Of a DNA stretch of 48,043 bases, positions 1-48,043 are shown piece after piece. The stretch spans positions 1 through 48,043 of the IMG/VR virus record IMGVR_UViG_3300020131_000103; one strand, written 5' to 3'. Position 1 is the stretch's first letter. The number at the start of each line of letters is the position of its first letter. The position numbers and the translations under genes were made by a program. The DNA comes from a virus. Below the pieces are notes generated by a model. That model worked only from the letters and a program-made list of their open reading frames with translations. It searched no databases and had not been told where the DNA came from.

Positions 1-156
1 GTCGACGATAGCGGCATCAACTCGCTCGGCCGCCGCAATGTCAAGCGCCCGATCACAGCTGTTCGCGAAGCGGACCAGGTATCCTGCCTTTTGCAACGCG
101 TGTTCGATGTCGAGGGCGATAAGGTACTCGTCTTCGGCAACCAGGATAGTTTTCAT
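1..156 (-). CDS. Response regulator receiver domain, 3' end beyond window
   Basis: Fifty-two codons are visible and the reading frame runs off the left edge of the window. The product starts MKTILVAEDEYLI. The Glu-Asp-Glu acidic cluster near residues 8-10 is the Mg-binding site of CheY-like receivers. The visible part ends in VDAAIVD, whose last Asp (residue 52) sits where the phosphoacceptor normally lies. Family knowledge: such receivers take phosphate from a histidine kinase. Because the C-terminus is missing, I cannot say whether this is a single-domain regulator or carries an output domain. It is probably a chromosomal gene rather than a phage gene. An alphaproteobacterial stress-type promoter may lie upstream at 247-271. 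Confidence 0.85.
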   Translation of the reverse strand, partial: MKTILVAEDEYLIALDIEHALQKAGYLVRFANSCDRALDIAAAERVDAAIVD

Positions 157-246
157 GACATCCTCGCTGCATACGAACAAAAACTCGGCCGTCACCGGCC
201 GAGAAGGAGGAGTTTGTCATGTCAGCCATGTGACGGCTGGACCTGT

Positions 247-271
247 AACTCACTGGCGGAAATAAGGTTCC
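247..271 (-). promoter_or_regulatory. Possible EcfG-type general stress promoter
   Basis: On the minus strand GGAAC (271-267) is followed by 16 bases and then AGTT (250-247). The consensus for alphaproteobacterial EcfG promoters is GGAAC-N16/17-CGTT, so this matches except for one base in the -10 element. It would drive the receiver gene at 156 with a leader of about 85 nt. The motif is short and could be chance. Confidence 0.25.
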
Positions 272-272
272 G

Positions 273-497
273 TTAACCCGGTGACTGTCGAGGGTCTTTG
301 GGGCGCGGGTAGGTCCGCTCCTCTTCGAACTGGCCATCTTGGCGGTGAATACGAACGGTGCCTTCTCCGACGATTTCCTCAAGTACGCCGCCCTGCAGAG
401 CTTCGGCTTTCGTCTTGAACGCGCGCACCCGCTCTCCGAGCTGGTTGTGCAGCGCCCAACCGTCGCCATCCGTTTTGAGTTCGAAGCGTTTAAGCAT
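273..497 (-). CDS. DUF2188 family small protein
   Basis: A 74-aa product starting MLKRFELKTDGDGW. The pattern of an N-terminal beta strand with GDGWAL, then an AFKTKAEAL helix, then a strand rich in VRIHRQDGQ and EERTYP resembles the DUF2188 fold, small alpha/beta proteins common in Rhizobiales. Function is unknown. I chose this start because GGAGG lies just upstream on the minus strand (near 503); a longer frame starting at 554 has no such site. It is likely a host gene. Confidence 0.6.
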   Translation of the reverse strand: MLKRFELKTDGDGWALHNQLGERVRAFKTKAEALQGGVLEEIVGEGTVRIHRQDGQFEEERTYPRPKDPRQSPG

Positions 498-565
498 TGA
501 AACCTCCGGCATATCCGAGAACAGATAAACCCAGAGGCCTCCGGGGCGTTCCAACCCGTCAGAGT

Positions 566-814
566 CTACGCTTTGCCGAAAGCGTTAATCACGCGGTCCG
601 AGATTGCTGCGCATTCCGCCGGATTTTCCAGATCCCCGGCGTTTTCGGCTATGTCGAAGATCAGCTTTGCAAGTCGCGGCCTGCGATCATCGGTAAGGCC
701 AATATTCAGCGTTTGACAGGCCTGATCGTAAATGTGCTGGAGTGCCGCCAAGTCGGTACCGTTGTAGGCCCGCGAGGCGGTGTTCCATGCGAGATAATTG
801 ATCAGCTTGGGCAT
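566..814 (-). CDS. Hypothetical protein, 82 aa
   Basis: The product starts MPKLINYLAWNTASRAYNG and is mostly helical, with no signal peptide or membrane segment. I do not recognise the family with certainty. The regular amphipathic helices (LAALQHIYDQAC, PRLAKLIFDIAENAG) and the acidic/basic balance look like a genuine soluble protein. The frame stays open upstream to 958, but that extension is rich in rare residues and has no convincing ribosome binding site, so the internal ATG at 814 is preferred. It lies in a row of small minus-strand genes of host character. Confidence 0.5.
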   Translation of the reverse strand: MPKLINYLAWNTASRAYNGTDLAALQHIYDQACQTLNIGLTDDRRPRLAKLIFDIAENAGDLENPAECAAISDRVINAFGKA

Positions 815-969
815 GACGGCGAGCCTGAAGCAAAAAGCTTGACGACGATAGCAGGTGTTTAAAGCAGATCGCCCATTAATATTCATAAAACCAACGGGTT
901 CGTCATTGGGAACCCAGGGGAGACGTTGTGAGTTACGGGCCGCGGAGTTATCCAGCATGAAGGGTCAAC

Positions 970-1194
970 ATGGTTTCCATGTCCGCAGACGAACTGTTGC
1001 TGCTTGGCCAGCTTGCAGATGGCAGGCGCGTGCTCTCGGTCGAGGAGATTGCCGTGGCGAACAAACTTGTAGGCCGCGGCCTGGCTTTGCTTCAGCCCCT
1101 CACCATGCATCAATGCGACTGTTGTCTTACGGAAGAGGGCCACGTCTTCGTAGACGAATGCATCGGCGAGCCGAAGCTACGAGGGTTAACATAA
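970..1194 (+). CDS. Hypothetical protein, 74 aa
   Basis: A short frame starting MVSMSADELLLLGQLADG; an in-frame ATG at 979 is an alternative start. It contains an HQCDCCLTEEGHVF segment whose clustered cysteines could bind metal, and an N-terminal helix-loop reminiscent of small winged-helix modules (LSVEEIAVANKLVGRGLALLQPL). Nothing more can be said about its role. It faces away from its minus-strand neighbours. No strong ribosome binding site is seen, so the call is tentative. Confidence 0.4.
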   Translation: MVSMSADELLLLGQLADGRRVLSVEEIAVANKLVGRGLALLQPLTMHQCDCCLTEEGHVFVDECIGEPKLRGLT

Positions 1195-1327
1195 AACTCA
1201 CAGGCCCGGCTTCCTTCTCGGCGGGGATCACGGTCTCTGCTACGGAGGGTGATCAAGCGCAAACCCCCGTCTGCTAAGGGTCGCATAGCTTCTCAATTTG
1301 GCCGGTCGGTGGCGCCGGCTGGTCAAA

Positions 1328-1675
1328 TCAGACAACCAATCGGATAGAAGGTTCCGCCTCGGAACGCTGCATTGCGGCACCTCCGAGCGCGGTTCCGATC
1401 ATCTCCTGATCGAGGCCTAGTTCAAGGCATTCCTTGGCCAGATCACCAGCGTATTTGAGCAGCACTGCGTGGCTGGCTTGCTTGAACGCGGCCAGGAACG
1501 CTGCTTTGGCCCTACTCTCTGCTACGAAGCTGTCTGAATGAGTAAGGTCGATAGTATGCTCAGATCCCGAGATGCGAGCTATGCCGAGCATCGCGTTCCG
1601 AACAGCTCTGAGTTCAGTTTCGTATTCGAATGCGAGATCCCGTTTCATCGCGACAAAGCTAGCGAGCTTGCCCAT
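1328..1675 (-). CDS. Hypothetical protein, 115 aa
   Basis: The product starts MGKLASFVAMKRDLAFEYETELRAVRNAM and is predicted to be largely alpha-helical and soluble. I do not recognise it. Composition is ordinary for the organism and nothing suggests a membrane or catalytic role. The upstream 320 bp are comparatively AT-rich (near 1690-1735) and may hold its promoter. Confidence 0.45.
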   Translation of the reverse strand: MGKLASFVAMKRDLAFEYETELRAVRNAMLGIARISGSEHTIDLTHSDSFVAESRAKAAFLAAFKQASHAVLLKYAGDLAKECLELGLDQEMIGTALGGAAMQRSEAEPSIRLVV

Positions 1676-1998
1676 GCTGAGACTCTCCTATTTGAAAGTG
1701 ATAAGGTTAGCTTATTCGGTGAATCGATCGTTAATGCCGTGGGACTGCGCGCCGTCACCACGCTGGAGGCGATTCCTGGCACCTTTGGCGCGGTGAAAGG
1801 CGAGGCCATGCTGCGGGAAAGCGTGCTAACGAAGGCTGATTAAGAGGCGCTACGCCTGATGGACGAGAGCAGGTCGCTTCTAGCCGCAGCCAAAAGGGAT
1901 AGGCCGTGAGCCACTAGGACGTTCCAGTGGGTTAGGCTGGAGTGTAGCACGGCGGAACCAGCTCGCTCCCTTGTCGTTCGCCTCTAAGGAGGCTAACC
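1676..1998. other. Intergenic region without a recognised gene
   Basis: This stretch separates a minus-strand hypothetical gene from the plus-strand CxxCxGxG gene. The first 60 bases are AT-richer than the surroundings and may contain the divergent promoters. A plus-strand frame (1538-1843) crosses it but starts inside the opposite gene and lacks coding character. Just before 1999 there is a clear AAGGAGG ribosome binding site (about 1986-1992) for the next gene. Confidence 0.5.
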
Positions 1999-2157
1999 AT
2001 GAGCGCTAAAAATCCCGGCGACGATGCTCCCTCAGGTACACCCGGTACCGGCGAGGCCACATGCGAAAAGTGCAATGGCACCGGTAGAATAGAAGGCAAG
2101 ACGTGCTCCGACTGTAATGGGACCGGAAAGATCGTCCAGGGTATCGGGGGTGGCTAA
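1999..2157 (+). CDS. Small zinc-finger-like protein with two CxxCxGxG motifs
   Basis: A 52-aa protein with a strong upstream AAGGAGG. A Gly/Pro-rich N-terminus is followed by CEKCNGTGR (about residues 22-30) and CSDCNGTGK (36-44). Paired CxxCxGxG motifs form the zinc-binding hairpins of the DnaJ central domain and of small stand-alone proteins. No J domain or other domain is present, so a protein-binding or chaperone-adaptor role is only an inference. Its stop overlaps by 4 bp the stop of the convergent iron-permease-family gene. It is easily missed because of its length. Confidence 0.75.
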   Translation: MSAKNPGDDAPSGTPGTGEATCEKCNGTGRIEGKTCSDCNGTGKIVQGIGGG

Positions 2158-2609
2158 AGCTTTGGCTTGCGACGGCGCCTCTCTAACTCGCGACCGAGTT
2201 CCTGCAGATCGTCATGCAACAGGGCTCCCACCTTACCCTCCAAGCATTTGAACTGCTTTTCGACCTCTTCGAGTTCTTCCTCGCTCATGTGGTCGAGGCC
2301 AACCAATTCTGTACGAGCGCCTTCGACGGCCCGCAACAGCTCATCAAGTTTGATGGTGACAACTTTAGCCCCTCGGTTCTGCGAATTCTGGATGATAAAC
2401 ACCATCAGAAACGTGACCACTGTCGTGCCGGTATTGATCAGCAGCTGCCAAGTGTCCGAGTAGTTGAAAATGGGCCCGGTGACAGCCCACACCAGCACGA
2501 CGCCCAATGCTATGAAGAAGGCCCAGCTTGTTCCCACGGCGCTCGCCACGGTTTCAGATAGTCGGTGGAACACGTCGCGCATCGATGGGTCTCCCGCTAC
2601 ATTGGCCAT
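2154..2609 (-). CDS. Low-affinity iron permease family membrane protein
   Basis: A 151-aa protein. After a short N-terminus (FHRLSETVASAVG) come two hydrophobic helices (about residues 28-48 and 60-78), with a TWQLLINTGTTVVTFLMVFIIQ segment. It then has QNSQNRGAKVVTIKLDELL and a long charged coiled-coil tail. The N-T-x-T-T-V-V-T-F and IQNSQNRD/G-like signatures match the bacterial low-affinity iron permease family (PF04120). The physiological substrate of these small bacterial members is not established. It is divergent from a second family member starting 26 bp away, so the two promoters must overlap. Confidence 0.8.
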   Translation of the reverse strand: MANVAGDPSMRDVFHRLSETVASAVGTSWAFFIALGVVLVWAVTGPIFNYSDTWQLLINTGTTVVTFLMVFIIQNSQNRGAKVVTIKLDELLRAVEGARTELVGLDHMSEEELEEVEKQFKCLEGKVGALLHDDLQELGRELERRRRKPKL

Positions 2610-2635
2610 CCGGATGTAGCAAACGGAGCGGTGCC

Positions 2636-2998
2636 ATGTCTTCTCCAGACCGAACGATCCCTCTGTTGGGCCCGTTTCTTACTCGGCTAGGCTTAGCGCT
2701 TTCGCACCCCGCAGCTTTTGTCGCCGCATTTGTGTACATGATGGCGTGGATGTCGCTGAAGCCCGAGACCTTCGAGTGGCACGCGGGTGCGACGATGGCC
2801 GCGCTGTTCATGACCCTGTTTATTCAACGGGCGACCCACCGCGATACCCAGGCGCTGCACGCCAAGATCGACGAACTGCTGCATGCAACGCGCGCCGCAC
2901 GAGATGAATTGGCGACGGTGGATGAAGAGGAGCCTGAGGAAATAGAGGAGCACCGCCAGCATGAGCATTCAAAGGCGAGGCGCTCGGGCACTCAGTGA
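2636..2998 (+). CDS. Low-affinity iron permease-like membrane protein (diverged)
   Basis: A 120-aa protein starting MSSPDRTIPLLGP. It has two hydrophobic segments (about residues 20-36 and 47-60), then FIQRATHRDTQALHAKIDELLHATRAARDEL, which parallels the IQNSQNRGAK...KLDELLRA section of the neighbouring 2154-2609 product, and an acidic, His-rich tail. It is therefore probably a diverged homologue in the PF04120 group. Substrate unknown. I use the ATG at 2636; the frame opens earlier but that part overlaps the opposite gene. Confidence 0.65.
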   Translation: MSSPDRTIPLLGPFLTRLGLALSHPAAFVAAFVYMMAWMSLKPETFEWHAGATMAALFMTLFIQRATHRDTQALHAKIDELLHATRAARDELATVDEEEPEEIEEHRQHEHSKARRSGTQ

Positions 2999-3024
2999 CG
3001 TACGACCAATCCAGCGCAGGTACG

Positions 3025-3056
3025 AAAAAAGTCCCGGAAGGTTGCGCTTCCGGGGC
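3025..3056 (-). terminator. Rho-independent terminator, minus strand
   Basis: Read on the minus strand: stem CCCCGGAAG / CTTCCGGG with a short loop, followed by six T (the A run at 3025-3030). It lies 77 bp downstream of the stop of the 3133-4404 gene and should end its transcript. Confidence 0.75.
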
Positions 3057-3132
3057 TAGGTCGTCGGTAAGGAGGGCCGGGGTTCGCAACCCGACCTTGC
3101 AGGGAAGAAACGCGAGTCGGATTAAACGAGGG

Positions 3133-4404
3133 TTAAGCCGTTGCCAGCTCGCGAACCGCGGGCACGATCACCTTACGGCGGCCGTCTTGCTTCCGCTCTA
3201 TCAACCCTGTCCTCTCAAGGCTGCCCAGCAATTCCGATAGCGTGGACGCCGGCATTCCGAGTGTTTCAGCAATGTAGGTCTGGCTCTCGATGACGTTGCC
3301 CACGGCATGTTCCTGGCGAACGAATGCCAGGACCTCCGAACGGCGCGCCTCGTCAATCGAACGCTTCGACGTCGAAGGGACAGCCGAACCGTTCGTCGGA
3401 CCCGGCGGCCTGGGAGGAATCTTCGGGAACGCGATAAGCGAGGCGCTGCCCTCCGAACCTTCGCCCGAACCCTTCGGCGAACCGTTCGCGTCGCAGTTAA
3501 CCAGCAACGCGGGATGGTGCGGGAAAAGGGACTCACGGGGAGCGGCGGCGAACGGTTCGGCAGCGGCAGTCTCCGAACGCTTCGGCTTCACTTCGACAGC
3601 CTTGGCGAACAGGGGAGCACCAAACGTGGCGACGATCACAACGGCGAGGCCCATGATCCAGCCCCACACGCCGCCCATAAACAATTCGAATGCCGACGGC
3701 TCGGCAGGACGGGGGAGGGCTTCGAGCTTTGCCTTGAGGCCGGGCAGTAGCTGGGCCAGCTCAACCTTGCGAATGGCGCTGGCGTTCTCCTGCCGGAGCT
3801 TCAGGATAGGAGCGCAGGCGTCGAAGTAGGCTTTCTGGTCGAGAAATGTGGAGCACGCGCGGGTAAGGCGAAACACGCGGCGGGAGACGGGAGCAGCATC
3901 AAGGTCGGCTTTGATCTCGGCCGGAGTGCGTGCGCCTTCCAGGCGTTTGAATTCCGCCTCGGCAGCGGTGACGTCGCCCTTGGCTATGTCGTAGAGCGTG
4001 CGCTGTCCGCCTTCGCCGCCAGACTTCACGCGCTGGGCTTCGAGGAGTGTCAGCGCGAGGGCGGAGATCGAGACGGCTAGGAGGAGGATCGCGATTGGCG
4101 CGCCGATGACACGCTGCCGGGCGAGTGCACCAGGCTGGAAGGCGACCCATGCCGCGCGTGCCTGCGAAAGCGAGATGGCGACGGCAGCGAGCACGAATAC
4201 GACGCCGGCAATCGACACGGGGCCGGACCAGCCGAACATCGCGACATACACGGTGAAGTTTTCAAGGTGCATTCCGAGCCCATAGGCGCGGAGTGCGTTG
4301 ACGGCGGCCTCGGCGACGATCGCGAGCGTGATCGGCAACCATGCCCATAGTGGGACGCGCCAGCGTATTTGAGCGCTGGGCGCAGGTGTGCTAACGGTGG
4401 TCAT
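3133..4404 (-). CDS. Membrane protein with C-terminal winged-helix domain
   Basis: A 423-aa protein with four likely transmembrane helices: about residues 20-38, 50-78 and 98-120, then a charged helical stretch with Cys184/Cys197-like residues, then about 245-268. A Pro/Ser-rich linker follows, and the last 60 residues (SEVLAFVRQEHAVGN... IAETLGMPASTLSELLGSLERTGLIERK) are a convincing winged helix-turn-helix. The layout suggests a membrane-tethered DNA-binding regulator. Similar membrane-plus-HTH proteins occur in rhizobial prophages, but I cannot name the family. It is monocistronic, followed by its own terminator, and lies at the left edge of the phage region, pointing away from the late operon. 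Confidence 0.6.
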   Translation of the reverse strand: MTTVSTPAPSAQIRWRVPLWAWLPITLAIVAEAAVNALRAYGLGMHLENFTVYVAMFGWSGPVSIAGVVFVLAAVAISLSQARAAWVAFQPGALARQRVIGAPIAILLLAVSISALALTLLEAQRVKSGGEGGQRTLYDIAKGDVTAAEAEFKRLEGARTPAEIKADLDAAPVSRRVFRLTRACSTFLDQKAYFDACAPILKLRQENASAIRKVELAQLLPGLKAKLEALPRPAEPSAFELFMGGVWGWIMGLAVVIVATFGAPLFAKAVEVKPKRSETAAAEPFAAAPRESLFPHHPALLVNCDANGSPKGSGEGSEGSASLIAFPKIPPRPPGPTNGSAVPSTSKRSIDEARRSEVLAFVRQEHAVGNVIESQTYIAETLGMPASTLSELLGSLERTGLIERKQDGRRKVIVPAVRELATA

Positions 4405-4445
4405 GTCGATATTCCCTTCCTAAGCAGAGTGGGATTGAGACAACG

Positions 4446-4478
4446 GCCCGGCGGTGTCCACACACCGACCGGGCTTTT
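4446..4478 (+). terminator. Intrinsic terminator-like hairpin, plus strand
   Basis: GCCCGGCGGTGT pairs with ACACCGaCCGGGC around a CCAC loop and is followed by TTTT (4475-4478). It has the right polarity to stop plus-strand transcription. No plus-strand gene lies directly upstream, so it may insulate the phage operon from host readthrough or act on a leader RNA. Confidence 0.6.
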
Positions 4479-4514
4479 GCTGCGCAGAATATGGCGATAC
4501 GCCGCTCGGCGAAG

Positions 4515-4551
4515 CTTGAATATATTAGTTGAGTAAAGTAAATATATCAAG
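4515..4551. promoter_or_regulatory. AT-rich inverted repeat, candidate operator
   Basis: CTTGAATATATT (4515-4526) and AAATATATCAAG (4540-4551) form an imperfect inverted repeat in an otherwise GC-rich region, about 70 bp before the putative ribbon-helix-helix-like gene at 4621. TATATT-like hexamers within it could serve as -10 elements. Autoregulation by the adjacent small protein is a reasonable inference. Confidence 0.45.
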
Positions 4552-4620
4552 TAGGCTTGTGGTTCACGCATTTACTAGGGTAATTTTGCGGCCATGCAGA
4601 TGCATCAAGAGGGCATTGAC

Positions 4621-4827
4621 ATGAGTCAACAGCCGCGGCGAGGACGCCCGCCTACGGGCATTCGCAAGGAGCGCTTGCAGATCATGTTGGACCCCGACGA
4701 CTATCAGGCGGTGATCGATGCGGCGACAACGCTTGGCGAGACCCAGGCGGAGCTTGGGCGCCAACTCGTAAAAGGCGAGGTTGCGTGGGCCGACGTGTTG
4801 AAGGCGGCAAAGAAGGCAAAGAAATGA
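4621..4827 (+). CDS. Small DNA-binding-like protein (ribbon-helix-helix type)
   Basis: A 68-aa protein starting MSQQPRRGRPPTGIRKERLQ. An AT-hook-like RGRPP motif at residues 6-11 is followed by a strand (RLQIMLDPDDYQAV) and two helices, the outline of ribbon-helix-helix regulators. The Lys-rich tail (KAAKKAKK) also fits DNA binding. Its stop codon overlaps the ATG of the next gene (ATGA), indicating translational coupling. An AT-rich inverted repeat lies upstream. An earlier in-frame ATG at 4594 exists; the 4621 start is preferred because it begins at the conserved-looking part. Confidence 0.6.
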   Translation: MSQQPRRGRPPTGIRKERLQIMLDPDDYQAVIDAATTLGETQAELGRQLVKGEVAWADVLKAAKKAKK

Positions 4828-5054
4828 TGGCCATCGAGGAGGCGCGGCGTATCCGCGATGACATCCGTGACGTCTTGTCTAGCGCTACGGAGGCCCTGGC
4901 TTCTTTGCTTAACCCATTGGCGGCCGAATTAGCCTGCGCCCAAAGCATTTGCCAGGAGGAACAGGCGCTACTCACCAAACAGCTTGGTGCGGTATCGGAC
5001 GCGCTGGACCACATGCGCGTTGCTAATGCCTTATTGAAACGGACAGTACCATGA
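4824..5054 (+). CDS. Hypothetical helical protein, 76 aa
   Basis: Starts MMAIEEARRIRDDIRD with the ATG overlapping the preceding stop. It is predicted to be one or two long helices (RIRDDIRDVLSSATEALASLL; ALLTKQLGAVSDALDHMRVANALLK) with two cysteines (CAQSIC). No membrane segment and no recognisable domain. Coupled to the upstream DNA-binding-like gene, it is probably part of a short phage operon ahead of the terminase genes. Confidence 0.5.
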   Translation: MMAIEEARRIRDDIRDVLSSATEALASLLNPLAAELACAQSICQEEQALLTKQLGAVSDALDHMRVANALLKRTVP

Positions 5055-5073
5055 GCACTGAAGGTAGGCCCTG

Positions 5074-5190
5074 ATGGATTATGTTCTGATTGGTTTGTTT
5101 TTCGCCGCGTGTTCAGTCGTGAACCGCTGGGCTTTTCGGAAGGACGTCAAGCGCGCGATTGCCTATGAAGCCGGGCAGAAAATAGTTTAA
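5074..5190 (+). CDS. Small membrane peptide, 38 aa
   Basis: MDYVLIGLFFAACSVVNRW is a single hydrophobic helix (residues 3-16), followed by a basic stretch (AFRKDVKRAIAYEAG). It sits 19 bp after the preceding gene and is followed by a terminator at 5257. Phages carry many such one-helix peptides of unknown function; it could be membrane-active. A 7-codon frame at 5051-5074 immediately upstream might couple its translation. Confidence 0.45.
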   Translation: MDYVLIGLFFAACSVVNRWAFRKDVKRAIAYEAGQKIV

Positions 5191-5256
5191 GAAAAGATTG
5201 ACAGAAAAGCCGCGAGTCACGTAACGAATCAAGCACCGTCGCGAGACGCATGAACG

Positions 5257-5289
5257 AAGCCCGGCCGGAGCCGCTCCCGCCGGGCTTTT
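5257..5289 (+). terminator. Intrinsic terminator
   Basis: AAGCCCGGC (5257-5265) pairs with GCCGGGCTT (5279-5287) and is followed by TTTT. It closes the small-gene operon 4621-5190. Confidence 0.75.
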
Positions 5290-5393
5290 GCGTTTTCTGC
5301 ATGACGCGCAAGGGCGGCACGGTGAACGCAACCGACGCGCAAATGAGGGGGACCGCTCATGTGACCAGCAACCTTGCGTGACACGTTTTGGAA

Positions 5394-5425
5394 GCCGTCG
5401 CAGCTGGGCACTGCGGCGGCCTTTT
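5394..5425 (+). terminator. Intrinsic terminator
   Basis: GCCGTCGCAG (5394-5403) pairs with CTGCGGCGGC (5411-5420) with one G-T pair, a 7-nt loop and then CTTTTTGTTT. With the hairpin at 5257 it gives two terminators within 170 bp, so late-gene transcription presumably starts, or is antiterminated, here. Confidence 0.7.
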
Positions 5426-5460
5426 TGTTTCCGACCTCAGATCCGGCAGGCACACACGCG

Positions 5461-5592
5461 ATGGCAGTAGTTAGCGCCACACGGCCACACGCCGCGAAGA
5501 CGGGGAGGAAGGACTACAGGCTGCCCATGCAATGCGAGACGTGCGCGGCCATCCGCGCAGCGATCAAGCGCATCGTGAAGGTGGGGCGATGA
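5461..5592 (+). CDS. Small CxxC protein upstream of the head genes
   Basis: A 43-aa frame ending MQCETCAAIRAAIKRIVKVGR. The CETC motif and basic helix resemble tiny CxxC proteins seen near phage structural genes. The last codons overlap the next gene (ATGA at 5589), which supports real translation. The start could be 5461 or 5527, the latter giving a 21-aa peptide. Function unknown. Confidence 0.4.
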   Translation: MAVVSATRPHAAKTGRKDYRLPMQCETCAAIRAAIKRIVKVGR

Positions 5593-6188
5593 TCACGCTC
5601 AATATCGACATGCGCGAGTTCACGAGGAAAGCCCGTCAGATGGGCATCTTCAAGGATGATCAGCTGCCGTATGCAATCGCCAACACGCTCAACGAGACGA
5701 TGTTCAAGGACACGCGCCCGCAGATCATCGGGCCGACCTGGTCGGCGGCATTCACGGTGCGCAATGCTGGCTTGCCGCGTGCTGCAATCAACGTCGAGAA
5801 GGCGTCGAAGGGGAAACTATCGGCCGGAGTATTCGACGCGCTCGGGCGTGCTGATCTTGCTGTGCATGCGCGAGGTGGTGCGAAGACTCATTCGGGTACC
5901 CTGGCTGTGCCGGAGCAAAGCAAGGTCCGGCTGCACGCACGCGGCAAGACGCCTTGGGCGAAAGAGCTTGAGCGCCGGTATGGCAAGCGCGCCGTGCGCA
6001 AGACGCCTAAGGGCCTATTCGTTGGCAAGGGCGGCAGGCTGCACCTCTACTTCGCGTTCAAGGGCGGCGCGCATTTGTCAAAGCGTTTCGCGTTCTACGA
6101 GGACTTCGAGCGCCGTTCCGTGGCTGGCATGGCTCGCTATTATCCGAAGAACATCCAACGTGCCGTCGCCACCGCCTTCGGCAGGTAG
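5589..6188 (+). CDS. Phage structural protein, possibly minor tail/tail-completion type
   Basis: A 199-aa basic protein starting MITLNIDMREFTRKARQMG. It follows the scheme of phage minor tail/completion proteins: a short N-terminal strand, a helix ending in a conserved-looking AIANTLNETMF, a basic middle with several KT/GK turns (VRKTPKGLFVGKGGRLHLYFAFK) and a C-terminal helix. The resemblance to lambda gpZ-like proteins is only in general pattern. It lies directly before the terminase genes, where lambda would not have it, so I give no gene name. Confidence 0.45.
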   Translation: MITLNIDMREFTRKARQMGIFKDDQLPYAIANTLNETMFKDTRPQIIGPTWSAAFTVRNAGLPRAAINVEKASKGKLSAGVFDALGRADLAVHARGGAKTHSGTLAVPEQSKVRLHARGKTPWAKELERRYGKRAVRKTPKGLFVGKGGRLHLYFAFKGGAHLSKRFAFYEDFERRSVAGMARYYPKNIQRAVATAFGR

Positions 6189-6298
6189 GGCTCGACGGGT
6201 CCCTCCTGCCCTGGCCCCCCAACGCGGGTCACGCCCGACCGCGAAGGGTCTCTAGACGTAGAAATTTTTTCGTCCTTGATTCCGATTCCGGTTTGAAC

Positions 6299-6802
6299 AT
6301 GGCCACGCAAGCTGAAATCGCCGCAAAACTTGAGATTTCGGATCGCTGGTTGCGGAAGTTGGTCGAGGACGGCGCGATCAAAGACCCTGGCCGCGGCAAC
6401 TGGGATGCGCTGCAGACTGCAAAGCAGCTGCTCGAATACCGCGGTAGAGAAATCGAGCGCCTCAAGGCGCAGGTCGCGAGCCTCGAGTCACAGACGCAGC
6501 GGAGTGAGGCTGGCGGTACCAAGTCGACCGAGGATGCGCGTAAGGCGCGCGCTCAAGCCGACATCGCGGAGATGGAAGCTGCAGAGATGAAGAAGCAGCT
6601 CGTTCCGATCGGCGAAATCGCCGAGCCGTTGCAGAGTGCTGTTTTGATTTTGAAGACCCGCATCATGGCCGTGCCGGCGAAAGCTGCCACGCAAGTGGGA
6701 GCCAAGAGCCCCGCGCACGCCAAGCAAGTGATCGAGAAACATGTCGTCGAGGCGCTCGAAGGGCTCTCGAAGATCCGAGTCCAGCGCGTCGCCGGAGCCT
6801 GA
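6299..6802 (+). CDS. Terminase small subunit (Nu1-like DNA-packaging protein)
   Basis: A 167-aa protein. The N-terminus (MATQAEIAAKLEISDRWLRKLVEDGAI) is a winged-helix/MerR-like DNA-recognition segment like that of lambda gpNu1. A long coiled coil (about residues 45-105, LLEYRGREIERLKAQVASLE) follows, and then a helical C-terminus for binding the large subunit. It recognises the packaging site and recruits the motor. Start choice: ATG 6299; a TTG two codons earlier is less likely. Its 3' end overlaps the large-subunit gene by 62 bp. Confidence 0.85.
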   Translation: MATQAEIAAKLEISDRWLRKLVEDGAIKDPGRGNWDALQTAKQLLEYRGREIERLKAQVASLESQTQRSEAGGTKSTEDARKARAQADIAEMEAAEMKKQLVPIGEIAEPLQSAVLILKTRIMAVPAKAATQVGAKSPAHAKQVIEKHVVEALEGLSKIRVQRVAGA

Positions 6803-8780
6803 TCTTCGCGTATCACACGGCGCCCTCGCCGACGCTATCGACCAAGCGTTCATGCTTTGTGCGCCGCCGCCTCGGCTCACGGTTTCAGAATGGGCGGATG
6901 AGTATCGCGTCCTGTCACCGGAAGCGTCTGCCGAGCCTGGTCGCTGGCATACGTCGCGCGTCGAACCGATGCGTGCGGTCATGGATGAGTTGAACGAGCC
7001 CGAGACGCACGAGATCGTGGTCAAGAAGGGCACGCAGGTCGCATACACCGAGTTTCTGCTCAACGCGGTCGGCTATCACATCGACCTCGACCCGTGCCCG
7101 ATACTCTGGCTGTTACCGGACGAAAAGGCGGTGCACGAGATCTCGAAAAGCCGTCTCGATCCGATGCTCCGCGACACGCCGCGGCTTGCAGGGAAGGTCA
7201 AGCCGAAGCGTTCACGCGATAGCGGCAACACGATCGACGCAAAGCAATTTCCCGGCGGTCGACTGGCGATCGTTGGCAGCCACGCACCGAACGATATTTC
7301 AAGCCGGCCCATTAGGCTTGTGATCTGCGACGAGACCGATCGCTATGCGATATCGGCCGGTGTCGACGGCGATCCGATGGCGCTCGCTGCAAAGCGTCAG
7401 GCGTGGTTCTGGAACCGCAAGACGATCAAGGGTTCGTCGCCGACGACAAAAGAGCGCTCGGTTATCGATCGCGATTATAGGCTGTCGGATATGCGCGAGT
7501 GCTGGGTCGGGTGTCCCGAGTGCGGTGAGAAGCAGGTCCTTCGTTGGTCGCAGGTGAAGTGGGACAAAGAGCTTGCCCCTAACGGCAAGAAGAAGCTGCA
7601 CAAGCCAGAGACGGCTGCCTACCAATGCGAACACTGCGGTTCGCTATGGGACGACAACGATCGTTTCGCGGCGCTCGCGAAGGTGAAGAAAGAGGATTGG
7701 CGTCCGACCGCGCCGTTTCGAGGTATCGCGGGATTTCACTACCCGCAATTCCTTTCGACCGTTGTGACGTTGCCGGAAATGGTGACAGAGTTTCTGGTCG
7801 CCTTCGGCAAGATGCCCGGCTCGCATCCTGACGTCGAGAAAATGAAGGTCTGGACGAACACCGTCCTTGCCGAGTGTTGGGAAGAGCAGGGCGAGACGGT
7901 CGACAAATCGCTACTCGAAAAGCGCTGCGAGCCCTATGGCCCCGACGATCTGCCCGACGAGGCGCTGATCGCGACCGCCGGCGTTGACGTGCAGGGCAAC
8001 CGGCTTGAGGTCCAGGTTATCGCTTGGGGGCCAGGCGAGGAGAGTTGGCCGGCGCGGTATGAAGTGCTGCCCGGCGACCCCGCGCAGGCTGGTGTCTGGA
8101 ACGATCTCGACGAGCTGCTGAAAGAACCGCTGCGCACTGTCAGTGGCCGACTTGTTCGAATTCGCGCGACGTGCATCGACACAGGCGGCCATCACGCCGC
8201 GCAGGTGCACGCATTCTGCAAGGGCAAGCTCGCGCGGCGCATCTATCCGATCGTCGGCAATAGCGGCCCGAAAAGGATCTGGCCGATCCGGCAGTCGAAA
8301 TCGAAGCATGGCCACGTTTACACAATCGGCGTCGACACCGGCAAAGATCAGATTTACGGGCGCCTCACGATTCCGCCCCGCAAGCCAGGCGAGCCCAATC
8401 CGGGCTTTATTCACTTTCCGCTTCCCAACGAGGACGCGCGCACCGACGGCTTTAACGCGGATTATTTCGCGCAGCTGACCGTCGAGAAGGTCGAGACGCG
8501 CTATCGCGAGGGGCGCCCGGTTCGCGTCTGGACCAAGAAGCCGGGCGAGCGAAACGAGGCGCTCGATACGTTCGTCTATGCGCTCGCGGCACGGACCAGC
8601 CTTGGCTGGCGGCTGCGGCCAGCGGCTAAGGCGGCCGAAGATGATGCGCCGCCGGCGACGTCGCCTGCAGCGCCAAAGCTAAAGCCCACATCATTGCCGC
8701 CGGCGCATGTCGCAAAGGCGGCTGTTAAGGCCAAGCCGCGGCGGGATGCTGCCGCGATCGCGAGGATGTTCAAACGATGA
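6741..8780 (+). CDS. Terminase large subunit, GpA family
   Basis: A 679-aa protein. It shows the lambda gpA order: RLTVSEWADEYR near residue 45, the deviant Walker A region EIVVKKGTQVAYTE (91-104), Walker B LVICDE (193-198), and a zinc-ribbon-like insertion with CPECG and CEHCG. The C-terminal nuclease domain includes VDVQGNRLE (about 415), PIVGNSG and an EALDTFVYALAA segment near 620. It packages DNA into proheads with ATP and cuts concatemers. The Ala/Pro-rich C-terminal 50 residues are the probable portal-docking tail. The start could instead be internal (ATG 6852). The stop overlaps the gpW gene by 4 bp. Confidence 0.93.
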   Translation: MSSRRSKGSRRSESSASPEPDLRVSHGALADAIDQAFMLCAPPPRLTVSEWADEYRVLSPEASAEPGRWHTSRVEPMRAVMDELNEPETHEIVVKKGTQVAYTEFLLNAVGYHIDLDPCPILWLLPDEKAVHEISKSRLDPMLRDTPRLAGKVKPKRSRDSGNTIDAKQFPGGRLAIVGSHAPNDISSRPIRLVICDETDRYAISAGVDGDPMALAAKRQAWFWNRKTIKGSSPTTKERSVIDRDYRLSDMRECWVGCPECGEKQVLRWSQVKWDKELAPNGKKKLHKPETAAYQCEHCGSLWDDNDRFAALAKVKKEDWRPTAPFRGIAGFHYPQFLSTVVTLPEMVTEFLVAFGKMPGSHPDVEKMKVWTNTVLAECWEEQGETVDKSLLEKRCEPYGPDDLPDEALIATAGVDVQGNRLEVQVIAWGPGEESWPARYEVLPGDPAQAGVWNDLDELLKEPLRTVSGRLVRIRATCIDTGGHHAAQVHAFCKGKLARRIYPIVGNSGPKRIWPIRQSKSKHGHVYTIGVDTGKDQIYGRLTIPPRKPGEPNPGFIHFPLPNEDARTDGFNADYFAQLTVEKVETRYREGRPVRVWTKKPGERNEALDTFVYALAARTSLGWRLRPAAKAAEDDAPPATSPAAPKLKPTSLPPAHVAKAAVKAKPRRDAAAIARMFKR

Positions 8781-9019
8781 CCGTCGACACCACTGCGGAT
8801 CTCACCGCGCTCTATCACGCGATCATCGCCAAGGTGACCGGCCGGCAGGTGAGTCAAGCCGGGCACAAGGACAAGCAGACCTCGTTTGCGAGTGCGTCCC
8901 TCACCGAAATGATCAGGCTCTATCGCCAGCTTTGGACGAAGCAAAGCGGGCTCCCCGAGCTGAATGAATTGGGACAGCCGGTCATCAAACGCGGTCCGCC
9001 CGCTCGGGCCTGGCGCTAA
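8777..9019 (+). CDS. Head-tail joining protein gpW family
   Basis: An 80-aa protein between the large terminase and the portal gene, exactly the position of W in lambda. An N-terminal helix (DLTALYHAIIAKVTG), a short beta hairpin (KQTSFASASLTEMI) and a second helix (RLYRQLWTKQ) match the gpW fold. gpW seals the packaged head and provides the platform for tail attachment. The ATGA overlap with the terminase stop indicates coupled translation. Confidence 0.8.
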   Translation: MTVDTTADLTALYHAIIAKVTGRQVSQAGHKDKQTSFASASLTEMIRLYRQLWTKQSGLPELNELGQPVIKRGPPARAWR

Positions 9020-9031
9020 GGCGACAACACC

Positions 9032-10666
9032 ATGCAAGCACAGGCGGCTCTACCGGCGGTTCGCAAGATGCCGCTGCACCAGGCGCTGGCCTCCCGCATG
9101 ATGCGCGGAGGCGGCGGGTCGGCATATTCCGCAGCCGCTCGGTTTGATCGCGGCTTTGCGTCTTGGAATCCGACGCTGCGGTCCGCCGACTCCGAGATCC
9201 TGCGCGATCATGCAAAGGCCCGCGCTCGTGCACGAGATCTGTATCGTAACCACCCGTACGCCAAGCAAATCGTGCGCATGGCGGCGCTTGCGCAGGTCGG
9301 CAAGCGGCTCCGCTATTCCTCGCGGGTCGACTATCAGTTTCTCGGCATCGACGAGGAAGGGGCGGACCGCTGGGGTGCGCAGTTCGATCGCGTTTGGGAA
9401 GCCTACGCGCACGGACCTGGCGCGCTGATCGACGCATCGCGCCGGCGCAATTTCTCGGCGCTGATGCGCCTGGCGGTCGGCGTGCGCATGGTCGATGGTG
9501 AAGTGCTGCTCGGTTGCGAATGGGATGAGCGCCGCCGCTGGAAGACCTGCTTCAAGATGGTCGACATCGATCGTCTGTCGAACCCGCGCGGGCAACCGGA
9601 CACGCTGCAGCTCAAGGCTGGCGTTGCTCTCGACGACTACGCTGCGCCGATCGGGTACTACATCCGCAACGGACATCCCGCCGACGTGGCGATGCTGGAC
9701 GTCGCGCGCGCCAACACGTGGTCATTCCATCCGCGCGAAACGGCGTGGGGCCGGCCGGTGATGCTGCACTCGTTCCTGCCGGAGCGAGCCGAGCAAACGC
9801 GCGGCATCACGGAATTCACCACCGTCATTCGCGCTATGCGGATGCAGCAGGAATTCAGCGAGGCGGACCTCGCGTCGGCGATCATGCAGGCCATGCACGC
9901 GCTCGTGATCAAGTCCAGCGCCAACTGGGCTGAGATCATGAAGTCGATGGGCGCCGAGGTCGACGTCGACGCCGACGGTAACCCGGTGAATCCGGTTGAG
10001 GCCGCGACGCTCGACCAGCTTGCGATGATGGCGGGTTACTACAACGAGGCGCGCATCACGGGCTTTGACGGCGGCCGCCTGGCGGCCCTGGCGCCTGGCG
10101 ATGAGCTGCAGTTCGTCAGTCCCGGCAACAAGGGCTCAAGCGCGGCCGAGTTCAAGAAATCGGCGGTCAAGGAATTCTCGGCGGGCCTCGGGGGAGATCC
10201 GATCTCGGTCTCGCAGGACTATAGCGACGTCAACTATTCGTCGGCACGCATGTCCGTGGCCACCAACTGGCGGACGCACGAAGTTTCGCGCGGCGAGTTG
10301 GTCTATGACCTTGGCATGCCGATGGTGCAAGGTTTCATGGAAGAGGTCGTGCACACGGGCGCGTTGCCACTTCCGAAGGGCATTAAGCCCTTCGAGTTCT
10401 ACGACGCTCTGCCGGCGCTGTGTAAAGGCGTGTTCATGACCTGGGGTCCGCCGATGCTGGATCCTACGAAGGAGCGCCAAGGCCAGCTGCAGGGCTGGAA
10501 CCTCGGCCTCGATACGCTGGAAGCAATGGCGGCCGAGGAAGGCGAGGACTATCGCGACAACATTCGTCAAAAGGCTCGCGAAGTGCGCCTCATGCGCGAA
10601 TACGGCGTGCCACTACCGGGCGAGCCGGTGATGCCGCCGATCGCCGAAGCCCCTGCAGCCAAATAG
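9032..10666 (+). CDS. Portal protein, lambda gpB family
   Basis: A 544-aa protein. The N-terminal region has a RFDRGFASWNPTLRSADSEILRDHAKARARARDLYRNHPYAKQIV layout typical of lambda-family portals. Later motifs include VRMVDGEVLLG, RNGHPAD, PERAEQTRGITEF, and a C-terminal clip and stem ending in a Pro/Ala-rich tail. It forms the dodecameric DNA channel at the capsid vertex and docks the terminase. Twelve bp separate it from gpW. Downstream the order departs from lambda: a minus-strand gene and a large unknown gene come before the protease. Confidence 0.93.
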   Translation: MQAQAALPAVRKMPLHQALASRMMRGGGGSAYSAAARFDRGFASWNPTLRSADSEILRDHAKARARARDLYRNHPYAKQIVRMAALAQVGKRLRYSSRVDYQFLGIDEEGADRWGAQFDRVWEAYAHGPGALIDASRRRNFSALMRLAVGVRMVDGEVLLGCEWDERRRWKTCFKMVDIDRLSNPRGQPDTLQLKAGVALDDYAAPIGYYIRNGHPADVAMLDVARANTWSFHPRETAWGRPVMLHSFLPERAEQTRGITEFTTVIRAMRMQQEFSEADLASAIMQAMHALVIKSSANWAEIMKSMGAEVDVDADGNPVNPVEAATLDQLAMMAGYYNEARITGFDGGRLAALAPGDELQFVSPGNKGSSAAEFKKSAVKEFSAGLGGDPISVSQDYSDVNYSSARMSVATNWRTHEVSRGELVYDLGMPMVQGFMEEVVHTGALPLPKGIKPFEFYDALPALCKGVFMTWGPPMLDPTKERQGQLQGWNLGLDTLEAMAAEEGEDYRDNIRQKAREVRLMREYGVPLPGEPVMPPIAEAPAAK

Positions 10667-10706
10667 CGCGAGGGCCTAATCAGCCGCGTACGCTGGCTCA
10701 CTCCTA

Positions 10707-10895
10707 TTATCTGACGGGAGCCGGTACCGCAGGCCGGTCGGTTTGTTGCTGATCCGGCAGGTTGTTAGGTTCCATCAATGCCGCAATACCCAGTAGAGCG
10801 GCCACAACCAGTAGCGAGGCGGTTGTCCACCAGCTCACACCGAGGCTGTTTTGGTTCTCGTGAGAAGAACGGGATTCACGGTCAAAAGTAGGCAT
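10707..10895 (-). CDS. Small membrane protein, antisense to the late operon
   Basis: A 62-aa protein (start MPTFDRESRSSHENQN) with one hydrophobic helix, SWWTTASLLVVAALLGIAALM (about residues 21-42), and a Pro-rich C-terminus. The N-terminus is polar, so it probably spans the inner membrane once. A clear GGAGG ribosome binding site precedes the ATG (near 10903-10907 on the minus strand), which decided the start over an upstream ATG at 10925. Lying antisense between portal and protease, it behaves like a moron with its own promoter. Function unknown. Confidence 0.65.
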   Translation of the reverse strand: MPTFDRESRSSHENQNSLGVSWWTTASLLVVAALLGIAALMEPNNLPDQQQTDRPAVPAPVR

Positions 10896-11049
10896 TTGGC
10901 CTCCTACACTTTGCTGAGGCTCCAAAGGCGCTGATCCTCGGAAAATTTAGCCTCCGCGTCTGTCACTAACAAAGCCGCTCATTTGCAAGCAGTTCCCTCG
11001 TTATCGAAGGACTTCAAACGTGCTGATAGAGATTTGCGGGGGTTGAGCA

Positions 11050-12321
11050 GTGGCGCAGCAAAAGAAACGTAGTAGCGGCACCAGCGCCAACACGGTCAAG
11101 GCGAAAGAAGCCGAGGCCAAGGCCAAGCAGGCGGACGCGGCAGCTAAGACGGCGGAAGCACAGTCGGCTCAAGCAGCTGCCGAAACCCGCCGACTGGAGC
11201 TTGAGGCCGAGAGACTGAAGCTCGATCGTGCCGACAAACGTCGCGAGGAGGATGCTTCCGCAGGCAATCAGCTGCGCCAGGTCGGGCTTGTGGCCGCTCC
11301 GCTCGCCGCGGGTATGGCCTACGGCAAGCACAAAGCCGATAAGATCCAGACGCAGGTCGAGAAGGCAGCCGTCGCCAAGAACCAGCAGCTCGACCGCGTA
11401 GCGCGCAATGTGCGCCGGTCTCGCGATGCGTCGCGCATGAAAGCGGCCGTGCACGTCGTCGACAAGCTGAAGCTGGCCAAGATGAAAGGGCCGATCGGCG
11501 GTATTACCGCTGGCTTCCTGGTGACGGAAGCCGTCGCGGCACGCGTCGTCGCCGCCAACACTGAAAACGAAACGGCGAAAGAGGTCCTGAACGCTGCGGC
11601 GATCGGGCTCGGCTCGGCGGCAGTGGGCACGGTCGGCACGCGCATGGTGCAGCGTGCGACGTCGAGCGTCATGCCGAATGCGGTGTCGCTTGTCGACATT
11701 GAGACAGCGCGCGAGACGTTGAGCAAGAAAGCACCGTCGCCGGCAACGAAGGCGCCGAAGGCGGGCGGCGGTACGCTTGCGAAGGCCGGGCGCCTGGTGC
11801 TGCCCGCACTGGCGGTGGTCGTGGCGACGTCGGCGTTCAATAATGAAGCCGCTGCAGCGGAGAGCGCTGGCGACGCCAACGCGACCGCGCGTGGGTCGAC
11901 GGCAGCGGCGAAGGCACTAACGGATCTGTTGAGCTTCGGCGCCGGCGAGGCCACCGAGCGCGCGATCGCGGATGGCGAGAGCCGCGAGCGGGCCGTAGCG
12001 GAGGGCGTTGCGATGGGCACCATCAACGCCGCCACCTTCGGCGTCGCCACGCTTGCCAACGATGCGCTTGCCGATCAAGGCGGCGTGTCGGGCTTCATTA
12101 CCGACACCCTCAAGGCTGCGATCAAGTCGGCGCGCGAGGGTAAGGCGTTCCTCAACGGCGCGGCCGAGCGCAAGGCCGCCCAGCTGCCGAAGGCGCCGGA
12201 AACGGTTGTCGTCGCGGCCAGCGCGCAGCGGCTGTCGGACGGGCAGACGGCAGGATACACGCGCCGGGGCCGCAACGGTCAGTCGGTGCAGGTCAAAGCC
12301 TACCGCACGCCTGGCACCTAA
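11050..12321 (+). CDS. Large Ala-rich protein inserted in head operon, candidate ejection protein
   Basis: A 423-aa protein with a GTG start. Residues 15-85 are a charged, Ala-rich coiled coil (KAKEAEAKAKQADAAAKTAEA pattern). The middle has several small-residue-rich hydrophobic helices (LVAAPLAAGMAYG, GGITAGFLVTEAVAARVVAA, AAIGLGSAAVGTVG, GRLVLPALAVVVATSAF). The C-terminus ends in YTRRGRNGQSVQVKAYR, a short beta motif also seen at the ends of some other phage proteins. A coiled coil plus amphipathic or membrane helices is the usual composition of internal-virion/DNA-ejection proteins. That role is inference; no family is recognised. It occupies an unusual slot between portal and protease. 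Confidence 0.6.
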   Translation: MAQQKKRSSGTSANTVKAKEAEAKAKQADAAAKTAEAQSAQAAAETRRLELEAERLKLDRADKRREEDASAGNQLRQVGLVAAPLAAGMAYGKHKADKIQTQVEKAAVAKNQQLDRVARNVRRSRDASRMKAAVHVVDKLKLAKMKGPIGGITAGFLVTEAVAARVVAANTENETAKEVLNAAAIGLGSAAVGTVGTRMVQRATSSVMPNAVSLVDIETARETLSKKAPSPATKAPKAGGGTLAKAGRLVLPALAVVVATSAFNNEAAAAESAGDANATARGSTAAAKALTDLLSFGAGEATERAIADGESRERAVAEGVAMGTINAATFGVATLANDALADQGGVSGFITDTLKAAIKSAREGKAFLNGAAERKAAQLPKAPETVVVAASAQRLSDGQTAGYTRRGRNGQSVQVKAYRTPGT

Positions 12322-12335
12322 GAGGCAGAACGCAC

Positions 12336-13808
12336 ATGACGAACGGACTTAACCTGCAGGTGCAGTCGCCTGGGTCGCCGCACGCCGACTTGGGGTTCTG
12401 GATACAGAGCCAGATCATCGGGCAGCCAATGGCGATGGTCGAAGCGAACCTGAACGGGCTTGTGGAGGCAATTACAGCCAACCGTTTTTCGCTGCCGCGC
12501 AACCGTTCAAACGCTGCGCGCATCACCGAAAAAGGTACAGGCATCGTAGAGATCCACGGAATGCTGATCAACCGAGCTCCGGTGATCGGCTCGTTCTGGG
12601 GGCTCACCGCCTACGAAGGCCTGGGCGAGCAGTTCCGCCGCCTCGAAACCAACGACGACGTCAAAAACGTCGTGCTCGATTTCGATACGCCTGGCGGCTT
12701 GGTTTCGGGCATCGTTGCGTGCGGCGACGCCCTCGAAAACCTGGCCAAGAAAAAGCCGGTCTACGCCATCGCGCACGACATGATGTGTTCGGCCGGGTAC
12801 TGGCTCGGCTGCATCGCGCAAGAGCTGTCGGTTACCCCTGACGGCGATGTGGGCTCGATCGGCGTACGCGCCGGCCATGTCTCATACGCACAGGCGCTCG
12901 ATCGCGCGGGCGTCGATATTCGTGTTTTCAAGGCCGGTGCTGCGAAGGCCGATCACGCGTTTAGTGAGCTGCTCTCAGACGGTGCCGCTGCTGAAATCAA
13001 ACACAGCATCGACAAGCAGCACGAGCGTTTCATCGCACATGTGGCGCGCAACCGCGACTTAACCGAGGCGCAGGTGCGTTCGACTGATGCCCGTTGTTGG
13101 GTCGGCGAGGATGCCGTCAAGGCGGGCCTGGCTGATCGCGTCGAAACTCTTGAGCAACTGGTCGAAAGGATCGAGCGGAGCGCACCGCGCGTGAAGACGA
13201 GGCGAAAGACCAAGAGCGACCGCAATAGTAAAGGCGGGCTCGCGCCCGCCTCGCGTAACCCGTTGCCCTCCGGGGCACCGGACGACGAGCCCGCCCTGGG
13301 CAGATCCACCACAACGAACGGAGGACGGACAGTGTCCGATGCCAGCATGACGGACGGAGAGCGTCCGGACTACGACAAGATCATCGCCGCGTCGCTATCG
13401 GCGCTCGCGGCGAGCAAGGCGCCGCCTGCAGCTTCGGCGCAGGCTGCGCCTGCTGCTGCAGCAGCGCCCGTCGCTGCCGCAGGAGACGCCGCTACAGAGG
13501 CCCGCACCCGCATCAAGTCGATCCTCGGCAGCGAGGCGGCCAAGGCCTCGCCCGGTCTCGCCGAGCATCTCGCCTATGAAACGGATCTGAGCGCCGACGT
13601 CTGCGCGAGCGTGCTCGCCAAGGCTGCGGCGGACAAGCCGGCCGAGGGCAATACCCAGCAGCAGCTGGGCAACGCGCTCGGCCGTGAGATGGCCAAGCCC
13701 GGCAACGCGGCCGCCATCAAGCCCGACGGCGGCACGGACGCTGCACAGCGCCCGTCGCTGGCGTCGCGCTTCGAAGCCAAGTTCAAACCCGCAAAAAAGG
13801 GAGCCTAA
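12336..13808 (+). CDS. Head maturation protease, S49 family (lambda gpC-like), with scaffold domain
   Basis: A 490-aa protein. Residues 65-280 are an S49/SppA-like serine protease. The nucleophile Ser152 is in MMCSAGYWLG, preceded by VVLDFDTPGG, and followed by VGSIGV and FKAGAAKADHAF, whose Lys204 is a candidate general base. The Ala-rich C-terminal part (from about residue 333) is the scaffold domain, which can also be made separately from an internal start at 13332. The protease processes the scaffold and portal during prohead maturation. It starts 14 bp after the upstream unknown gene and ends 3 bp before the decoration gene. Confidence 0.9.
   Translation: MTNGLNLQVQSPGSPHADLGFWIQSQIIGQPMAMVEANLNGLVEAITANRFSLPRNRSNAARITEKGTGIVEIHGMLINRAPVIGSFWGLTAYEGLGEQFRRLETNDDVKNVVLDFDTPGGLVSGIVACGDALENLAKKKPVYAIAHDMMCSAGYWLGCIAQELSVTPDGDVGSIGVRAGHVSYAQALDRAGVDIRVFKAGAAKADHAFSELLSDGAAAEIKHSIDKQHERFIAHVARNRDLTEAQVRSTDARCWVGEDAVKAGLADRVETLEQLVERIERSAPRVKTRRKTKSDRNSKGGLAPASRNPLPSGAPDDEPALGRSTTTNGGRTVSDASMTDGERPDYDKIIAASLSALAASKAPPAASAQAAPAAAAAPVAAAGDAATEARTRIKSILGSEAAKASPGLAEHLAYETDLSADVCASVLAKAAADKPAEGNTQQQLGNALGREMAKPGNAAAIKPDGGTDAAQRPSLASRFEAKFKPAKKGA
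13332..13808 (+). CDS. Nested scaffolding protein (Nu3-like), internal in-frame start
   Basis: GTG at 13332 lies in the protease frame. It is preceded by a strong GGAGG (13320-13324) with 7-nt spacing, in the middle of the gene where no such site is otherwise needed. The 158-aa product is Ala-rich and helical, ending in a basic RFEAKFKPAKKG tail suitable for capsid-shell contact. In lambda, Nu3 is made the same way from within C. It would direct prohead assembly and then be degraded. ATG 13347 is a less well placed alternative. Confidence 0.7.
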   Translation: MSDASMTDGERPDYDKIIAASLSALAASKAPPAASAQAAPAAAAAPVAAAGDAATEARTRIKSILGSEAAKASPGLAEHLAYETDLSADVCASVLAKAAADKPAEGNTQQQLGNALGREMAKPGNAAAIKPDGGTDAAQRPSLASRFEAKFKPAKKGA

Positions 13809-13811
13809 CCG

Positions 13812-14198
13812 ATGGCTGTCGTCGCAAACTATCCCACGCTGTCGAGTGATTGGCTTCGCCATGAGCTTGACCCGCGCCTCTACCGCGAAGAGGTCACCAT
13901 CCTTGCTGGTGCCGGCGTGCTGCCCACGGGCGCCGTGATGGGCAAGATCACGGCCTCAGGCAAGTACAAGCGTCACGTCAACGGCGCGGCTGATGGCACG
14001 CAGACGGCCGTCGCCGTGCTGCTCAATGCCGTCGACGCCTCGGGCGGTACCGACGTCAAGGGCGTGGTCGTCACCGGCCAGGCCGAGATAGTCGCTCTCG
14101 CGCTGAGCTGGGATGCGTCGGTCAACGATAACACCAAGAAGAACGCCGCGCTGACGTCGCTCGCTTCGGTGGGCTTCAAGACGCGCCAGCTCGCCTAA
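13812..14198 (+). CDS. Head decoration protein, lambda gpD family
   Basis: A 128-aa protein starting MAVVANYPTLSSDWLRHELDPRLYREEVTI. The run LAGAGVLPTGAVMGKIT, then AVAVLLNAVDAS, then VVVTGQAEIVALALSW matches the beta-tulip decoration proteins (HDPD/gpD). These trimerise on the expanded capsid and stabilise it against DNA pressure. It lies between protease and major capsid as in lambda, and is followed by an intrinsic terminator. Confidence 0.88.
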   Translation: MAVVANYPTLSSDWLRHELDPRLYREEVTILAGAGVLPTGAVMGKITASGKYKRHVNGAADGTQTAVAVLLNAVDASGGTDVKGVVVTGQAEIVALALSWDASVNDNTKKNAALTSLASVGFKTRQLA

Positions 14199-14226
14199 GC
14201 CTCAACCCCAAACACAGCCTGACCTG

Positions 14227-14266
14227 AGACGCCCGTAGGCAGCCGCCGGCGGGCGTCTTTCGTTTT
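14227..14266 (+). terminator. Intrinsic terminator between decoration and capsid genes
   Basis: AGACGCCCG (14227-14235) pairs with CGGGCGTCT (14250-14258), followed by TTTCGTTTT. As an intra-operon terminator it should attenuate readthrough unless the late operon is antiterminated. Confidence 0.65.
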
Positions 14267-14298
14267 AAGCATCCGACGTCGAAAGGACGCAACACCCC

Positions 14299-15360
14299 AT
14301 GCAGCTCGATTTCCTGCGCGACCCGCGCTACTCCGTCCGCAACGTGTCGGACGCCATCATGAAGATCCCGAACGAGTATTCGCTGCTGTCGCAGCTCGGG
14401 CTCTTCCCTGAGAAGGGCATTCGCACCACGTACGTCGAGGTCGAGATCAAAGAGGGCTTCCTCAACCTGATCACCACGACCGAGCGCGGCGCACCCGCTC
14501 CCGAAAAGAAGCGCTCCACGCGCTCGACCCGCGTCATGAAGACCCTCTTCATGCAGCAGAACGACACGATCAAGGCATCGGACCTGCAGAACCTTCCGGC
14601 GTTCGGCACGCTCGACAGCGCCGGCAACGCGGGCGAGGCATTCTTCGAGGCCTTCGACAACGAACTTGCCGAGCGCTTCGAGGAGCTGCAGCGCGGCTAC
14701 CGCCAGACGCATGAATACATGCGTTGGGGCGCGCTGCGCGGTGACGTCTACGACGCCGACGGTACCCGTGTGCTCTACAACTGCTACACGGAGATGGGCG
14801 AGAGCCAACAGTCGATCGACTTCAAGTTCGGTACGACCACGTCCGACGGCATCCTCGCCGCGTCCAAGACCGGCCGCCGCTACATGGAAAAGAGCCTGAT
14901 GGGCGAGCCGATGACGCGTCAGCTCGCGCTGTGCTCGGCCGAGTTCTTCGACAAGGTCACCACGCACCCGAGCTACGCCAAGTTCTACGAGAACAACCCG
15001 GTGGGCAAGCCCAACCCGTTCCTCGACGACCTCGGCGTGACCTACTTCCAGCACGGAACCTGGACGTACATCGAGCACAACGGCGAGGCGAGCTACCTCA
15101 ACGCCGATGGCACCACCTCGACGCGCCGGTTCATTCCGGAGAACGAGGCCATCATCGTGCCGCTCGGCACCAAGCAGACCTTCCGCAGCTACTTCGCTCC
15201 GGGCGAGATGCTGGACGCGGTCAACATGCCGGGTCAGTCGATGTACGCCTCGCTCAAGGAACTGGACCACGGCGCCGGCGTCGAGATCCACACGGAGTCG
15301 GCTCCGCTGTTCCTCGTGCAGAAGCCGCGCCTCGTGCTCCGCGGCTACTCGAGCAACTAA
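14299..15360 (+). CDS. Major capsid protein, lambda gpE family
   Basis: A 353-aa protein, the usual length for gpE. It starts MQLDFLRDPRYSVRNVSDAIMKIPN and contains the family features TTYVEVEIKEGFLNLI, RGAPAP, the PAFG loop, YRQTHEYMRWGALRGDV and IDFKFG, with a C-terminal LVQKPRLVLRGYSSN strand. It assembles the HK97-fold icosahedral shell. It is bracketed by two intrinsic terminators, unlike other genes in the operon, and its codon use is visibly more biased to C-ending codons, as expected for the most abundant protein. Confidence 0.95.
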   Translation: MQLDFLRDPRYSVRNVSDAIMKIPNEYSLLSQLGLFPEKGIRTTYVEVEIKEGFLNLITTTERGAPAPEKKRSTRSTRVMKTLFMQQNDTIKASDLQNLPAFGTLDSAGNAGEAFFEAFDNELAERFEELQRGYRQTHEYMRWGALRGDVYDADGTRVLYNCYTEMGESQQSIDFKFGTTTSDGILAASKTGRRYMEKSLMGEPMTRQLALCSAEFFDKVTTHPSYAKFYENNPVGKPNPFLDDLGVTYFQHGTWTYIEHNGEASYLNADGTTSTRRFIPENEAIIVPLGTKQTFRSYFAPGEMLDAVNMPGQSMYASLKELDHGAGVEIHTESAPLFLVQKPRLVLRGYSSN

Positions 15361-15392
15361 GTCGCTCGACCAAAGCAAGCGACGCTCTGTTC

Positions 15393-15420
15393 AAGACCCG
15401 GCGGCAACTGCCGGGTCTTT
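15393..15420 (+). terminator. Intrinsic terminator after major capsid gene
   Basis: AAGACCCGGC (15393-15402) pairs with GCCGGGTCTT (15410-15419) around a 7-nt loop, followed by a short T stretch. A second small stem (GTCGCT ... AGCGAC, 15361-15383) precedes it. The structure may also protect the capsid mRNA 3' end. Confidence 0.65.
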
Positions 15421-15458
15421 CGCTGAACGCCGCACACGCAAACAAGGGGGACCCATCA

Positions 15459-15935
15459 ATGCGCGTGAAATTGCTCGCGGACGAAACCGTTCGCTTGGAC
15501 AAGATCAACTCCAAAACCTATCCGGCAGGATGGTCTGGCGAAGTCGACGACACGCTGGCCAAGGCATGGCTTAAGAAACGTACCGCTGAGCGTCTGCCGG
15601 ACGAAGCCGCAGAGCCTAAGCTCACCGATGAGGAGACGCTTGTCCTCAAACAGGCCGCTCAGGCGGCGATGGCTGCGGCCAAGGGCAAGGACGAGACCGA
15701 CGACGAAACCTTCGATCCGGAGACGGGCGAGCTGGATGACGCCGGCGGGGGCGAGGCCGAAGCAGACGAGGGCGACGGTGGGGGCGAACAGACCGCCGCC
15801 GAGACGCTCGCCAGCATGGAATTCGAGGAGCTGAAGGCGCTCGCCAAGCAGCACGACGTCACGACGCACCGCGTCAAGCGTGAGGCGATCGAGGCGGCGC
15901 TGCTCGCGAAGCTTGAGCCCGCGCCGACCGAATAA
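15459..15935 (+). CDS. Head-assembly/packaging protein, gpFI-like position, SAP-like C-terminus
   Basis: A 158-aa acidic protein. The N-terminal 45 residues (MRVKLLADETVRLDKINSKTYPAGWSGEV) look like a small beta domain. A long Asp/Glu/Gly-rich linker follows, and the C-terminal 35 residues (EFEELKALAKQHDVTTHRVKREAIEAALL) form a helix-extended-helix (SAP/HeH-like) motif. Position after the capsid gene matches lambda FI, which helps dock the terminase onto proheads. That function is inferred from synteny. Its stop overlaps the next ATG (TAATG). Confidence 0.6.
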   Translation: MRVKLLADETVRLDKINSKTYPAGWSGEVDDTLAKAWLKKRTAERLPDEAAEPKLTDEETLVLKQAAQAAMAAAKGKDETDDETFDPETGELDDAGGGEAEADEGDGGGEQTAAETLASMEFEELKALAKQHDVTTHRVKREAIEAALLAKLEPAPTE

Positions 15936-16273
15936 TGTTCGACTTCGACAAGCACACCAACGGGCCGCTGTTCTCCGTCTACGCGCGGCCCGTTGCCTAC
16001 AGCCCGGCGTCGAAGCTCGTGAAGCCGGTCGAGCAGCTGCAGGCCATCTTTGACCGCGAGCACGAAGTCGTCCTCGAGGAGCTGGCCAATAGCGAGCTGA
16101 CCGGCTCCGGCCATTCGACGACGGTGCCGGTGCTGACGGTACGTCTGGCCGACTTCGCAGTGAAGCCGGCGCAGGGCGACCTGGTCACCGTGCCAGGAGA
16201 GGGCACGTTCTCGGTGTGGGACGACAAGCCCGACGGTGAAGGCTGCGCCGACCTCATTCTACGAAAGGCATAG
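15935..16273 (+). CDS. Head-tail attachment protein, gpFII-like
   Basis: A 112-aa protein starting MFDFDKHTNGPLFSVYARPVAY. A beta-rich small protein with a conserved-looking HSTTVPVLTVRLADF core and LVTVPGEGTFSV...DDKPDGEG loops, typical of the FII/stopper family that joins filled heads to tails. It is coupled to the upstream gene by a TAATG overlap and followed 3 bp later by the tail terminator gene. The identification rests on length, fold outline and position. Confidence 0.65.
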   Translation: MFDFDKHTNGPLFSVYARPVAYSPASKLVKPVEQLQAIFDREHEVVLEELANSELTGSGHSTTVPVLTVRLADFAVKPAQGDLVTVPGEGTFSVWDDKPDGEGCADLILRKA

Positions 16274-16276
16274 CCG

Positions 16277-16804
16277 ATGCTGATTTTGGAAACGCTGGCC
16301 GAGGCCGCGCGTGCGCGCCTTGTCGCGACCGGGTTCGCCGGCGGCAATGTCGAGCTGCACCGGGACCCGCCGACCAAGGATGAAGGGCTGCCGATCGCCA
16401 GCGTGACCTATGAGCACGACAGTGCGGCCGCCGACGGAGATCCGCGCACCGGCACCTCTGACTTCGTGCACAAGCTGACGCTGGTCATCGACGTGATCGA
16501 CACGGCCGCGACGGGGAGGGCGCTGATGGCCAAGCTTGCGCAGCACAGCGAGCACGTCATGCGCGCGCTCTGTGTCGATCCCTGGAATTGGAGCGGCGAC
16601 GTTGTCGAGGGTATCGCCGGCGTGCGCCAGCTTACCGACAAGAGTCCCGAAGGCGCCACGATTGCCTATCGCCGCCAGGTGCAGGTCGACGTCCTCTACC
16701 GCAGCCAATGGGAGCCGTCGACGGACGGGCTCTCCGATTTCACCTCCGTCTCGATCGACGCCGGCGACGGCATCGGCGCCGACGTCCCTGTGCAATCCGA
16801 GTAA
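16277..16804 (+). CDS. Tail terminator/minor tail protein (gpU/gp37-like)
   Basis: A 175-aa protein (MLILETLAEAARARLVATG). It has the alpha/beta layout of tail terminators: a long N-terminal helix, an edge strand (PIASVTYEHDSA), then HKLTLVIDVIDTAATGRALMAKLAQH and a C-terminal strand (YRRQVQVDVLYRS). It would cap the tail tube and connect to the head stopper. This is the seam where the lambda-like head module gives way to a Mu-like tail module. Confidence 0.6.
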   Translation: MLILETLAEAARARLVATGFAGGNVELHRDPPTKDEGLPIASVTYEHDSAAADGDPRTGTSDFVHKLTLVIDVIDTAATGRALMAKLAQHSEHVMRALCVDPWNWSGDVVEGIAGVRQLTDKSPEGATIAYRRQVQVDVLYRSQWEPSTDGLSDFTSVSIDAGDGIGADVPVQSE

Positions 16805-16831
16805 ACCGCTCAACCCCGAAAGAGGAAGCCA

Positions 16832-17038
16832 ATGACTAATCGCATCTACGTCGCTCCGGCGGCGGGGAAGAGCCCCCGTTCGCCTCTCCCGGACTACGAG
16901 CCCGTGCCGGCCGAAGGCTACTGGCAGACCGACTGCCCCGCCTGGCGTCGTGCAGAGCGCTTCGGCGACGTCGTGATCAGCAAGTCGGCGCCGGGCGAGA
17001 GCGATAGCTCGCCCGCGAAGTCCGGCAAGAGCAAGTAA
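16832..17038 (+). CDS. DUF2635 small phage protein
   Basis: A 68-aa protein (MTNRIYVAPAAGKSPRSPLPDYEPVPAEGYWQ). The pattern V.PA.G...R.P......VPA.G.....WRR....GDVV matches DUF2635, small proteins found immediately before the sheath gene in Mu-like phages. Role unknown, probably in tail assembly. It ends 15 bp before the sheath start. Confidence 0.75.
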   Translation: MTNRIYVAPAAGKSPRSPLPDYEPVPAEGYWQTDCPAWRRAERFGDVVISKSAPGESDSSPAKSGKSK

Positions 17039-17053
17039 GAGGAGCCTCGACCC

Positions 17054-18577
17054 ATGCCGATTTCAATGGATATCCCGACTACCCTGCGGCTCCCGCTTGT
17101 TTGGGCGCAGGTCGACGGCAGCCAGGCCGGCACCTTTGCCAACTATCAGCGCGCGCTGATCATTGGCTATAAGAAGGCTGCTGCGCCGGGGACGCCCAAC
17201 GCGCTCGTTCGTGTGACCTCGCCTGACCAGGCGAAGGCGCTTTACGGTCGCGGCTCGCAGCACGCGCACATGTTCGAGGCCTGGTTCAAGAACAACAAGT
17301 TCGAAGAAACCTGGGGAATCACCGTCGCGCCGCCGAATGCTGGCACTGCAGCGTCGGGCACGATCCTCGTTGCCGGACCTGCGACCAACTCGGGCGCGAT
17401 CTATCTTTACATCGCCGGACGCCGCATCTCCGTCAACGTGACGGTGGGCGACGCGGCCGCCGCCATCGCGACGGCGATCGGCGCCGCCATCAACGCGGCG
17501 CTCGATCTACCTGTGACGGCCTCCGTCGAGACGGTGACCGTGACGCTCACCTGCAATTGGAAGGGCATCGACGGCAACGGCATCGACATCCGCGTCAACT
17601 ACTACGGAGACCTCGGCGGCGAGACATTGCCTGCCGGCGTCACGCTGACCATTACGCCGATGTCTGGCGGCGTCGGTGTGCCGGATCTCACGGGCGCACT
17701 CGCCACGCTCGGCGATCAGCCGTTCGACACCGTCGTTTTCGCCTGGACCGACACCACGACGCTGAACGCCGCCGACCAGGAATGGGACCACGTCGGCACC
17801 AACGGCCGCTGGACCTGGCTGCGTCAGATCTACGGCCACGTCTACTGCGCCAAGGACGGCACGCCGGGCGACCTGCAGACGTTCGGCTCGGCCCGCAACG
17901 GCGCGCACGTCACCTGCTTCGGTTACTACGCGTCGCCGACGCCCTCCTGGGAGCGCGCCGCCATGTACGCCTGCCAGGCGCACACGGCGCTCCGCAACGA
18001 TCCGGCGCGGCCGCTGCACACCCTGCCGCTAGTCGGCATGATGCCGGCGATCCCGGATCTGCGGTTCACGAAGGGCGAAAAGAACGCCTTGGCCTTCGAC
18101 GGCATCTCGTGCGCGACCGAGGCCGACGACGGCACCTGCACCATCGAGACGTCGTTCTCGATGTACCAGAAGAATGCGCACGGCCTCGAAGACAACGCGT
18201 TCCTCAAGGTGCAGACGCTCGCAACGCTGGCCTACGTTTTGCGCTCGCTCCGCTTCGTGCTGACGCAGAAGTTCCCGCGCCACAAGCTCGCGAACGACGG
18301 CACACGCTACGGACCGGGCCAGGCGATCGTCACGCCCAAGGTCGCCAAGGCGGCGATCGTCGCGCACTATCGCTCGATCGAGTATCTCGGCTTGGTTGAG
18401 AACGCGGAGGCCTTCGCGCAGGCTCTGATCGTCGAGCGTAACGTCAACGACCCGAACCGGCTCGACGTGCTCTATCCGCCGGATCTGGTCAACCAGCTCG
18501 ACGTCCTCGCCGTGCTGGCGCAGTTCCGCCTGCAGTATCCGGCGACGTTGCCGGATCAGGCCCTCCCCATCGCCTAA
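17054..18577 (+). CDS. Tail sheath protein, Mu gpL family
   Basis: A 507-aa protein. It begins with the typical short N-terminus (MPISMDIPTTLRLPLVWAQVDGSQAG...QRALIIGYK), then DQAKALYGRGSQHAHMFEAW and a Gly/Thr-rich beta insertion (about residues 95-220). The C-terminal sheath core has FDTVVFAWTD, the LPLVGMMPA region, and a final LDVLYPPDLVNQLDVLAVLAQFRLQYP. It forms the contractile sheath, so the virion is a myovirus. Neighbouring DUF2635 and tube genes confirm the module. Confidence 0.93.
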   Translation: MPISMDIPTTLRLPLVWAQVDGSQAGTFANYQRALIIGYKKAAAPGTPNALVRVTSPDQAKALYGRGSQHAHMFEAWFKNNKFEETWGITVAPPNAGTAASGTILVAGPATNSGAIYLYIAGRRISVNVTVGDAAAAIATAIGAAINAALDLPVTASVETVTVTLTCNWKGIDGNGIDIRVNYYGDLGGETLPAGVTLTITPMSGGVGVPDLTGALATLGDQPFDTVVFAWTDTTTLNAADQEWDHVGTNGRWTWLRQIYGHVYCAKDGTPGDLQTFGSARNGAHVTCFGYYASPTPSWERAAMYACQAHTALRNDPARPLHTLPLVGMMPAIPDLRFTKGEKNALAFDGISCATEADDGTCTIETSFSMYQKNAHGLEDNAFLKVQTLATLAYVLRSLRFVLTQKFPRHKLANDGTRYGPGQAIVTPKVAKAAIVAHYRSIEYLGLVENAEAFAQALIVERNVNDPNRLDVLYPPDLVNQLDVLAVLAQFRLQYPATLPDQALPIA

Positions 18578-18592
18578 ACCCCCGCGGTTGAG

Positions 18593-18616
18593 CCGCGCCG
18601 ATAAGACCCGGCGCGG
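18593..18616. other. GC-rich intergenic hairpin between sheath and tube genes
   Basis: CCGCGCCG (18593-18600) pairs with CGGCGCGG (18609-18616) around an 8-nt loop, with no T run. It is probably an mRNA processing or stability element separating the sheath and tube coding sequences rather than a terminator. Confidence 0.4.
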
Positions 18617-18643
18617 TGCCGCCCATCCATCAGGAGACCACCA

Positions 18644-19006
18644 ATGGCGAACAACCGCATCGCGGGCGTGGCCTATGTCAAATACGACGGCCGTCAGCTG
18701 CCGATCAAAGGCAGCTGGGAAGTCGGTTTTCACAAGCTGAAGCGCGAGGGTATTTCCGGCCAGGATCGCGTGCACGGCTACAAAGAGATGCCGGCTGTGC
18801 CGTTCCTCAAGGGCGACATTTCGTCGACGGCCGAGGTGTCGTTGCCGGTGTTGCTCGCCATCACGGACGCCACGGTGACGCTCGAAGCAGCCAACGGCAA
18901 AACCTACGTGCTTCGCAACGCCTGGACTGCGGACGAGTACACGCTGCAGACCGAAGACGGCAAGATTGCCGTCAAGTTCGAAGGCATGGACATCGACGAA
19001 ATTTAG
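18644..19006 (+). CDS. Tail tube protein, Mu gpM family
   Basis: A 120-aa protein starting MANNRIAGVAYVKYDGRQLPIKGSWEVGFHKLKREGISGQDRVHGYKE. The GVAYVKxDG start, the charged loop and ISSTAEVSLPVLLAITDATVTLEAANGKTYVL are characteristic of gpM tube proteins. It polymerises into the inner tube beneath the sheath. The good ribosome binding site (AGGAG before the ATG) fits high expression. Confidence 0.92.
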   Translation: MANNRIAGVAYVKYDGRQLPIKGSWEVGFHKLKREGISGQDRVHGYKEMPAVPFLKGDISSTAEVSLPVLLAITDATVTLEAANGKTYVLRNAWTADEYTLQTEDGKIAVKFEGMDIDEI

Positions 19007-19073
19007 TCATGCGTGCCCGCGCGCGGGACGGCGCGTGGGCTCCGCTATCCGCTAACATCAGGGGGAACCTTCC

Positions 19074-19694
19074 ATGACTCACGATCCACGCCAATTCACG
19101 AACGGTGGCCAGGAATACGCGCCGCCGGCGGCCGGACCTGCAGTGACGCCTTACAGTCCGCCGCCTGTCGAGGAATACGCACCGCAGCCGGTCATGCGCC
19201 AGGCACCCGCCGGGTATCAGCCGCAGCCCGCTCCGCAGACGTACGCGGCGGCACCAGGCCATGCCGCTGCGCCGGCCGCATACGCGCCCTACGTGCACGT
19301 TTCCGCGCCCCCGTCTGCACCTGCAGTGCCTGCACCGGTCGACCACCTATCGGCGGCAGCACAGTCAATGAGGGCGTCTCTCGGTGCAGGCACCGCCGCT
19401 ACCGATCCAGCTCTTGTTGTCTTGAGCCGCGCCTATGAGGCACACGACCTCTCGGTGCAGGCGGTGCGTTTTCGCAAGCCGACCACCAAGGATCTACGCA
19501 AGTGTGGCTATCCGATGCGCAACGCTTTGAACGTTGCGGGCTCGGCGGTCGGTATCGACGAGCTGCCCGACGTCGTCGCGAAATACGTGACGCTGCTGTC
19601 GGACCCGCCGCTGCCACCGTCGACGGTCGACCAGTTTGAGCTGGACGACTTCTCCAAGTGCTCGGCGGTGATCCTGGGTTTTTTCCTCGGGTAG
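19074..19694 (+). CDS. Tail assembly chaperone (gp41/E family), zero-frame product
   Basis: A 206-aa protein. The first 110 residues are a Pro/Ala/Tyr-rich low-complexity extension (repeated YAP/AP/QP), longer than usual for this family. The conserved chaperone part (about residues 120-200: LSVQAVRFRKPTTKDLRKCGYPM...FELDDFSKCSAVILGFFLG) matches Mu gp41/phage TAC proteins. It coats the tape measure during tube assembly. The gene ends just after a T6C slippery heptamer that gives access to the -1 frame. Confidence 0.85.
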   Translation: MTHDPRQFTNGGQEYAPPAAGPAVTPYSPPPVEEYAPQPVMRQAPAGYQPQPAPQTYAAAPGHAAAPAAYAPYVHVSAPPSAPAVPAPVDHLSAAAQSMRASLGAGTAATDPALVVLSRAYEAHDLSVQAVRFRKPTTKDLRKCGYPMRNALNVAGSAVGIDELPDVVAKYVTLLSDPPLPPSTVDQFELDDFSKCSAVILGFFLG

Positions 19695-19867
19695 GCGAGG
19701 AGGAAACGCCGGCGGCGATCGTCAAGGCGCTCGTCGACCAGTGTTTCGACCTCGCCCACGTCTTGCGCGGCACGCCAGACACCTACCTCGACCTGCCGAT
19801 CGACGATCTTCCGTTCTATATCGACGCCGCGAACCGGCTCACCAAACGCCTAAAGGACAACGGCTAG
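19658..19867 (+). CDS. -1 frame extension of the tail assembly chaperone (gp41' / GT-like)
   Basis: The open -1 frame encodes a helical domain (EETPAAIVKALVDQCFDLAHVLRGTPDTYLDLPIDDLPFYIDAANRLTK). Fused by frameshifting at 19679-19685 it gives a product of about 264 aa with the full chaperone head plus this C-terminal domain. In lambda and Mu relatives the longer form links the chaperone to the tube subunit. The frame has an ATG at 19658, but independent initiation is less likely than frameshifting. It stops 1 bp before the tape-measure gene. Confidence 0.8.
   Translation: MLGGDPGFFPRVGEEETPAAIVKALVDQCFDLAHVLRGTPDTYLDLPIDDLPFYIDAANRLTKRLKDNG
19679..19685 (+). promoter_or_regulatory. -1 ribosomal frameshift slippery site TTTTTTC
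   Basis: The zero-frame codons are GGT-TTT-TTC, so the heptamer T-TTT-TTC is in perfect X-XXY-YYZ register. The zero frame stops at 19692-19694 and the -1 frame stays open to 19867. After slippage, reading resumes with CCT at 19685. This reproduces the G/GT-type arrangement of tail chaperones. Confidence 0.8.
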
Positions 19868-19868
19868 C

Positions 19869-22199
19869 ATGGGCGGACCTTTAGACCTTCGCGGCCGCGT
19901 CACCATCACCAATGGTGGCAGCGGCACGCTTGGCACCGTGCAGCGGCAGCTGCAGCAGATCGGGAGTCAGACCGGGCGCCGGACCGTGCCGATGGGCACG
20001 TTTGCCAGCAACGCGCTCGTGACAGGTGCGGCCGCGTCGCAGAAGCTGCAGGGCAACCTGGTCGGCGCCACGGCAGGGACGTGGGCGCTGGTCAGCGCCA
20101 TGAAAAAGGCCGAGGGGTTCAACCGCAACGTCTTCGGCGTCGGCGTGGCAGCGATCGGCGATTACACAGAGCGCGTGCGCGACAGCGCAACCGGCACAGA
20201 AAAGGTCGTCGTCAACTATGAGAAGGTGGCGGCCTCAATGGAGCGTGTGTCGAAGGTCTCGCGAGACCTCGCGCATGAGATCCCTGAAACGCCGACGAAG
20301 CTTTCCGGCATCGCAGAGACGCTGGCGAAGGCGGGTTTCAGCGACGACAAGCTGGCGGCCGCAACCAAATGGAGCGCGATCCTCGGCTCGACCGATACTG
20401 AAACGGCCGCGTCGGACCTCGGCGCCTTCGCTTCCGTGCTCGATACGATCTACAAGCCGAGATCGGGCGAGCAGTGGGGCGATTTCTTCAAGCGCCAGCT
20501 CGACATCGTGCGCGTTGCCGCTGCAGAGACGCGACTGTCGCTCGGGTCAACGATGGAAGGCCTGCGGCCGTTCTCGGCCCTCTATTCGCTCCTCGGCCAA
20601 TCCGAGACCGACAACGCCATGATGCTGATGGGCGGTGTGCGCAAGGGCGGTGAGGCTGCAGAGGTCGGTCACACGCTGAAATCCAACGCCATGCGCATGC
20701 TGCGCTCTACGGCGGAGGCAACGAGCCGCTTCTCCGCGCTCGGCCTGCGACGGTCGGACTATACCGACTTGGCGGCGATGGACCCGATGCGCGCTGCAGG
20801 CAACCTGTCGCGCGTCTTCCGCAATGCAAACATCAAGGGCGCCTTCCGCTCGCAACTCGAAGGCATGATGCAGGAGGCGATCGAGAGCGGGACGTTCGAC
20901 ACCGACGATTTCCAGACCAAGATCATGGGCATGGTGGCGAAGCGCGGCAATATCGACACCAGCGAAGAGGTCTCCCGGGAGGCCTTCGAGGAGAAGTTCG
21001 CGAATGCCATTTTCGCCGGCGGCGCGAAATTCAACATGCTCAAGCTCTATAAGGATCTGATCGAGAAGGGCGCCACGGCAGCGGACATCGGCACCATCTT
21101 CGAAGGTCGCCGCATCGGCAGCAACATTCAGATATTGGAAGGCCTCAAGGAGTTCGGACCGGAGTTCGAAGAGAAGCTCCGGAACGCGACCGGCGTCGGG
21201 CTCGAAGCCGTGGCCAAAGTGCTGTCGGAATCCGACTATGGGCGCTTGCAGCGGTTCTATGCGCTCCTCGAAGACTTCCAGATCAAGCTGGCAAACTCCG
21301 GCGGCTTCCAGACGTTTTTGAATGGTCTGACAGGCTTTTTCGACTGGATCGGACAGGCGCCGAGCTGGCTGACGAATGCAGCCGTTGCGGCCGGCATCCT
21401 GGGTATAGCGCTAACGCCGCTGGCGATGGCCTTACGTGGCCTAGCGGCGATCGCTGGCGGCCTTCGTTGGCTCGCAGGGCTTGTCGGCGTAGGCGGCGCG
21501 GCGGCCGCCGGACGCGGGCTGTTCTCGCTTAGCAACGCTACCAAAGGCGTCGCTGCCGGAACCGCTGCCGCGCTCGCATCCAAGAAAATCGCGAGCATGG
21601 GCGCCATGACCAGCTCGGGTCGCATGATCGCCGGCATGTCCGCAGCCGGAAGCGCTGCAGGGACGGCCGGTGCAGCCGCTGGCGGGCTTGGAATGCTCGG
21701 CAAGGCTGCAGGCTGGCTCGGCCGGTTTGGCCGCGTGTTGCCTTGGGTCGGTCTGCCCCTAATGGCGCTCGGCGCGGGTATGGGCGCCTATGACGAGTAT
21801 GCGAAGGGTGGAAGCTGGCTCGACGTTGCCAAGGGCGGTGCGCTTGGCGCGCTCGGGCTCAATGGGCTCGGCGGCGAGGCGAACGCGGCCGAGGCCCAGG
21901 CGGGGCAAATGGATCTGCCTGCCGTCGACGTCGATCAGGGTGCAGGTGGCCCCCATGTCGCCGCCAGCGGGCAAGAGGCGCTTGCGGATGCCCAGTCCAT
22001 TGCCGCGCAGATCCAACAGGTTTTCGCCTCGATCGACCTGTCAGCCGCAGGACAGGCGATGATGGCCACTCTTGCGGCGGGCATCACCGCCGGAGGCGCG
22101 CAGGCGATCGCGGCGGCGAACAACGTTGCGAGCCAGGTGCGCGCCGCTGGGCAGCGTGTGCAACTCAACACCGGCCCCAACATGCAACCGGCACGGTGA
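19869..22199 (+). CDS. Tail tape measure protein
   Basis: A 776-aa protein, the longest of the tail genes and directly after the chaperone as expected. Residues 1-330 carry a conserved N-terminal region (HEIPETPTKLSGIAETLAKAGFSDDKLAAATKWSAIL). The middle has hydrophobic helices (LTNAAVAAGILGIALTPLAMALRGLAAIAGGL, about 500-545) and a Gly/Ala-rich stretch, followed by more hydrophobic segments (VLPWVGLPLMALGAGMG). It sets tail length and may form the membrane channel for DNA. The C-terminus (VASQVRAAGQRVQLNTGPNMQ) is typical of the family. Confidence 0.92.
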   Translation: MGGPLDLRGRVTITNGGSGTLGTVQRQLQQIGSQTGRRTVPMGTFASNALVTGAAASQKLQGNLVGATAGTWALVSAMKKAEGFNRNVFGVGVAAIGDYTERVRDSATGTEKVVVNYEKVAASMERVSKVSRDLAHEIPETPTKLSGIAETLAKAGFSDDKLAAATKWSAILGSTDTETAASDLGAFASVLDTIYKPRSGEQWGDFFKRQLDIVRVAAAETRLSLGSTMEGLRPFSALYSLLGQSETDNAMMLMGGVRKGGEAAEVGHTLKSNAMRMLRSTAEATSRFSALGLRRSDYTDLAAMDPMRAAGNLSRVFRNANIKGAFRSQLEGMMQEAIESGTFDTDDFQTKIMGMVAKRGNIDTSEEVSREAFEEKFANAIFAGGAKFNMLKLYKDLIEKGATAADIGTIFEGRRIGSNIQILEGLKEFGPEFEEKLRNATGVGLEAVAKVLSESDYGRLQRFYALLEDFQIKLANSGGFQTFLNGLTGFFDWIGQAPSWLTNAAVAAGILGIALTPLAMALRGLAAIAGGLRWLAGLVGVGGAAAAGRGLFSLSNATKGVAAGTAAALASKKIASMGAMTSSGRMIAGMSAAGSAAGTAGAAAGGLGMLGKAAGWLGRFGRVLPWVGLPLMALGAGMGAYDEYAKGGSWLDVAKGGALGALGLNGLGGEANAAEAQAGQMDLPAVDVDQGAGGPHVAASGQEALADAQSIAAQIQQVFASIDLSAAGQAMMATLAAGITAGGAQAIAAANNVASQVRAAGQRVQLNTGPNMQPAR

Positions 22200-22202
22200 T
22201 CG

Positions 22203-22694
22203 ATGGCTGATCTCAAGCTTTCGCCCTGGAAAAAGGGGCTGCGCAACGCGAGCTTTCGCGGCGTGCGTTTCGAGACCCGTGATCGCGAGCTGGAAAGCGG
22301 CCGCCGGATCGCGCTGCATGAGTATCCGAAGCGCGACACGCCGTTTCCCGAAGACATGGGCAAGGCGACGCGAGAATTCTCGGTCGACGCCTATGTGATC
22401 GGCGACGACTACATGAGCCGCCGCGATCGCCTGGTGAAGGCGTGCGAGCGCGTCGGCCCCGGCACTTACACCGATCATTGGGGCGTTTCGCAACGCGTCG
22501 TCTGCCGCAAGATCGAGCTGAAGGAAACCAGCCACGAAGGGCGCATGTGCCGCTTCCAGCTGCGTTTCATCGAAGCCGGTGACGGCGCCTCGGCTCCGAC
22601 CGGAATCGCGGCCACGGCCGTGCAGCTCGCCGGCGCGGCATCGAAGCTCGTCTCGGCGGCTGTTGGCCGCTTTTCATCCAGCTTTGAGCGGTGA
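22203..22694 (+). CDS. DNA circularisation protein N-terminal domain (Mu gpN-like), part 1 of a split gene
   Basis: A 163-aa protein. The first 120 residues (PWKKGLRNASFRGVRFETRDRELESGRRIALHEYPKRDTPFPEDMG...FSVDAYVIGDDYMSRRDRLVKACE) match the DNA_circ_N domain. It then ends in a hydrophobic helix and stops, whereas the Mu-type protein continues for about 300 more residues. The rest is encoded by the next, overlapping gene (GTGA junction). gpN family members sit at the baseplate hub/tape-measure interface; the DNA-circularising function is historical. Confidence 0.85.
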   Translation: MADLKLSPWKKGLRNASFRGVRFETRDRELESGRRIALHEYPKRDTPFPEDMGKATREFSVDAYVIGDDYMSRRDRLVKACERVGPGTYTDHWGVSQRVVCRKIELKETSHEGRMCRFQLRFIEAGDGASAPTGIAATAVQLAGAASKLVSAAVGRFSSSFER

Positions 22695-23428
22695 TCATGC
22701 GCAGGTCTTTGCCCGACTACGTGCTGGACGCGACGGCGCGCATTCTGACGGCCATCCTGCCGCTATTTGAGCGCACGCCTGGCCCGATCGCGGACGCGAC
22801 GCTGTTTTCGTCCTACCGCCGTACGGTCTCGCGGCTCAAGGCCGACACACGAGCGGCCGCGCGATCGCTTAAGCTCGCCGAAGACGTCGCCGGCATCGCG
22901 GCAGGCTACCGTATGGCGGCCGTCGATATGCGCGCCGTGATCAAGGGACTCGAGCGCGTGGTGGTGGCGGCGCGCGTCCAGCCGTTGACCGAGGCGCGGT
23001 CCGGAACGCTGGCGCGCCAGCGCGAGAACGAGAAGGCGCTGCTGCTGTTGTTCGAATGCCTGGCGCTTGCCGAGGCCGGAAACGCTATCTCGGCTTTGGC
23101 GCCGCGCAGCTACGACGAGGCCGCATCACTACGCCAGCGGCTCGGCCGCGCCTTCGACGTGTCGATCGAGCGCGCGAGCGACTTCGGCGCGCTCGATCTC
23201 ATGCGCCCGTTGCGCGAGACGCAGGCGGCGCTCACGCGCGACATGATCGAGCGCGGACGGCCGCTCGCGCGCCTGGTGACTTATGAGACGGCCGTGCCGC
23301 TGCCATCCGAGGTGCTCGCGCACCGGTTCTATCAAGACCCCTCGCGCGCCGAGGAGCTGCGCGCCGAGAATGGCGCGACCGATCATCCGGCGTTCATGCC
23401 CATGCATGGCCGCGCCTACTCGCGATAA
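22691..23428 (+). CDS. DNA circularisation protein C-terminal part (Mu gpN-like), part 2
   Basis: A 245-aa protein beginning with GTG at 22691, overlapping the previous stop, or ATG at 22697. It is helical and Arg-rich. The end (LARLVTYETAVPLPSEVLAHRFYQDPSRAEELRAENGATDHPAFMP) is the hallmark C-terminus of gpN-type hub proteins, where a V/L-x-H-R-x-Y-x-D signature precedes a LysM-like contact. So this gene supplies the second half missing from the upstream one. Split organisation rather than recent frameshift is favoured because the junction has a normal coupled start. Confidence 0.8.
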   Translation: MIMRRSLPDYVLDATARILTAILPLFERTPGPIADATLFSSYRRTVSRLKADTRAAARSLKLAEDVAGIAAGYRMAAVDMRAVIKGLERVVVAARVQPLTEARSGTLARQRENEKALLLLFECLALAEAGNAISALAPRSYDEAASLRQRLGRAFDVSIERASDFGALDLMRPLRETQAALTRDMIERGRPLARLVTYETAVPLPSEVLAHRFYQDPSRAEELRAENGATDHPAFMPMHGRAYSR

Positions 23429-23441
23429 GGAACGCCCCGAC

Positions 23442-24647
23442 ATGATGGCCGGTCTCGCGGTGCCTGGCTTCCAGCCGGGCGTCGTTTCGCTGCTTGTCGG
23501 CGGCATGCTCTACGAAGGCTGGAAGAAAGTACAGGTCAGCCGCAGCGTGCGCGAGATGGCGGGGCAATTCAGCCTCGAAGTCTCCGAGCGCTGGGCCGGC
23601 GGCATGAACGGGCCGTCGACGCTGATGGGCTTCGGCCGTATTCGCGAAGGCGACCCGTGCACGGTTCTGTATTCGGGCTTTCCGGTGATCACCGGCTATG
23701 TCGACGTCTACAGCCCGCAGTATGACGCCGACAGCCACAACGTTTCGATCCAAGGGCGATCGAAGACGCAGGACCTGGTCGACAGCTCCGCCGACCCTGA
23801 CGTCGAGAACGGCGAGATGCGCGAGGTCACGCTCGATCAGATTGCGCGCAAGCTCGCATCCAAGCACGGCGTCGGCGTCAAGGTGCAGGCGAAGATGCCG
23901 CCGAAGTTCGACGTGGCACGCGTCAGCCCCGGCGAAACCAAACACGAAATGCTGGAGCGCTACGCGCGCCCCGGCGCGGTGCTGCTGACCGACGACGAGA
24001 TGGGCAATCTGCGTCTGCTGCACGTCATGGGCGGCGGGGGCGGGGCGCTGATCGAGGGCGTCAACATTCTGAAGGCGCAGGCGACGCTCCGCGCCGACAA
24101 CCGCTATTCGGACTACGAGACCAAGGGCCAGGACCACGGCAACGACCAGCGCTGGGGGCGCGAAGTCGCCGAGGTCTCGGCCAAGGCAAAGGACGGCGCG
24201 GTGAAGCGCTATCGGCCGCTGACGGTCCGCAACGAAACGAAGACCAGCAAGGACAACGCGAAGAACCGTTGCGATTGGGAGGCGACGTCGCGCGCAGGCG
24301 AAAGCGTGCGCGCAGACGTCGAGGTCCTCGATTGGATCGGTCCGGCCGGTCTTTGGATGCCGGGTCTGACGCCGATGCTGATCTCGCCGATGCTGGCCAT
24401 CAACCGGATGATGGCGGTCGAGAGCCTTGTCATGACCCAGGACGAGAAGGGGACGGTGACCAGGCTCTCGCTGGTGCCGCCGGAAGGCCTCAACCCATCG
24501 GCGAGCGGCAGCGGTGGAGGCAGTGGCGGCGGTAGCGCGGGAAGCGGCGGCGGTGCGGCAAGCGACTCGTCGTGGACGGCCGTTAAGCCGACGGCGCCCG
24601 CTGTGCCGTGGAGCAATCCGAACACATCGATCGTAGGGGCGCACTGA
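23442..24647 (+). CDS. Baseplate hub protein, Mu gpP/gp44 family
   Basis: A 401-aa protein starting MMAGLAVPGFQPGVVSLLVGG. Features are EGWKKVQVSRSVREMAGQFSLEVSERW, GDPCTVLYSGFPVITGYVDVYSPQYDADSHNVSIQGRSKTQDLVDS (the gp27-like hub fold), and a Gly/Ser-rich tail (about residues 348-375). It forms the hub around the central spike. The start was chosen at 23442, after an AAGGAA ribosome binding site; an upstream in-frame extension overlaps the previous gene without coding character. It overlaps the next gene by one base (TGATG). Confidence 0.9.
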   Translation: MMAGLAVPGFQPGVVSLLVGGMLYEGWKKVQVSRSVREMAGQFSLEVSERWAGGMNGPSTLMGFGRIREGDPCTVLYSGFPVITGYVDVYSPQYDADSHNVSIQGRSKTQDLVDSSADPDVENGEMREVTLDQIARKLASKHGVGVKVQAKMPPKFDVARVSPGETKHEMLERYARPGAVLLTDDEMGNLRLLHVMGGGGGALIEGVNILKAQATLRADNRYSDYETKGQDHGNDQRWGREVAEVSAKAKDGAVKRYRPLTVRNETKTSKDNAKNRCDWEATSRAGESVRADVEVLDWIGPAGLWMPGLTPMLISPMLAINRMMAVESLVMTQDEKGTVTRLSLVPPEGLNPSASGSGGGSGGGSAGSGGGAASDSSWTAVKPTAPAVPWSNPNTSIVGAH

Positions 24648-25117
24648 TGCGCGACGCACTCACCCGTGGGGACGCCCACAAGCAGGAAATGATCCTGCGC
24701 AACCTCATTCAGCGTGGCGTCGTCGATCGCTCGGACGCTTCGCAGAAGATGCAGACGCTCGACGTTACGCTGCTCAATGGTCACAAGCCGACGAAAGTCG
24801 AGCATTGGGAGCGCTACGGCTTCACCTACCGGCCGCATGCCGGCGCCGAGGTGCTGGCCTTCGCACTCGGCGGCAACCAAGACCACTTGGTGGTGACCGA
24901 CGTTTCCGACCGCCGCTATCGGCCAACAGATCTGAAGGAAGGCGAGCTGATGGTGCACGACCACACGGGGCAATCGTTCAAGATCGGCGAAGACGGCATA
25001 ACGATCGTCTCGGCCAAAAAGCTGATCATCAAGGCCAACATCGAGATCGAGGGCGATATCACGCAACAGGGCTCGATCACGTCGACCGGAGCCCACACCG
25101 CAGCGGCGCACGTCTAA
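24647..25117 (+). CDS. Baseplate spike/assembly protein V, Mu gp45 family
   Basis: A 156-aa protein. An N-terminal helix (DAHKQEMILRNLIQRGVV) leads into an OB-like domain (MQTLDVTLLNGHKPTKVEHWERYGFTYRPHAGAEVLAFALGGNQDHLVVTDVSD). Beta-helical repeats follow (GQSFKIGEDGITIVSAKKLIIKANIEIEGDITQQGSIT), the needle part, ending in an Ala/His tail. In Mu the tip coordinates iron via an HxH motif; here only single histidines near the end (AHTAAAHV) are visible. It is coupled by a TGATG overlap and ends in a TAATG overlap. Confidence 0.9.
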   Translation: MRDALTRGDAHKQEMILRNLIQRGVVDRSDASQKMQTLDVTLLNGHKPTKVEHWERYGFTYRPHAGAEVLAFALGGNQDHLVVTDVSDRRYRPTDLKEGELMVHDHTGQSFKIGEDGITIVSAKKLIIKANIEIEGDITQQGSITSTGAHTAAAHV

Positions 25118-25578
25118 TGGCTGATATTCGTGTCGTTTGGGACGCCGACATGATGTCCGGCGACTGGCTGATCTCTGGCCGCACGCTCGACAGCACGCAC
25201 GAGCTGGTGACCGCCGTTGCCGTGGCGCTGTTCACGCATCGCACCGCGGAGGACGACGATCCGCTGCCGCACTTCGCTAGCGATCGCCGGGGATGGTGGG
25301 GCGATCACGAAGCCCGCGAGATCTACGACGGCTGGCCGATCGGCTCGCGGCTGTGGCTGCTCTCGCGCGAGAAGCAGACCGAGGAGACGCGGGCGCGGGC
25401 CGAGGAATACATCCGCGAGGCGCTCGATCCCTTCGTCACGCACCGGATCTGCGAGCGCTACGACCTCACAGTCGCGTGGTTCGCGCACGAGCGCCTCGGC
25501 GCCGAGATCGTCTTCTACCGCGGCCCCAAAGAGAGCATCGCGGTCCGCTTTGAAAAACTGTGGGACGAGGTTATCTGA
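25117..25578 (+). CDS. Baseplate protein, Mu gp46 family
   Basis: A 153-aa protein starting MADIRVVWDADMMSGDWLI. Family features are an early strand with D-x-x-x-GDW, HELVTAVAVALFTHRTAEDDD, then RRGWWGDHEAREIYDGWPIGSRLWLLSREKQT and a gp25-like C-terminal strand region. Gp46-type proteins are wedge components like T4 gp25. It lies between gp45 and gp47 homologues with one-base overlaps on both sides. Confidence 0.88.
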   Translation: MADIRVVWDADMMSGDWLISGRTLDSTHELVTAVAVALFTHRTAEDDDPLPHFASDRRGWWGDHEAREIYDGWPIGSRLWLLSREKQTEETRARAEEYIREALDPFVTHRICERYDLTVAWFAHERLGAEIVFYRGPKESIAVRFEKLWDEVI

Positions 25579-26666
25579 TGCCCTTTCCTTCGCCGACATT
25601 GCGCGAGCGTCGCCAGCAAGTGCGCGACGACGTCGCCACGCACACGCGCGGCGCCGACGCCAGCATCGCCAACACCGTGTTGCGCGCGACGGGCGACGCG
25701 CAGGCTAGTCTTGCGCTCGACAACGACATACATCTCGACTGGGTCGTGCGCATGGCCATGCCCGACACGGCCGAGGGCGAGTTCTGCGATCGCTGGGCCG
25801 ATATCTGGCTGCCCCAGGGGCGCAAGGGCGCGAGCTACGCCACCGGCGCCGTCACCGTGGCCGGAACGATCAATGCCATCGTGCCGACGGGCGAGCGGCT
25901 GACTGGCCTCGCGTTCGATCTTGAGACCGGCGAAAGCGTGGTGCTGGAGTTCGTCGTGACCGAGGGTATCACGCTTTCGAGCACGACGGGCGTGGTGGTG
26001 ATCGACGCCTTAACGCCAGGCGCGCTCGCCAACCTCGACGAGGGGGCGTTCCTATCCTTCGTGACGCCGCCAGGCGGCATTGACGGCCAAGCGGTAGTCG
26101 CCGCACCTGGCCTCGCTGGCGGCGCCGAGATCGAGCGGGACGAGGACCTGATCGCCCGCTACATCGCGCGCATTCAATCGCCTCCGCACGGCGGCAAGCG
26201 CGATGACTACGAGCAATGGGCGCTTGAGGTACCCGGCGTGACGCGCGCCTGGGCAAAGTCTGAGATGGGCATCGGCACCATGACCGTGCGCATCATGCTC
26301 GACGACGTGCGCAAGAGTTTCGACGGCATCGCGCAGGCCGAGGACCTGGCGCTGGTCAAAGCCTACATCGACGCGGTGCGCCCGGTGACGGTGGCCGACT
26401 TCTGGGTCGAGGCCGTGATCAAGCAAGAGCACACGATCACGATCTCCGGCTTGAGCCGTGACACGCCGGAGGTGCGCAACAACATCAAGCTCGAAGTCCG
26501 AGAGATGCTACGCGCCCGCGCGGCGCCCGGCGGCACCATTTCCGCGTCCTGGATCCGCGAAGCTGTCTCTGCAGCGACGGGCGAAGACCATCACGACCTA
26601 GTTGTCTCCAATCTTGTGCCGACGCTGCCCGGCCGCATGATCTTTATCAACGTAGTGTTCGCCTGA
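25578..26666 (+). CDS. Baseplate J-like wedge protein, Mu gp47 family
   Basis: A 362-aa protein. The N-terminal PFPSPTLRERRQQVRDDVATHTRGADASIANTVLRATGDAQA...DTAEGEFCDRWADIWLP matches the Baseplate_J start. Next comes a beta domain with SVVLEFVVTEGITL and GIDGQAVVAAPGLAGGAEIERDEDLIARYIARIQSPPHGGKRDDYEQWALEVPGVTRAW, the most conserved part of the family. It builds the baseplate wedge. It is coupled to neighbours by TGATG overlaps. Confidence 0.93.
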   Translation: MPFPSPTLRERRQQVRDDVATHTRGADASIANTVLRATGDAQASLALDNDIHLDWVVRMAMPDTAEGEFCDRWADIWLPQGRKGASYATGAVTVAGTINAIVPTGERLTGLAFDLETGESVVLEFVVTEGITLSSTTGVVVIDALTPGALANLDEGAFLSFVTPPGGIDGQAVVAAPGLAGGAEIERDEDLIARYIARIQSPPHGGKRDDYEQWALEVPGVTRAWAKSEMGIGTMTVRIMLDDVRKSFDGIAQAEDLALVKAYIDAVRPVTVADFWVEAVIKQEHTITISGLSRDTPEVRNNIKLEVREMLRARAAPGGTISASWIREAVSAATGEDHHDLVVSNLVPTLPGRMIFINVVFA

Positions 26667-27355
26667 TGGCCTGGAAACCTCGGGACGCGGAAGCGTTCAC
26701 GCACGCGTTTCTCGCCAAGCTGCCGCTCGGCGAGATCTGGCCGCGCACACGCGGCTCGACGCTCTACAAGGTGGCGCGCGGGCTGATGGGTGTCGTCGAG
26801 CGCTGGGCCGTCCGCACCGGGCGTTATCTGATCTCGGAAGCGTTCCCGCCGACGTCGTTCGACCTCCTACCGGATTGGGAGCGCGTGCTCGGCCTGCCCG
26901 AGCCGTGTCTCACTGCAGCGCAGACGCTCGCAGAACGGCGTGCCGCCGTGCGCGAGAAGCTGCAGCGTCGGCCGGGCGGGCAGTCGCGCCCCTATTTCAT
27001 CGATATAGCGCGGCGCCTTGGCTACCACGTCGAGGAGCCATCGCCGCACGCGCTGCCGGCCGAGCTGCCGCACGTCGTCGGGCGTCAAAACCGCGTCACC
27101 ATCCGCGAGTTCCGCCCCTTCATGTTCGGCGTGTCCAGCCTCGGCAATCCGACCTGGCGCTTTGCGCCGCCGCGCATGCGGTACGTCTGGATTGTCACCG
27201 TTCCGGGCGAGCGCCTGACGTGGTTCCGCTTCGGCCAGTCGCGCCTAGGCCAGGACCCGCACCTCACCATCCGCCGCGCCGAAGACCTCGAATGCATCCT
27301 GCACAAGCTCAAGCCTGCGCACACCAATCTGATCTTCTCATACACGGGGGCCTAA
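26666..27355 (+). CDS. Baseplate/tail protein, Mu gp48 (YmfQ, DUF2313) family
   Basis: A 229-aa protein. It starts MAWKPRDAEAFTHAFLAKLPLGEIWPR, as gp48-like proteins do with LLPxGxxWPR. It continues with ERWAVRTGRYLISEAFPPTSFDLLPDWERVLGLPEPC...LAERRAAVREKL, and ends in a C-terminal ECILHKLKPAHTNLIF that is highly typical. It links the wedge to tail fibres. It is the last of the conserved baseplate genes before the variable fibres. Confidence 0.9.
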   Translation: MAWKPRDAEAFTHAFLAKLPLGEIWPRTRGSTLYKVARGLMGVVERWAVRTGRYLISEAFPPTSFDLLPDWERVLGLPEPCLTAAQTLAERRAAVREKLQRRPGGQSRPYFIDIARRLGYHVEEPSPHALPAELPHVVGRQNRVTIREFRPFMFGVSSLGNPTWRFAPPRMRYVWIVTVPGERLTWFRFGQSRLGQDPHLTIRRAEDLECILHKLKPAHTNLIFSYTGA

Positions 27356-27356
27356 C

Positions 27357-28616
27357 GTGAAATATCAACCGCCATTCGATCCCAACTTTGCTGGTCCCGT
27401 CGACGGGATTTACAACGCGGACCCGGATGCGCCGTATCAGAACGGCAACCCGGCGACGGGCGAGGAGGGCTCCGTCCCGCCGATGGAATCCGTCGCGCAC
27501 CCGATGAAAGAGTTGGTGCACCTGATCCAATATTCGGGACAGACGCCGTCGCATGAGGACCTGGAGCAAGTCCGCAAGGCGATCAAGCTCATGATCGAGC
27601 AAGGCACTGTTTCGAACCCGGTCACGGGTGGAGCTGTCGCGATTTGGGAAGGCCTGCAGCCGGTCACGTTCTTTCACAAGATCCGCGCGCTCAAGGCAGG
27701 CGCCAACGTTTCGCTCGATCTGGTCGAAGAACCTTCCGGCAGCGGTCAGTTTCAGATCGTCATATCCGCGACGTCTCCCGGCGGGGGAGGCGGCGGCTCT
27801 AATCCGCTGACCAACGTTGGCGGCGGTGCTCAGGTCTATAAGGGTTTCAATAGCCCGAACGAGGAGCTGCGCACCCTCAAGGGCATCAACGGAATCGGCG
27901 TCACCCAGAATGCCAGCGACATCACGATCGATGGCGCCGGCTTCGGCCAGTTCATGCCGTTCTTTCCCGAGATCGAGACGGCGGACAACAAGCTGATTGT
28001 GACGCAGTCGACGGGGCAGGTGATCGTCGCGGCTGATCAGTCGTTCATTCACCGCGGCTGCCGCCGCATCCTGACGTCCAGCACGAATTTGGCCGGCCGC
28101 ACCAAGGCAACCGCGGCCAGCAAGATCTATCACCTGCGCTGGCGTTGGACGAACGGTGTGCCGGTTTACGCGCTGCTCGATCTTGCGAACGCTGGCTATA
28201 ACCCCGGCGGCCTCGCAGAGGACCACGCATCGTTCGATTCCACCTATGACGATATGCTGATCGCCCGCGTCATCACCAGCTCGGGCAACGTGCCGACGGT
28301 CAAGAGTCTGATCAATCGCCATCAGTTGCGCGCGGTCAAAACCGAATATGAGCAGTGCAGCACCAGCCGATGGGACAACGGCGCGCAGAGCATTTTCAGC
28401 TACGCGCTCGATTGGGCGCGCAAGCCCGACGTTCTCCCGAGCTGGTACCGCCAGGACATCCAGACAGCTTCGGGCCTCACGCAGTTCGCGCCTGACGTCT
28501 ATCACGACCACGACAACGCCCTGACCGTCACGTCTGCCTCTCGCTACGCCGTCGGGGTAACTGCGGTGCGCGACTACTGCGAAGGCCTCGGCGCGCACGT
28601 GCTGTGCCTCGCCTAA
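27357..28616 (+). CDS. Tail fibre protein or fibre-associated protein
   Basis: A 419-aa protein (GTG start one base after the gp48 stop). The N-terminal 100 residues (KYQPPFDPNFAGPVDGIYNADPDAPYQNGNPATGEEGS) resemble the attachment domain of fibres: short strands and PxPMKELVHLI helices. A Gly-rich hinge (residues 140-150) is followed by a C-terminal beta-rich body. Receptor specificity cannot be inferred. It is likely one of two fibre genes, the second following 16 bp later. Confidence 0.65.
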   Translation: MKYQPPFDPNFAGPVDGIYNADPDAPYQNGNPATGEEGSVPPMESVAHPMKELVHLIQYSGQTPSHEDLEQVRKAIKLMIEQGTVSNPVTGGAVAIWEGLQPVTFFHKIRALKAGANVSLDLVEEPSGSGQFQIVISATSPGGGGGGSNPLTNVGGGAQVYKGFNSPNEELRTLKGINGIGVTQNASDITIDGAGFGQFMPFFPEIETADNKLIVTQSTGQVIVAADQSFIHRGCRRILTSSTNLAGRTKATAASKIYHLRWRWTNGVPVYALLDLANAGYNPGGLAEDHASFDSTYDDMLIARVITSSGNVPTVKSLINRHQLRAVKTEYEQCSTSRWDNGAQSIFSYALDWARKPDVLPSWYRQDIQTASGLTQFAPDVYHDHDNALTVTSASRYAVGVTAVRDYCEGLGAHVLCLA

Positions 28617-28631
28617 TAGGGAGCGGAAATC

Positions 28632-29969
28632 ATGAGCTACGCAGGATTCCGCTTTACCGGCGGCGGCGCTGTTCTGCAGCGCCCTGCCGACAGGGTGCCA
28701 GCAATCGAGGGCGACACCTGGGCGCGCGATCGCGCGCAAGGCGCGGCGGGCGCAGAGCTTGACGCAACGTTTCTCAACCGCCTGAAAGCGAACCTTGAGG
28801 CCTTCGTCGTTGCCTGCGGCGGCAATCTCAACGACGGCGACGCACAACTCGCCAATGCGATCAACGCCGCGCTCGCGCTCAAGTCGTCGATCGATCACGA
28901 CCATAACGACGCCTATTATCTCAAGGCGCAGGTCGATGAGTTGCTGGCGACACTGGTTCCGATCGCCGGCATCGTCGACAACCTCACGACCAACGACGCC
29001 ACCAAGCCGCTCTCGGCGAAGCAGGGCAAGCTCCTGCAGGACCAGATCAACGGCCTCGGTGACGGCATTGTCGTCGCCGACATGGCCGCCGCCGGCGCGC
29101 TCACAGGGCTCGATCAGGGCGACGTCGTCCACATCCTCAACAACGGCAGCGGCAAGTGGGTCCGCTACGAGGTGGTCGCTGCCGGCAACGGAACGTGGGC
29201 GGGCTGCACCAAGGTCGTCATTTTCACGCAAGACCAGGCGCCGGCGTCCCATGGGCATTTGGCGAGCGACATCACGGACAGCGGCACGATAGGACGGCAA
29301 ATCCTTCAAGCTGCGACCGCCGCTGCGACCAAGGCGTTATTGGCGATCGCGATCGCCGATGTCTCAGGCCTGCAGGCGGCACTCGATCTCAAGGCGCCGC
29401 TGGCGTCGCCGGCGTTGACCGGCAATCCGACGGCTCCGACGCAGGCAGCCGGTAACAACTCTACGCGCTTGGCCAATACGGCATTTGTCCAAGCTGCGAT
29501 CGCCGCTGTCGACGGCGCACTGGCCGGTGATCTCCACATCGGTTTTGATGCCACGCCGAAAGCCGGCTTCCTCGAGTTGAACGGCGCGACGATCTCCGGA
29601 GGAGCCGCGACCTATCCCGGCATCGCCGCCCGGTATCCATGGATGGTCTCCAGCGGCAATATCATCCTTCCCGACACGCGCGGTGAGTTCCTGCGTGGCT
29701 GGGACCACGGGCGCGGCAAAGATCCCGACGCCGCGTCCCGTCTTGGACGCGCCGGCGATGGCTCGACGGGCAACAACCCCGGAACGCGACAAGCCGACGA
29801 ATTAAAGTCCCACTTTCACAGCGTGCCGAACATCTCGTCTGGCGCCGGCGAGGATTGGGCGACGAGCGGCACATCGCGAAAGCGCGCCGACAGCGTGTCG
29901 GGCGCTACTGGCGGCAACGAGACGCGGCCGACGAACCTCTACGTCATGTTCCAGATGAAGGCGGGCTAA
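28632..29969 (+). CDS. Tail fibre/collar protein with receptor-tip domain
   Basis: A 445-aa protein. The N-terminus has SYAGFRFTGGGAVLQRP. The middle is helical with repeated D-rich segments (HDHNDAYYLKAQVDELLATL; LTTNDATKPLSAKQGKLLQDQING). The shaft contains TGNPTAPTQAAGNNSTRLANTAFVQAAI, a motif frequent in phage fibres. The C-terminus is a tail-collar domain (GFLELNGATIS, LPDTRGEFLRGWDHGRGKDPDA, KSHFHS, NETRPTNLYVMFQMKAG). It likely binds the host surface. Trimerisation of the tip is inferred from family knowledge. Confidence 0.88.
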   Translation: MSYAGFRFTGGGAVLQRPADRVPAIEGDTWARDRAQGAAGAELDATFLNRLKANLEAFVVACGGNLNDGDAQLANAINAALALKSSIDHDHNDAYYLKAQVDELLATLVPIAGIVDNLTTNDATKPLSAKQGKLLQDQINGLGDGIVVADMAAAGALTGLDQGDVVHILNNGSGKWVRYEVVAAGNGTWAGCTKVVIFTQDQAPASHGHLASDITDSGTIGRQILQAATAAATKALLAIAIADVSGLQAALDLKAPLASPALTGNPTAPTQAAGNNSTRLANTAFVQAAIAAVDGALAGDLHIGFDATPKAGFLELNGATISGGAATYPGIAARYPWMVSSGNIILPDTRGEFLRGWDHGRGKDPDAASRLGRAGDGSTGNNPGTRQADELKSHFHSVPNISSGAGEDWATSGTSRKRADSVSGATGGNETRPTNLYVMFQMKAG

Positions 29970-29973
29970 GCGC

Positions 29974-30654
29974 ATGCAGATCTATCACTATCACCCGACG
30001 ACCGGCGAATATCTCGGCACCGATGTCGCTCGCGTTCTGCCTGGTCGCGAGCAGTATGAAGAGAGCGATCCGGCGCGCTATCAGCTCCCGGCCAACGCCG
30101 CGATCGTCGCGCCTCCGTTCTTCGAGGGCAAGACGATCGCCGTTTGGGTCACCGGCGGCTGGATTATCCAGGCCGACCATCGCGGCGAAACGTGGTGGTG
30201 GGACCACGGTATGCCTGTCACCATCACGGAGATCGGCGACCCGACACTGCTGGGCTATGTCGAGATCGAACCGGCGGCGCCCCCCTTAACGAAAGATCAG
30301 CTCGGCGCCCACGCCGATGCGAAGTACCTCGTGCAAATGGCGGGCGGTGTTTTCATTGCCAGCGCCGGCGTCTGGGTGGCGACGACCGATAGCGGCCGCA
30401 TTGACATGAACGGCGCCGTCTCGCTGGCGCAGGTCAACCCCGCGCACATTTTCGATTGGGTGAACGGTGCCGAGACCTTCCAACTGACAGCCGCTCAGGT
30501 GATTGCGCTTGGCATCGCCGTCGGGCTTTGGGTGCAGCAGAACTACACAGTGTTGGGCCAGATCCGCGCGGCGATCGCGGCCGAGACCATCACCACCACA
30601 GCGGAGATTGACGCGGCACCTTGGCCGCCAAACGAACCGCAACAAGAGAACTAG
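29974..30654 (+). CDS. Tail fibre assembly-like protein (DUF4376-like C-terminus)
   Basis: A 226-aa protein. The N-terminal MQIYHYHPTTGEYLGTDVARVLP and the PPFFEGKTIAVWVTGGWIIQADHRGETWW repeat-like region are the usual start of fibre-associated chaperone or decoration proteins. The C-terminal half (FDWVNGAETFQLTAAQVIALGIAVGLWVQQNYTVLGQIRAAI) matches the DUF4376 layout. It probably helps fold or cap the preceding fibre. An intrinsic terminator follows. Confidence 0.7.
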   Translation: MQIYHYHPTTGEYLGTDVARVLPGREQYEESDPARYQLPANAAIVAPPFFEGKTIAVWVTGGWIIQADHRGETWWWDHGMPVTITEIGDPTLLGYVEIEPAAPPLTKDQLGAHADAKYLVQMAGGVFIASAGVWVATTDSGRIDMNGAVSLAQVNPAHIFDWVNGAETFQLTAAQVIALGIAVGLWVQQNYTVLGQIRAAIAAETITTTAEIDAAPWPPNEPQQEN

Positions 30655-30658
30655 GGCA

Positions 30659-30688
30659 GGGCCGGGTGACACCGGCCCTTTTCATTTT
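30659..30688 (+). terminator. Intrinsic terminator between tail and lysis genes
   Basis: GGGCCGG (30659-30665) pairs with CCGGCCC (30672-30678) around GTGACA, followed by TTTTCATTTT. It separates the tail operon from the lysis cassette. Confidence 0.75.
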
Positions 30689-30700
30689 CAGGGGGACAGG

Positions 30701-31555
30701 ATGCGAAGGATTTCAAGGCCGGGGCTCGGCTTCGTGAAGGGCTTCGAGAGCTTCGTTGCGTACGTCTACGACGACCTGGTGCCTGCGCAGAAGATCGGCA
30801 ATCAGCTGGTCTACCGCGAATGGAAACCGGGCGATCCGATCATCGGCACGTTGACGATTGGCTACGGCCATACCGACGACGCCAAGTTTGAGCTCGGGTT
30901 CAGCCTGCGCGACGTGCCGCCGGGCTTCCGCCTGACCGAGGAGCAGGCGGCTTACATCCTCGACGTTGATCTCGACGAGAGCGAGCAGGCCGTCAACACG
31001 CTGGTGAAGGTGCCCATTGAACAGGGCATGTTCGATGCCATAACGTCGCTGACGTTCAACTTCGGCATTGGCAACCTCAAGAAATCGACTCTGCTCGCGT
31101 GCCTCAATCGTGGCGACTATCGCGGTGCTCGCAATGCCTTCGACTTCTACGTGAAGTCGAAGGGCATCACGTTGCGTGGCCTGCAGCGCCGCCGCGACGG
31201 CGAGCAGGTGCTTTGGGACTCCGAGATCCCCGAGCCGCCGGTGGAGCCGATCGACCATCCCGCCGAGGTCGATCTCGACCAGCCGACGCCACCGCCGGCG
31301 AGCATGGCGCAGTCGAGCGAGGGCAACACCGCTGTTGCGATCGGCACGGGTGGTGTCACGACGACGTCGGTCCTGGTCTCGACGGCGGTCAAGAACGCAG
31401 CCGGCGCCAAGGCATTCACCGTCGGCGGGTTCCTGATCGCGCTCGCTGAGCAACCTGAGTTCTGGGTCGCGCTCGTGAGCGCCGTTCTGTTCATCGGCGG
31501 CCCGGCCTATATGTGGCTGCGTCGAGCGAGCCACCTGAACGCGGGGGTGCGCTGA
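30701..31555 (+). CDS. Endolysin: GH24 lysozyme with C-terminal membrane segment
   Basis: A 284-aa protein. Catalytic region: Glu16 in KGFESF, Asp24/25 in VYDD, and Thr52 in TIGYGH. This is the E-D-T arrangement of T4-type muramidases, here with a longer loop between Asp and Thr. FDAITSLTFNFGIGNLKKSTLL and the Arg-rich LRGLQRRRDGEQVLW follow, as in the family. A Pro/Asp linker (residues 180-210) and a C-terminal region with a hydrophobic helix (EFWVALVSAVLFIGGPAYMWL) make it longer than usual. It cleaves peptidoglycan at lysis; membrane anchoring or a fused holin-like helix is inference. It overlaps the Rz-like gene by one base (TGATG). Confidence 0.9.
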   Translation: MRRISRPGLGFVKGFESFVAYVYDDLVPAQKIGNQLVYREWKPGDPIIGTLTIGYGHTDDAKFELGFSLRDVPPGFRLTEEQAAYILDVDLDESEQAVNTLVKVPIEQGMFDAITSLTFNFGIGNLKKSTLLACLNRGDYRGARNAFDFYVKSKGITLRGLQRRRDGEQVLWDSEIPEPPVEPIDHPAEVDLDQPTPPPASMAQSSEGNTAVAIGTGGVTTTSVLVSTAVKNAAGAKAFTVGGFLIALAEQPEFWVALVSAVLFIGGPAYMWLRRASHLNAGVR

Positions 31556-31974
31556 TGCTGGCGCTTCCCGCTATCCTGACGCCCGCCTGGTGGGCCGCGA
31601 AGGCGCTGGGCATCAAGGCGGCTGTGAGCCGCCTTCTCAATCCGCAGATGGCGGCCGCGATCGCGATCTCGATCGCCGTTGTCGCCCTCGTGTTCGGCGG
31701 CATCGTCTCCGGCCGTTGGATCGTCGGCAAGATCGAGAACGGCGCCGTTGCGATCTGGCAATCGAAACTGGTGACGTCGCGCCTGGTCAGCTCGCTCCGC
31801 GATCGCAAGGCACAGCGCGAAGCAGACCAACGTGTCGCCGCAGAGCGCGTGCCATACGTCGAGACGTTGCGCGGGGCGACGGCGCATGCCGTCGATCTCG
31901 AAAAGCAGCTCGCGCAGCTCCTGGCCAATCCCGTCTGCTATCCGCCGTCGATTACTGAGGAGCTGCGCAAATGA
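31555..31974 (+). CDS. Rz-like inner-membrane spanin
   Basis: A 139-aa protein. An N-terminal hydrophobic region (MAAAIAISIAVVALVFGGIVSG, about residues 31-52) is a signal anchor. It is followed by a charged helical domain (RLVSSLRDRKAQREADQRVAAERVPYVETLRGATAHAVDLEKQLAQLL), as in i-spanins. The next gene starts inside its last codons (ATGA), the classical Rz/Rz1 overlap. It would connect with the outer-membrane partner to disrupt the outer membrane. Confidence 0.75.
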   Translation: MLALPAILTPAWWAAKALGIKAAVSRLLNPQMAAAIAISIAVVALVFGGIVSGRWIVGKIENGAVAIWQSKLVTSRLVSSLRDRKAQREADQRVAAERVPYVETLRGATAHAVDLEKQLAQLLANPVCYPPSITEELRK

Positions 31975-32258
31975 AACCTTGGTTCACGCTTGCGCTCGCC
32001 GTGCTCCTCGCGGGGTGCGGCGGCAAATCGACCGAGCTGCCCGAGGGCTGGCTCTCGGTCATCGAAGCCGAAACGCCCAAACCGCCGGAGCCGCCGGAGG
32101 AGTGTCAGACGAAGGGCGACCCGAAGTGGAAGCGGCCGCCCCAAGGCTCGGAACACACCGCCGACACCGCACGACGGGAGCAAGCAAACAAGACGGCATT
32201 CGCCGAGCTTGAGCACCGTCGGCGCATTTGCGCGGCGGGCTTTACGAAGCTGCAGTAG
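31971..32258 (+). CDS. Rz1-like outer-membrane spanin lipoprotein
   Basis: A 95-aa protein with a short signal peptide and a lipobox LLAGC (Cys16). A Pro-rich segment (PKPPEPPEECQ) as in Rz1 follows, and the C-terminal half is charged and helical. It follows Rz with a 4-bp overlap. The mature protein of about 79 aa is longer than lambda Rz1 but in the range of separated o-spanins. Three extra cysteines could form disulphides. Confidence 0.75.
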   Translation: MKPWFTLALAVLLAGCGGKSTELPEGWLSVIEAETPKPPEPPEECQTKGDPKWKRPPQGSEHTADTARREQANKTAFAELEHRRRICAAGFTKLQ

Positions 32259-32285
32259 GGGGCTGCGACATGGGAGATTTAGCCT

Positions 32286-32744
32286 ATGCAGGATCGCAGG
32301 CCGACTATGTATCCTCAATCAGCGATGCGCTCGGTCGCGGTGGAAATCGAGATGCTGATCGAGGCCAAGTTCAACCGCCTCAAGGGCAGTATCGAGACTG
32401 GCCACGATTTGATTACGGAGCAGATCAGCGGGGCATATTACAAGGCGGACAAGTGCCACGAGCGGGTGACGCGAGTGGAGGAGGAGCTAGCGCACCTCCG
32501 GGAGCAAATCCAAGTCTTCCTGGCGCACCAATCTACGGCAGGCCCGGCTCACCAGGCGAAACGGGGCAAGCTCGACCGCATAACGTCTCTGATAGCCGAG
32601 GTTCGGGAAACGGCACCCAAGGTCAGCGAAATGCTACTCGCGTTGGCGGCGGTCATAGCGGCGGTGACGTTCTGGCTGGCCCCGACGCCGGAGAAAAGCC
32701 CTCCCGCTCCGTTGCCGAGCGCCGCGAGTCCGTTCGATCGATGA
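32286..32744 (+). CDS. Coiled-coil membrane protein of the lysis region
   Basis: A 152-aa protein. Residues 15-75 form a coiled coil (VEIEMLIEAKFNRLKGSIETGHDLI; RVTRVEEELAHLREQIQVFL). One transmembrane helix (EMLLALAAVIAAVTFWL) lies near residues 115-133, with a Pro/Ser-rich C-terminal tail. It might be a holin or antiholin-type protein, but the long cytoplasmic coiled coil is atypical. GGAG lies 9 nt upstream of the ATG. It overlaps a tiny downstream membrane gene by ATGA. Confidence 0.55.
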   Translation: MQDRRPTMYPQSAMRSVAVEIEMLIEAKFNRLKGSIETGHDLITEQISGAYYKADKCHERVTRVEEELAHLREQIQVFLAHQSTAGPAHQAKRGKLDRITSLIAEVRETAPKVSEMLLALAAVIAAVTFWLAPTPEKSPPAPLPSAASPFDR

Positions 32745-32812
32745 TGTTCGGCATTGCTACCGGCATGCTGGTCCTCGGACTGGGGAGCTACCTGATCCGA
32801 TTCTTTTCCTGA
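32741..32812 (+). CDS. Micro membrane protein, 23 aa
   Basis: MMFGIATGMLVLGLGSYLIRFFS is a single hydrophobic helix with one Arg near the end. Its ATG overlaps the stop of the upstream gene (ATGA), and the strong terminator at 32890 follows. It could be a pinholin-like or antiholin-like peptide that works with the preceding membrane protein. It is too short for routine gene finding, and its coding status rests on the overlap and the hydrophobic pattern. Confidence 0.45.
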   Translation: MMFGIATGMLVLGLGSYLIRFFS

Positions 32813-32889
32813 CATGATGTCATCGCATCGCCCGTGCGCCCCCGGCGCGCAGTGATCTCGTGCCGCGTCCCACGGCATCGAGTGCTGCA

Positions 32890-32936
32890 CCCCGCCGCCT
32901 GGCTCGCCCCCCGACGCCAGGCGGCGGGGGCTTTTT
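32890..32936 (+). terminator. Strong intrinsic terminator ending the late operon
   Basis: CCCCGCCGCCTGGC (32890-32903) and GCCAGGCGGCGGGG (32916-32929) form a perfect 14-bp stem followed by CTTTTT. This marks the end of the late phage transcription unit. Confidence 0.9.
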
Positions 32937-33236
32937 GCGTTTGGCGTCAATGGCCAAACGGAAAACCACCCGCACAACTCCGGTTGTCGCTTGCCTTTAG
33001 GAATCTTTGTCGGGCAGACTGCTGATGTCACAGTGCAGAAGAGGCGGCCCCCGTGCAAAAGGATGCCGCCCCGTCCACTCTCAGAGGATCTGTGACTGGC
33101 AGGGGTAGAGGCGTCCGTTTCCTAACTGCAAGGAGCGGACGCCGATGCCAGCTGGTTGGTAAAACCCAACCTTACCCAGCCTAACGCGCGAAAGTGCCCC
33201 TTCGCAATAAAAAATGGTCCACATTGACACTGTTTC

Positions 33237-33253
33237 CGTAAGACGGTCTTACG
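33237..33253. promoter_or_regulatory. Perfect 17-bp palindrome near nuclease gene 3' end
   Basis: CGTAAGAC-G-GTCTTACG, directly downstream of a TTGACA-like hexamer (33225-33230) and next to the stop of the nuclease gene. The symmetry suggests a dimeric repressor operator. The rest of 32937-33255 contains only small imperfect hairpins (for example GGCGTCCG 33110-33117 with CGGACGCC 33136-33143) and no recognisable gene. Confidence 0.4.
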
Positions 33254-33255
33254 CA

Positions 33256-33696
33256 TCAATTACTTGCGGCTGTGGCGCACCAACCCCCGCGTTCCCCTTT
33301 CCCACTGTAGGGGTGAGCTAAGCCTTCCCCGATCAATGTTTCGGACACGTCCGTTCCCCCGCGACTCACGGAAGCGATTTGGCGACCCCATTTTTCATGG
33401 GCGGCTTCCACCCTGAGAGACACGTCGCCGCCCGCCACGAGCGAACGTAGGCGGTGTGCGGCCACTTTTCCGAGTGACCGTTCCTCGGCACACTTGGCGC
33501 CGCGCGTTTCTGGAGCATCGACACCGGCAATCCGGTATCGGGCGCGCTCGATCACGATACGCCAGCCCCAATCGAGCGTGTCGCCGTCGACGACGTGCGG
33601 CACGGCTTGGTACTGGACGATGGCTGTGGAAAGGGTCAAGCCTACGACGAGGCCAGCGACAAGGGAGGGGCAGGGCAGCTTACGATTTTGTGTCAT
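33256..33696 (-). CDS. Thermonuclease family (SNase-like) protein, secreted or membrane-anchored
   Basis: A 146-aa protein. The N-terminal hydrophobic stretch (SLVAGLVVGLTLSTAIV, about residues 10-27) is a signal peptide or anchor. SNase motifs follow: VVDGDTLDW, ARYRIAGVDAPETRG, then EKWGRQIASVSRGGTDVSETLIGEGLAHPYSG. The Arg/Glu pattern of the active site is recognisable (R-x-x-G-D-A-P-E type), although the second conserved Arg is replaced within HEKWGRQ. It would degrade nucleic acid outside the cytoplasm. Start at 33696 rather than 33753, judged by the signal peptide position. Confidence 0.75.
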   Translation of the reverse strand: MTQNRKLPCPSLVAGLVVGLTLSTAIVQYQAVPHVVDGDTLDWGWRIVIERARYRIAGVDAPETRGAKCAEERSLGKVAAHRLRSLVAGGDVSLRVEAAHEKWGRQIASVSRGGTDVSETLIGEGLAHPYSGKGERGGWCATAASN

Positions 33697-33747
33697 GCCC
33701 CCAAGAACGTAGGACAGCGGACGTATCCGTCCGCCATTCTTGTGCCG

Positions 33748-33769
33748 TTCCACAGGTCTGCTAGGGCAT
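33748..33769. repeat. Third, diverged copy of the att-arm motif
   Basis: TTCCACAGGTCTGCTAGGGCAT matches 20 of 22 bases of the left arm of the two 142-bp repeats (TTCCACAGGCCAGCTAGGGCAT at 35754 and 37057). It lacks the tRNA core, so it appears to be a relic of an older element end. Confidence 0.6.
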
Positions 33770-33834
33770 CGCCGCTCGCTTAGCAGGAAATATGGATGAG
33801 CAGCCCGAAAGGCCGCCGGCAGTCGCCTGCGAAT

Positions 33835-33858
33835 GTCCGCTTAGGGCCAATAGCGGAC
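33835..33858. repeat. REP-like 24-bp hairpin, copy 1
   Basis: GTCCGCT-TAGGGCCAAT-AGCGGAC; the stem extends to 9 bp with flanking AT/AT (33833-33860). The same sequence family occurs at 34990 and 35617. Confidence 0.6.
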
Positions 33859-33866
33859 ATGAGGCC

Positions 33867-34067
33867 CTAGGAAGGATGGTGCTGATCGACAAAGTCGATC
33901 GCCGCAGCGATACTGTCGAAACTACGCCGTTTTCCTGCATCATTCAGCGCTTCTGATCTATCGGGGGTAATTACATGTATCCCCCCGCTATTGTCACGGA
34001 CGACTAACCAACCGTCATGTCGGCGATGTTTTCTACCATCCTCAACTGACTCCCACTCTTCTGACAT
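33867..34067 (-). CDS. Hypothetical protein, 66 aa
   Basis: Starts MSEEWESVEDGRKHRRHDGWLVV. A small alpha/beta protein with a strand pair (GWLVVRDNSGGIHVITPD) and a C-terminal helix (SFDSIAAAIDFVDQHH). This resembles in outline, but not clearly in sequence, the DUF2188 gene at the left end. Function unknown. The longer frame to 34145 is less likely. It is divergent from the TIGR02391-like gene with a 97-bp gap between starts. Confidence 0.45.
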   Translation of the reverse strand: MSEEWESVEDGRKHRRHDGWLVVRDNSGGIHVITPDRSEALNDAGKRRSFDSIAAAIDFVDQHHPS

Positions 34068-34164
34068 CCTAAGTTGTCTCCCTGTATCCAGCTTTGTGGC
34101 GCCGACGGTAATCCGGCGTCCCCACTCCATTGACCTTAATGTCATTCAATCTTCGAGGCTCTTG

Positions 34165-34968
34165 ATGGCACGCAGACCCCCTGCACCTCCTACGCCGCCG
34201 CCTATTGTGTTCAAGACTGTGGAAGACATTGAACGCGCAATCTCGAAGCTGCGCCGACGAATCGCTGAGGTCGAGAGCCTTGATGTGAGAGCGTCTTTTG
34301 CGGCCGATGACGGGAAGGTCCACATAGTGGAGAGCAACGTTCGAAGTACGATCCGGGACGTATTTGGGGAGGGGTCGCCAGAATTTGATGAGCATAAATA
34401 CATCGAGATTTGGTCGGGCTCCTTAGTAATTGGGATGCCAGATTACGAACGCTTGGCAGCGGTCTTAAAGGGCCAGCCCGTTGTCGTTAACGTGCTCAAC
34501 GGATTGATTGCGAGGCTTGCGGAGAAGAAAGAAGACCTTGAGGGAGGAGATAGGCCGCGACCATCTTCTTATTTTCAAAAACTCAATCTTCATGCACGGA
34601 TAGGTGATGTAGCAGAAGACCTCTTTCTGGATGGATATCACTGGGATGCCGTCTTTGCGGCCAGCAAGGCATTGATGAACTACGTCAAGGAAAGATCCGG
34701 CTCAGACAAGGACGGCACCAAGCTAATGTATGAGGTGTTCTCCAGGACTAACCCGATCCTTGCCTTCAACGATCTCAGTGACCAAACGGACGGCGACGAG
34801 CAGGAAGGGATCATGCATCTGTTCGTCGGGGCCGCACTTGCAATACGGAATCCTGGAGGTCATTCGTTCCCGGAGGGCTCCGAGCAACGCGCGATCGAGT
34901 ACATTTCCTTATTGAGCATGCTGGCTTACCTCGTTCAGGACGCGAAGAAGCGTAAGCCGACGATATGA
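34165..34968 (+). CDS. TIGR02391-like protein
   Basis: A 268-aa soluble protein. After a Pro-rich N-terminus (ARRPPAPPTPPPIVF) comes a helical domain (VEDIERAISKLRRRIAEVESLD), a middle domain (SNVRSTIRDVFGEGSPEFDEHKYIEIW), and the conserved C-terminal TIGR02391/Ymh-like region. The last includes LHARIGDVAEDLFLDGYHWDAVFAASKALMNYVKERSG, GTKLMYEVFS, and IMHLFVGAALAIRNPGGHSF. The family is often found in mobile or defence islands but its biochemical role is not established. Codon use is clearly less GC-rich than the phage genes, pointing to separate transfer. Confidence 0.8.
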   Translation: MARRPPAPPTPPPIVFKTVEDIERAISKLRRRIAEVESLDVRASFAADDGKVHIVESNVRSTIRDVFGEGSPEFDEHKYIEIWSGSLVIGMPDYERLAAVLKGQPVVVNVLNGLIARLAEKKEDLEGGDRPRPSSYFQKLNLHARIGDVAEDLFLDGYHWDAVFAASKALMNYVKERSGSDKDGTKLMYEVFSRTNPILAFNDLSDQTDGDEQEGIMHLFVGAALAIRNPGGHSFPEGSEQRAIEYISLLSMLAYLVQDAKKRKPTI

Positions 34969-34989
34969 GATATACCCCTCCGCACAGAG

Positions 34990-35013
34990 GTCCGCTTAGG
35001 GTCAGAAGCTGAC
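34990..35013. repeat. REP-like 24-bp hairpin, copy 2
   Basis: GTCCGCT-TAGGGTCAGA-AGCTGAC, with one stem mismatch. Lies in the 154-bp gap between the TIGR02391-like gene and the next hypothetical. Confidence 0.55.
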
Positions 35014-35122
35014 CTTCCTATTGAGCGCGTGCGGGAGCGCGAAGGTCCACCTTTGATGGCAATCGGAAGGCGAACTAGGCATTGTCGCATCTGCAGAGTA
35101 GAACGTGAGCGGAGGGACCAAT

Positions 35123-35560
35123 ATGCCATTCCAGTATATGCAGGGCGCCTACCGCGTGGCAGATGAGAGCGCCAACACGACTATTTCGGAGGTGTCGACC
35201 GGAGTTGGCACCGACATGAGGATGATTTTCGAGTATCGAGACCCCGACGCAAGCTTCTATTTCTTTGCCAAGCCTTATAGTGGAGATGAAGGTCGCGGCT
35301 GGCAGTTGAAGGAAGCTTGGTCCCTGGATGGTGTTGCGCGGGAGGACCGGGTTGACCTGCGTCCTAAAAAGCTCTCATCCGATCTTACATTACGTGCTTT
35401 CACGCGCATCGTTGAGGCGCTACCCGAGTTTCCGCTGGCCGACCCTAAATTGCCTGGCACAAGGAAGCGGTTGAAGGAGGTACGTTTTGATCTTCATGGC
35501 TCGCGTACTCACAACCCGCTATCCGGCGGGCGGTTCTGCGGGCAGGGGACAGTACGATGA
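35123..35560 (+). CDS. Hypothetical protein, 145 aa
   Basis: Starts MPFQYMQGAYRVADESANTT. A moderately charged soluble protein with an early strand-rich part (TDMRMIFEYRDPDASFYFFAKPY) and a helix near the C-terminus (TLRAFTRIVEALPEF). I do not recognise it. The last 25 residues (SRTHNPLSGGRFCGQGTVR) have a different character and may be readthrough into relic sequence, so the gene could be 3'-truncated or frameshifted. AGCGGAGGGA before the ATG is a good ribosome binding site. Confidence 0.45.
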   Translation: MPFQYMQGAYRVADESANTTISEVSTGVGTDMRMIFEYRDPDASFYFFAKPYSGDEGRGWQLKEAWSLDGVAREDRVDLRPKKLSSDLTLRAFTRIVEALPEFPLADPKLPGTRKRLKEVRFDLHGSRTHNPLSGGRFCGQGTVR

Positions 35561-35616
35561 AGATCAAATATGGAGACATCCTCACGCTGCTAGAACAAAT
35601 TCCAATCCTGTGAACT

Positions 35617-35640
35617 GTCTGCTTAGGGCCACAAGCGGAC
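35617..35640. repeat. REP-like 24-bp hairpin, copy 3
   Basis: GTCTGCT-TAGGGCCACA-AGCGGAC. The following 110 bp are a diverged duplicate of 36925-37053, so relatedness of the two att regions extends beyond the 142-bp repeat. There is no gene in 35561-36018 apart from the att repeat. Confidence 0.55.
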
Positions 35641-35750
35641 GTCTGGCTTGCGGCGGATCGCGCTGGAGCGATCAACATGCCGACCACTGAGCAGGGGCAA
35701 CTGCGATGTGCGTCCATCGCTGGATGCAGGACGGCGGATGCCATCGTTCA

Positions 35751-35892
35751 CCTTTCCACAGGCCAGCTAGGGCATTGATATTGTTTCACCGGAACAAAGG
35801 GCGAAAAGTGGAAATGTCCTTTGATCTGTAAGCACTGGCTGACGATTTTGATTCCGCCATTCGGAGGTTCGAACCCTCCCGTCCCAGCCAAT
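35751..35892 (+). repeat. 142-bp att repeat, copy A, with tRNA-Gln(TTG) 3' half
   Basis: 138 of 142 bases match copy B at 37054. The last 52 bp (35841-35892) are identical in both and contain the 3' half of a tRNA-Gln gene: anticodon loop TTTTGAT with TTG at 35848-35850, T arm GGAGG-TTCGAAC-CCTCC, acceptor CGTCCCA, discriminator G, CCA. The 5' half is absent and the would-be anticodon stem is mispaired, so this is an att core, not a working tRNA. AAAAGTGGAAATG (35804-35816) and its reverse complement (35926-35938) flank the core like integrase arm sites. Confidence 0.85.
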
Positions 35893-36018
35893 CATCTGAA
35901 TAAGTTGGATGATTTCTGCGGGCGGCATTTCCACTTTTTACGTCCCGGCGTTTCCAATCCGCGCTCTGGAGATGGCATTGATCGTCTGAAGCCTCGCCTT
36001 GGGCCACGAGGAGAAACC

Positions 36019-36828
36019 TCAGCGATGCTGCCAAACTTTCACGGCTGACAGGATCAATATTGCCGCAAGGATAGGCAACAACACCGAGCCCGGCACGACG
36101 CCAAGCAGCAGACCGCCGATGAACGTGCCGAGCAGCGAGCCCGCCGCCATGACAAGCAGGTAACTCTTGTTCTTGCCGATCACCGCGAAGCTGCCATCCC
36201 GGCTGTAACGCGTGAACCCTACGAGCATTGTCGGAAGGCTGACGGCAAGCGACAGGCTACCTGCCAGTTTGATGTCGGCACCGAACAGCAGCACCAGCGT
36301 TGGAATCAAAAGCTCACCGCCAGCGACGCCTAGCAGAGACGCGACCACGCCAATCACGAAGCCCGCAATTACGCCCGCGACAACTAATGGTATGCCGGAA
36401 AGCGACGGACTGGATGTGTCATGCCCAAAGAGCAGAATCGCCGCTATGACGACTAACAAAACGGCGATGATCCGATACAGCAGCTCCTGCCTCATCTTCA
36501 CCGCCCAGCTCGCCCCGAACCAAGCGCCCAGCAAGCTTCCGCAGAGCAGATTGACGATGATGGGCCAGTTGGCTGCTATCGCCGAGAGTGGCACCGTTGC
36601 CGCGCGAAACGGCAATGCCGACGCCACCACAACGATGCTCATCGCTTTGTTCAGGATCACCGCTTCAAGTGCAGCGAAACGGAACATGCTGATCAGCAAG
36701 GGTAGCCGGAACTCGGCGCCACCAAGGCCAATCAAGCCGCCAAGGGCACCAATGAATGCGCCGGCACTAAAGGCCAACGCAGGCTGCTTGGTACCGATGC
36801 TAGTTTCAGACCTTTGATCCACTGCCAA
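36019..36828 (-). CDS. TauE/SafE family permease (sulfite exporter-like)
   Basis: A 269-aa inner-membrane protein with about eight hydrophobic segments. The two family repeats are visible: GAFIGALGGLIGLGGAEFRLPLL near the N-terminus and GVIAGFVIGVVASLLGVAGGELLIPTLVLLFG near residues 152-183. The G-G-x-G/GVGGGE signatures mark the TauE/SafE fold, which exports or imports small organic sulfur or anionic compounds; the substrate cannot be told. It is the only intact gene between the two att repeats, so it is probably cargo of a small or decayed element. Confidence 0.88.
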   Translation of the reverse strand: MAVDQRSETSIGTKQPALAFSAGAFIGALGGLIGLGGAEFRLPLLISMFRFAALEAVILNKAMSIVVVASALPFRAATVPLSAIAANWPIIVNLLCGSLLGAWFGASWAVKMRQELLYRIIAVLLVVIAAILLFGHDTSSPSLSGIPLVVAGVIAGFVIGVVASLLGVAGGELLIPTLVLLFGADIKLAGSLSLAVSLPTMLVGFTRYSRDGSFAVIGKNKSYLLVMAAGSLLGTFIGGLLLGVVPGSVLLPILAAILILSAVKVWQHR

Positions 36829-37053
36829 CCGCCCATAACTGTCGCGAAGCTATATCTGGCGCGATATTACGATTGTCAATCGTGGTCACTCTCCCGCTGA
36901 ACGGGCGCGGATCGCTTTCGGGCAAGTCTGCTATGGATCGGACGCGGGCGTCTGGCATGCGGCTGACGCGCGGAGCGATAAACATGGCCGACCCGCATAT
37001 ATGTGACTGTCGACTATGCGCAGGACGACGGCTGCACAGTCGGCCATCAATCG

Positions 37054-37195
37054 CCTTTCCACAGGCCAGCTAGGGCATTGATATTGTTTCACCGGAACAA
37101 AGGGCGAAAAGTGGAAATGCCCTTTGATCTATAAGCGCTGGCCGACGATTTTGATTCCGCCATTCGGAGGTTCGAACCCTCCCGTCCCAGCCAAT
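37054..37195 (+). repeat. 142-bp att repeat, copy B, adjacent to integrase
   Basis: Near-identical partner of copy A with the same tRNA-Gln(TTG) 3' half (core 37144-37195). AAAAGTGGAAATGCC (37107-37121) and its exact reverse complement (37226-37240) flank the core as a 15-bp inverted repeat. The integrase stop codon is 68 bp away, as in lambda where attP adjoins the 3' end of int. The site therefore looks like attP, or the junction of two tandem elements. Confidence 0.85.
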
Positions 37196-37262
37196 TATTT
37201 CAACGGGATAGCCGAGATCCGGAGCGGCATTTCCACTTTTCCGACACCCAGCGTTTCCACTC

Positions 37263-38564
37263 TCACCCCCGGTTCGTTCGCTTCCCCTCGACGAAGTCCC
37301 GCCGTTTGGTGGCTGCCGACAGCTCCTGCCGCTCGTTGCGTTTGACGTACAGCCGGGCCGCTTGAGGCGTCGCGTGCTTCGACAGCGCCATGACCTCCTG
37401 CTCGGTCAGCTCCGCATCGCCCAGCTCTGTCATGCCGCCGTGCCGGCAGGCCTCAAGCGTGAAGTGCTTGGGTAGGCCCGCGTCTTTGCGGATGCGCTGC
37501 ACCAGATGTTGAGCATGGGATTCGCTGTAGAGCCGTGCCACACGTCGCCCGTCGGCTAGCTTAGGGCCGCGCTGGGGCTCAAACATCATCAGGGCGACGC
37601 CAAGCTTAGGCAGCGCTGCGATCGCCGCCTCAAGCTCGGGATAGAGCAGCCTGCGCTCGACCTTCTTGCGATCCTGGCTGCGGATGAAGGTCTCCAAGGG
37701 CTTCCATTCGCGTTTGCCGGTCTTGTGGTGAAACACCCGCACCTTGGTCGGATGGTCTTCCGGCCGGTAATCCGTCCAGCAAATGCGTCCCTCGCGGACG
37801 TCTTCCGGCCTCTGGTGCAGCTCGAAACAGATAAGGGCTGCTAAGCCCAGGGCGGGATGGCCCGCAGCAGTCGCAGCGGCGGCGAAATGCAGGGCTTGGG
37901 CTCGGGTGGCGGGAATTGCGGTGTCGCGCTCGTACTTGGCGCGGATGACGCCGTGGAAGGGGTTGATGGACATCGGAATTGTGGCGCCGTCAGCGCCCGG
38001 CATGGGAACGAGGAAAACGCCGGGATGCAGGCGGCCGACGACCTTCCAGGCTCGGCGGGCAACGTCGATCGCAAGGTCGGCTTGGCGGGTGACTCGGCCG
38101 CCCTTCCGAAGTCGTGAATAGATCTTATCGACCGCAGCGGGCGTCAGAGTGCTGACGTGCAAATGCTTCAAGCGTACGGGTTGCGCGGTCTCCTCGTTCT
38201 TCAAAGTCGTCGTGAGGTCACCGATTGCTGTCAGCACCTCGCGATAGTCGTCCTGCGAACGGGGGCTCAGGCGGGTGAATGCTTCGTGCGCGAAATATTG
38301 CGCGTGCCACCATGCAATCGAGCCGACTCGCTCTGAGGCCTGCTTCTCTACAGGAACTGATTGGCCGTCGCGCCAGGCGTCGAGGTGAGCGTTCAGGAAT
38401 CGGGCTCGCTCGGCAGCCGGTATGAAATGCTCGCCGAGCGCCTCGCCGGGTATTGCGAACCCTTCGGCAATGTCGCGCTCGTGCGCGTACCAGTAATAGG
38501 AGATCCTGCCGCCCGCCAACTTGCGGGTTTTCATATAGCGAGGCCAGTCGGTTGCGCGTTTCAC
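37263..38564 (-). CDS. int: Phage tyrosine recombinase (integrase)
   Basis: A 433-aa protein. The N-terminal part (MKRATDWPRYMKTRKLAGGRISYYWYA) is an arm-binding-like beta domain. A core-binding helical domain is followed by the catalytic domain: Arg in CFELHQRPEDVREG, Lys in FHHKTGKREW, the second box in TLEACRHGGMTE (H/R box in altered form) and the Tyr nucleophile in AARLYVKR. It integrates the phage at tRNA-Gln, whose 3' half lies beside it. GTG at 38564 is used because the frame upstream overlaps the excisionase gene; ATG 38534 is an alternative. It is the last gene of the leftward operon. Confidence 0.92.
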   Translation of the reverse strand: MKRATDWPRYMKTRKLAGGRISYYWYAHERDIAEGFAIPGEALGEHFIPAAERARFLNAHLDAWRDGQSVPVEKQASERVGSIAWWHAQYFAHEAFTRLSPRSQDDYREVLTAIGDLTTTLKNEETAQPVRLKHLHVSTLTPAAVDKIYSRLRKGGRVTRQADLAIDVARRAWKVVGRLHPGVFLVPMPGADGATIPMSINPFHGVIRAKYERDTAIPATRAQALHFAAAATAAGHPALGLAALICFELHQRPEDVREGRICWTDYRPEDHPTKVRVFHHKTGKREWKPLETFIRSQDRKKVERRLLYPELEAAIAALPKLGVALMMFEPQRGPKLADGRRVARLYSESHAQHLVQRIRKDAGLPKHFTLEACRHGGMTELGDAELTEQEVMALSKHATPQAARLYVKRNERQELSAATKRRDFVEGKRTNRG

Positions 38565-38575
38565 GTCGCGCCTCG

Positions 38576-38815
38576 CTAAAGCACGCTCGCGGCGTCGAGC
38601 GGCGTCCCGTCGGTCGGGATTGCCCCCGTCGCCCTGTCCAGATCCACCTTGTCCCATTTGCGGCGTTCCCCTCGCCGTTTACTCATGGGGCGAGGGTAGA
38701 CCGAACCCACCTTGCGCAGGAAGGCCTCCGTTGACACTTCGTCCACATAGGCGGCTGCGGTCTCGGCTCGCATGAACCGAGGCCACTGGCCGGGGTTGTG
38801 CACGGGGCGCGTCAC
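38576..38815 (-). CDS. Excisionase-like small DNA-binding protein
   Basis: A 79-aa protein (MTRPVHNPGQWPRFMRAETAAAYVDEVSTEAFLRKVGSVYPRP). The segment RAETAAAYVDEVSTEAFLRKV followed by a basic RGERRKWDKVDLDRA wing is the MerR/AlpA-type winged helix of excisionases. It sits directly upstream of int in the same operon, the usual Xis position. It would bend the att arms and favour excision. Confidence 0.75.
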   Translation of the reverse strand: MTRPVHNPGQWPRFMRAETAAAYVDEVSTEAFLRKVGSVYPRPMSKRRGERRKWDKVDLDRATGAIPTDGTPLDAASVL

Positions 38816-38832
38816 GGATGGGTCCTCGATCG

Positions 38833-39252
38833 CTAAGCGGCCTGGGCGGTCGCCGCGTTCAGGTTCCTGGTGAGGCTCAGAATGGCGCTGCGGTGCTGCG
38901 GAGTGGCCTGGGCGAAGGCGTGGACGATCTCCGCGCCTTCGCGGCTGTAGAGCACTTCGTTGAACGCAGAGGGCCCGGCGTCGTCGTCTGCGCCCTCAAC
39001 GCCTAAGTAGAATTCGGCGATTTTTACGCAGAAGATTTGGGCGAGTTCGAACAGGCGGCCGGCGCTAATTCGGTTGACGCCCTTCTCGTATTTCTGCACC
39101 TGCTGGAAGGTGAGACCGAGTCGCTCGCCGAGCTTCTCTTGAGACATGTTGGCGGCGAGGCGCAGCCTGCGAATGTTCAAGCCGACTTGCTTATCGATGT
39201 CGCTGCAGCCTCGGATGCTGTTCTGATCTTCGACATACTGCTCTTCAGTCAT
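38833..39252 (-). CDS. XRE-family helix-turn-helix regulator
   Basis: A 139-aa protein. Residues 20-75 are a typical HTH-XRE domain (VGLNIRRLRLAANMSQEKLGERLGLTFQQVQKYEKGVNRISAGRLFELAQIF), with a helical C-terminal part. This type is common in rhizobial phages and chromosomes. Its ATG overlaps the stop of the upstream gene (39249-39252). It probably tunes the lysogeny operon; the main repressor is more likely the S24-containing protein at 41096. Confidence 0.88.
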   Translation of the reverse strand: MTEEQYVEDQNSIRGCSDIDKQVGLNIRRLRLAANMSQEKLGERLGLTFQQVQKYEKGVNRISAGRLFELAQIFCVKIAEFYLGVEGADDDAGPSAFNEVLYSREGAEIVHAFAQATPQHRSAILSLTRNLNAATAQAA

Positions 39253-39674
39253 GCTGCTACGGTCTCCTGATCTGGATTGATGGGAAAATCGAAAGGCGGT
39301 TGCTCCGGCGTGATATCGTCGGATGCACTCAGCATTCCGACCTCGGCATCGAGCGCATCGCAGACGGCCGCGACGGTGGGATGTCCGGCCATTTCTTGGC
39401 GTAGAGCTTTGACCGCCGCTCGATCACGCTTGCGCTGACGTGCGAACATGATGGCCGCTCTTACGTCGTCCTCGTGTTCCTGTATGGTGCGCAGAGTGTC
39501 CCGGACGGCACGCATCGCTGCGATACCTGCGTCGGCAGCTTCCTGCGTCATTCGCTGTTCGCTGACGCGCTTCGCGTATAAGCCGTAGCGGTAATGCAGC
39601 TCGCGCTCGGCCGCCTCGATTTGATCGGCGAGGGGCACGAAAGAATATTTCGGATCTGGTGCGCTCGCTGACAT
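39249..39674 (-). CDS. Hypothetical protein, 141 aa
   Basis: Starts MSASAPDPKYSFVPLADQIEAAERELHYRYGLYAKRVSEQRM. Long charged helices (QEAADAGIAAMRAVRDTLRTIQEHEDDVRAAI) suggest a coiled-coil protein. An R/Y-rich segment near residue 35 is common in small phage proteins that carry a conserved ERELxYRxxVY pattern and are of unknown function. It is coupled to the XRE gene by an ATGA overlap. Confidence 0.6.
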   Translation of the reverse strand: MSASAPDPKYSFVPLADQIEAAERELHYRYGLYAKRVSEQRMTQEAADAGIAAMRAVRDTLRTIQEHEDDVRAAIMFARQRKRDRAAVKALRQEMAGHPTVAAVCDALDAEVGMLSASDDITPEQPPFDFPINPDQETVAA

Positions 39675-39721
39675 CGCGCTCAATTCCACTGTCTGGCTAG
39701 CAAAAACTTTTTGATCATCGG

Positions 39722-39868
39722 CTAGTCTCTACGTCCTTCGCGACGGCCCTGCTCCCGCGCGTCGCGCAGCAGACGACCGAAGCCCTTCGCGATCAGATGA
39801 ACGGCAACGAGCCCACCGGAAATGGCGGCGACGACCTGCACGAATTCGTTGTTGAGTAGATCGCCCAT
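39722..39868 (-). CDS. Small membrane protein, 48 aa
   Basis: MGDLLNNEFVQVVAAISGGLVAVHLIAKGFGRLLRD has one hydrophobic helix (residues 9-26) followed by a very basic tail (AREQGRREGRRD), so the C-terminus should stay in the cytoplasm. An AGGAG sequence lies just upstream. One of several single-helix proteins in this phage region; function unknown. Confidence 0.55.
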   Translation of the reverse strand: MGDLLNNEFVQVVAAISGGLVAVHLIAKGFGRLLRDAREQGRREGRRD

Positions 39869-39892
39869 CGAGTTGCTCCTTCGGTTTAGGGT

Positions 39893-40288
39893 TCACCGCG
39901 GCAGTCCGCTGCTGATGGGGTCTTGAATTCCCATGTCGGCGAGAGCGGCGAGGCCTGCGTTGAACGCGGCGTCGCCTTCGGACGAGTGACCGGGCAGGTG
40001 CCCGGCGTGCATCGCTTGCATGCAAAGCGTAAGGGCTTCCGGCAGCGGCGCCGTCGACGCGCGCTCGACGTAGGGCCTGACGGCATCGACTTCGGCAATG
40101 GTCGCCTCGACGTCGCGCCGCAGCCGCGTTTCCTTCGTCTTTGCGCAGCGCTCAAGCGTGCGCTTGACGTGGTCGAGCACCTTTCCGAGGCGCGTTGCGC
40201 GATGGCCGGGAATGGTGATCGGCGGGCCGTGGCGGCCGCGGAAAAGACCGGCAGCGTCTTCCGCCGTGCTATCGGACATAACGGTCAT
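39893..40288 (-). CDS. Hypothetical protein, 131 aa, first gene of leftward operon
   Basis: Starts MTVMSDSTAEDAAGLFRGRHG, with an alternative ATG at 40279. A helical, basic segment (ATRLGKVLDHVKRTLERCAKTKETRLRRDVEATIAEV) is followed by a His-rich loop (CMQAMHAGHLPGHS). No family is recognised. It lies immediately downstream of the operator/promoter at 40330-40358, so it is the promoter-proximal gene under control of the phage repressor. Confidence 0.55.
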   Translation of the reverse strand: MTVMSDSTAEDAAGLFRGRHGPPITIPGHRATRLGKVLDHVKRTLERCAKTKETRLRRDVEATIAEVDAVRPYVERASTAPLPEALTLCMQAMHAGHLPGHSSEGDAAFNAGLAALADMGIQDPISSGLPR

Positions 40289-40329
40289 CGGAGCGACTTG
40301 CTCATGTTCGACCCCCTGAGTTCGACACG

Positions 40330-40358
40330 ACGCTACATACGCTAAAAACGTATGTCAA
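40330..40358 (-). promoter_or_regulatory. Leftward promoter with embedded repressor operator
   Basis: On the minus strand a perfect -35 TTGACA (40358-40353) is followed after 17 bp by TAGCGT (40335-40330). The spacer holds TACGTTTTTAGCGTA, part of the inverted repeat ACATACG-N7-CGTATGT (40335-40355). The 15-bp core matches 14 of 15 bases of the operator at the rightward promoter (41873-41887). Confidence 0.75.
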
Positions 40359-40631
40359 ACGCGAAAAGCGTGCAGCATTAGGGGTATTTTCCCGTCTTCG
40401 CAGCCGCAGCGTGTGGGGTGTATGTTGTTAACCGTCTTTGGGAGAATGCCGATGCGAACCTGGATTTTTTTACGATGTCGCTAATTGCGCTTGCTGAAAG
40501 AGCGTATGCGGACGGATTGTGCGGGTCTGGGGATGACCGGCACGCTCGCTTGGCTCAAGTCGCGATGTTGGCTCACTCTTTGTGCGAGGGGGTCGACGAG
40601 ATATCGAATGCCGACGCGGGGGAGTTTGGCG

Positions 40632-41093
40632 ATGGCGTCGGGCGTCAACATCTTTACCCCGTCCTGCAAAAAGGAAGTTGTCAGGGATATGATGCAGATG
40701 AAGGGGGCGTTCGAGAGGGACCGCGAGGCATGGTGCCGAACAGCAAAGAGCGCCTTGCGGGATCACCCTCTGACAGAGGATTTAGTGGCGGGCGAAGAAG
40801 GAACTTGTAGCGAGCTCGACAGGGCAGCGGGGCTCATCGCTGGGTTCCAGAAACATTGCCCCGACTTGAAACTCACGACCGCGGGTAAAACGGTATTCAG
40901 GCTCGCGAGCGGGGGAGTGGCCTGCCGAGACGAGAAGCTTGAGGAAATCGATGATCGCATCACCGAGATGTCGAGAACGGTGAAAGGAGCGGCAGACCGG
41001 AAGAAGGCCACCGCTCTTTGGTGCGCAACCGCTGCTTTTGAGCATGCTAGTCAAATGAGCAGTGCCGGGATGGCGCTCTGTATTGACAGATGA
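40632..41093 (+). CDS. Hypothetical protein convergent with the repressor gene
   Basis: A 153-aa protein starting MASGVNIFTPSCKKEVVRDMMQMKGAF. It is helical with scattered cysteines (six in all) and a charged middle (DEKLEEIDDRITEMSRTVKGAADRKK). Not recognised. The start is uncertain: the frame is open back to 40485, and another plus frame (40418-40810) and a minus frame overlap the first 200 bp. The 40289-40631 stretch before it contains the operator and otherwise nothing I can support. It ends 2 bp before the convergent repressor stop. Confidence 0.45.
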   Translation: MASGVNIFTPSCKKEVVRDMMQMKGAFERDREAWCRTAKSALRDHPLTEDLVAGEEGTCSELDRAAGLIAGFQKHCPDLKLTTAGKTVFRLASGGVACRDEKLEEIDDRITEMSRTVKGAADRKKATALWCATAAFEHASQMSSAGMALCIDR

Positions 41094-41095
41094 GG

Positions 41096-41824
41096 CTACT
41101 CTACCCGCAAACTACCCACGATAAGGCCGAAAACTTCGACATCAGCAGTTTCCTCGACATCTAGAAGAATTGGAGCGTGAGCCGGGTTGGATGACCTAGG
41201 CAAGAGCCAACGACGCTTGTTACTGTCACGGGAGAATTCCTTGATCGTGACCTCTGTGGTGGCGTGACGGTGTCGCAGTACAATTACGCGGTCGCCAGGT
41301 ATTAAGTTGCGATCGACCTCATCGAACGCCACAAAGATCACAAATGATCCGCTGGGGTACAACAGATCCATACTGTCGCCCTGCACCCGCAGCGCCTTGC
41401 GTTGTACGCCGGCAAATCGATCGTCATTGATCGAAAGCAATACGGGAAGCCATTCGTCCCGCGGCCACTCGAAGTGTTCGCGCCAAACGCCTGCTTCGGC
41501 CTGGCCGACGCACCAGACGAGCCGATGGTCGTCTAGCGACTGCATTTGTGGGGCCGTTAAGTCTGAAACGCCCGCCAACATCAAGACCTCCTCGCGTGTG
41601 ATCGGAGGAGACCCTTTCCCAGTCAGAATATCAGCAAGCGCTCGCGCTAAATGCAAGGGCAAGACCGGCTTCGTGAACAAAGCCGGATCCTCGTAGCGCT
41701 GGTAACTCGAGCCTCTTCTTAATCCCACCGCCTTAGCGATCTTCTCCATAGACAACTTCGAACGCTCGCGCAGTTCTTTCAACTGCTGCGTGACGTGACG
41801 GGCGGGAGTGGGCGAGTCAGGCAT
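41096..41824 (-). CDS. CI-like phage repressor (HTH plus S24 autoprotease)
   Basis: A 242-aa protein. The N-terminal HTH covers about residues 10-60 (ARHVTQQLKELRERSKLSMEKIAKAVGLRRGSSYQRYED). Residues 105-240 are the LexA/CI-type S24 domain: cleavage pair Ala111-Gly112 in GQAEAGVW, nucleophile Ser151 in VQGDSM, and general base Lys195 in EVTIKEF. It should repress both early promoters and be inactivated by RecA-stimulated self-cleavage. The start was placed at 41824 after the linker; the frame extends to 41899 through the operator region, which is unlikely to be translated. Confidence 0.92.
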   Translation of the reverse strand: MPDSPTPARHVTQQLKELRERSKLSMEKIAKAVGLRRGSSYQRYEDPALFTKPVLPLHLARALADILTGKGSPPITREEVLMLAGVSDLTAPQMQSLDDHRLVWCVGQAEAGVWREHFEWPRDEWLPVLLSINDDRFAGVQRKALRVQGDSMDLLYPSGSFVIFVAFDEVDRNLIPGDRVIVLRHRHATTEVTIKEFSRDSNKRRWLLPRSSNPAHAPILLDVEETADVEVFGLIVGSLRVE

Positions 41825-41862
41825 GGGCGAAGAGTCGCATTTCACGTATACGCTTTCCACGT

Positions 41863-41891
41863 TTGACGCGTGTACGTTTTTAACGTATAGA
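41863..41891 (+). promoter_or_regulatory. Rightward early promoter with overlapping operator
   Basis: TTGACG (41863-41868), a 17-bp spacer and TATAGA (41886-41891). The perfect inverted repeat TACGTT-TTT-AACGTA (41873-41887) covers the spacer and the start of the -10, so bound repressor would block polymerase. The -10 ends 6 bp before the ATG of the Cro-like gene at 41898, predicting a leaderless or nearly leaderless mRNA. Confidence 0.8.
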
Positions 41892-41897
41892 ATCGCC

Positions 41898-42173
41898 ATG
41901 GTTCACGAGACCCTTTCCCAGGCCGACTACGTGATCAACACCAAACTTGGCGGTGTTGCCGCCACCGCTCGGCTTCTCGGTCATCGCAACAATTCAACTG
42001 TTCAAGGGTGGTTGAAGAGGGGTTTCATCCCGGGTCGTCGACAAGGCGAAGTCCTCATGAAGGCGCGCGAAGCCGGAAGGGATCTGACGAAACAGGATTT
42101 CGTCGTGCATTTGCAAGACGTCGAAGTCAACGCAACGCCTGGTCCGGTTCCGTCGCAGGAGCAAGCCGCTTAG
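41898..42173 (+). CDS. Cro-like regulator
   Basis: A 91-aa protein. Residues 8-45 (ADYVINTKLGGVAATARLLGHRNNSTVQGWLKRGFIPGRRQGEVL) form a YdaS/Cro-type helix-turn-helix in which GGVAATARLLG is the first helix and STVQGWLKRG the recognition helix. It is divergent from the CI-like gene and shares its operator region, the classical immunity-switch layout. It would shut off repressor synthesis in the lytic phase. There is no Shine-Dalgarno sequence, consistent with leaderless translation. Confidence 0.82.
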   Translation: MVHETLSQADYVINTKLGGVAATARLLGHRNNSTVQGWLKRGFIPGRRQGEVLMKAREAGRDLTKQDFVVHLQDVEVNATPGPVPSQEQAA

Positions 42174-42513
42174 CGCGTTTTTGTCCGTCTGCGTCTCCGT
42201 TGCGTCAGTGCGTTTTTCCTCCGGCCCCGGCGCTGGGGGGATGGTTCGAGCCGATGGGTCACAGTCCCCAGCGGCTCGCGGGCTGCTCGCCGGTAGTCGA
42301 GCCGCACGGGTCTTGCCAACCGATCGTCCCTCCCTCCAGCGCTGCGACCGTCCCTCGGCGGATGCAGCATTTGAGCGACCTGAAAAGGCGCTCGTCCCTA
42401 GACCTTGGCCGGGCGCCCGTATCGCCCAGCCCCTTTTCCGAGGGTGGTTGCGGGAAGCGTTGTCAGCGTTCCTGTCTCGTGCGTCCCGCCGGAACGGTTT
42501 CGCGTTCGGCCAA
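42174..42513 (+). other. 340-bp region without a supported gene, before the phage tRNA
   Basis: Several long frames cross this region in both directions, but none has a ribosome binding site, family resemblance or consistent coding character. It contains GC-rich short inverted repeats near 42230-42310. It probably holds leader/antitermination RNA or relic sequence; I see no known motif. Confidence 0.4.
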
Positions 42514-42589
42514 GGCAGAGTGGAGCAGCGGCTGGCTCGGTTGGTTCATACCCAACAGGTCGTCGGTTCGAATCCGACCTCTGCAACCA
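42514..42589 (+). tRNA. tRNA with CAT anticodon, initiator-like
   Basis: A full 76-nt cloverleaf: acceptor GGCAGAG/CTCTGCA, D stem GAGC/GCTC, anticodon stem GTTGG/CCAAC with loop TTCATAC, variable AGGTC, T arm GTCGG-TTCGAAT-CCGAC, discriminator A and an encoded CCA. Position 1 (G) and 72 (A) do not pair, and 11-24 is A-T, both typical of bacterial initiator tRNAs. Only two of the three consecutive G-C pairs at the base of the anticodon stem are present. It may be a phage initiator-like tRNA, or less likely a lysidine-type Ile tRNA. Confidence 0.9.
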
Positions 42590-42637
42590 GTTTCGCCCGA
42601 ACGGGCAGCAGGTGTGTGCGTTTTCGAGGGGGCTCGA

Positions 42638-43339
42638 ATGTTGGACGGGGGAATTGTCATTGGTGCTACGGGGGCGCTCATCGGGGTCGCGCTCCTGCAG
42701 CGCCTTTTTTTTAGCCCCGTGCTCCGAGTCCCTGGTCGACCAAGCCGAGTCCACGGTCTCGGGCCGCGAGTCCAGGGTCTCGACCCTTGGACTCCTCCGT
42801 ATACGACATCGGTCACCAATGACCACGCGGAGTCCACGCCGAGTCCAAGGCGAGTCCGGGGCTCAACCCCTGAAAAAGCACGAAAATCGGCCGCTGTTCG
42901 CACGGTGCAGATGGGTGTCGGCGACCAGGTTCGCAGCTTCGTGGAATGGCTACTTTCGCTCGGTGATGGCCCGCATCGTCTATCCGACAAGCGCGTCCTT
43001 TCGAACTACACGCGCTGGGCGGAAGAGTGGGATGTCGTGCCAGTGCCGCCGTCGATAATCTTAGCTGCCCTTAAGCGGCATCCGCAGGTGCGACACAGTC
43101 GCGACCGCATCCTTGATGCCAGCGGCAAGGCCGTGCGCAACGCGAACAACACGCCGATGCGGGGCAGCTTCTACACGTTCGCGACAAAGCGGCCGGACGC
43201 GAAGCTTCCCGGCAAAGTGCCGGTGCAGACCGGTCTTGAGATCGTCGCGCAGCAGCCCCTTAACGCGCGCCCCGTTGCAAAGGCTGTGAAGCCTGCCGCC
43301 GCGCCCGCGGTCGAACAACCGCGCCGGAGGGCCGCATGA
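42638..43339 (+). CDS. Early phage protein with winged-helix-like C-terminal domain
   Basis: A 233-aa product if started at 42638, which has a strong GAGGGGG ribosome binding site. It begins with a hydrophobic segment (MLDGGIVIGATGALIGVALL). Residues 30-85 are encoded by the GAGTCC repeat array (R-V-x-G heptapeptides). The convincing domain starts near residue 92 (VGDQVRSFVEWLLSLGDGPHRLSDKRVLSNYTRWAEEWDVVPVPPSIILAALKRHPQVRHSRDRILD) and looks like a winged helix of phage replication or regulatory proteins. A terminator hairpin lies inside the 5' part, so initiation at ATG 42911 (142 aa) is a real alternative. It overlaps the next gene by ATGA. Confidence 0.5.
   Translation: MLDGGIVIGATGALIGVALLQRLFFSPVLRVPGRPSRVHGLGPRVQGLDPWTPPYTTSVTNDHAESTPSPRRVRGSTPEKARKSAAVRTVQMGVGDQVRSFVEWLLSLGDGPHRLSDKRVLSNYTRWAEEWDVVPVPPSIILAALKRHPQVRHSRDRILDASGKAVRNANNTPMRGSFYTFATKRPDAKLPGKVPVQTGLEIVAQQPLNARPVAKAVKPAAAPAVEQPRRRAA
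42689..42712 (+). terminator. Terminator-like hairpin with eight T
   Basis: GCGCT (42689-42693) pairs with AGCGC (42699-42703), followed by C and TTTTTTTT (42705-42712). The stem is short but the T run is the longest in the window. It could terminate the tRNA transcript 100 bp after the tRNA. Confidence 0.5.
42726..42857. repeat. Helically phased GAGTCC repeat cluster
   Basis: GAGTCC at 42726, 42747 and 42768 and inverted GGACTC at 42789 are spaced 21 bp. Further copies at 42830, 42841 and 42852 are spaced 11 bp. The first three units share GAGTCC-NN-GGTC. Spacings of 21, 21, 21, 41, 11 and 11 bp place all copies on about one face of the helix. Each contains GANTC, the CcrM methylation sequence of alphaproteobacteria. 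Iterons or operators are likely. Confidence 0.8.
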
Positions 43340-43554
43340 TCTCGCTGCCGGAGCATATGAACCACCTCGACGCCTTCAGCGTGCTCGTGATCGCGATCGG
43401 CGTCGTCGCATGCGTGACCATCGTCGTGCGCCTGGTCCTATGGGACATCGAACGCGAAGCGCGTGCCGAGCGTCGTCGCGCTGCAGGCATGTTGGGCGAG
43501 CCGTTGGTGCGTTTGGAGCCGCCATTCCGGGCTGGTCTGATTGACGACGACTAG
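43336..43554 (+). CDS. Small membrane protein, 72 aa
   Basis: MISLPEHMNHLDAFSVLVIAIGVVACVTIVVRLVLWDIEREARAERRRA has one strong transmembrane helix (about residues 13-36), followed by a basic amphipathic helix and a short acidic tail. Translation is coupled to the upstream gene by ATGA. A hairpin follows at 43562. Function unknown. Confidence 0.6.
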   Translation: MISLPEHMNHLDAFSVLVIAIGVVACVTIVVRLVLWDIEREARAERRRAAGMLGEPLVRLEPPFRAGLIDDD

Positions 43555-43561
43555 ATCAGAA

Positions 43562-43592
43562 AAAGCCTCGCAGTGGTCAGCTGCGAGGCTTT
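43562..43592. terminator. Hairpin, possibly bidirectional terminator
   Basis: AAGCCTCGCAG (43563-43573) pairs with CTGCGAGGCTT (43581-43591). There is an A run on the left and a short T stretch on the right, so it could work in either direction. The following 140 bp have no supported gene until 43731. Confidence 0.55.
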
Positions 43593-43730
43593 CGGGAGTG
43601 TCCGAGCTGCTCGGTGCAGCGCTCGGTCAGGTGTGAGCAGCGGGGGCGCTGCTCGACGACGGGAACAATCTCATGATTTCCCGCGTCGCTCAAGTGCGCC
43701 CTCGCGACTGTGAATAAGCCGGGGGCCGCA

Positions 43731-43829
43731 ATGTTCGATCTAGGGGACGCAGATCCCACTTCAATCATCGCCGCGATCTTCGCCGTCGTCATCGTGCTAG
43801 CTTTCATCGCGCGGAGCATGCGCGGCTGA
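43731..43829 (+). CDS. Micro membrane protein, 32 aa
   Basis: MFDLGDADPTSIIAAIFAVVIVLAFIARSMRG: an acidic N-terminus, one transmembrane helix (residues 11-27) and a basic end. GGGGGCC lies upstream. Its TGA overlaps the ATG of the replication gene (TGATG), which supports real translation. Function unknown. Confidence 0.5.
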   Translation: MFDLGDADPTSIIAAIFAVVIVLAFIARSMRG

Positions 43830-44827
43830 TGGCAGAGAAATCTACTAAGCGCCGCCGCCAAGTCGAGCGGATCGAGGATTGGGACGACGCGCGCTATTCG
43901 CACGTCCCGCCGCGCGCCGCGCTGGACGCGCGTCTGACTGAGGCGCACTTCCGCGTGCTCGTGCTGATCGGCAAGGTGAACACGCTTCACGGCTGGTGCC
44001 AGCTCTCCCAGACGATCGCTGCCGACTTGTTCGGCATGAAGCGGCAGACCGTGAACGGTGCTGTGTCGGACCTCGTTACGTGGGGCTATGTGGAGCGGCG
44101 CACGCAGAAGCAAACGCGCACGTCGTTTTGTCATTACCGCGTGCTGATCGATCAGCCTGAGGGGGTGTCATCTACGGACGACACTCCTCCTAATGAAGGG
44201 GTGTCATCTACAGGCGACACTCCCCCCGAGGAGGGGGTGTCATCCAAAAATGACACGGGTGTCAGCGCAGGAAATGACACGGGTGTCGGCTCTGGACGAC
44301 ACCCCCCTATATATAACGATCTCGCGCGGGAGATCAGAGATCAGAGATCTCCCCCTAAATCCCCCAATGGGGGACCCAAAGAACAACCTGTTGATGGGAA
44401 GTGGAAGGACGGTGCACTCGCGGAACTTCGTGTCGCGGGCAAGCACCGAGACGCCGTCGAAAATCTGATCGCGCCGCTGCTGGCCTCCGACAAGCGCCTT
44501 TCGCTTGGCAAGGGTGCTGAACGCGTCGAAGCGTTAGCCGAGCTTGCGCAAGCCGCACACGGGCTGCCGAGGCCTGCGGTTCAAGCTGCTCTAAAGCGAA
44601 TGTTGGACAACCCGCAGAAGCTCACGCCGCGCGCAATTCGCGCGGAGATCGACGCTGCGCGACGCGGCGGGGCAATGATCCCTATCCGTCCTGGCACCCC
44701 GCAGTGGTCGCGCTGGCTGGAGCATTTCGCGAGCGTCGATCCGCGTCAGGCCGAAACGATGCGCCGCGTGGACGTTTGGCAAGTGTCCTCGGAATGGCCC
44801 CCTGCAATCGGAAAGGACGCAGCGTGA
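43829..44827 (+). CDS. Phage replication initiator-like protein carrying the origin
   Basis: A 332-aa protein. The N-terminal 100 residues contain a winged HTH (LTEAHFRVLVLIGKVNTLHGWCQLSQTIAADLFGMKRQTVNGAVSDLVTWGYVERR). Residues 112-156 are a repetitive linker (GVSSTDDTPPNE type units) encoded by five DNA iterons. The C-terminal half is helical (KDGALAELRVAGKHRDAVENLIAPLL). The layout of HTH, iteron-encoded linker and C-terminal partner domain parallels lambda O. It would bind its own gene as origin and recruit the helicase machinery; no helicase-loader or helicase gene is visible nearby. Confidence 0.75.
   Translation: MAEKSTKRRRQVERIEDWDDARYSHVPPRAALDARLTEAHFRVLVLIGKVNTLHGWCQLSQTIAADLFGMKRQTVNGAVSDLVTWGYVERRTQKQTRTSFCHYRVLIDQPEGVSSTDDTPPNEGVSSTGDTPPEEGVSSKNDTGVSAGNDTGVGSGRHPPIYNDLAREIRDQRSPPKSPNGGPKEQPVDGKWKDGALAELRVAGKHRDAVENLIAPLLASDKRLSLGKGAERVEALAELAQAAHGLPRPAVQAALKRMLDNPQKLTPRAIRAEIDAARRGGAMIPIRPGTPQWSRWLEHFASVDPRQAETMRRVDVWQVSSEWPPAIGKDAA
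44165..44302. repeat. Five origin-type iterons GTGTC-N10/12-GACAC
   Basis: Inverted-repeat iterons at 44165-44184, 44201-44220, 44237-44256, 44259-44280 and 44283-44302. The first three start 36 bp apart, then 22 and 24 bp. Each has GTGTC and GACAC arms around 10 bases (12 in the fourth). Immediately to the right lies an AT-rich CTATATATAAC tract (44307-44317), unusual in this GC-rich DNA. This is the arrangement of a lambda-type origin inside the initiator gene. Confidence 0.85.
44307..44347. other. AT-rich tract and AGATC repeats beside the iterons (candidate DUE)
   Basis: CTATATATAACGATCT (44307-44322) is followed by AGATCAGAGATCAGAGATC (44331-44349), three 8-bp-spaced GAGATC copies. Position next to the iterons suggests the DNA unwinding element; the GATC-like repeats may bind protein or reflect the coding sequence IRDQRS. 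Confidence 0.55.
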
Positions 44828-45333
44828 CACCGAAACCGATACGCTTCACGGTCGACGATGCCTGTCGCGCGTCCGAGGAATGGGGCGCCAACTGCGGCCC
44901 CGGCGCGATCGCGGCCATTATGGGCCTAAGGCTGGACGAACTTCGTCCGCACATGGGTGACTTCGAATCCAAAGGTTACACCAACCCGACGCTGATGTTC
45001 ACGACGCTGAACCGGCTCGGCGCCAAGTGGCGAATGGTGCGCGGCGAGAAGCCTTGGCCGAAGTACGGGCTCGTTCGCATCCAATGGGAAGGCCCGTGGA
45101 CGCAACCAGGCGTGCCGGTCAAGGCAGCCTATCGGCACACGCATTGGGTCGGCGCCTGCACGCGCGCCGCCGGCGACGACGGGGTCTTCGACATCAACGC
45201 CATCGCGAACGGCACGGGCTGGTGCTCGCTCAAGCACTGGTCAGAAATCCTTGTGCCGTGGCTCCTCGAGGAGGCCGTGCCCCGCGCGAATGGGCGATGG
45301 CATCGCACGCACGTAATCGAGGTGACGCCATGA
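44824..45333 (+). CDS. C39-peptidase-like fold protein
   Basis: A 169-aa protein (GTG start overlapping the previous stop). The sequence ANCGPGAIAAIMG places Cys24 at the start of a helix, as in papain-like C39 proteases; His107 in HTHWVG and Asp123/Asn125 in VFDINAI complete a plausible catalytic set. The middle region (PTLMFTTLNRLGAKWRMV) fits the C39-like family. Substrate unknown; it lacks a signal peptide so it should act in the cytoplasm. It may act on a host protein early in infection, which is speculation. Confidence 0.6.
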   Translation: MTPKPIRFTVDDACRASEEWGANCGPGAIAAIMGLRLDELRPHMGDFESKGYTNPTLMFTTLNRLGAKWRMVRGEKPWPKYGLVRIQWEGPWTQPGVPVKAAYRHTHWVGACTRAAGDDGVFDINAIANGTGWCSLKHWSEILVPWLLEEAVPRANGRWHRTHVIEVTP

Positions 45334-45716
45334 CCGCCGTTCCGCAACGCTCGCATCACGAACCGGAGGAAAACGAGCGCCAGCTCGCAACCTTGCTCGA
45401 CGGCATGCTCGACGAGGTCGAGAACCACGTCAAACGGCTGGTCGACAGCGGGCGCGGTGACGAGCTGCGCAAGCGCCTTTCCCGGCACCTGCAGATCGAG
45501 GCGCCAAAGCCGGCGTCAACATCGGGCATCGGTGGCCGTCTCAAAGGCCTCACCGCAGACCAGGTGAATACGCTGCTCGGCTTCCACAACTGTGTGCAAG
45601 CGCTCGACGACCACGCGCAGCGCGCGAAGGGCGACAGCGTCACCGGCAAGCGCGACGCCGCCTGCCGCGACTTCCTCCGCGAACACATCGAGAAGCTGAA
45701 AGGGGGCGCCCAATGA
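45330..45716 (+). CDS. Hypothetical helical protein, 128 aa
   Basis: Starts MTAVPQRSHHEPEENERQLATLLDGMLDEVENHVKRLVDSGRG. Mostly alpha-helical and charged, with a Gly-rich turn near residue 68 (SGIGGRLKGLTADQVNTLLG) and a C-terminal helix (RDFLREHIEKLKGG). It is in a tight operon with 4-bp overlaps on both sides. Not recognised; perhaps a single-strand DNA or protein-binding accessory factor, without direct evidence. Confidence 0.5.
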   Translation: MTAVPQRSHHEPEENERQLATLLDGMLDEVENHVKRLVDSGRGDELRKRLSRHLQIEAPKPASTSGIGGRLKGLTADQVNTLLGFHNCVQALDDHAQRAKGDSVTGKRDAACRDFLREHIEKLKGGAQ

Positions 45717-45913
45717 TGAGCGATTGGATACTAACGGCACTTCTCGCCACGGGCGACTTCGTGGAGCTGCCGCAGCCAAACGCGGCGGCGTGCTTCGCCG
45801 AGGTCGCGCGCATTGCGCGCCTGGCCGACAAGGTCTGCATTCTGCCTGGCTCGCCGCTGCCGATCGCTGGCGACTGCCGCCGCGCTGCTTTCGCCGATGG
45901 GGTGACGCTGTGA
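45713..45913 (+). CDS. Hypothetical small protein, 66 aa
   Basis: Starts MMSDWILTALLATGDFVELPQPNAAACFAEVARIARLADKVCILPG. A hydrophobic N-terminal helix and a CFAEVARIARLAD helix with three cysteines in total suggest a small secreted or membrane-associated protein. ATGA overlap upstream and GTGA overlap downstream imply operon membership. Similar small phage proteins with a W-x-L-x-x-L-x-x-G-x-F start are frequent in rhizobial prophages, but function is unknown. Confidence 0.55.
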   Translation: MMSDWILTALLATGDFVELPQPNAAACFAEVARIARLADKVCILPGSPLPIAGDCRRAAFADGVTL

Positions 45914-46590
45914 GCGAGAAGCACACGCCTGCCGGCGGCCGCGCCGTTATGAACCGCCGCCTCGACCCGGTCGACAGCCTCGACTTTTTCCCGACGCCGC
46001 CATGGGCGACGCGTGCGCTTCTCGCGCATGTACTGATCGACGCGAGAGGCATTTGTTGGGAGCCGGCTGCAGGTGAGGGCCACATGGCGGAGGTCCTGCG
46101 CGAGCGCTTCGAGGTGTTCGCATCGGACATTCGCGACTATGGCCGCGGCTACAACGTCGGCAGCTTCGCGGGCAAAACCGACGTGCCGCAGCCCGAGCTG
46201 CAGTGTCCCGTTCGCCCGGATTGGATCATCACCAATCCGCCGTTCAACGTTGCCGTCGACTTTGCGTTGCGCGGCTTTGAAGTGGCTCGGCGCGGCGTGG
46301 CACTCCTAGTGCGCTCGAATTGGGCCGAAGGTGTCGATCGTTACACGCGGCTGTTCCGTCCTAATCCGCCTGCGATCGTCGCTCAATTTGTCGAGCGCGT
46401 TCCGATGGTCAAAGAGCGCTGGGACCCGGAGGGCTCGACTGCGACCAGCTACGCCTGGTTCGTGTGGGACCGCACGGCACGTGAGGGCACTCGCTTCGTG
46501 TTCATCCCGCCGGGCTGTCGGCAGCGGCTAGAGCGGCCTGACGATCGCATGCGGTTCGCCGCAGCGAAGCACGAGGCGGCCGAAGCATGA
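45910..46590 (+). CDS. DNA N6-adenine methyltransferase-like protein
   Basis: A 226-aa protein (GTG start). Motif I EPAAGEGHMAEVL (residues 51-63) binds S-adenosylmethionine, and NPPF (109-112) is the adenine N6 catalytic motif. FFPTPPWATRALL before motif I is typical of phage and prophage methyltransferases. It has no visible target-recognition domain, so the recognition sequence cannot be stated. It may protect phage DNA or modify origin sites. Confidence 0.85.
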   Translation: MSEKHTPAGGRAVMNRRLDPVDSLDFFPTPPWATRALLAHVLIDARGICWEPAAGEGHMAEVLRERFEVFASDIRDYGRGYNVGSFAGKTDVPQPELQCPVRPDWIITNPPFNVAVDFALRGFEVARRGVALLVRSNWAEGVDRYTRLFRPNPPAIVAQFVERVPMVKERWDPEGSTATSYAWFVWDRTAREGTRFVFIPPGCRQRLERPDDRMRFAAAKHEAAEA

Positions 46591-46961
46591 GCGCCGTCAC
46601 CCTGCAGGAAATCGCCGAGTTGGTGGCGCTCAAGCGCAAGGTGACGATCGCCGACATGCGCGGCATCGCCAAGCGGCGCATGAGTGAGTTCGACAAGGCT
46701 CGCGCGATGGCGGCCCGCGACGTCGCGATTATCCTCGCGTGGCGCCACACACAGTCAAGGCTCGGGAGGCTTGGCGATTTCTTCGCATTCGCCGAAGGCG
46801 GCTCACGCAACATCCGCATCAACGAGATCATCGAGCGCGGCTCGACGTGGATCGCCGGAGATCCGCCGCTCGCCGCCGACGTCGAAGCGATCGAGCAGAT
46901 CGACGCACTCCACGACCGCCGCATGCGCGAGCGTGATCGCAAGCAGGGAGTGACGGCATGA
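46587..46961 (+). CDS. DnaA domain IV-like protein
   Basis: A 124-aa protein. Residues 4-55 (TLQEIAELVALKRKVTIADMRG...RAMAARDVAIILAWRHTQSRLGRLGDFF) follow the DnaA C-terminal pattern: helix with KVTxADMRG, then ARDVAIxLA, then the Leu-x-x-(I/L)G signature. The canonical GGRDHTTV recognition helix is replaced by GGSRNIRINEI. There is no AAA+ domain. It could bind DnaA boxes or modulate origin firing. The start overlaps the methyltransferase stop by ATGA. Confidence 0.65.
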   Translation: MSAVTLQEIAELVALKRKVTIADMRGIAKRRMSEFDKARAMAARDVAIILAWRHTQSRLGRLGDFFAFAEGGSRNIRINEIIERGSTWIAGDPPLAADVEAIEQIDALHDRRMRERDRKQGVTA

Positions 46962-46963
46962 AC

Positions 46964-47239
46964 TCAACCTGGAGCGCACAGACGCGCCGACGACACGTAA
47001 GGGCGCGTGTGGCCTTCGTCGTACAAGGCGCTCGCGATGTTTTCGACCTCCACGCGGTAGGCCAAGAACAAGTCCTCGATGGGTATAAGGTATCGCCCAT
47101 CTCTGGTCCCGCGATTGCGCAAAGCATCAAAGGCAACGTTGCACATGACGGTTTTGCGGGTGGTTGTGTCAACCATTTCAAATTGGATGGCGTCCAAGTA
47201 GGCGATGAAGCTTTCGCCTGCAGCCCTTTCCAACGGCAT
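46964..47239 (-). CDS. DUF1488-like protein on the opposite strand
   Basis: A 91-aa protein starting MPLERAAGESFIAYLDAIQFEMVDTTTRKTVMCNVAFDALRN. The beta-strand pair IQFEMVD...TVMCNV, then LFLAYRVEVENIASALYDEGH, resembles DUF1488 proteins common in Rhizobiales. A GGAGA ribosome binding site precedes the ATG on the minus strand. It lies antisense in the early operon directly after the DnaA-like gene, with an AT-moderate 143-bp gap to the next rightward gene. Codon use is less GC-biased than its neighbours, suggesting acquisition from the host. Confidence 0.65.
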   Translation of the reverse strand: MPLERAAGESFIAYLDAIQFEMVDTTTRKTVMCNVAFDALRNRGTRDGRYLIPIEDLFLAYRVEVENIASALYDEGHTRPYVSSARLCAPG

Positions 47240-47382
47240 TCACGTCTCCGAGCGAAGGTGCCGCTGCCAGATCTCACCCCCCCGCCACGTGAAACGGCTA
47301 CGGCCACCTCTAACAACTGATGACTGTTTAACCGGCTGAGCGCCTTGGCGTTCCGGGAAAAATAGCGAAAGGAGAAGAACGC

Positions 47383-47691
47383 ATGAAGCTGAGTGAGACA
47401 CCCGAGATCTTCCGACTCCTCGATCGACGGCGAGTGGCGTCGGAGGTCCTTCGCTCGATCAAGGAAGACGAGCAGGCTTTCATTGGCGGCGAAGATGTCG
47501 AGACCGCCATCGTCTTCGAGGCTGGGACGCCTGGCTATGAGGCCGTGCAGGAACTGGCTGAGGCCAAGGTGCTGGCCATCGACGCCGAGCTAAAGGCGAA
47601 AGGGGTTGTCGTTGACCTCATGCCGCATGAATGGCCGGCCAACCGCCGCCTCGGCTCTGCGGCAGACCAGGAGGGCGAAGACGATGAGTGA
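47383..47691 (+). CDS. Hypothetical protein, 102 aa
   Basis: Starts MKLSETPEIFRLLDRRRVASEVLRSIKEDEQAFIGGEDV, after an excellent AAAGGAGAAG ribosome binding site. A helical acidic protein with an alpha/beta centre (TAIVFEAGTPGYEAVQELAEAKVLAIDAELKAKGVVVD) and a disordered acidic end. Not recognised. It is the first gene after the antisense gene and presumably starts a new transcription unit; the TTTAACC...AAAAATAG stretch upstream may hold the promoter. It overlaps the next gene by 8 bp. Confidence 0.55.
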   Translation: MKLSETPEIFRLLDRRRVASEVLRSIKEDEQAFIGGEDVETAIVFEAGTPGYEAVQELAEAKVLAIDAELKAKGVVVDLMPHEWPANRRLGSAADQEGEDDE

Positions 47692-48043
47692 TGAAAACAT
47701 TGCGCTGGGCGGCAACGCGCGCGCCGAGCTAAAGCGCCGTATTGAGCGGCGCCTTGAGAAGATGGACGAGGGCGACGAGGTGAAAGCCGAGATTGCCGAG
47801 TTCAAGCGTGAAGACAAATCAGACGGCTTCACGGAGAAGGTAATCGGCCAGGTCATCAAGGAGAAGCGGAAAGGACCGCAATTCATCCTCGCCCAACACA
47901 CCCTGGAAGCGGAATTGCAAGCCTACCGCGACGCCAATGGTCTGCCGACGACGCTTGAGCAGGCGCAGGCGCATGCCGCCAAAGAGGCCAATAACGTGCC
48001 CGAGCCGAAGACGAAAAAGAAGAACAAGGGGAGGCAGCATTGA
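47684..48043 (+). CDS. GapR/DUF2312-like DNA-binding protein
   Basis: A 119-aa protein. Residues 10-62 (ARAELKRRIERRLEKMDEGDEVKAEIAEFKREDKSDGFTEKVIGQVIKEKRKG) resemble GapR/DUF2312, in which a helix with R-I-E-R-L-E precedes an E-(V/I)-x-x-E-x-K-x-x-G-F motif. A C-terminal helix (LEAELQAYRDANGLPTTLEQAQ) and a basic tail (KTKKKNKG) follow. GapR binds overtwisted DNA ahead of replication forks in alphaproteobacteria; a phage copy may assist its replication. The window ends exactly at its stop codon. Confidence 0.65.
   Translation: MSDENIALGGNARAELKRRIERRLEKMDEGDEVKAEIAEFKREDKSDGFTEKVIGQVIKEKRKGPQFILAQHTLEAELQAYRDANGLPTTLEQAQAHAAKEANNVPEPKTKKKNKGRQH

Follow-up and report, generated by a model that had tools for sequence, protein, structure and literature searches.

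A repeated GAGTCC word within an early phage gene recurs in prophages and islands of the Hyphomicrobiaceae, as a possible iteron-like array of the replication module

The window considered here is the whole of a 48,043-nucleotide stretch of viral DNA (IMG/VR record IMGVR_UViG_3300020131_000103). Its early region includes a CI-like repressor (S24 peptidase; 41096–41899, minus strand), a Cro-like DNA-binding protein that opens the early operon (41808–42173, plus strand), a tRNA-Met (CAT) gene (42514–42589, plus strand), the gene that carries the array (42638–43339, plus strand), and an O-like replication initiation protein (43829–44827, plus strand), which is 65% identical to its counterpart in a related viral contig (L013) and 62% identical to that of an element of Hyphomicrobium sp. 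LHD-15. The array lies approximately 1 kb upstream of the initiator, and its placement between a tRNA and the replication genes, proposed in an earlier sequence-only reading, is correct. A tRNA gene occupies the same position in L013 (2338–2417) with a different identity, that is, Ala (CGC) in place of Met (CAT). Two GAGTC sites (both GAGTCA), 18 bp apart, are also found at 41814–41836, in the region of the cI/cro overlap.

The array gene encodes a protein of 233 amino acids, composed of a hydrophobic segment at the N-terminus, a winged helix at the C-terminus, and, between them, a linker that the array encodes. The hydrophobic segment (42641–42712, plus strand), with a Kyte–Doolittle mean of 1.91 over 19 residues, is probably a membrane helix. 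The winged-helix domain (42887–43186, plus strand), in the order H-E-H-H-E-E, is predicted by AlphaFold2 with a pLDDT above 90 for most of the core residues, and 69 of the 150 residues of the C-terminal model have a pLDDT of at least 90. The protein has no match in Pfam, PHROG, or the PDB sequences, and the weak best matches of the winged-helix domain in Foldseek, which are not significant (E 0.1), include ORC/Cdc6 and the replication terminator protein (RTP), which are winged helices that bind origins and termini.

Within the array (42726–42857), seven GAGTC/GACTC sites fall within 131 bp, as originally described, and a recount of the positions revealed that all seven are GAGTCC, six in the sense orientation and one inverted. 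The GANTC sites start at 42726, 42747, 42768, 42790 (as GACTC), 42830, 42841, and 42852. The first three copies (42726–42731, GAGTCCctGGTC; 42747–42752, GAGTCCacGGTC; 42768–42773, GAGTCCagGGTC; all plus strand) share GAGTCC-NN-GGTC, as had been noted, and are read in the frame that encodes R-V, as is copy 7 (42852–42857, plus strand). Copy 4 (42789–42794, minus strand) reads GGACTC on the plus strand at 42789, while copies 5 (42830–42835) and 6 (42841–42846), both on the plus strand, are read as E-S and P-S-P, respectively. The spacings, previously given as 21, 21, 21, 41, 11, and 11 bp, contained small errors, the true values being 21, 21, 22, 40, 11, and 11 bp.

The window as a whole is depleted in GANTC, with 66 sites against the 226.8 ± 13.5 found in dinucleotide shuffles, that is, 3.4-fold below expectation, and seven of these 66 are concentrated in the 131 bp of the array (42726–42856). 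The rest of the window has 1.23 GANTC per kb, its densest 131 bp contain three sites, and no cluster of seven arose in 20,000 uniform placements of GANTC. The coding constraint does not account for this pattern either, given that a synonymous-codon null of the array gene produced a mean of 0.39 GAGTCC, against six observed, with 0 of 3,000 runs reaching six, and a within-gene codon shuffle produced a mean of 0.74 (P < 0.0002). The cluster described at the outset is, then, real, and stands out both from the rest of the window and from a shuffled-codon expectation.

After the related viral contig L013, the array gene was recovered in five Hyphomicrobiaceae genomes. The initiator led to it in Hyphomicrobium sp. 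LHD-15, where the initiator precedes the array gene, and a profile of the C-terminal domain of the array gene was used next. All five genomes have three to five GAGTCC inside the gene. A search with the DNA motif recovered a diverged array gene in genome G045, which the earlier profile had missed, and a profile that included G045 recovered a second gene in genome G042 (G042b). In this pair, the array is located in the C-terminal tail and not in the linker, and their homology to the other array genes rests on architecture, the position before the initiator, and a weak alignment. The G045 element also encodes a clear GapR homologue, and a GapR-like DNA-binding protein is found in the window at 47606–48040, with a PF10073 score just under the curated cut-off.

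Ten related elements carry the array. One is a viral contig, and the other nine are prophages or small integrated islands of Hyphomicrobiaceae genomes. With that of the window included, there are nine homologous array genes, the others being those of L013 and of seven prophages or islands, and each has three to six GAGTCC in the sense orientation. In the viral contig L013, the layout is that of the window, with four CGAGTCC copies and a different surrounding peptide. Two further arrays, in G094 and G082, are intergenic, with a head-closure gene on one side and a small gene on the other. Downstream of these intergenic GAGTCC arrays (L068:1600–1740 and L072:1600–1760) come an AT-rich peak and a second repeat, present as GCGATCACAATT and as its inverse.

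The phage-like carriers are the window, L013, G038, both elements of G042, G045, and contig 17 of G082, and the island carriers are G001, G054, contig 28 of G082, and G094, which means that G082 has the array in both a phage-like element and an island. The islands, which look satellite-like, contain genes such as those for an initiator, a tape measure, a head-closure protein or terminase small subunit, and, as seen in G001 and G094, an integrase. At the level of the loci, the small islands L014/L027, L025, L206, and L204 combine an initiator or primosomal gene with a tail tape measure and, in part, an integrase, an AlpA-like HTH protein, a head-closure protein, and a terminase small subunit, and resemble phage satellites equipped with tail genes. 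A family of repeated-HTH-like proteins, which are candidates for DNA binding, is found in four islands (L204:12104–12889, L206:8551–9348, L025:9929–10759, and L027:12134–13075).

In 103 genomes of the family, the recognisable non-periodic triple GAGTCC arrays were all within the elements listed above. An order-wide profile search of 397 genomes, in which the best 10 candidates were scored per genome, returned only G001 and one weak match, and an order-wide pattern search returned the G094 array alone, besides other, mostly tandem, repeats. The named phages searched for the array gene or region produced no match. A 27-bp DNA pattern had 11 matches in viral contigs, with no comparable array of the same family, and multi-copy pattern scans of these contigs found mostly tandem coding repeats among the matches listed. 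The array is absent from farther relatives that have the gene (G062, G081, G096, and G097), and G080 is ambiguous. The 10,001 bases around the winged-helix relative of G096 (locus L368; G096:C71:159500–169500) are free of GANTC, and immediately before the winged-helix gene there is one of the GcrA family (PF07750, E 2.6e-31). No paper describing the motif emerged from a literature search for GAGTCC with phage and repeat.

Over 42 copies, the motif is (C)GAGTCC-NN-G, with the leading C in 27 copies and the G at +8 in 37. These copies were collected as exact GAGTCC, so the independent evidence lies only in the flanking positions, the orientation, and the lack of near-variants. A total of 41 of the 42 follow the sense of the gene, copy 4 of the window being the sole antisense case. 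All three reading frames are in use in the nine genes (24, 9, and 6 copies), GAGTCC exceeds the within-gene codon shuffles in all nine (P from below 0.0002 to 0.026), and it ranks first to third in each gene in an unsupervised ranking of hexamer enrichment. Because three frames are used, the synonymous-codon nulls are exceeded, and two islands have intergenic arrays, it is the DNA word, to judge from the sequences, and not the encoded peptide, that is under selection. The relatives retain the letters of GAGTCC in mixed frames as the peptide diverges, which bears out the idea that this is a DNA element rather than a by-product of an R-V-x-G repeat. The spacing, by contrast, is not conserved, given that it ranges irregularly from 11 to 97 bp, with 19–23 bp recurring. 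The proposed helical phasing persists as a weak 10.5-bp signal (R = 0.40, P about 0.01), and strict phasing was rejected.

The array is, therefore, almost certainly a recognition array of some kind, selected at the level of the DNA or the RNA. It represents a clear case, inside a phage gene, of selection on the DNA overriding selection on the protein, with further instances in several phages and small islands, all of one bacterial family. If it is an origin or control array, it would provide a handle on replication and on the relations between phages and satellites in the alphaproteobacteria.

The preferred reading, which is held tentatively and with somewhat less than even confidence, is that the array, lying within coding DNA, serves the replication module as a set of iteron-like recognition sites. 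The motif is conserved, exact, oriented, and independent of frame, and is found in elements with an initiator or primosomal gene. In this view, (C)GAGTCCnnG would be the repeated unit of a directional site used in phage replication, and a sequence-specific protein may bind several copies of it together. The candidate binders are the winged-helix protein, which owes its linker to the array, and the O-like initiator, whose gene follows shortly after the array gene, and the binding would lead, in turn, to an initiation complex or to a replication complex attached to the membrane. The winged helices of the array genes do not form a single clade and the presence of the array tracks no single initiator type, so a host factor may also be the binder. 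The array does sit in the replication region, as noted at the outset, whereas the partition site suggested there found no support, with no ParB-like gene being seen in a non-exhaustive look.

The position of the array is consistent with an origin in most of the phages. It lies upstream of an O-like initiator gene in seven phage-type elements, at 0.26–1.6 kb in the six measured and close by in G042b. In the island of G001, it follows the initiator gene by 0.2 kb, and the other islands, too, carry an initiator or primosomal gene. The direct orientation of the copies and their recurrent 19–23 bp spacings recall iterons, and the weak Foldseek matches to winged helices that bind origins and termini point the same way. 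Against this reading, the array-to-initiator distance is an awkward 2.7–4.0 kb in three islands, the initiator types of the G054 and G094 islands differ, and G062 and G081 have homologous initiator and winged-helix genes with no array. No AT-rich stretch was found beside the nine coding arrays, an AT-rich peak being present, approximately 250 bp downstream, only in the two islands with intergenic arrays, and DnaA boxes near the coding arrays are at about background frequency. It is the lack of regular spacing, of an adjacent AT-rich element, and of DnaA boxes, together with the distances in the three islands, that keeps the confidence in an origin-type array at this tentative level.

The closest parallel is the origin of phage lambda, which lies within the O gene and has four 19-bp iterons (PMC4488673). 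In both cases, direct multi-copy sites are found in the coding DNA of an early replication module, beside or inside the initiator gene. The unit of the array, however, is shorter (9 bp), its spacing is irregular, there is no AT-rich partner beside the coding copies, and it is located in the neighbouring gene of a membrane-type winged helix rather than in that of the O-like initiator, with a binder that is putative. The array also resembles the iteron origins of plasmids in its direct repeats, many of which are about two helical turns apart, but differs from them in its irregular spacing, and neither a Rep iteron unit that matches it nor DnaA boxes were found.

The main rival to an origin, although itself on the unlikely side, is an operator array, in which a transcription factor of the phage or the host would act on GAGTCCnnG and so regulate either the early operon or the initiator gene. 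Autoregulation by the membrane winged-helix protein would be one example. Directional copies in an early gene upstream of the initiator, as in most of the phages, would suit such a role, as would the intergenic arrays of the two islands, which precede a second repeat and an AT-rich, promoter-like stretch, and the repeated-HTH protein encoded nearby in the islands. The copies are non-palindromic, however, and lie mostly within coding sequence instead of a promoter, and the position of the array varies, both before and after the initiator and before and after the winged-helix domain.

Methylation may also be involved. CcrM-type (RAMA) and GcrA proteins are encoded by all ten of the genomes tested that carry relatives, the host of the window being deduced only from these relatives, and each copy can thus be methylated, which makes a phage reading of the host cell cycle directly testable. 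In the improbable event of a methylation-gated site, which would be analogous to the Dam control of phage P1 pac, the CcrM state of the GAGTC cores would set binding, and hence origin firing, packaging, or expression, coupling the element to the host cell cycle. All of the copies are CcrM sites, in genomes that are depleted in GANTC, and the prophage of one relative has a GcrA gene adjoining the winged-helix gene. The same relative, however, has neither the array nor any GANTC in 10 kb, and the selected word is the asymmetric GAGTCCnnG, in fixed orientation, with only one other GANTC in the 1,098 bp of the array spans, so the original reading as a cluster of symmetric CcrM sites is weakened.

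The extended GcrA motif is YGAKTCK (PMC7987155), and the C that follows GAGTC in all 42 copies, which were collected as GAGTCC, falls outside it. The array is thus similar to the GcrA/CcrM-regulated GANTC promoters of the Alphaproteobacteria in its CcrM targets and in the CcrM and GcrA of the hosts of its relatives, but differs in this invariant C, its coding location, its fixed orientation, and the extra G at +8. Given that GANTC as such is not enriched between the copies and that the fixed C departs from the motif, CcrM methylation of the array is plausible but secondary, at most an added layer on present evidence. A broader proposal, in which a control site gated by the cell cycle is common to the phages and the satellite-like Hyphomicrobiaceae islands, with the membrane-anchored winged-helix protein binding GAGTCCnnG in its own gene and CcrM methylation timing replication, is decidedly speculative.

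It is very unlikely that the array is a pac-like packaging signal, recognised by the terminase and common to the phages and satellite-like islands, so that both would be packaged. The pac site of phage P1 is a cluster of hexamers with adenine-methylation (Dam) sites in the coding gene pacA, and is under Dam control; Sternberg and Coulby (1990) is said to be the primary paper. As in this precedent, short sites are grouped within a protein-coding gene, with an adenine-methylation target in each, and both the phage and the island of G082 have it, while in two islands it lies near the gene of a terminase small subunit or head-closure protein. The array gene, however, encodes a winged-helix protein unlike a terminase small subunit, the large terminase gene is roughly 12–24 kb away in the phages (the figure for the window assumes a circular genome), and the terminase types differ among the elements. 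In addition, the site is asymmetric, and the selection is not centred on the methylation target, unlike P1 pac.

An RNA-level element, in which GAGUCCnnG repeats in the mRNA would bind a protein or RNA, is no less improbable, given that the sense-strand bias of the copies is offset by inconsistent structure (z-scores of −3.4 to +0.7 over nine arrays) and the array has no counterpart among the Rfam families. A likeness of CGAGTCC to the T-arm of tRNAs was discarded, with a T two bases before GAGTCC in only five of the 42 copies. An array with no function, arising from an R-V-x-G coding repeat or from simple-repeat expansion, can hardly be entertained, since, even though four window copies encode R-V-x-G and tandem GAGTCC coding repeats are common elsewhere, the peptide repeat is ruled out by the frames, the synonymous nulls, and the intergenic arrays, and the dissimilar flanks and the recurrence in highly diverged genes also contradict it. 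A tandem array of the heptamer GAGTCCA/GAGTCCG is found in an unrelated viral contig (L003:9726–9780).
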